NCBI GenBank assembly: GCA_001940645.1
Contig: MDVS01000145.1
Span: forward strand, 1-24,324
Reading direction: 5' to 3'
Source of the DNA: Candidatus Heimdallarchaeota archaeon LC_3
GTDB taxonomy: Archaea > Asgardarchaeota > Heimdallarchaeia > Hodarchaeales > LC-3
DNA length: 24,324 nt
The notes under the pieces are model-generated. The model was given only the letters and a program-made list of their open reading frames with translations, was not told the DNA's origin and ran no database searches. Shown in pieces: positions 1 to 24,324 of this stretch (position 1 is the first letter of the stretch; each line of letters starts with the position of its first letter). Position numbers and translations under genes: made by a program.

Positions 1-260
1 TTCTTCAGTTTGCTTTTTAATTTTCTCATCTTGTAATTTTCTAGTTGTGATATCTCTTATAATAGCAACAATCCAAGTTTTTAATTCATCATTCCGATAT
101 TTCTTAATTGGAGAAATGGAAAGCTCAAGATTAATTCTTGTTCCATCCTTATGTTTCCCAATCCATTCAGAAATTGTACCCATTGTTGGACTTTCTCCAG
201 TTTTAAAAAAAATCTTCCAACCAACAATATATTTATCATACTGGTCTTCTGCCAGAAGAA
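1..260. repeat. left arm of a 260-bp inverted repeat
   Basis: Bases 1-260 are the reverse complement of 613-872, inside the histidine kinase gene. I see two mismatches (positions 103 and 189), so about 99% identity. The copy ends at the inner edge of a short palindrome (TCTTCTG-S-CAGAAGA). Because the arm reaches base 1, its full length is unknown. It cuts the kinase's upstream PAS-coding sequence and carries only antisense kinase sequence, so open frames inside it are not genes. It may be a fold-back chimera at a contig end or a real inverted duplication. Confidence 0.95.
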
Positions 261-452
261 ATATACAAAGATTTATGGTATACTATAACCTCTGGGAATA
301 TTTGGAGAGGAGAAATCATAAATAAAACAAAAACTGGTAATTATTTCTGGGTTAATGTTTCAATAAATCCAGTTTTAACCAATGAGAAAACTTCTCATTA
401 TGTAGCCATATATGAAGTAATAACTGAAAGAAAATTAGCTGAAGAAGTTCTT
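261..452 (+). pseudogene. 5'-disrupted PAS-domain coding remnant, in frame with the downstream kinase
   Basis: This stretch is open in the frame of the downstream kinase and has no ATG, GTG or TTG. It translates to a typical second half of a PAS domain plus PAC segment: a YKDLWYTITSGNIWRGE block, then an NYFWVNVSINPV block, then EVITERKLAEEVL running straight into the kinase Met at 453. The true kinase therefore begins upstream, with at least one more PAS domain, and 453 is an internal methionine. Upstream coding sequence is lost where the inverted repeat begins at 260; the frame stays open by chance to 207 and meets TAA at 204-206. In an intact genome this would be part of a longer kinase gene. 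Confidence 0.75.
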
Positions 453-1505
453 ATGGAATACAAAGAACAATTTAAAACTATTCTTCAAACAAATTTGGAT
501 GCAATTGCTATTTTTGATGAAGATGGTTCTTTGGTTCAAGGAAATACAGCATTAGAAAGAATTTTTGGCTATTCAATTAAGGAATTAACCGGAGTAAAAA
601 ATCTACCTCTCCTTCTTCTGGCAGAAGACCAGTATGATAAATATATTGTTGGTTGGAAGATTTTTTTTAAAACTGGAGAAAGTTCAACAATGGGTACAAT
701 TTCTGAATGGATTGGGAAACATAAGGATGGAACAAGAATTAATCTTGAGCTTTCCATTTCTCCAATTAAAAAATATCGGAATGATGAATTAAAAACTTGG
801 ATTGTTGCTATTATAAGAGATATCACAACTAGAAAATTACAAGATGAGAAAATTAAAAAGCAAACTGAAGAACTTAGTGAATTTGCTCATAATATGAGTC
901 ATGATTTACGAAGTCACTTACAAAATATACAATTACAAACATATTTATTAAAAGATGATCCAGAAAATTATGAAAAATTTAACGCCAAAATCGTAAAACA
1001 AACAAATAAAATTAACGAGTTATTAACTAGATCTGTTAAATTAGCTGAGGCTGGATTAATTATTCAAAAAGAAGATAAAATTAATTTAAAAGAAATTCTA
1101 GAAGATACGCTTGAAGTTACCATTCCTAAGGATATAAAAATAGATATTAATGAACCAGAAAAAATGAAAGAACTTACTATTAAATGTGATAAAGAAAAAC
1201 TTATTCAGGTTTTCAAGAATATTTTTGAAAATACTGTAAAGCATAGTCAACCTAAAATTCTAACAATAAATTGGCAAAAGAATAGTGATTTAGTAATTAC
1301 CATCAAAAATGATGGAAAAATTATTTCTGAAAATGTTATTAACCAGTTTAATAACAAAAAAGCACAAATAAACGGGGATACTAGAAATGGAATCGGCTTA
1401 ACAATTATTAGAAAAATTATTGAAGCTCATGGATGGGAAATTCAACTAAGAAACGATCCAAATCCGACATATAAAATTATAGTTCCAGAAAATGATACAA
1501 ATTAA
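453..1505 (+). CDS. PAS-domain sensor histidine kinase, 5' part missing
   Basis: This is a sensor histidine kinase that autophosphorylates on histidine and would pass phosphate to a response regulator; none is encoded in the window. A PAS domain with PAC segment covers about residues 5-130. A HisKA dimerisation helix follows, with the SHDLR motif (phospho-acceptor His150). The HATPase_c domain shows an N-box (KNIFENTVKHS, Asn256/Asn260), a G1 box (NDGK, Asp287) and a G2 box (NGIGL, 312-316). I see no membrane segment, so it is probably a soluble sensor. The Met at 453 is the first possible start, but the frame and PAS homology continue upstream, so the protein is N-terminally incomplete. The gene ends just before a T8 tract. 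The PAS ligand cannot be told from sequence. Confidence 0.93.
   Translation: MEYKEQFKTILQTNLDAIAIFDEDGSLVQGNTALERIFGYSIKELTGVKNLPLLLLAEDQYDKYIVGWKIFFKTGESSTMGTISEWIGKHKDGTRINLELSISPIKKYRNDELKTWIVAIIRDITTRKLQDEKIKKQTEELSEFAHNMSHDLRSHLQNIQLQTYLLKDDPENYEKFNAKIVKQTNKINELLTRSVKLAEAGLIIQKEDKINLKEILEDTLEVTIPKDIKIDINEPEKMKELTIKCDKEKLIQVFKNIFENTVKHSQPKILTINWQKNSDLVITIKNDGKIISENVINQFNNKKAQINGDTRNGIGLTIIRKIIEAHGWEIQLRNDPNPTYKIIVPENDTN
613..872. repeat. right arm of the 260-bp inverted repeat, inside the kinase gene
   Basis: This is the partner of bases 1-260 and encodes the second half of the kinase PAS domain and the linker to HisKA. It reads as normal, uninterrupted coding sequence in the kinase frame, so this arm is the original and the left arm is the copy. 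The unique spacer between the arms is 261-612. Confidence 0.95.
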
Positions 1506-1518
1506 ACTATCGTAATCG

Positions 1519-1528
1519 GGTTTTTTTT
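1519..1528 (+). terminator. poly-T terminator after the kinase gene
   Basis: A run of eight T lies about 15 nt after the kinase stop codon, with no strong hairpin before it. That is the usual form of an archaeal intrinsic terminator. Confidence 0.45.
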
Positions 1529-1619
1529 CATAATACAATAACAAATTTTGAGTAAAGAGAAAATATTACTCAAGACGATTTTTTAAATAACATTTATTCA
1601 GCAATTATAAGGTGCCTAT

Positions 1620-3104
1620 TTGTCTAGTAAAGAGTCTAATAAAGTAAATGTTAGTTTGATTACTTTAGTAAGTGCCACAGGCATAGGAGTATTCATGGGA
1701 GCATTAGATTCATCAATAGTTAATATTTCATTAAAAACAATAGAAGATTCGTTTAGAGTAGATCAATCTTCAGTGCAATGGGTTGTTCTTGCTTATCTTT
1801 TAACAATAATTTCTTTAATGACCGTTAGTGGAAATCTAGGTGATAGATTTAGCTCTAAAAAAGTGTTCCAATTAGGAATAGGACTATTTACACTTGGATC
1901 TTTGTTGTGTGGGTTATCCCCGACATTAGAAATTTTAGTAATTTCACGTATTTTTCAGGCTTTCGGCGCTTCAGGATTATTTGCTAATGGAATTGCCATT
2001 ATTACGAGATTTACGGATAGGAAAAATAGAGGATTAGCAATAGGATTTAATTCTTTGATAGTTTCTGGAGCTTTAACAGTTGGACCAGCTGTAGGAGGAA
2101 TATTAACACAATTCTTTGGATGGCAATCAATTTTTTTTATGAATATTCCTATAGGAATAGTAGGATTTGTATGGGTTCAAAAAGTAATACCATCTACACC
2201 TCCTCTAAATAATTATCCAAGTAATGAAACTTCTCAATATAAAATTGATATATTAGGTATTATTTTACTTCCTGTTACACTTTTTGCTTTAACTGCAGGA
2301 TTTGCAGTATTAAATAACAAGAATACTTTGGAAATTTTACCCATAGCAATCTTATTATTTTTACTTAGTTTCATTGCTTTTATTGTACTGATATATGTTG
2401 AAAAGAGAGCGCCTAACCCAAATATTGATCTATCGCTATTTAAAAATAGAAGATTTACAGCAGGAATAATTTCAGCTATATTAGCTTTTACCGGGTTACA
2501 AATAATTTTATACCAAATGCCCTTTTTTCTCCAAGACAGAGAAACAATGAATTTAACCCAATCAGAAACAGGATTGATAATTATTGCAGTTCCTTTAGTT
2601 ATGGCGATAGCTGGTCCTTTAGCAGGACGATTATCAGATAAATATGATGCCAAATATTTGTCCACAGGTGGAATTATAGGAATAGCTATGGTTTTATTAG
2701 TTTTCACCCTAGTGCTCTCAAAATCTATTGATATTTTTGTATTGATTTTGCTCATGCTCTTATTTGGATTAACAATAGGATTTTTTTCAGCACCAAACGG
2801 TAATTCAGTAATGTCAGCTTCCCCTAGAAATAAACTAGGATTAGCAGGTGGTATATTAGCATTATCTCGTAATATTGGCTTTACTCTAGGAATTGTTGTA
2901 TCTACTGCTGTATTAACATTATTTACCAGATTTTTTAGCAATATTTATGGAACATCTTTATTTAATCCCGATGGAACACCTAGAATAGATCCAAATGTAT
3001 ATGTTTCTTCATTACAATGGATATTCATGTTATCTATTCCATTTTTGCTAACAGCAGCGTTGATATCATATTTGAGAGGATCGGAAGAAAGATCAATATC
3101 ATAA
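1620..3104 (+). CDS. MFS drug:H+ antiporter, DHA2 (EmrB/QacA-like) family
   Basis: This is a major facilitator superfamily exporter of the 14-helix DHA2 group, expected in the cytoplasmic membrane and using the proton gradient to export hydrophobic or cationic compounds. The 494 residues are of normal family length. Visible signatures are LDSSIVNISL (29-38, family motif after TM1 entry), loop motif A GNLGDRFSSKKVF (71-83), and GPAVGG (155-160) followed by W168 and the FMNIPIGI segment. About 14 hydrophobic stretches can be counted. The start is TTG at 1620, preceded by an AAGGTG-like ribosome site; no in-frame ATG fits better. It has its own AT-rich promoter region and no obvious partner gene. 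The substrate is unknown. Confidence 0.93.
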   Translation: MSSKESNKVNVSLITLVSATGIGVFMGALDSSIVNISLKTIEDSFRVDQSSVQWVVLAYLLTIISLMTVSGNLGDRFSSKKVFQLGIGLFTLGSLLCGLSPTLEILVISRIFQAFGASGLFANGIAIITRFTDRKNRGLAIGFNSLIVSGALTVGPAVGGILTQFFGWQSIFFMNIPIGIVGFVWVQKVIPSTPPLNNYPSNETSQYKIDILGIILLPVTLFALTAGFAVLNNKNTLEILPIAILLFLLSFIAFIVLIYVEKRAPNPNIDLSLFKNRRFTAGIISAILAFTGLQIILYQMPFFLQDRETMNLTQSETGLIIIAVPLVMAIAGPLAGRLSDKYDAKYLSTGGIIGIAMVLLVFTLVLSKSIDIFVLILLMLLFGLTIGFFSAPNGNSVMSASPRNKLGLAGGILALSRNIGFTLGIVVSTAVLTLFTRFFSNIYGTSLFNPDGTPRIDPNVYVSSLQWIFMLSIPFLLTAALISYLRGSEERSIS

Positions 3105-3351
3105 ACAATGTTATTAATAAATTAATATATTATTATTATTGCAATGAGAATTTACTGTAACATTAATATTGACTTACTTAATACAAAGCTAGATTATATT
3201 TTTGTCAGGAAATTATATACAAAATAATCCATGAAGCTGACACAACAAAAGTAATAATGAATTTTATTAATCACAAAAAATAGTATTACGATAGTTACTT
3301 AGTAAATTTTTCGTTTAATTCAAATTTAAAAATTGAATTTTTTCAAAATTA

Positions 3352-3360
3352 TTATAAATA
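3352..3360 (+). promoter_or_regulatory. TATA box for the 709-residue protein gene
   Basis: TTATAAATA lies 32-40 nt before the ATG at 3392, which would put the transcript start near 3380 and leave a leader of about 10 nt. This is an archaeal-type promoter. A five-codon ATG...TGA frame at 3378-3395 overlaps the start codon as ATGA. Confidence 0.5.
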
Positions 3361-3391
3361 GCTAGATTATACAAACAATGAGTGATAAAAA

Positions 3392-5521
3392 ATGAGTTTC
3401 AGGGAAATAGATACATATATCAGCTTAAGTAAGAGCGATGATAAGAAAGATAGGAGAAATGCAACTAATACTCTTCCCAATCTCGTAGAAGATTTAGACT
3501 CTTCATCCGAGTCTGTGGATAAAGCAGAAGGGGTGTTAAAAGTTCTAGAGAATCTAGAAAATGATCAAGATGCTAGAACAGCAAAAAATGCGAGAAATGG
3601 ATCAGAAAAAGTTCGTAATCATATTGAAAGAATGAAAAGAACTGAAGAATCTGATTCAGGAACAACGAGAGCAAGTTCAAGCGTAGAAATAAGTTCAGCA
3701 CTTTCATATGAGGTAAAAGAATCTGTTAGAGGAACAATAAGTTATGAGGGCGAACTGAAAGATATTGAAACGTCGGGATCTCTAGTAATAAGAAACTTAG
3801 GAAGTGTAGACCGCGTATTCGATATTAATTTTGCATTTGAAAAAGGATCAAGTGACTTAGAAGAGCAGTACCATATTAATGAAATTCAACCTGGTGAATC
3901 ATGGAAAAAAGATTATTCGTATTCTTGGGAAGGGGGTGAATCATCACCACTCAACTTCCGTGAAACCATTGATACCTTTCCAGACACAGAAGAATCTTCT
4001 AATGTTTTGGTTTTTGGTCGTGTGATGCAAACATTACTCAAATATCATTTCGAGTCCAATAAAAATTTGGATAAGATAAAAATGACAAAAAACCTTCCTT
4101 CTGGCTTTTCTGATGTTACTATTCAATCAAGTTCAGCAGGAACACCATCTTTGACAGATGATACAATTGAATGGGATCTAACTAATGTTAAGGAAGGAGA
4201 AACAGGTGAATTAGTATTAACAGGGTCTTTTGATGTGAATAATCTTGAGGAAATATCAACTGGTAATGTAGAAGTTGTTTTTGACTCGTCAGATCAATTA
4301 TTTTCATCTGCACAACTAAATGAAGAAGATGATAAACGTACTGGCTCAACAAGAAGTAATTATTATGTGGAATCAACAGAAAGGGAAGAACAACCAGATT
4401 ATTGGGATTCAAAATTTTTCTATAACAATAAATCTGAATTTTCAATCAAAATTCTAGCTTTGAAAATCTATGATGATGATAACGAATACTACCAAATTTC
4501 AGAACCAATCATAATTGAATCTGGTTCGGAATGGGAAAGCGAGTCTTGGGAATCTTTTAGCGGGACTCAACCCACATTCGCAAAAGATGTACAAATTAGT
4601 ATTGGCAGCGGTGTTTCTATTAATTCAGAAGCCTCATTAGCTTTAGAGGAAACAAAACTAGTTGTTGCCAATATTGAAGGAGATAAAAAGTATGTCGACG
4701 CCGATGGTGAAGAAATAACTGTTGTAAGATCTTTCAGAGAAACAGAAGTACCCGCTTACCTTTATATTAAAAATATAGGAGCAGTTGAGTATGATAAACT
4801 TGAAATCTTAGATACTGTTCCTGCCCATTTCTTACCAACTAATGAAGAATCGATATCAATAACATATATAGACCCTGATGGCAATGAAGAAGAACTAGTA
4901 GATCCACAATTTGAATTTAGTTATGAGCCTATGGATGACAACCCAGATGTTGAACATGTTGGGAAATTTCTAATAACAAAAAATTGTGCACCAGAAGGAG
5001 TATTCAAAATTAACTATTCCCCAAGGGCTGTTAAACCTCAACCAGACTTTGAATACGTATCAACAACTAAAATAGAAGCAACATTAGTTGAACAAGCCCC
5101 ACCCTTAGAATTAGAGTTAGTTGACACTGCTCCTAAACTCACTGTAATTCATGAAAGAAGAAAACTATCTGTTGGTAAAACAGTACTTCCAGGTAGTTCT
5201 AAAGCTGAATATGAAATCATTCTACATTTTAAAAACCGTGGTAGTCATGATTTGAAAGATGTTGTTTTAAAAGATTTTATTCCTGATGACTTCAATAGAT
5301 CAACTGAAGAAATCACTATTGAAAGTGATGGAGAAAAAAACTCTCTTGATTTAGAAGCAAGTGTTACTCCAGCAACTATTCAGGATGAAGCAGGTGATTT
5401 GTTGGAATGGATTTTTGAAGAAGTTAAAAAAGACAGTGAATTAGTAATAATATACACTATTAGTGGAAAAGATCCAGATGATGTATATCGTGCTTCAAGA
5501 GCTCAAATAACAGTAGCCTAG
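3392..5521 (+). CDS. large DUF11-like beta-sandwich repeat protein, no signal peptide
   Basis: This is a 709-residue acidic protein of unknown function. Residues 1-90 are hydrophilic and rich in Lys, Glu and Asn, probably helical or coiled coil. From about 100 onward it is beta-rich, with recurring units of the form 'yeV-x-I-x-N-x-G-x-hydrophobic-x-V-x-D-x-hydrophobic-P': one near 129-150 (SLVIRNLGSVDRVFDI), one near 450-485 (YLYIKNIGAVEYDKLEILD) and one near 598-635 (HFKNRGSHDLKDVVLKDF). This resembles the DUF11/CARDB-type beta-sandwich modules of archaeal surface and adhesion proteins. There is no N-terminal signal peptide and no C-terminal membrane anchor, so it is probably cytoplasmic or exported another way. 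It stands alone, with its own TATA box and a T-rich tail. Confidence 0.88.
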   Translation: MSFREIDTYISLSKSDDKKDRRNATNTLPNLVEDLDSSSESVDKAEGVLKVLENLENDQDARTAKNARNGSEKVRNHIERMKRTEESDSGTTRASSSVEISSALSYEVKESVRGTISYEGELKDIETSGSLVIRNLGSVDRVFDINFAFEKGSSDLEEQYHINEIQPGESWKKDYSYSWEGGESSPLNFRETIDTFPDTEESSNVLVFGRVMQTLLKYHFESNKNLDKIKMTKNLPSGFSDVTIQSSSAGTPSLTDDTIEWDLTNVKEGETGELVLTGSFDVNNLEEISTGNVEVVFDSSDQLFSSAQLNEEDDKRTGSTRSNYYVESTEREEQPDYWDSKFFYNNKSEFSIKILALKIYDDDNEYYQISEPIIIESGSEWESESWESFSGTQPTFAKDVQISIGSGVSINSEASLALEETKLVVANIEGDKKYVDADGEEITVVRSFRETEVPAYLYIKNIGAVEYDKLEILDTVPAHFLPTNEESISITYIDPDGNEEELVDPQFEFSYEPMDDNPDVEHVGKFLITKNCAPEGVFKINYSPRAVKPQPDFEYVSTTKIEATLVEQAPPLELELVDTAPKLTVIHERRKLSVGKTVLPGSSKAEYEIILHFKNRGSHDLKDVVLKDFIPDDFNRSTEEITIESDGEKNSLDLEASVTPATIQDEAGDLLEWIFEEVKKDSELVIIYTISGKDPDDVYRASRAQITVA

Positions 5522-5536
5522 AAAAGTATGAAAATA

Positions 5537-5556
5537 TTTTTTTCTTCATTTTATCT
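5537..5556 (+). terminator. T-rich terminator after the repeat protein gene
   Basis: A T7 tract followed by C and more T-rich sequence starts about 16 nt after the stop codon at 5521, consistent with archaeal poly-T termination. Confidence 0.4.
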
Positions 5557-5678
5557 AAAATAGCAAGAAAACCATTTCCTTAAGGTGATGGATGAATTAC
5601 TATCATTTTTTTTTAAAAAAATTCCTTTTCAATGAAGTGTGGGTAAATTTTTTAAAGAATTTAAGGAGAAAAATATTT

Positions 5679-6035
5679 GTCGGTTAACCTTCCGACCTAA
5701 ATAAAAAACGGATGTTCTAAGATACGAACTGAACATTTGCACAATAAAAAGTGCTTGCTTGTAACTAACATACAAGTAGATCACTGATACGTTACCATTA
5801 CTAATCCGATTGCTGATTAGAATGTTGTAAGAGGATCATATCATCCATTGTTACTGAAACAAACATGGTAACACTGAGATAACAAAAATAGCTCAAAAAA
5901 AATTTTCGGTTCAAGAGAAATCTGAGGAAATAGTGGTCGTGTGAATCGACCTGAACGAATAAGATTGGTTAGTTTCAAAAAACTAATACAATAGCAATCG
6001 TTTGAAACCACGTCATTCAAGTCGTGGTATTTCAC
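5679..6035 (+). ncRNA. candidate structured RNA with loop pseudoknot, ending in an IS605-like hairpin
   Basis: There is no convincing protein here, but many helices that fit together: GTCGG/CCGAC (5679-5696); TGTTC/GAACA (5713-5735); GCAC/GTGC (5739-5754); CTTGT/ACAAG (5758-5776); an 8-bp closing stem GTTACCAT/ATGGTAAC (5791-5798 with 5865-5872) enclosing CTAATC/GATTAG (5801-5820); TTCgGTTCA/TGAACGAA (5905-5959) enclosing GGTCG/CGACC (5935-5951); ATTG-TTAGTT/AACTAA-CAAT (5964-5992); and a final TGAAACCACG/CGTGGtaTTTCA hairpin (6003-6034). The entire 8-nt loop 5807-5814 (CGATTGCT) is perfectly complementary to 5993-6000 (AGCAATCG), a potential pseudoknot. A TATA-like ATTTTTTAAA (about 5647-5656) would start RNA close to 5679, and a T9 tract at 6066-6074 could end it. 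The strand is inferred from these signals. I could not match it to RNase P or SRP RNA. Confidence 0.5.
6003..6035 (+). mobile_element. IS200/IS605-like right-end hairpin, possibly a solo end
   Basis: The sequence GAAACCACG-loop-CGTGGTATTTCAC closely follows the usual right end of IS200/IS605 (tnpB-carrying) elements, whose form from general knowledge is GAAGC-CC..., a short loop containing TTCA or TTTA, the complementary arm, then TAGTTCAC. The arms pair as TGAAA+CCACG with CGTGG+TTTCA, with TA bulged on the 3' side, as in such ends. I see no tnpA or tnpB nearby and no intact TnpB C-terminus in the upstream frames. It could be a decayed element, a PATE/MITE-like derivative, or a domesticated omega-RNA-like end. 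This is family-pattern recognition, not a database match. Confidence 0.4.
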
Positions 6036-6065
6036 TTATTTTCTATATTTAATATATCCTTATAC

Positions 6066-6074
6066 TTTTTTTTT
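6066..6074 (+). terminator. T9 tract downstream of the candidate RNA
   Basis: Nine consecutive T lie about 30 nt past the last hairpin of the candidate structured RNA. This is suitable as an archaeal poly-T terminator for a transcript running left to right. Confidence 0.35.
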
Positions 6075-6164
6075 AAAATTTGAAAATAAAATTAATAAAC
6101 TATCACTTTGTTCAACTCTTGTTCGTCTTCTCTAATGTTAGTTGAAGATAGGATGTATAAATAA

Positions 6165-6308
6165 TTGGCAGAACTCCTTCAGCATGTATGTGCCTGGTGT
6201 AACCAGGTTCTTGTGAAAAAATCCATTTCTTGTGAAGAATGTACTCCAGATAACGAACATTACTGTACTCCAGATTGTTTGTTAGAACATACTTCAGCAT
6301 CCCATTGA
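6165..6308 (+). CDS. 47-residue cysteine-rich mini-protein, probable zinc binder
   Basis: A short open frame begins at TTG immediately after an in-frame TAA (6162-6164). It encodes a protein with CAWC (Cys9, Cys12), CEEC (Cys23, Cys26) and CTPDC (Cys34, Cys38) followed by His42. This spacing strongly suggests one or two zinc sites (zinc-ribbon, treble-clef or MYND-like), and six cysteines in 47 residues is far above chance for this AT-rich DNA. No recognised family can be named. The start is the weak point: TTG is the only start in frame, and a TATA-like TGTATAAATA sits directly against it (6155-6162). If that is the promoter, the start would fall within the gene, so it may be a truncated remnant. 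It lies downstream of the candidate structured RNA. Confidence 0.5.
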   Translation: MAELLQHVCAWCNQVLVKKSISCEECTPDNEHYCTPDCLLEHTSASH

Positions 6309-6468
6309 AAATAGCACTCTTTGGTTTTTTGATTATCAATCAGTTGTTAAAATCATCAAAAGGTTTGGATTTTAGTGTTATTTCCTATTTTTGAGTCTAT
6401 AAAATATATTATATAGCATAAATTAATATAAATGAATACAAAAAATATTTTATTTTGGCTTGTTAAAA

Positions 6469-6684
6469 ATGGAAGATAAGGAACATGAATTGCTAAAAGC
6501 AATGGGAAATTGTTATAATACATGTTTTAAAGATTTTAATGAATCATTACGGATGATTTCAGGATGGAGAGGTTACACTACTGATGAAGTAAAAGAGATC
6601 CTTCTTAAAATGAAAACAAGATATAAAATTGATCCCGAATATATAAGATTGCGTAAAAAGTTTCCTGAAGAATTTCCCGTCTAA
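6469..6684 (+). CDS. small conserved-looking protein of unknown function
   Basis: This encodes 71 residues from ATG at 6469; a TTG at 6460 would add three. It is charged and helical throughout: an N-terminal helix with two cysteines (GNCYNTCF), then a GWRGYTTDEVKEILLKMK helix, ending EEFPV. I recognise no family. It sits 25 nt upstream of the heme-oxygenase-fold gene in the same direction and probably shares its transcript, behind an AT-rich promoter segment at about 6400-6430 (CTATAAAATATATTATATAG). It could be a regulator or partner of the next gene, but nothing in the sequence proves this. Confidence 0.6.
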   Translation: MEDKEHELLKAMGNCYNTCFKDFNESLRMISGWRGYTTDEVKEILLKMKTRYKIDPEYIRLRKKFPEEFPV

Positions 6685-6709
6685 AAATAAATTTGCTATT
6701 GTGTTTATC

Positions 6710-7615
6710 ATGGTTCGATGTACTGTTTGTGATTTAAAATTCGCCAAAAATGATTTTGATAAACTAGCCAATCATTTTATTGAGCTATCTGAGCAATCTG
6801 AAACTCTCCATATTAGCTGGTTAAATAGAAATTTAACTAATAAAAAAGTCGATTCAGAAATATTATCTAATCTCTTCAAAAATCTATTTGATTATTCCTC
6901 TATAGGTTTAAATCATTGGATTAAAGCTAAGTTTATTGATAAGTTCTATGGTGAAAATTTACACCCATTTATAGAAAAATTACAACATCCATCAAGAACT
7001 ACACTTCTAGGATATGTTTTAGAACACCAACATTTCTTAAAACAATGGGTGCGATCCTGTGCCTTTATTCTGGCTAAATCTAATAAAGTAGATGTCATTA
7101 ATTATGAATGTGATAATATTCAATCGGAATGGGGAGGTCATAATAAATGTGGTCTTATCCCTCACTATGAGCTATTGATCCGCATGGGAGAATCTCAAGG
7201 ATTAGATAGGGAAAAAATAATTAACACTCAGCCTTTGAAAGAAACCAAGAAAGCGATTGAATTTTGGGATAATGTAGCAACTAAATATCATTGGGTAGAA
7301 ACGATGTTAGCCATGCATGGATTAGAACTTATAGCCAACAAAAACTTAAGAGAAGAAGGTGCTAGAAAGCATTATTTTAATCCTGAAATATTAGAATCAG
7401 ACGAAATCACTAATGAAACAAAAGCTTTCTTGAAAGAGGGATATGAAGCTGATATTCACCATGCAGAAGAGGCAATAAAACTCGTTGAAAAATATTCTAA
7501 AGAATTTGATATTGTTGACGATGTTCAATCAACTTTTCTTAAATCAATCGAGATTTTTGACAATTATTTAATGAGTAGATTAAAACGAGCAGAAGAATAT
7601 GAAAATAAATACTGA
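6710..7615 (+). CDS. heme-oxygenase-fold (TenA/PqqC/CADD-like) protein with N-terminal CxxC
   Basis: The 301-304 residue protein (start ATG 6710, or GTG 6701) is all-helical and matches the TenA/PqqC/CADD-type fold, many members of which bind a di-iron centre and oxidise small substrates. Numbering here is from the GTG form. Residues 7-10 are CTVC with His24 and His37 downstream, suggesting an N-terminal C2H2-like zinc site not usual for the family. Family-like blocks follow: a helix with E108 and H111; H155-YELL-RMGESQGLDRE (like the family's GHPEL..R..EALGLDRE); an EFWDNVA helix; and EADIHHAEEA (249-258), like the C-terminal H..D..HA block. The usual first His of that block appears to be Gly or Tyr, so metal binding is uncertain. 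The next gene overlaps it by 17 nt, implying coupled translation. Confidence 0.75.
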   Translation: MVRCTVCDLKFAKNDFDKLANHFIELSEQSETLHISWLNRNLTNKKVDSEILSNLFKNLFDYSSIGLNHWIKAKFIDKFYGENLHPFIEKLQHPSRTTLLGYVLEHQHFLKQWVRSCAFILAKSNKVDVINYECDNIQSEWGGHNKCGLIPHYELLIRMGESQGLDREKIINTQPLKETKKAIEFWDNVATKYHWVETMLAMHGLELIANKNLREEGARKHYFNPEILESDEITNETKAFLKEGYEADIHHAEEAIKLVEKYSKEFDIVDDVQSTFLKSIEIFDNYLMSRLKRAEEYENKY

Positions 7616-7886
7616 AGGATGCGCTTTATGTGATTCAACATGGGGAAATTATTGGAGAGAAATAGAAGATCAAAAATTATTCTTTTGCTGTCATATATGT
7701 GCTGATTTATTTGAAAATCTAATTGATCAAATAAAAAAGAAATTAGGATGTAATTTAATTGATGAAATTCAACTAGAAGGAAATTCGAAAAAAAGAAAAA
7801 TATTTGTAACATTAAATTCAATGATCTATAGTGGTGAAGTATCAATTAGATTTGGAAAAATTGTTGAATTTAACCTAACCAAATAA
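7599..7886 (+). CDS. Ta0938-like small zinc-binding protein
   Basis: The 95-residue protein opens with CALCD-STWGNYW (Cys8, Cys11) and then FFCCHICADLF (Cys30, Cys31, Cys34), a compact CxxC...CxxC zinc finger followed by an alpha/beta C-terminal part. The pattern resembles the uncharacterised archaeal Ta0938 family as I remember it, so the name is tentative. The ATG lies inside the 3' end of the heme-oxygenase-fold gene (17-nt overlap), so the two are probably made together and may form a complex or a metal-handling pair. Function is unknown. Confidence 0.7.
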   Translation: MKINTEGCALCDSTWGNYWREIEDQKLFFCCHICADLFENLIDQIKKKLGCNLIDEIQLEGNSKKRKIFVTLNSMIYSGEVSIRFGKIVEFNLTK

Positions 7887-7918
7887 TGAAGAAATCTAAT
7901 TATTTGACCTAAGAGGTT

Positions 7919-8500
7919 TTGGAGATCAAATATATAATTAAAGAGGATGAAAATTATATAATTGTAACAAAAAAGATTAAAAGATATCTAGCACCGTTTT
8001 TTGCTATTATAGGTATCATTTCTATTTCCATATTCTTTCTTGGGTATCAATCTATTTTCAATCAAGTTGATTCAGTCAATTTTTTTGGTATTACAGTACT
8101 TCTTTCAATTTTTACTAGTTTTATTGATTTATTTTTAGTTATTAGTGGGGGATTTCTAATGGGGTCAATTTACTTTTGCTGTTGGACAGAAGGATGGGAA
8201 ATTAATAAGAAGAAAAATGGTAAACCTTCAGAAATACTTTTTTTTTGGGGATTTGCAAATTTGAAAAAAACTACTAAGTTCCTAACAGCTGAAATTGATT
8301 CTATTTATGTTCAGAAAATACCTCTTGATGAATTAGAAACATTTTTTATATACAAACTTCAGTTTCTCGCTAAGATTACAGAAGAAAAAGCATTTTTCCA
8401 AAAAACTTTGTTAATTGATTCTGATTATAATCAAATTCATTCATTAGGGCTAAAAACATTATCTTTACTACAAATTGAACTCAAATTACTCTATAAATAA
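7919..8500 (+). CDS. two-helix membrane protein with a cytoplasmic PH-like tail, unknown function
   Basis: The 193-residue protein starts with TTG at 7919, preceded by AAGAGG at a short distance. The N-terminal 22 residues are charged. Two long hydrophobic segments follow (about 24-46 and 56-85), and then a C-terminal soluble domain of about 105 residues that is beta-rich and ends in a helix (SLGLKTLSLLQIELKLLYK). A TM hairpin plus a soluble beta-rich domain recalls bPH/YdbT-type membrane proteins, but I cannot confirm that. It stands 32 nt after the zinc protein in the same direction, so it may be in the same operon. Confidence 0.7.
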   Translation: MEIKYIIKEDENYIIVTKKIKRYLAPFFAIIGIISISIFFLGYQSIFNQVDSVNFFGITVLLSIFTSFIDLFLVISGGFLMGSIYFCCWTEGWEINKKKNGKPSEILFFWGFANLKKTTKFLTAEIDSIYVQKIPLDELETFFIYKLQFLAKITEEKAFFQKTLLIDSDYNQIHSLGLKTLSLLQIELKLLYK

Positions 8501-8595
8501 TGAAGAGAACTGGTTTTTCTTCTGAAAACGAAAGCTTTTAGAATTAGAGAAAAAAAACTTGACGAGTTCTTTAAATAAATCGTAGTGAATTAATT

Positions 8596-10041
8596 ATGAG
8601 TACAACTTATGAAAAACCAGTTATTGAAACGAATCACTCTAATACACCTACTATTTTATTTTTAATAGTAGCCTTGCTTCTATATGGATGGGGATTCTTT
8701 TCCACAATTTTATTTTTTATAGATGCTAAAAATCAGCCTTTAATTGATGAAATTTCTGCAGGAATTACAATTACATTAGGATTATCAGTTGGATTAGCCC
8801 CCTTTATATTGTTATTCTTAATATTATTCATTCCCCTTATGATAGTATTGAGTTACTTACTTGTTAAGATGATAGCAAAATTTGCTCAAGAAGTGACTAT
8901 TATTGTCTCCGTTTTATTCCCAATTATTCTTATCGGAGTTGGTATCTTAATTTTTACATTGTCAACTGAATCATTTATGATCGCCCTGATAATTGGGGGC
9001 ATTGGTGCTATACTTCTTCTTATTGTTATCTGGAAATTCCAAAGTCTTAAACGAGCAGGGAAGTTTGTTGAATTCTCAGCTCAACTTGTCTTAGACGAGA
9101 AAGCTGTCTTGTGGATGCCTATATTACTAGGCCTTTTCACTATGTTTTCTGGATTCTTCCTTCTCTTTGGATTTGCTGAAATTAATTCACTTTTTATGGA
9201 ATCCACACCCGAAGGTGACCAATTAAGCGCACCAGGTATGATATTGGCATTTTTATTTTCTTACTTTTATTTAATAATATATTTTGGAATATATTATTCA
9301 TTGAATGCCGGAGTCATTTCCTATGCACTTGATTGGTATAGAGGACTAGATCCTGATATAAATTCGGCTGCTAAAGACGTACGTCAAATGTTACCAATTA
9401 TATTAACCTTTGCCTTTGCTACAGCCACGATAAAAATGATTATGCAACTAGTAATGTCCGCAGGTAGACAATCCGGAACAAGAAGTGGTAGAGGTGGAAA
9501 TCAAACGGCTTCCTTAGTATTTGTTGCAATATCAGGGTTTATCATTAGTATTATCGGAGCCATTTGGCAATTCATCAATTATTTCACGTTAGTAGCAATA
9601 ATTGAAAATAAACAGGGATTGAAAGATTCTATAAAGGATTCTGCAAAAACACGATGGAATTCTTTCCTTGATGTATTAGTGGGCGATACTGGATTTGGCC
9701 TCGCTATGTTCATTTTCTTTGTGATTAATTCTTTGATTTGGTTTGTTGTAGGATTTGGATTAGGATTTATAATATTTCCAAATGGGGTAGCTGGGTTGAG
9801 TTGGACAGTTTTTGCTATTATTTTTGGAATTGTTTTCATTTTTCTTGGATCTTTTCCATATAATATTGTTACTGCACCCATGAGAATAGCCTTTACCTCA
9901 TTTCTTTATGCTTATGCTAAAGATTCTCTTGAAGGATTTCAAAAACCTTCTAAACTACCTATGGAATTAACAAATGAATTCAAACAACTACAAAAAGCAC
10001 GTGATAAGAGAAAAATGCGTGATCCCACCCAATATTTCTAA
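8596..10041 (+). CDS. DUF6159-like polytopic membrane protein
   Basis: This is a 481-residue integral membrane protein with about ten or eleven hydrophobic segments. The first ~145 residues add four TM helices. The remainder resembles the archaeal and bacterial DUF6159 family: a QSLKRAGKFVEFSAQLVLDE amphipathic lead-in before the membrane core, a YYSLNAGVISYALDWYRG-DPDINSAAKDVRQ loop after a TM pair, and VAIIENKQGLKDSIKDSAKTRW before LVGDTGFGLAMF. A Gly/Arg-rich loop (GTRSGRGGN) is also present. The C-terminus is cytoplasmic and basic. Function is unknown; such proteins are discussed as membrane-organising or transport components. ATG at 8596 is the only sensible start. It is convergent with the next gene. 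Confidence 0.8.
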   Translation: MSTTYEKPVIETNHSNTPTILFLIVALLLYGWGFFSTILFFIDAKNQPLIDEISAGITITLGLSVGLAPFILLFLILFIPLMIVLSYLLVKMIAKFAQEVTIIVSVLFPIILIGVGILIFTLSTESFMIALIIGGIGAILLLIVIWKFQSLKRAGKFVEFSAQLVLDEKAVLWMPILLGLFTMFSGFFLLFGFAEINSLFMESTPEGDQLSAPGMILAFLFSYFYLIIYFGIYYSLNAGVISYALDWYRGLDPDINSAAKDVRQMLPIILTFAFATATIKMIMQLVMSAGRQSGTRSGRGGNQTASLVFVAISGFIISIIGAIWQFINYFTLVAIIENKQGLKDSIKDSAKTRWNSFLDVLVGDTGFGLAMFIFFVINSLIWFVVGFGLGFIIFPNGVAGLSWTVFAIIFGIVFIFLGSFPYNIVTAPMRIAFTSFLYAYAKDSLEGFQKPSKLPMELTNEFKQLQKARDKRKMRDPTQYF

Positions 10042-10083
10042 AATATTAAAATCTAGTTTAATTTCCTTTTTATTATAATAAAT

Positions 10084-10917
10084 TTACATTTTAAAAGGTA
10101 AATTAAACGATTCATAATATTTTTGAGATTTTAATAATAATTTTCTTATCGCTTCTTTTTCATCAATTGTTTTTATAACAAATTCTCCCATAAATAATCT
10201 GCTATTTACAACATTTATCTCAGAAAGCATATTGTTTTTCAATTTTGTATCAGATATACTTTTTCTAAGTAAAAAATTGATAGTTGAGTTTTCTATATCT
10301 ACAACAACAAGAGGATCGATCTCTTTCAAGTTACCAAATTCTAATAAAATATTCAGTTCCTTATTGTCTTTAAAACCATATAATAAAAATAATCGTTGAT
10401 CTAAGGAGGGCATTTCAATTATTTTCCTTTCAACTGCCCTAGTCTTAGAATAATCAGTTTCCTTTAGTATATCAAAAAGTTTAATAAATTCTGTTACATC
10501 ATTTAGATCAGATTCAAATTTGAATGTAGATATACATTCTTTAGTGATATCTTCTATATATTTAGAATTAGAAAATATTTGATTTCTTTTCTTAATATTA
10601 TAAATGAACCATAAAATACATTCTCTGCCGAACGAAACTATTCTATCATCTTCTGAGCCGAAATCTGCCTGTAGATTAAAAGGGATGCACAATACTTCAT
10701 GTGTTGGATTATAAGGAAGAGGAATGGGACCATGAATTTTCATATACCGTTTTGTACGTATTTCAGGACTACCTGTTCCCATAAGGATAATAGACATACC
10801 AAGGATGCTCAATTTTTGAGTTACTGTCTGATCATATGGACTTAAGTTAATAATAGGTATTGGCCCAAGATCAGAAAGGTAAGATAAGATCAATCCATCC
10901 AAGATTAAACCAACCAA
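10084..10917 (-). CDS. GPIPLP-module protein, longer paralogue
   Basis: The 277-residue protein starts with TTG at 10917. Its N-terminal ~130 residues align with the neighbouring 150-residue protein: a beta-strand with LGPIPI..LS, then KLSILGMSIILMG, then HGPIPLPYNP, then a VLCIPFNLQ strand and ILWFIY. The alternating strand/helix pattern and the paired GP(I/F)P(I/V) motifs could fit a small alpha/beta sensor fold such as longin or roadblock, common beside small GTPases in Asgard genomes, but this is only a suggestion. The C-terminal ~140 residues are extra and contain a second alpha/beta segment (RLFLLYGFKDNKELNILLEFG). No catalytic motif, membrane segment or signal is visible. Confidence 0.75.
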   Translation of the reverse strand: MVGLILDGLILSYLSDLGPIPIINLSPYDQTVTQKLSILGMSIILMGTGSPEIRTKRYMKIHGPIPLPYNPTHEVLCIPFNLQADFGSEDDRIVSFGRECILWFIYNIKKRNQIFSNSKYIEDITKECISTFKFESDLNDVTEFIKLFDILKETDYSKTRAVERKIIEMPSLDQRLFLLYGFKDNKELNILLEFGNLKEIDPLVVVDIENSTINFLLRKSISDTKLKNNMLSEINVVNSRLFMGEFVIKTIDEKEAIRKLLLKSQKYYESFNLPFKM

Positions 10918-11040
10918 GAGAAAAAAGTATTTGAAATGCTAAATTAAGGTGATTAGAGCCTGTAGAATATTACTTTGTCAAAACTTATCAATCTTTTGCA
11001 AATAGTTATTTAACTAATCAAGATTTTATTTACTCAATAA

Positions 11041-11493
11041 CTACTGAAACGGAATCTGTCGCAAAAAGTTGTTTTTAAAAGCATTAATTTTAATCCCATT
11101 ATTTAGTTCTTCTTCATTTTGATATGTTTTAATAAAATCTATTAAGAGTTGTTGGATTTTGTCATAGTTTTGATAGATATTATCTTTGTAATCAGAATCA
11201 ATAATCATCCAGATCCCAAAGGATTCAAAATACTCATTTTCATTTACTTCCACATCAAAAGCAAAAGCCATGCCTAAAGCACAATATTCTGGAATGTCTG
11301 GGACTGGTATAGGCCCTATTAATCTGAAAAATTGTTCATCTTGCTTTTCCTCCTCAGATTCTCCTAAAGATCTGAGTGTTAAGCCTGTGATACCCAATTT
11401 CATAGAAACTTCCAAATCTATGATTGAATCATTATATACGGGGAAGGGTCCTCGATTTGACAGTTTAATTACTAGTATACCAATCGGTTTCAA
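11041..11493 (-). CDS. GPIPVP-module protein, short paralogue
   Basis: The 150-residue protein starts with TTG at 11493. It contains essentially only the module shared with the adjacent 277-residue protein: ILVIKLSNRGPFPVYNDS, then MKLGITGLTLRSLGE, then IGPIPVPDIPEY, then AFAFDVE and a helical tail (IQQLLIDFIKTY). It lies 123 nt upstream of its larger paralogue on the same strand, consistent with tandem duplication. No known family is recognised. The small size and lack of conserved polar active-site residues favour a binding or scaffold role over an enzyme. Confidence 0.75.
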   Translation of the reverse strand: MKPIGILVIKLSNRGPFPVYNDSIIDLEVSMKLGITGLTLRSLGESEEEKQDEQFFRLIGPIPVPDIPEYCALGMAFAFDVEVNENEYFESFGIWMIIDSDYKDNIYQNYDKIQQLLIDFIKTYQNEEELNNGIKINAFKNNFLRQIPFQ

Positions 11494-11551
11494 ATAAATT
11501 ATACACCCTCTACTTACTTATTGCATTTTTAGGAAGATGTTATAAATTTTC

Positions 11552-11878
11552 TTAGCTGGATGGAAATTGAGATAGTTCCGTAATTACCTCAATATTAGAA
11601 GATTCTACAAATCTTGGATCTCCTGAAAGAAGATAGATAAATTTTTCTGATTTTACTTCAATACCATTTAAAATCATTGAAGCTAAAGTAGCATCGTTTG
11701 GATCGGATCCAATACAGATAACTAATAACTTTTTGCGTAACCCTTTACTTTTTGCTACCACATCATAAGTACCTAGCGAGTTGGGTAATTTAGTACTAAA
11801 TTTGATATCCTTCCAACCTTTTTTTATTAATTCAGAAGCAATTTGATTACAGATTTCTGTATAATCTAACGTAGTCAT
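11552..11878 (-). CDS. small alpha/beta protein of unknown function
   Basis: This encodes 108 residues from ATG at 11878 (GTG at 11881 adds one). An N-terminal helix (EICNQIASELIKKGW) is followed by strands GTYDVVAKSK and KKLLVICIGSD, a helix (NDATLASMILNGIEV) and the strand KFIYLLSGD. The helix-strand-D-strand order recalls the restriction-endonuclease-like fold, but the expected (D/E)xK catalytic pair is not evident, so any relation is weak. It lies 58 nt upstream of the short GPIPVP-module gene on the same strand and may share its operon. Confidence 0.65.
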   Translation of the reverse strand: MTTLDYTEICNQIASELIKKGWKDIKFSTKLPNSLGTYDVVAKSKGLRKKLLVICIGSDPNDATLASMILNGIEVKSEKFIYLLSGDPRFVESSNIEVITELSQFPSS

Positions 11879-11881
11879 CAC

Positions 11882-12222
11882 AACTATTTATTTAATTTTA
11901 TTTTTCTGTTTTATTGTAATAATTTTGTACTAGTTATTCTATTATATAAAAATATTTATAGAAAACAGATATTGTCATTATTTAAAGACTTTTGATTATA
12001 ATAAAAAAGGTTTTTAAGAAATTTTAGTTGCCTTGAATTTTGGTGATAAATCTAAAACTTTTTTTAAGTTTACTACTCAATGTGTCATTTCTATTGGAGG
12101 TCATTTTAAATTTTTGAACAAAAATATCTTTATTTAATGTAAACTAACAATATTTTAGTAATGACTGGATAAAATTAAGCTAAAAAAGAAAAGGAGCTGG
12201 AGAAATATCAAGATTAAGCAAT
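11882..12222. other. intergenic stretch without recognisable gene
   Basis: This 341-nt AT-rich gap between two minus-strand genes holds no open frame with coding character and no tRNA-like element. Its left end carries the promoter region for the small alpha/beta protein gene (an AT-rich block near 11885-11905 read on the minus strand). Apart from poly-A/poly-T tracts near 12000 and 12060, I see nothing that stands out. Confidence 0.6.
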
Positions 12223-13032
12223 TTATCTTCTTCTAGGTCGTTTTGCTTTCTGTGGTGAATTAGAAGAAGGATTGCTTTTTACTACGTGTTTTAAATCCTC
12301 TAATTTTTGATCAACTTTTTTGTCGGATTTTTTTATCTCAACGGATGGATTAGAAACTTTTGGAGATTTTATTTTTCCAAATCCTATAGCTACAATTGTT
12401 AATCCGATTCCTAATACGAAAACAAGAACAAAAGGATCTTCCAGAAGTGTCGGTTGTACATTCCTAGCAAAACTTTCAGTTACAATGTTTTCTGGAGTTA
12501 ATGCACTATTAATAGTCGATGCTATGTCATTTGCGGAAACCAATTGATACAACCATTGCTTTTGTAAATTAAGATTGGAATCTAAAACCCAAACTGTACC
12601 AGTACTTAATCCAACGTCTTTCGCGTAATTATCAGTATCAACTCCAAATAACCACGGATAACCTCCATCACTTTTAATCTTTGCATAACTTTCAATAGAA
12701 TCTCCTGAACCTCCATAACTCAAAGATATAAAATGAACTTTTTCTTGAAATGATGGATAAATTTCTAGAATACTTCTTTGATTATTTTTGCAGATATCAC
12801 ACCACGTTGCTCCCCAATCAATAACTATAGGTTTTCCAACGAAATCAGAAATTTGAATTTCATTTCCTTCTACTGAAGTAAAAGAAAAATTCTCTATATT
12901 TAATGAAAGATTTCTATCCTTATTTGCTGTTCCAGCACTGATGTGAAAATTAGGTGTAAATGGATAAATAAATAAAAAAATACTTAGTAACATAAGAAAA
13001 TATTGAAAATCTCTCTTCATCTTCTGAATCAA
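12223..13032 (-). CDS. TlpA/ResA-like extracytoplasmic thioredoxin, membrane-anchored
   Basis: This is a thiol-disulfide oxidoreductase of the thioredoxin fold facing outside the cell, probably reduced through the CcdA encoded next to it. An N-terminal hydrophobic signal/anchor covers about residues 9-26. The thioredoxin domain (about 45-180) has active site WCDIC (77-81, redox cysteines 78 and 81) and a VLD strand near 149. A second TM segment (about 200-219) precedes a Lys/Ser-rich tail ending RPRRR, presumably cytoplasmic. The position where thioredoxins carry the cis-proline appears to read STGTVWVLD, giving Gly145 instead of Pro. The 269 residues are longer than usual because of the C-terminal anchor and tail. 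CcdA lies 203 nt upstream on the same strand. The physiological partner is unknown; cytochrome c maturation genes are not in the window. Confidence 0.85.
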   Translation of the reverse strand: MIQKMKRDFQYFLMLLSIFLFIYPFTPNFHISAGTANKDRNLSLNIENFSFTSVEGNEIQISDFVGKPIVIDWGATWCDICKNNQRSILEIYPSFQEKVHFISLSYGGSGDSIESYAKIKSDGGYPWLFGVDTDNYAKDVGLSTGTVWVLDSNLNLQKQWLYQLVSANDIASTINSALTPENIVTESFARNVQPTLLEDPFVLVFVLGIGLTIVAIGFGKIKSPKVSNPSVEIKKSDKKVDQKLEDLKHVVKSNPSSNSPQKAKRPRRR

Positions 13033-13235
13033 TCCATTTTCCTTAATAAAAATGATTAAATTGTATAATTAACATATAATATTTTCATTCATCATATAAA
13101 AAAAGATTAAGTAAGATGTTGCTGACTTATATTATCAATAAATAAAATTACTCAAAAAATAATGGATTAAGAATATGCCGAATTATTAGAAGTTTTTACA
13201 ACATAGGATGAATAAAAAATTCTCAAATAATGATT

Positions 13236-13949
13236 TTATGCTAAATTTTGTATTATTTGTGAATCAATAACTAATTGAAGACCTAAAAGAAATACAAATA
13301 ATCCTGCAATTCTTGGTAAGTATTTGTAGACTAATCTGCTATAATGTGTAATAGTAGTTAATGATTGATCTTCTGATTTAAATGAATCTTGTAATAAAGG
13401 CACAATTACACCGATAACAAAAAATGGTAACCCAGAACCTATCGCAAAAGCGAATAATAATAAAACGGATGAAGTAAAACTTTGACTAGCAATAATTGTA
13501 AAAGCTGTTACAAATAAAATAATGGCGCAAGGAGATGCAATTATTGCAAATGCTGTACCAATTAAGTAGGAAGCTGCGTAGGGATTATTTACTTTTCTTA
13601 TTATATTATGCACTGATGAACTGAGCTCATTTATTTTAGTAAATGATACAAACACATTCAATACTAACAAAATGCCAAAAATAGTTAGTATGATACCTTG
13701 TAAAAATAAGAATTGCAAGTAATGGTCAGAGAAAAATGACAGTACAGAACTAAATAGGAGTGCTACCAAAATAAATACCGTCATCAGTCCCAAGAAAACC
13801 AAAATGCTGGAAAGAATCCCTTTTGATAAATTTCTTTCCGATGAAGACAAAAATGCCAAATAAGATGGTAAAACTGGGAACATACACGGACTAAGGGCTG
13901 TTGCTAACCCTAAGTTGAACATTGTAAGAGTAATTGCTAAATCAAGCAT
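13236..13949 (-). CDS. ccdA: CcdA/DsbD-type transmembrane thiol-electron transporter
   Basis: CcdA-family protein that carries reducing equivalents from cytoplasmic thioredoxin across the membrane to extracytoplasmic thioredoxin-like proteins. The 237 residues form six hydrophobic segments, the normal size for stand-alone CcdA. Both signature half-sites are present: ALSPCMFPVLPSY (Cys22) and IASPCAIILF (Cys141), whose cysteines form the transient disulfide. The start is ATG at 13949, preceded on its strand by TTAGGAA. It precedes the TlpA-like gene in the same direction, so electrons probably flow from CcdA to TlpA. A SufR-like regulator gene lies upstream on the same strand. Confidence 0.93.
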   Translation of the reverse strand: MLDLAITLTMFNLGLATALSPCMFPVLPSYLAFLSSSERNLSKGILSSILVFLGLMTVFILVALLFSSVLSFFSDHYLQFLFLQGIILTIFGILLVLNVFVSFTKINELSSSVHNIIRKVNNPYAASYLIGTAFAIIASPCAIILFVTAFTIIASQSFTSSVLLLFAFAIGSGLPFFVIGVIVPLLQDSFKSEDQSLTTITHYSRLVYKYLPRIAGLFVFLLGLQLVIDSQIIQNLA

Positions 13950-14128
13950 AAAAATTTCCTAATACACTTTTAAGGTAATTAGAATTATTTTACATTGAAA
14001 TGAATAAAAGATTAGGAAAGCATGAAATGACTTCGAAAGAGTAGAAAAAATTGGAAGTTACTTTTAATAACTCAAAATATAGCTGTTATGAGGTCGAATC
14101 AAGATGATTAATATTTTACAAGAATAAT

Positions 14129-14797
14129 CTAACCTTTTGTATTACTTATCAAAAATCTGCAAACTTTATCACTATTTACTACTCTATGCGTAGTTTCTAT
14201 TGGAGTCCCTAATAAATCTTCAAATAATTCTTTTTCAACTACACAAGCTGACCAATATTTCTGTGCAACATCGAAGATTGGACAGTTATATTCTAATAAT
14301 TCAATATCTCCTTTTTCTGTTTTTGACATAGAGGCCATATATCCTTCTTTATCACGAAGTTTTGTTAAAATAGCTACTTTTTCATCTAAATTCTTATTTT
14401 TTAGTTTTTCTGAATATTCAGAATACAACTGTTTGCCTCTTTTACGAAGAGCAGATTCAACACCTTCTAAACCCATATTTTCTTCTATAAATTCAAGAGC
14501 AAAACAAGTCAGATTTGAATAAGCTCGGGGAAAAATATCAGAAGACTCATCAGACAGCTTGAATATATGTTTAGGTCTTCCAACTCCAGTTTTTTTTATT
14601 ATCCGTTCAATAAATCCTTGTTCTTCTAAATCATTGATATGTTTTAACGCTCCCATTTTAGTTAAATTTAATTTTTCACTCAATGTTTTCAGATCTAATT
14701 CTCTATATTTCTTCAATATTTTTAATATCTCTCGTTTAGAAGATGAAAATGCTTTTAATAGGCCTGGTTCTTCTAAATTTTGGTCGGTATTGCTCAT
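14129..14797 (-). CDS. SufR-like winged-helix regulator with C-terminal cysteine (Fe-S) motif
   Basis: The 222-residue transcription regulator has a winged helix at about 17-85 (SSKREILKILKKY..., DLKTLSEKLNLTKMGALKHINDLEEQGFIERI, wing with GVGRPKHIFKLS). The C-terminal half holds Cys172, Cys185 and Cys213, spaced C-x12-C-x27-C, with His204 nearby. This matches the SufR family, where three cysteines plus one other ligand hold an Fe-S cluster that controls DNA binding, so it may sense iron-sulfur or redox state. It is divergent from the SDR gene (114-nt gap with repeated AATTTATAA motifs) and lies upstream of ccdA on the same strand. Its target is unknown; no suf genes are in the window. Confidence 0.85.
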   Translation of the reverse strand: MSNTDQNLEEPGLLKAFSSSKREILKILKKYRELDLKTLSEKLNLTKMGALKHINDLEEQGFIERIIKKTGVGRPKHIFKLSDESSDIFPRAYSNLTCFALEFIEENMGLEGVESALRKRGKQLYSEYSEKLKNKNLDEKVAILTKLRDKEGYMASMSKTEKGDIELLEYNCPIFDVAQKYWSACVVEKELFEDLLGTPIETTHRVVNSDKVCRFLISNTKG

Positions 14798-14839
14798 AAA
14801 ATCAACTATTACTTTTTATTCTGAAAAATGATTATATAT

Positions 14840-14877
14840 AATTTATAAACCGTACAATTTATAAATTAATTTATCAA
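14840..14877. promoter_or_regulatory. three repeated AATTTAT(A/C)AA motifs in the divergent promoter region
   Basis: AATTTATAAA occurs at 14840 and 14856 and AATTTATCAA at 14868, between the SufR-like gene and the SDR gene. They overlap likely TATA boxes for both directions. They may be operators for the regulator, or simply AT-rich promoter sequence. Confidence 0.4.
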
Positions 14878-14900
14878 CCAATAAGTAGATAAAATATTTC

Positions 14901-14905
14901 GAGGT
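14901..14905 (+). promoter_or_regulatory. Shine-Dalgarno site of the SDR gene
   Basis: GAGGT lies six nucleotides before ATG at 14912 and selects it over the ATG at 14924. Most genes here lack such a clear site. Confidence 0.6.
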
Positions 14906-14911
14906 AGAAAA

Positions 14912-15661
14912 ATGAATTCGATAATGACAGAATTAGAAACTTATCTAACAAATTATTGGAAAAACAAAAAAGTGCTGATCACCGGCGGCACAGCTGGATT
15001 AGGTAAATCATTAACTGAACAACTCCTAAAATTAGGTGCAGAGGTAGCCATAGTGGCAAGAAATAAATCTAATCTAAATGAATTAAAAGAAAAATATCCA
15101 AACTTAATCATCATTAGTGCTGATGTCTCTGAAGTCGATGACACACACAAAATTTCAGGTCAAACAATTGGTCAGCTTGAAGGAATAGATGTTTTAATTA
15201 ATAATGCAAGCACTCTTGGTGTTACACCATTAAAACTTTTAATAGATACGCAATGCGAAACTCTAGAAAAAGTTATTGAAACTAATCTAATTGGACCTTT
15301 TAGATTAATCAAAGCTGTACTCCCTACTATGCTTCTTGAAAATAGTGGACTTATCATTAATATTTCAAGTGACGCTGCTAAAAGTTCCTATCCTCAGTGG
15401 GGAAGTTATTCTATTTCAAAAGCTGCTCTTGATCATTTAACAAGTGTTTGGCGAGAAGAACTAACAAATTCAGGAGTTCAAATCGTTAGTATTGATCCTA
15501 GTGATATGCATACTGCAATGCATTTAGCTGCTATTCCTGATGCTGATATTACTCAACTTTATGAACCAAAAGAGGTGGCAAAAGACCTATTACATTTCAT
15601 AGCGAATAATCAATTCACACAATCCCGCTTTTCAGCAGACGAATGGAGGATTACGCTGTGA
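14912..15661 (+). CDS. short-chain dehydrogenase/reductase (SDR)
   Basis: NAD(P)-dependent oxidoreductase of the classical SDR superfamily, 249 residues, the normal length. The Rossmann motif TGGTAGLG is at 24-31, Arg50 after the second strand suggests NADPH, NNAS is at 97-100, and Asn125, Ser152/153 and Tyr166-x3-Lys170 (YSISK) complete the catalytic set. A DPSDMHTAMH segment follows, in the place of the usual PG.(V/I).T motif. The start ATG at 14912 is supported by a ribosome site. The stop codon overlaps the GTG start of the QueA-like gene (GTGA), so the two proteins are translationally coupled and probably act in one pathway. The substrate is unknown. Confidence 0.95.
   Translation: MNSIMTELETYLTNYWKNKKVLITGGTAGLGKSLTEQLLKLGAEVAIVARNKSNLNELKEKYPNLIIISADVSEVDDTHKISGQTIGQLEGIDVLINNASTLGVTPLKLLIDTQCETLEKVIETNLIGPFRLIKAVLPTMLLENSGLIINISSDAAKSSYPQWGSYSISKAALDHLTSVWREELTNSGVQIVSIDPSDMHTAMHLAAIPDADITQLYEPKEVAKDLLHFIANNQFTQSRFSADEWRITL
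15645..15650 (+). promoter_or_regulatory. ribosome-binding site deciding the QueA-like start
   Basis: GGAGGA lies seven nucleotides before GTG at 15658, which overlaps the SDR stop as GTGA. No such site precedes the alternative ATG at 15643, so GTG is preferred. Confidence 0.65.
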
Positions 15662-16737
15662 CTGTAGTAACAAACAATCTTCCAATTGCAACTGCGAGTA
15701 GATTACAAAAATCTATAGATACTAAATTGATGGTGATAGATGAAAATCTAAATGTAATTCATGATAACTTAGAGGGTTTAATAGAATACATCAATGATGG
15801 TGATATTATTGTTGTTAATAACTCATCAACTCTTCCCTCTAGTTTTTCAGGATTCCACGATCCTACTCATGAGTCAATTGAACTTAGATTAGTACAATCA
15901 CTTAATTATGAGATCACAGACGTTTCTAATTGGAAAGTAACAATATTTGGGGAGGGTGATTGGAGAACACCAACAGAAGAAAGAAAAAAACCTCCAAAAA
16001 TAGAAATAGGAGATGTTTTACATTTTAAGAGTAATCTATCTGCTAAAGTTACCAGACTAGATGAGAACTTTCTATTAAATATTAAATTCATTGGAACAAA
16101 CAATAAAATCTGGCAAAAATTATATGAAGCGGGAAAACCGACACAATATTCGTACTTAGAAGAAGATTTGCACTTATATGATCAACAAACGATTTTTTCT
16201 GGTCCTCCATTGTCATTGGAACCAAATTCTGCTTCATTTCAATTAACATGGGATATTATAAATAAGTTAAAAACCAAAGGTGCTAGAATTGTAGCAATTA
16301 CTCATGCAATAAGTCTTTCAAGCACTGGAAATGAAGGAGAATTTGATTTTATATCACTACCTTTTCCTGAAAGATATTGGATAAGTCAAAAATCAGCTGA
16401 AGAAATAAATGAAGCAATAATTCATGGAAAACGTATTATCGCAATTGGTACAAGTGTTACGCGTGCGTTAGAAAGTGCTGCTGATGGTCAAGGCTTAATA
16501 AAGTATGGAAGTCGAATAACTGATTTAAAAATAACCAAAGAACATAAATTAAAAGTAATAAGTGGATTATTAACTGGAATGCATATACCAGAGGCAAGTC
16601 ATATTAATCTTTTAGAAGCTTTCATCCCTAGAATTGAATTAGAATTAGCATATATGGAGGCTCAAAGTTTAAATTATCAATGGCATGAATATGGTGATGT
16701 TTCATTGATTTTCAAGCAAGTAGAAGAAGAAAACTAA
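15658..16737 (+). CDS. QueA-like S-adenosylmethionine:tRNA ribosyltransferase-isomerase family protein
   Basis: This belongs to the QueA family, which transfers and rearranges the ribosyl part of S-adenosylmethionine onto 7-aminomethyl-7-deazaguanine in tRNA (queuosine pathway). Here it is 359 residues from the preferred GTG. Visible family blocks are GDIIVVNNSSTLPSSFSG (bacterial QueA has GD..VFNNTRVIPAR, so the conserved Arg residues are changed); GKPTQYSYLEEDLHLYDQQT; PNSASFQLTW; ITHAISLSSTG; FPERYWIS; AIGTSVTRALESA; LLTGMHIPEASH; and WHEYGDVSLIF. The GMH-P-x-SH and HEYGD forms match a divergent short QueA-like branch I remember from actinobacteria rather than true QueA. Archaea are not known to make queuosine, so the substrate is open. 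It is coupled to the upstream SDR. An ATG at 15643 would add five residues. Confidence 0.88.
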   Translation: MTVVTNNLPIATASRLQKSIDTKLMVIDENLNVIHDNLEGLIEYINDGDIIVVNNSSTLPSSFSGFHDPTHESIELRLVQSLNYEITDVSNWKVTIFGEGDWRTPTEERKKPPKIEIGDVLHFKSNLSAKVTRLDENFLLNIKFIGTNNKIWQKLYEAGKPTQYSYLEEDLHLYDQQTIFSGPPLSLEPNSASFQLTWDIINKLKTKGARIVAITHAISLSSTGNEGEFDFISLPFPERYWISQKSAEEINEAIIHGKRIIAIGTSVTRALESAADGQGLIKYGSRITDLKITKEHKLKVISGLLTGMHIPEASHINLLEAFIPRIELELAYMEAQSLNYQWHEYGDVSLIFKQVEEEN

Positions 16738-16915
16738 AAATTTATTTGTTTGAAGATAATTTTAGATTTGAAAATGTTTTCTGATCCATAATTATATAGA
16801 TAACGCTTGCCAACAACTGTCATCTGTTATTTGATAAAGATTGAAACATATAGAAACTATTATCAATTTCAATGGATAAAAATTTCAGTCGAGAATTTGA
16901 TTTAAAAACACTTAT

Positions 16916-17593
16916 TTAACAATCACAAGCAATTTCATTGTTAATGCCGTTAGTTATACATTTTTTAAGAGTATCTTGCTGAAAAAGCTTTTTTCCAGAT
17001 TCAAATGCCTCTTCAAATTCAAAAATTGAGATTGAATCACTTTTAGGAATGTTTTCTCGGGAAGAATAGAAATTAATTGTCGGACAAAGATATTCAGCAG
17101 AAGATTTGCCATTTCTAGTGTTTAAACCATAAGATACAAAAGGAGGTTCTATATCTTGGGCAAAAGAAAATCCTGTTTCTGGATTCACATTAATCTCTAT
17201 TCTTTCTCCTGTTTTATGATCCTGAGTAATTATTTTAGTCTTAGCATTAAATGTATAAGCTACTCCTAAAGCATCGATAGCACACATTGAATAGTCTCTT
17301 CCCACTCCTTCAATATCAACCATATACTTAGTTTTAAACGGAGAGATAGGATAAGCACCAATTAATTCATTTTTTTCATTAAATGAAAGTAGACTAGATT
17401 TTATTGCAATCTGAATGTAATCGAGTCTCTTAAATTTTTCAGTATATTTGAATTTAATTTCTTCAAAAGTCTTTCCTTCTACTAGTTTTTTAAGGACATC
17501 AAGATGCACTGCAAAAATTTTATCTACTGAATTTGCTAAATTTGTTTTTCTGCTTATTAAGTTAAAATCAACACTTTGAGACATTTTATCCAC
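16916..17593 (-). CDS. merB: alkylmercury lyase (MerB)-like protein
   Basis: Organomercurial lyase family: MerB cleaves carbon-mercury bonds with two cysteines and an aspartate. Counting from GTG at 17593, the protein has 225 residues: an N-terminal helical region (about 20-70), then MCAIDALG (Cys104, Asp107, matching MerB Cys96/Asp99) and EYLCPTINFYSS (Cys170, matching Cys159). All three catalytic residues are therefore present. The C-terminus ends CDC, with another Cys at 212, which might help hand over metal. ATG at 17584 is a likely alternative start. No merA is in the window. The adjacent divergent regulator and VOC gene suggest an inducible detoxification locus, but a different organometal or carbon-metal substrate is possible. 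Confidence 0.85.
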   Translation of the reverse strand: MDKMSQSVDFNLISRKTNLANSVDKIFAVHLDVLKKLVEGKTFEEIKFKYTEKFKRLDYIQIAIKSSLLSFNEKNELIGAYPISPFKTKYMVDIEGVGRDYSMCAIDALGVAYTFNAKTKIITQDHKTGERIEINVNPETGFSFAQDIEPPFVSYGLNTRNGKSSAEYLCPTINFYSSRENIPKSDSISIFEFEEAFESGKKLFQQDTLKKCITNGINNEIACDC

Positions 17594-17629
17594 TTTTTAT
17601 TTTTTATTATTCCTATTATATTATCGAAT

Positions 17630-17701
17630 ATTTATACAATCAAATTTTTCGACAATCAAAATTTTTGACAATCAATTTTATAAACTTATGGTTCCATAAG
17701 T
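17630..17701. promoter_or_regulatory. divergent promoter with three 16-bp iterons and an 18-bp palindrome
   Basis: ACAATCAA occurs at 17636, 17652 and 17668, exactly 16 bp apart (the first two repeats extend to ACAATCAAA). A palindrome ACTTATGG-TT-CCATAAGT covers 17684-17701. TATA-like boxes flank them: TATAAATA on the minus strand (17630-17637) for the MerB-like gene, and TTTTATAAA (17675-17683) for the regulator. The palindrome sits just after the rightward TATA box, where a repressor would block transcription. Confidence 0.6.
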
Positions 17702-18335
17702 GAAAGTGATAGAAATGAACACCAGCATAATAAGTGTAACTGATTCTGATCTAAAACAGGTTAAAAAATTACTAGAAATTTTAAGTAATTCAACAAGTGC
17801 GTATATATTTGTTGAGATACTCCGACATCCAGAAATTACTGCACATGAGCTAAAAAAACGATTAAAAATTAAAGGAAGTAAAATTTATTTTCATTTGAAT
17901 CGATTAAAAGATACGAGAATTATCGAAGAAACTGGGAATATCGAGCAATTACCCAATCAACTTTCAAGAAATAAATTCTCAATCACAAAATGGCTAGAAT
18001 CCCAAATAAAAGAAGGAATACTATGCAGTACAACTAGAAAACATTTGAGATATATTTATTTATTTCATTTACATTTAAGTAATGCAATTATTCAAAACCA
18101 GATAAAAAATTTAGATTCATTAACCGATGGTGAGTTTTTGCAATATACTAAAACCACCTTGGAAATGGCTCCAGATAATTTATTAATGTTCGTAGATTCA
18201 GAAGCAGCATCAATATTAAAAGAAAATATTAATAGTGGTTTAAATTTCTGTCGGTCGAAATATGCTAAAATGGATCTAATTGAGAGTTTGAAGAAATGTG
18301 AATATGGAGCTTTGACCGGAATTTACCATATTTAA
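17700..18335 (+). CDS. winged-helix transcription regulator, divergent from the MerB-like gene
   Basis: The protein has 211 residues from GTG 17700, or 206 from ATG 17715. ATG is the likelier start, because the TATA box places transcription near 17705 and the GTG lies inside the operator palindrome. An ArsR-like winged helix occupies about 28-92 (ITAHELKKRLKIKGSKIYFHLNRLKDTRIIEETG), and the C-terminal half is helical. Cysteines near positions 119, 187 and 199 could bind a metal, but no classical ArsR/MerR metal site is evident. Its place, divergent from the MerB-like gene and 20 nt before the VOC gene, suggests it controls both. The effector is unknown. Confidence 0.8.
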   Translation: MKVIEMNTSIISVTDSDLKQVKKLLEILSNSTSAYIFVEILRHPEITAHELKKRLKIKGSKIYFHLNRLKDTRIIEETGNIEQLPNQLSRNKFSITKWLESQIKEGILCSTTRKHLRYIYLFHLHLSNAIIQNQIKNLDSLTDGEFLQYTKTTLEMAPDNLLMFVDSEAASILKENINSGLNFCRSKYAKMDLIESLKKCEYGALTGIYHI

Positions 18336-18354
18336 TACAGAGTTGTAACCCACT

Positions 18355-18702
18355 ATGAGAATTGGGCATATTGAATTATTTGTAAAAGATCCCACGAAAG
18401 CAAGCAATTTTTATGTGGAAAAATTAGGATTCACATTAGAATCTGATCAAGGTGAATTTATTTGGATAAAATTAGATGAAATTGAGATTCTAATTCGACC
18501 AGGGAGCTCGATTTCACGTAATTCATACGAAAAAACTTCTATTGGTCTCGTTTTATATACAAATGATCTTAAAAAATCAGAAAAAGAGCTTAAACAGAAA
18601 GGTATCGAATTTGTTGGATTCGATCAATCTCAATCCTGTTTAACTTTTAAAGATCCTGATGGACATTGGTGGCAATTAGTCAATCCAAACCACAATAAAT
18701 AA
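18355..18702 (+). CDS. VOC/glyoxalase-fold protein
   Basis: A 115-residue single-domain vicinal-oxygen-chelate protein, which would act as a dimer. It shows the paired beta-alpha-beta-beta-beta pattern: IGHIELFVKDPTKASNFYVEKLGF at the start (His5 as likely metal ligand), IGLVLYTNDLKKSEKELKQKGIEF in the middle, and FKDPDGHWWQLVNP at the end. The usual final Glu ligand (DPDGN..EL) is Gln here, so metal binding may be altered. It follows the regulator gene by about 20 nt and is convergent with the small GTPase gene (6 nt gap). It may be a detoxification or resistance protein co-regulated with the MerB-like gene; the substrate is unknown. Confidence 0.9.
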   Translation: MRIGHIELFVKDPTKASNFYVEKLGFTLESDQGEFIWIKLDEIEILIRPGSSISRNSYEKTSIGLVLYTNDLKKSEKELKQKGIEFVGFDQSQSCLTFKDPDGHWWQLVNPNHNK

Positions 18703-18708
18703 AGTGAT

Positions 18709-19278
18709 CTATTTATTTTGAGGAAACATCTTAAAGAAGCTGTCAAATAATTTTTCAAACGCTTTATCAATATTTATTCCAGTTAATGCAGATGTTTCTA
18801 AAAAAGATATCGGAAACCCTTTCTCTCCTGAAATATTTTTAGCTAAGTCTTTTCCTTCCTCTGCTGTGATAAGTTCTTTTCTTTTAGCACGAAGATCAAT
18901 TTTGTTTCCTAATAAGAGTATTGGCATTTTTCCTTGACCATTATACTTTAAGAATTCATCAATCCATAAAGGAATGTTAAAAAAACTATCTCTGTTTGTA
19001 ATATCATATAAAACAAGAGCACCTTGCGCTCCAACGTAAAACGTACGTCTAATAGTCGCAAAGTTTGGTTGACCTGATAAATCCCATATTTGAAATTTAA
19101 GTGCGTTGTTCGCATAGAGCATTTGTTTTAAAGAAAAGTCAGCTCCTAATGTAGGAAGGTAATTAGTATCTAAAGTCTTACCAACATATTTCAGTCTTAA
19201 TGTTGTTTTTCCTACGGCTGAATCGCCAAGAAGAACTAGTTTAATAAAAAATGGATCTAAATCTGTCTCGTTAACCAT
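18709..19278 (-). CDS. Ras/Rab-superfamily small GTPase
   Basis: A eukaryote-like small GTPase, 189 residues from ATG 19278 (TTG 19284 adds two; numbers below use the longer form). All five G boxes are visible: G1 GDSAVGKT (20-27), G2 Thr45 in LPTLGAD, G3 DLSGQ (68-72, with the catalytic-type Gln72), G4 NKID (127-130) and G5 ETSAL (163-167). The overall form is Rab/Ras-like, as in Asgard archaea. The C-terminus ends MFPQNK without cysteines, so lipid attachment by prenylation is not expected; nor is there an N-terminal myristoylation Gly. No GAP, GEF or roadblock partner is adjacent. It is divergent from the glycerate kinase gene. Confidence 0.95.
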   Translation of the reverse strand: MVNETDLDPFFIKLVLLGDSAVGKTTLRLKYVGKTLDTNYLPTLGADFSLKQMLYANNALKFQIWDLSGQPNFATIRRTFYVGAQGALVLYDITNRDSFFNIPLWIDEFLKYNGQGKMPILLLGNKIDLRAKRKELITAEEGKDLAKNISGEKGFPISFLETSALTGINIDKAFEKLFDSFFKMFPQNK

Positions 19279-19440
19279 GTTCAAGATGCTCTTTGGGATT
19301 TCTTGTGTAATTATTTCAAAATTTGTTTTTGAATAAAATTGATAGATGTATTCTAATGAATATAAAACAATATTTTAATAATTGTGGAAAAAAATTTTTC
19401 CGTAATTCTAAGAAATTAATGTAAAATAGTTTTGGTCGAA

Positions 19441-20760
19441 ATGGAAAATGAGAGACAAAATTACCCATTAAATTTGATTCCAATCCTTGATATTTTGAAA
19501 GATACAATAAAAATCTTTAATTCAACGATTTTTTTTGACAAAAACATCAAAATATCACCTAAATCAATAACGATTCTTAAAAAACAAATTAATTATGATG
19601 AATACGATAAAAAATATATTATATTAATAGGAAAAGGCATTTATGGATTAATAAAGTATTTAAATGAAAATTTAATTATAAATAATCATTTCACCATTAT
19701 TGCTTTAGTTCCTGACAAAACAAAAATAGAAACTGATATTCATGAGGAAAAAATTCTAATTCAAGAGGGTAATCATCCCATTCCTAAAGAAAAATCAATC
19801 GAAAGTACAAAAAGAATCATTAATATCATTAAAAAATTAGACGAAAATGATTTGGTAATATTTTTTATAAGTGGAGGTTCTTCAAGCTTGTTTTGTTATC
19901 CTAACCCAATATATTCGAGAAATGAATTTTCACAAATTTGGGAAGATCTTCTTTATAGTAGTTTATCTATTCATGAAATCAATTATTTAAGAGGAAAAAT
20001 AGATTTAGTTAAAAAAGGAGGCATTTTTTCATTTACAAAGTCTAAAATCATTAGTTTTTATTTATCAGATGTTGTAGGTGATAATCTTTCATCAATTGGA
20101 TCGGGTCCAACAATAATTGATCATGAAATCCTAAACGAAAAGAATTTTATTAAAAATCTACCGAAATCAACAGTTTATTTGTATGAAAAGATCCAAAATT
20201 CCAAATTTGATTATAAGATTACAAAAAATCTCATATCAAATAATCTATTTCTATCTCAACTTGATTTTGCTAAAGAATTATCAAAAATTGCAGAAGTGGA
20301 TGGATACAGAAGCAAGTTACATTTACCTGCATATATAGGGAGCTATAAAGAAGTTTGTTATGAGATCATAAGCTATTTTAAAAATAATTATGAAAATAAT
20401 AATTCTAATAAAAAAATTTTAAATATTTGGTCTGGAGAACCTGTTGTGGAAGTATCAGAAAATGATTTAAATGGTATTGGAGGAAGAAATCAACATTTAC
20501 TATTATTTTTATTTAAACTTTGGATTGAAAATGAATTACCATCTGGATTATTGATATCGTTTGCAACTGATGGTATTGATGGTAATTCTCCTTATGCAGG
20601 TGGTTGGATCAATACTCAAGAATCAAAAAAAGATTTGAATTCAATTAATAGATATTTAAATGAATTTAACTCATCTTCTTATCTGAGACCTGATAACTTT
20701 ATTAAAACAGGTGTAACAGGAATCAATTTTGCAGATATAATAATTATTTACCTATTCTAG
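19441..20760 (+). CDS. glycerate 2-kinase (MOFRL / GckA family)
   Basis: ATP-dependent glycerate kinase making 2-phosphoglycerate, linking glycerate from sugar or serine breakdown to glycolysis. The 439 residues (ATG 19441; TTG 19432 adds three) are normal for the family. Recognisable blocks are IGKGIYGL, QEGNHPIPKEKSIEST, FFISGGSSSLFCYP, NYLRGKIDLVKKGG, LSDVVGDNLSSIGSGPT (where other members have a very similar SDV.GD....SGP stretch), WSGEPVV and GGRNQHLLL, then FATDGIDGNSPYAGGW in the C-terminal MOFRL domain. It is convergent with the dus gene over a poly-T region. Upstream DNA is AT-rich with no ribosome site, consistent with a short leader. Confidence 0.93.
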   Translation: MENERQNYPLNLIPILDILKDTIKIFNSTIFFDKNIKISPKSITILKKQINYDEYDKKYIILIGKGIYGLIKYLNENLIINNHFTIIALVPDKTKIETDIHEEKILIQEGNHPIPKEKSIESTKRIINIIKKLDENDLVIFFISGGSSSLFCYPNPIYSRNEFSQIWEDLLYSSLSIHEINYLRGKIDLVKKGGIFSFTKSKIISFYLSDVVGDNLSSIGSGPTIIDHEILNEKNFIKNLPKSTVYLYEKIQNSKFDYKITKNLISNNLFLSQLDFAKELSKIAEVDGYRSKLHLPAYIGSYKEVCYEIISYFKNNYENNNSNKKILNIWSGEPVVEVSENDLNGIGGRNQHLLLFLFKLWIENELPSGLLISFATDGIDGNSPYAGGWINTQESKKDLNSINRYLNEFNSSSYLRPDNFIKTGVTGINFADIIIIYLF

Positions 20761-20761
20761 A

Positions 20762-20803
20762 ATAAAAAAAAGGAAAAAATTTTTGGGGAAGGATTGTCTT
20801 TTT
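20762..20803. terminator. two-way poly-T region between convergent genes
   Basis: The 43-nt gap between the glycerate kinase and dus genes has T7 on the plus strand (about 20795-20801) and T8 on the minus strand (complement of the A-run near 20764-20771). Each can end transcription of one of the convergent genes. Confidence 0.5.
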
Positions 20804-21835
20804 TTAATGATTATTTTGGTTGAAGTTACTTTTAAATCCCTGAATCTCAGATATTTCACATTTTTCGAAAAATATTTCTAAACTATCTATTAATTCAATT
20901 AAATCAGAAAAATTTTCTTTTAAACCAATATTTTTTCTGTATGAAGATGAATTATGAAAACCCCTAATCATGCCAGATAATATCTCTCTCACAAAATAAA
21001 TACCTGAATAACTAAACCTTTCACAATTTATAAGATATGATCTAAGAATATTGAGGTAATCTTGTACAAAGATTTTATTTTGGAACCGAGAATCAAATAC
21101 CCAAGGATATTTTCTTGCAGTTCTACCTATCATAACACCTTTGCTATTAGTATGTGTGAGAATATGTTCAGCATCGCTTAAAGAGTTTATATCTCCGTTT
21201 GCAATAACAGGATGATTACACAAATCGACTAATTGAGTAGTTATAGCATGATTTGCAGATTCTTTATAACTTTGGAAGGCTGTTCGTGGATGAATTGTGA
21301 CCATAAGCAATTCAAATTGGTTAACCATTTCAGAAAATTTTTTGATATTCATTTGATTTTTGTATCCAGAACGAATTTTTATAGAAAAAGGAATATCAGG
21401 GCGTTTTTCACAAACTTCTTTTATTATACTTTCCAAAATAGGTAATTTCTCCTCAGTTAATAGTCTTGAGCCTGCACCTGGCAAACAAACCTTATTTACT
21501 GGACAGCCAACATTAAAGTCTAAAAAATCATATCCTAACAAATTTATATTCAATTTTTCCAAAAGCTTAGAGAAATAATCTTTTGAATGACCAAATACTT
21601 GTAATCCAACCGGTTTTTCGTCAATATTTGTTTTTAACAAGTGGTTAAGTTTTATTGAATCTTTTTCCCTAATAAGATTATAATATAATGATTGAACACT
21701 AATTAACTCTGTTACAACAACATCAGCACCCAAGGATCTACAAAGTAAACGAAAAGGTAAGTGAGTAACAGCAGCCATAGGTGCTAAAAAATGAGGACTA
21801 TTTATGTTACCGAATACCTCATTGAACAATTTCAT
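20804..21835 (-). CDS. dus: tRNA-dihydrouridine synthase (Dus family)
   Basis: FMN- and NAD(P)H-dependent enzyme reducing uridines in the tRNA D-loop. The 343 residues fit the TIM-barrel plus C-terminal helical domain. Motifs in order: APMAAVTHLPFR (18-29, FMN binding), VGLQVFG, DFNVGCP-NKV with catalytic Cys111, GAGSRLL, FSIKIRSGY, IHPRTAFQSY, NHPVIANGDI and GVMIGRTARKYPWVF. Nothing essential is missing. Its start ATG has AGGAG 11 nt upstream on its strand. The ThiI-like gene lies 67 nt upstream in the same direction, making a likely two-gene tRNA-modification operon. Which D position it modifies cannot be read from sequence. Confidence 0.95.
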   Translation of the reverse strand: MKLFNEVFGNINSPHFLAPMAAVTHLPFRLLCRSLGADVVVTELISVQSLYYNLIREKDSIKLNHLLKTNIDEKPVGLQVFGHSKDYFSKLLEKLNINLLGYDFLDFNVGCPVNKVCLPGAGSRLLTEEKLPILESIIKEVCEKRPDIPFSIKIRSGYKNQMNIKKFSEMVNQFELLMVTIHPRTAFQSYKESANHAITTQLVDLCNHPVIANGDINSLSDAEHILTHTNSKGVMIGRTARKYPWVFDSRFQNKIFVQDYLNILRSYLINCERFSYSGIYFVREILSGMIRGFHNSSSYRKNIGLKENFSDLIELIDSLEIFFEKCEISEIQGFKSNFNQNNH

Positions 21836-21902
21836 ATATAAAACTCCTATGGATTATGAAAAAAGGGACTTAGAAATAATGTTACAATATTTTTCTGAAG
21901 AT

Positions 21903-22556
21903 CTAGCTTATTGGAGTTAAGGGAATTTGGAATGAATGTTTTTTAACTTTTGTTAAGGATATTTCAACCAATTGTGATATATCAACCTTTTTTTCATCAT
22001 CTTGTATTTTGAACAGATTTGCATGTGTTTCAGGATTTTTTGGTCCTAATCGATCACAGGACTCTGGACCACTTGAAATTTCGTAACAATCTAATTCTCT
22101 ATTTATTTTGATTATGTCTTGCTTTTCAAACCAAATTAAAGGTCTCAATATTGGTATTTCAGTCAAGGAATCTGTTAAACATTTTAAATTATGCAATGTC
22201 TGAGAACTTACTTGACCTAAAGATTCTCCAGTTGCTAAGAAATCAATACCATTTGATAATGCGATTTTCGTAGCAATTCGATACATAAACCTTTTCATAT
22301 GGATAAAATAATAACTTCTTCTACACTTCTCTGATATTTCCAGAAGCTGGTGTCCAATATTTATAATATAAACAGGATTAATTCCTATTTTCTCAGCTAA
22401 TTGTAAAGCTTTAACCTCAGGTTGATTATCTGTGAAAGGTTCTTGAGAAAAATGCACTCCCTGAATATTGTAACCATTTTCTTTAAGTAAAAAACCACTA
22501 ACTATAGAATCGTATCCACCAGATAGTAGTAACAATATAGAGGATTTCTTTTCCAC
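21903..22556 (-). CDS. stand-alone ThiI-type PP-loop protein (4-thiouridine synthase domain)
   Basis: This corresponds to the adenylating catalytic domain of ThiI, which activates tRNA U8 for thiolation. The 217 residues contain the PP-loop SGGYDS (12-17), KRFMYRIATKIA, ATGESLGQVSSQTLHNL, PILRPLIWFEKQDI, YEISSGPESC (Cys167 in the position of the ThiI catalytic cysteine) and PKNPETHA. Cys78 in EKCRR may match one of the conserved cysteines of archaeal ThiI. The N-terminal NFLD and THUMP domains that bind tRNA are absent, as is a rhodanese domain. The GTG start at 22556 has AAGGAG 8 nt upstream, so the short form is genuine, not misannotated. It lies upstream of dus on the same strand. A separate THUMP protein would be expected elsewhere in the genome. 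Confidence 0.85.
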   Translation of the reverse strand: MEKKSSILLLLSGGYDSIVSGFLLKENGYNIQGVHFSQEPFTDNQPEVKALQLAEKIGINPVYIINIGHQLLEISEKCRRSYYFIHMKRFMYRIATKIALSNGIDFLATGESLGQVSSQTLHNLKCLTDSLTEIPILRPLIWFEKQDIIKINRELDCYEISSGPESCDRLGPKNPETHANLFKIQDDEKKVDISQLVEISLTKVKKHSFQIPLTPIS

Positions 22557-22985
22557 GACTATTACTCCTTATATTTGAGAAATATTCTTTAAAGCAACAA
22601 CTGATATTAAAATAGTTTTATAATTAATGAAAATATTGGTTTTAAGAATTATAACTAAACCTATTATGATACTTATCTTTGCAATCCCTAAAATCGAATA
22701 ATAGGAAAATGGGTATAAAAAATATTATCATGATTAAAGATCTTATACCTTTAATTTTGTTCATTTTCTTTTCGAAAGAATTGTTTTCCAGAGTAATAAT
22801 TCCAAAATTTTTAACTATCTTTTCATCAGAGTTAAAATTTTAAACCTTTAAGTTAAAGTTTTTACTCAAAAGAATCAAATTTAATCTTAAAAGATAAAAA
22901 GGTTTGAGGATTTCTTTTAATTACTACAAATCTGAAAAAAAACAATATATTATAACTTGTTATCGATTTTGGATAATGTTAAAAA
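22557..22985. other. divergent intergenic region with short palindromes
   Basis: This 429-nt AT-rich gap separates the divergent ThiI-like and TPR genes. It holds the ribosome site of the former (22565-22570) and a TATA-like AATATATTATAA about 35 nt before the TPR start. Near 22833-22855 are the perfect palindrome TTAAAATTTTAA and then CTTTAA-G-TTAAAG, possible operator sites. A 44-codon frame at 22709-22843 is hydrophobic but has little support. Confidence 0.45.
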
Positions 22986-23381
22986 TTGTCTAGAGAAGAA
23001 ATTATTGCCCTTAGTAAATATGCTGAAGATATGATTGAAAATTCATTAGAAAACCCTCAAATGGAAAAAAAGTTACTCAATCTTGCTGAAAGTCATCTGG
23101 AAACTTTATTAGAAGAGTGGAAAGTTGAATGTATTGATACAGAAACTGGTCTTATTCATAGTAGACTTGGAATAGTTAAATTAGCCAAAAAGGAATATGA
23201 AGAGGCAAAAAAATGTTTCTTGGATGCATTATCTAATTTAATTGTTAGAGGAGAGTATTGTCAAGATCGTGCATTATCTCATTGGCAGTTAGGAAAGACT
23301 TATCTTAAATTAGAAAACAAAAGCGAGGCAAAAGAGAATTTCATTCGAGCTATTCAAATTTATGATTCTTTAGCTATGTAA
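22986..23381 (+). CDS. small TPR-like helical repeat protein
   Basis: The 131-residue protein starts with TTG at 22986. After an N-terminal helical segment (EEIIALSKYAEDMIENSL) there are two or three TPR-like helix pairs: residues about 28-80 (LLNLAESHLETLL..., GLIHSRLGIVKLAKKEYEEAKKCFLDAL) and 93-128 (DRALSHWQLGKTYLKLENKSEAKENFIRAIQIY), with the usual small/aromatic pattern. It is a protein-protein interaction module with no enzyme motif. A zinc-ribbon gene follows after 6 nt, so the two are co-transcribed. Confidence 0.8.
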   Translation: MSREEIIALSKYAEDMIENSLENPQMEKKLLNLAESHLETLLEEWKVECIDTETGLIHSRLGIVKLAKKEYEEAKKCFLDALSNLIVRGEYCQDRALSHWQLGKTYLKLENKSEAKENFIRAIQIYDSLAM

Positions 23382-23387
23382 GAAAAA

Positions 23388-23612
23388 TTGAATTTATTAG
23401 AATCAGATTTTGATCTTTTGGGACTTAAAATTGAGGATCATTTCCCTGCTAAAGAACTCAATGAAGATGGAATACCTATGAAAAGTCGTGAATGTGGAAA
23501 TAACGAATTTAATCTAGTGGAGCATGTTGAAAATCGATGGACATATGAATGCAAAAAATGTCAATGTAGAAATGTTGTACTAAAAGAAATGATTCCATCG
23601 ATTGAAGGGTAA
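23388..23612 (+). CDS. small zinc-ribbon protein
   Basis: The 74-residue protein starts with TTG at 23388, 6 nt after the TPR gene. The first ~35 residues are acidic. Residues 36-62 form a probable zinc ribbon: CGNNEFNL (one Cys), then WTYECKKCQCRNVV with three further cysteines. This is the usual knuckle spacing, though the first knuckle shows a single cysteine plus polar residues. The role is unknown; such ribbons often bind nucleic acid or partner proteins. It is convergent with the winged-helix gene (14-nt gap). Confidence 0.75.
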   Translation: MNLLESDFDLLGLKIEDHFPAKELNEDGIPMKSRECGNNEFNLVEHVENRWTYECKKCQCRNVVLKEMIPSIEG

Positions 23613-23626
23613 AAAATTAACATTTG

Positions 23627-23908
23627 CTAAATTTGATCCAAATTTTCTCTCATTTCATTTAAATATCCCTTAAGGATATAATAAGAAGAAAGAAACTTAT
23701 CTCCGTGTTTGGTAGTGACATAATAATTTGAATCTTCTTTGCTTGGAGCCACTAATCCCGCGCTTTGCAAAAGATCTAAAAATGTTCTAGCTCTGTCTGT
23801 CGAAATACCAGCACCGTAAGTAATTCTTGTTAATCTTACTCCATCAGGGTGATTATTGATAGTTTCTAGTATAGCGGCGTAAATATCAATCCGTGTTCGA
23901 TTTTTCAT
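23627..23908 (-). CDS. archaeal winged-helix DNA-binding protein (HTH_45-like)
   Basis: The 93-residue protein is nearly all one winged-helix domain: RTRIDIYAAILETINN, then GVRLTRITYGAGISTDRARTFLDLLQSAGLV (recognition helix), a wing with YYVTTKHGDKFL, and a C-terminal helix (YILKGYLNEMRENL) that probably makes a dimer. This is the common HTH_45 type of archaeal regulator. ATG at 23908. The targets are unknown; there is no sensor domain. Confidence 0.9.
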   Translation of the reverse strand: MKNRTRIDIYAAILETINNHPDGVRLTRITYGAGISTDRARTFLDLLQSAGLVAPSKEDSNYYVTTKHGDKFLSSYYILKGYLNEMRENLDQI

Positions 23909-24081
23909 ATTTTATCTCTTAACTTCGATATCATTTCACTAAATTATAAATTTGGAGATAACCTGAAAATTGTAGGATTCTTAAACTTTTTTTGAATTCA
24001 TATATAGTGTTGGATCTTGTTCTTAAATTTTTTAAAACTTTGACATAATAATTCCTCTGCTATACGTTGGTCATACTAATA

Positions 24082-24089
24082 TTTATATA
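24082..24089 (+). promoter_or_regulatory. TATA box for the truncated zinc-ribbon gene
   Basis: TTTATATA lies 27-34 nt before ATG at 24116, giving a start near 24111 and an almost leaderless transcript. Confidence 0.55.
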
Positions 24090-24115
24090 CTCATTGCTTA
24101 GCTCTTTTAGTCATT

Positions 24116-24324
24116 ATGACTGTTACTACTTATTTAGAAAAGCAAAATCAAAATCCCATTACTAAAATTCCATTAACAGAAAATTTAGTTCTTCAGCTCT
24201 CACATGAAGATTTAAACTGTCCTTTTTGTGATATTATACCTGTTGCTGTAACTACTTGGGGTTCGTATTGGACACGAGCAGGTGAAATCCGTCGTTATTA
24301 TTGTTATCATTGTAAAAAAGCTTT
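24116..24324 (+). CDS. zinc-ribbon protein, truncated at the window edge, possible transposase
   Basis: Only the first 69 residues are present. After a 35-residue polar lead-in there is CPFCD (Cys36, Cys39), TTWGSYW, then RRYYCYHCKKAF (Cys63, Cys66), a CxxC...CxxC zinc ribbon. The form 'CPxC...RRYxCxxCxKxF' is typical of the N-terminus of IS1-like and other DDE transposases, and also of some transcription and RNA-binding ribbons. Its CD...TWG.YW portion is curiously like the Ta0938-like protein at 7599-7886. A good TATA box precedes it. The catalytic part, if any, lies beyond the window. Confidence 0.65.
   Translation, partial: MTVTTYLEKQNQNPITKIPLTENLVLQLSHEDLNCPFCDIIPVAVTTWGSYWTRAGEIRRYYCYHCKKA

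Follow-up and report, generated by a model that had tools for sequence, protein, structure and literature searches.

A candidate gene for a structured noncoding RNA of about 390 nucleotides in an Asgard archaeon

Introduction

The locus described here raises the question of whether a G+C-rich stretch of DNA lying between two protein genes encodes an RNA with a structure of its own and, if so, of what kind that RNA would be. The window, meaning the whole stretch of DNA analyzed, comprises 24,324 nucleotides of Candidatus Heimdallarchaeota archaeon LC_3 (contig MDVS01000145.1). A previous reading made from the letters alone (the sequence-only reading) had proposed that positions 5679 to 6035 specify an undescribed structured RNA in which a hairpin loop forms an 8-bp pseudoknot. 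To our knowledge, stand-alone large structured RNAs are rare beyond the housekeeping set. Archaeal RNase P RNA is a free-standing molecule of about 300-400 nt, with two domains and long-range pairing, and archaeal SRP RNA, also free-standing, has about 300 nt. According to the accessible text of one report, long G+C-rich intergenic regions have been targeted to find bacterial RNA classes (PMC8723152).

Results

The candidate lies in a gene-free gap of 643 nt that extends from the upstream stop at 5521 to the next plausible start at 6165, both neighbours being on the + strand. Genes of the window include those of a Ras-family GTPase, a queuosine-synthesis-like protein, a dihydrouridine synthase and a TENA/zinc-finger protein, the nearest relative of the last one belonging to a Candidatus Hodarchaeales archaeon (78% identity). 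Such relatives of the neighbouring proteins place the window in or near Hodarchaeales. The gene upstream of the RNA (3392-5521) encodes a 709-amino-acid protein that has no Pfam match; the scoring of 7994 candidates gave five relatives besides itself, of which two bear the name Hodarchaeales (74% and 56%) and two distant ones carry PF01345. The RNA is separated from the TENA gene by a 47-amino-acid cysteine-rich, zinc-finger-like open reading frame (ORF; 6165-6308), which gives weak Pfam matches only.

Gaps were defined as stretches between ORFs counted as genes. The G+C content of 5679-6035 is 34.7%, compared with 22.9% in 4050 nt of other gaps (z 5.3) or with 22.6% when the comparison uses 2698 nt of gaps (z 5.5); other gaps of at least 30 nt reach 30.2% at most, and the whole window has 29.4%. 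A raised G+C content, 30%, is also seen in the gap 23382-23626.

The interval is bounded by signals that resemble those of a transcription unit. The TATA-like box and the T9 tract on which the sequence-only reading had placed the transcript ends are both present. A BRE/TATA-like element at 5643-5656 (+ strand) agrees with 11 of 13 positions of an archaeal consensus, and the start predicted from it, at about 5679, coincides with the base at which the first stem begins. The element is supportive only, since 75 of the 24,311 + strand positions score as well; in 5560-6170 there are four such positions, counting this one. The window contains three T9 runs on the + strand: one at 6066-6074, a possible transcription terminator, one at 5606-5614, between the gene of the 709-amino-acid protein and the RNA, and one within an ORF (8238-8246). 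The first two belong to a repeat of 18 nt with 89% identity between its copies, the second of which spans 6061-6078, and behind the tract at 6066-6074 another TATA-like site (6086-6099, + strand) suits the next ORF. Runs of A and T also form inverted repeats around the unit, one perfect over 11 nt (5611-5621/6068-6078) and one of 79% identity (5522-5540/6051-6069). Taken together, the G+C island, the promoter-like site and the T9 tracts point to a separate + strand transcription unit of about 390 nt. TATA-like sites and T runs are common in such DNA.

The + strand reading is no more than favoured, because the − strand also carries TATA-like sites of equal score, with predicted starts at 6060, 6047 and 6023, together with both terminator-like hairpins of 5522-6320 (5951-5935 and 5696-5679, each with a T-rich tail; 0.2 expected). 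No terminator-like hairpin was found on the + strand of that region.

The stability of the fold exceeds what chance would give. On the + strand, 5679-6045 has a minimum free energy (MFE) of −90.3 kcal/mol, and the mean of shuffled sequences is −67.5 (100 shuffles) or −66.4 (1000 dinucleotide shuffles), with z about −4.6. Equally good folding of shuffled sequence had been named as one of the outcomes that would speak against a structured RNA, and none of the 100 or of the 1000 shuffles (0 of 1100 in all) was as stable as the native sequence. The reverse strand folds less well (z −2.1, 4 of 100 shuffles as stable), which favours the + strand; an RNA read from the reverse strand is less likely on this ground, but the terminator-like hairpins and the three TATA-like sites still point there. 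A coarse scan of the window, with 20 shuffles per piece, was carried out as a control on 340-nt pieces taken at 70 positions from either strand, and the resulting 140 pieces had a mean z of −0.28 (sd 1.11). The piece 5686-6025 (+ strand) ranked second, with z −3.44. The first, 9086-9425 (z −4.38), lies within the protein gene of ORF 8596-10041 and, since this coding piece has the better z, the fold is strong but not unique evidence. ORF 8596-10041 has a match to a choline transporter below the Pfam cut-off.

The anatomy of the predicted RNA was drawn from the MFE structure and partition function of 5679-6075 (+ strand), in which the helices of the sequence-only reading reappear among a total of 16 helical segments; a mean pair probability of at least 0.9 is reached by 10 of these. 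The structured body (5679-6045) would begin with a 5' hairpin (5679-5696) formed by GTCGG and CCGAC around an 8-nt loop, with a mean pair probability of 1.0. It is followed by the 5' strand of a helix predicted to close the whole RNA (5709-5720, partner 6049-6060), whose pairs 5710-5715/6054-6059 have a probability of 0.95 and whose weaker extension, 5718-5720/6049-6051, has 0.55. Two domains would be enclosed by this helix. Domain A (5726-5912) is closed by a stem of 12 pairs (5726-5738/5900-5912, probability 0.92) and holds hairpins at 5739-5754, 5756-5778, 5779-5837 and 5843-5880, with inner helices of probability 0.58 to 1.0, the lowest value being that of 5843-5880. Domain B (5923-6038) has a closing stem (5923-5931/6029-6038) of probability just 0.53, and its hairpins 5935-5951, 5964-5992 and the terminal 6007-6028 have probabilities of 0.94-0.99; the second of them is lengthened by the helix 5953-5958/5998-6003. 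A further arm-to-arm complementarity, 11 nt at 91%, links 5759-5769 with 5968-5978 and could compete with hairpin 5964-5992.

Within 5779-5837 of domain A, the hairpin 5796-5824 carries the 8-nt loop 5807-5814 (CGATTGCT), for which a pseudoknot with 5993-6000 (AGCAATCG) had been proposed, both on the + strand. The complementarity is exact over 8 bp. A hairpin-loop stretch of at least 8 nt that is perfectly complementary to a segment beyond its own hairpin also arose in 64 of 1000 shuffles; the number fell to 13 of 1000 when the partner had to be mostly unpaired, a criterion set with the knowledge that native 5998-6000 is paired in the MFE structure. The loop pairing is thus only moderately improbable by chance, at about 1 to 6%, and the pseudoknot is a fair hypothesis. 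The duplex alone would contribute −9.8 kcal/mol, pseudoknot penalty excluded, and freeing both strands costs 5.0 kcal/mol because the helix 5953-5958/5998-6003, which strand 5993-6000 overlaps, has to be broken. Hence, the pairing is possible and not clearly favoured. Moreover, a fully paired loop of 8 nt is close to the geometric limit known for kissing loops. Of the proposed pseudoknot, therefore, the exact complement stands, and its significance is lowered by the chance rate of 13 to 64 per 1000 shuffles and by the rival helix.

No known RNA family accounts for the interval. Rfam searches, one of the checks recommended beforehand, gave no match at the gathering threshold in the whole window. 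With E values up to 10, three matches with chance-level names were obtained in 5660-6080 (best E 4.6), none of them at E ≤ 1, and four in 5500-6200, of which the best (E 0.41) lies at 5609-5653, outside the RNA. The sole RNase P match in 5660-6080 was to the Plasmodium model, with E 4.6 and 15.2 bits where the gathering score is 100, and archaeal and bacterial RNase P models gave no match up to E = 10 in either region. Word searches bore out the earlier remark that RNase P CR-V and the SRP helix 8 motifs are missing: ACAGAA and GAGGAAAGTC, core words of RNase P RNA (CR-I/CR-V, helix P4), are found on neither strand; two simple searches with helix 8 words were empty, and no SRP family appeared in the Rfam searches. 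Relaxed words are present, namely GTAAGAG at 5827, ACANAA at 5882 and GGAAA at 5926, short matches to conserved words of RNase P RNA whose order would be that of a circularly permuted molecule. Between 5882-5905 and 5920-5945 there are at most four consecutive pairs, so that helix P4 cannot form from these words, and an RNase P RNA in permuted order was rejected for lack of P4. ARAGORN found no tRNA or tmRNA gene in the window.

The most enriched tetranucleotide of 5679-6045 is CTGA, present seven times on the + strand (1.6 expected) and not at all on the − strand; 2 of 2000 shuffles reach the count for that word, and with all words considered the family-wise value becomes 0.024. In archaeal C/D RNAs, CUGA serves as the D box. 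The exact C box word TGATGA is absent from 5679-6045, so a cluster of C/D box sRNAs of the ordinary guide type was rejected in spite of the seven CTGA. The CTGA copies might mark a repeated protein site.

Six ORFs of at least 20 amino acids (20 to 64) overlap 5679-6045. Pfam gave no match up to E = 1 for four of the six, and no candidate in the protein collection shares three 5-residue words with the 64-amino-acid ORF at 5841-6035. The interval as coding sequence was discarded on these grounds.

Relatives of the RNA were sought by using the downstream protein as an anchor, which provided 66 loci, one of them Asgard-titled. In the Asgard-titled contig, where the downstream protein is 51% identical and the neighbours differ, the counterpart of the RNA is absent (best match 15 nt, E 0.88); none of the 66 loci matches the interval better than E 0.25. 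In a second archaeal group, Ras-like GTPase matches occur in 55 of 61 genomes, up to 34 per genome; the downstream protein occurs in 25 of 150, at most 51% identical, and actin matches in 1 of 10 tested. By the last two observations, these archaea would be Thermoplasmatota-like rather than Asgard. When 389 such genomes were compared with the RNA, at most two candidates being scored per genome, 233 matched at E ≤ 1 and two at E ≤ 0.001. The best match, a hairpin of 36 nt (89%), has E 2.9e-5 for a single genome and about 0.01 over the 389, and it sits where two convergent ORFs leave a gap of 56 nt; flanking matches to the RNA are of 11 nt at most, and the site has no Rfam match. The second-best is a 49-nt piece (82%, E 1.6e-4), and both were taken for probable chance matches. 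Two phage records matched at E 0.4, no plasmid did so at E up to 1, and viral contigs gave neither a match to six exact patterns nor a relative of two protein anchors. There is no second copy in the window, the best other match being of 25 nt (E 0.025). These missing relatives say little, because almost none of the DNA covered by the search is Asgard. Among the matches listed in the open-licence literature, the accessible texts mention no such RNA in Hodarchaeales.

Discussion

A structured RNA gene at this locus is well supported by the z value of the fold, the G+C island, the bounding signals and the lack of protein relatives and of Rfam matches. The explanation towards which we lean, with moderate confidence, is a free-standing gene for a structured noncoding RNA of about 390 nt, in an Asgard archaeon near Hodarchaeales, whose domains A and B dock and which acts in trans in a ribonucleoprotein. 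The transcription, strand, docking, action in trans and protein partners of this RNA are inferred.

Other explanations can be weighed against the same data. The interval could act in cis, for instance as a riboswitch-like leader of the 47-amino-acid ORF at 6165 or as the 3' UTR of the gene of the 709-amino-acid protein. Its location in the 643-nt gap that separates two + strand reading frames (stop at 5521, start at 6165) and the presence of arms with alternative partners (5759-5769 with 5968-5978), as in a switch, agree with such a role, which is nevertheless improbable: T9 tracts flank the unit on both sides, a TATA-like site (6086-6099) after the T9 could serve the downstream ORF separately, and no Rfam riboswitch is matched up to E = 10. 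A lack of any RNA function, the interval being a mobile-element relic or a set of chance palindromes in A+T-rich DNA, is about equally unlikely. It would explain why relatives were not found, the Asgard-titled contig having no such element near the downstream gene, and it can draw on the inverted repeats of A/T runs around the unit and on the z of −4.38 reached by the coding piece 9086-9425. Yet none of 1000 shuffles is as stable, the G+C island has matching bounding signals, the repeats around the unit consist of low-complexity A/T runs, and the window has no second copy, its best other match being the one of 25 nt at E 0.025.

Even less probable is a housekeeping RNA that has strongly diverged or been rearranged, in the first place RNase P RNA and with less likelihood SRP RNA. 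The archaeal RNase P RNA (RF00373) resembles the candidate in being a stand-alone RNA of similar size (about 370-390 nt here), with two domains and long-range pairing, to which the short RNase P-like words at 5827, 5882 and 5926 and their circularly permuted order could be added. The archaeal SRP RNA likewise stands alone and is of roughly similar size. In contrast to the former, the interval has no match to the archaeal model to E = 10, lacks the core words ACAGAA and GAGGAAAGTC on both strands and does not allow P4 between 5882-5905 and 5920-5945, and the Plasmodium model at E 4.6 is the sole RNase P match. Unlike the latter, it is branched and not rod-like, and it matches no SRP family.

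Of the sequence-only reading, the structured RNA gene is thus upheld by the fold, the G+C island and the bounding signals, and its undescribed status depends on one sequence. An undescribed class fits the finding that no Rfam family is matched at E ≤ 1 within 5660-6080, and from a single sequence such a class is not separable from a strongly diverged known RNA. As far as the accessible texts of the surveys go, candidate RNAs found by genome surveys (PMC2864571, PMC6429828, PMC8723152) likewise come from long, gene-free, G+C-richer stretches that fold well, but those surveys compare genomes and the interval is one sequence. A bolder proposal, which we regard as rather doubtful, is that the RNA belongs to a new class, large, multi-domain and pseudoknotted, whose members would occur in Hodarchaeales or related Asgard archaea alone and form the core of an undescribed ribonucleoprotein, with the seven strand-specific CUGA copies as a repeated protein-binding element.

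The free-standing RNA gene that we prefer would operate as follows. Transcription would start at about 5679 and run rightward as far as the T9 tract (6066-6074), yielding some 390 nt. The transcript would fold into the 5' hairpin and domains A (5726-5912) and B (5923-6038), joined by the end helix 5710-5715/6054-6059. The loop 5807-5814 of domain A might then dock on strand 5993-6000 of domain B and produce a compact fold, and the compact RNA would act in trans as part of a ribonucleoprotein, as a scaffold or guide and possibly as a catalyst.

A placement of Asgard archaea, and of Hodarchaeales among them, nearest to eukaryotes has been proposed by some analyses and is disputed, according to the accessible text of PMC12395588. 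An Asgard RNA without an Rfam match could either extend a known RNA beyond its current models or represent an RNA machine specific to a lineage close to where eukaryotes are proposed to branch.
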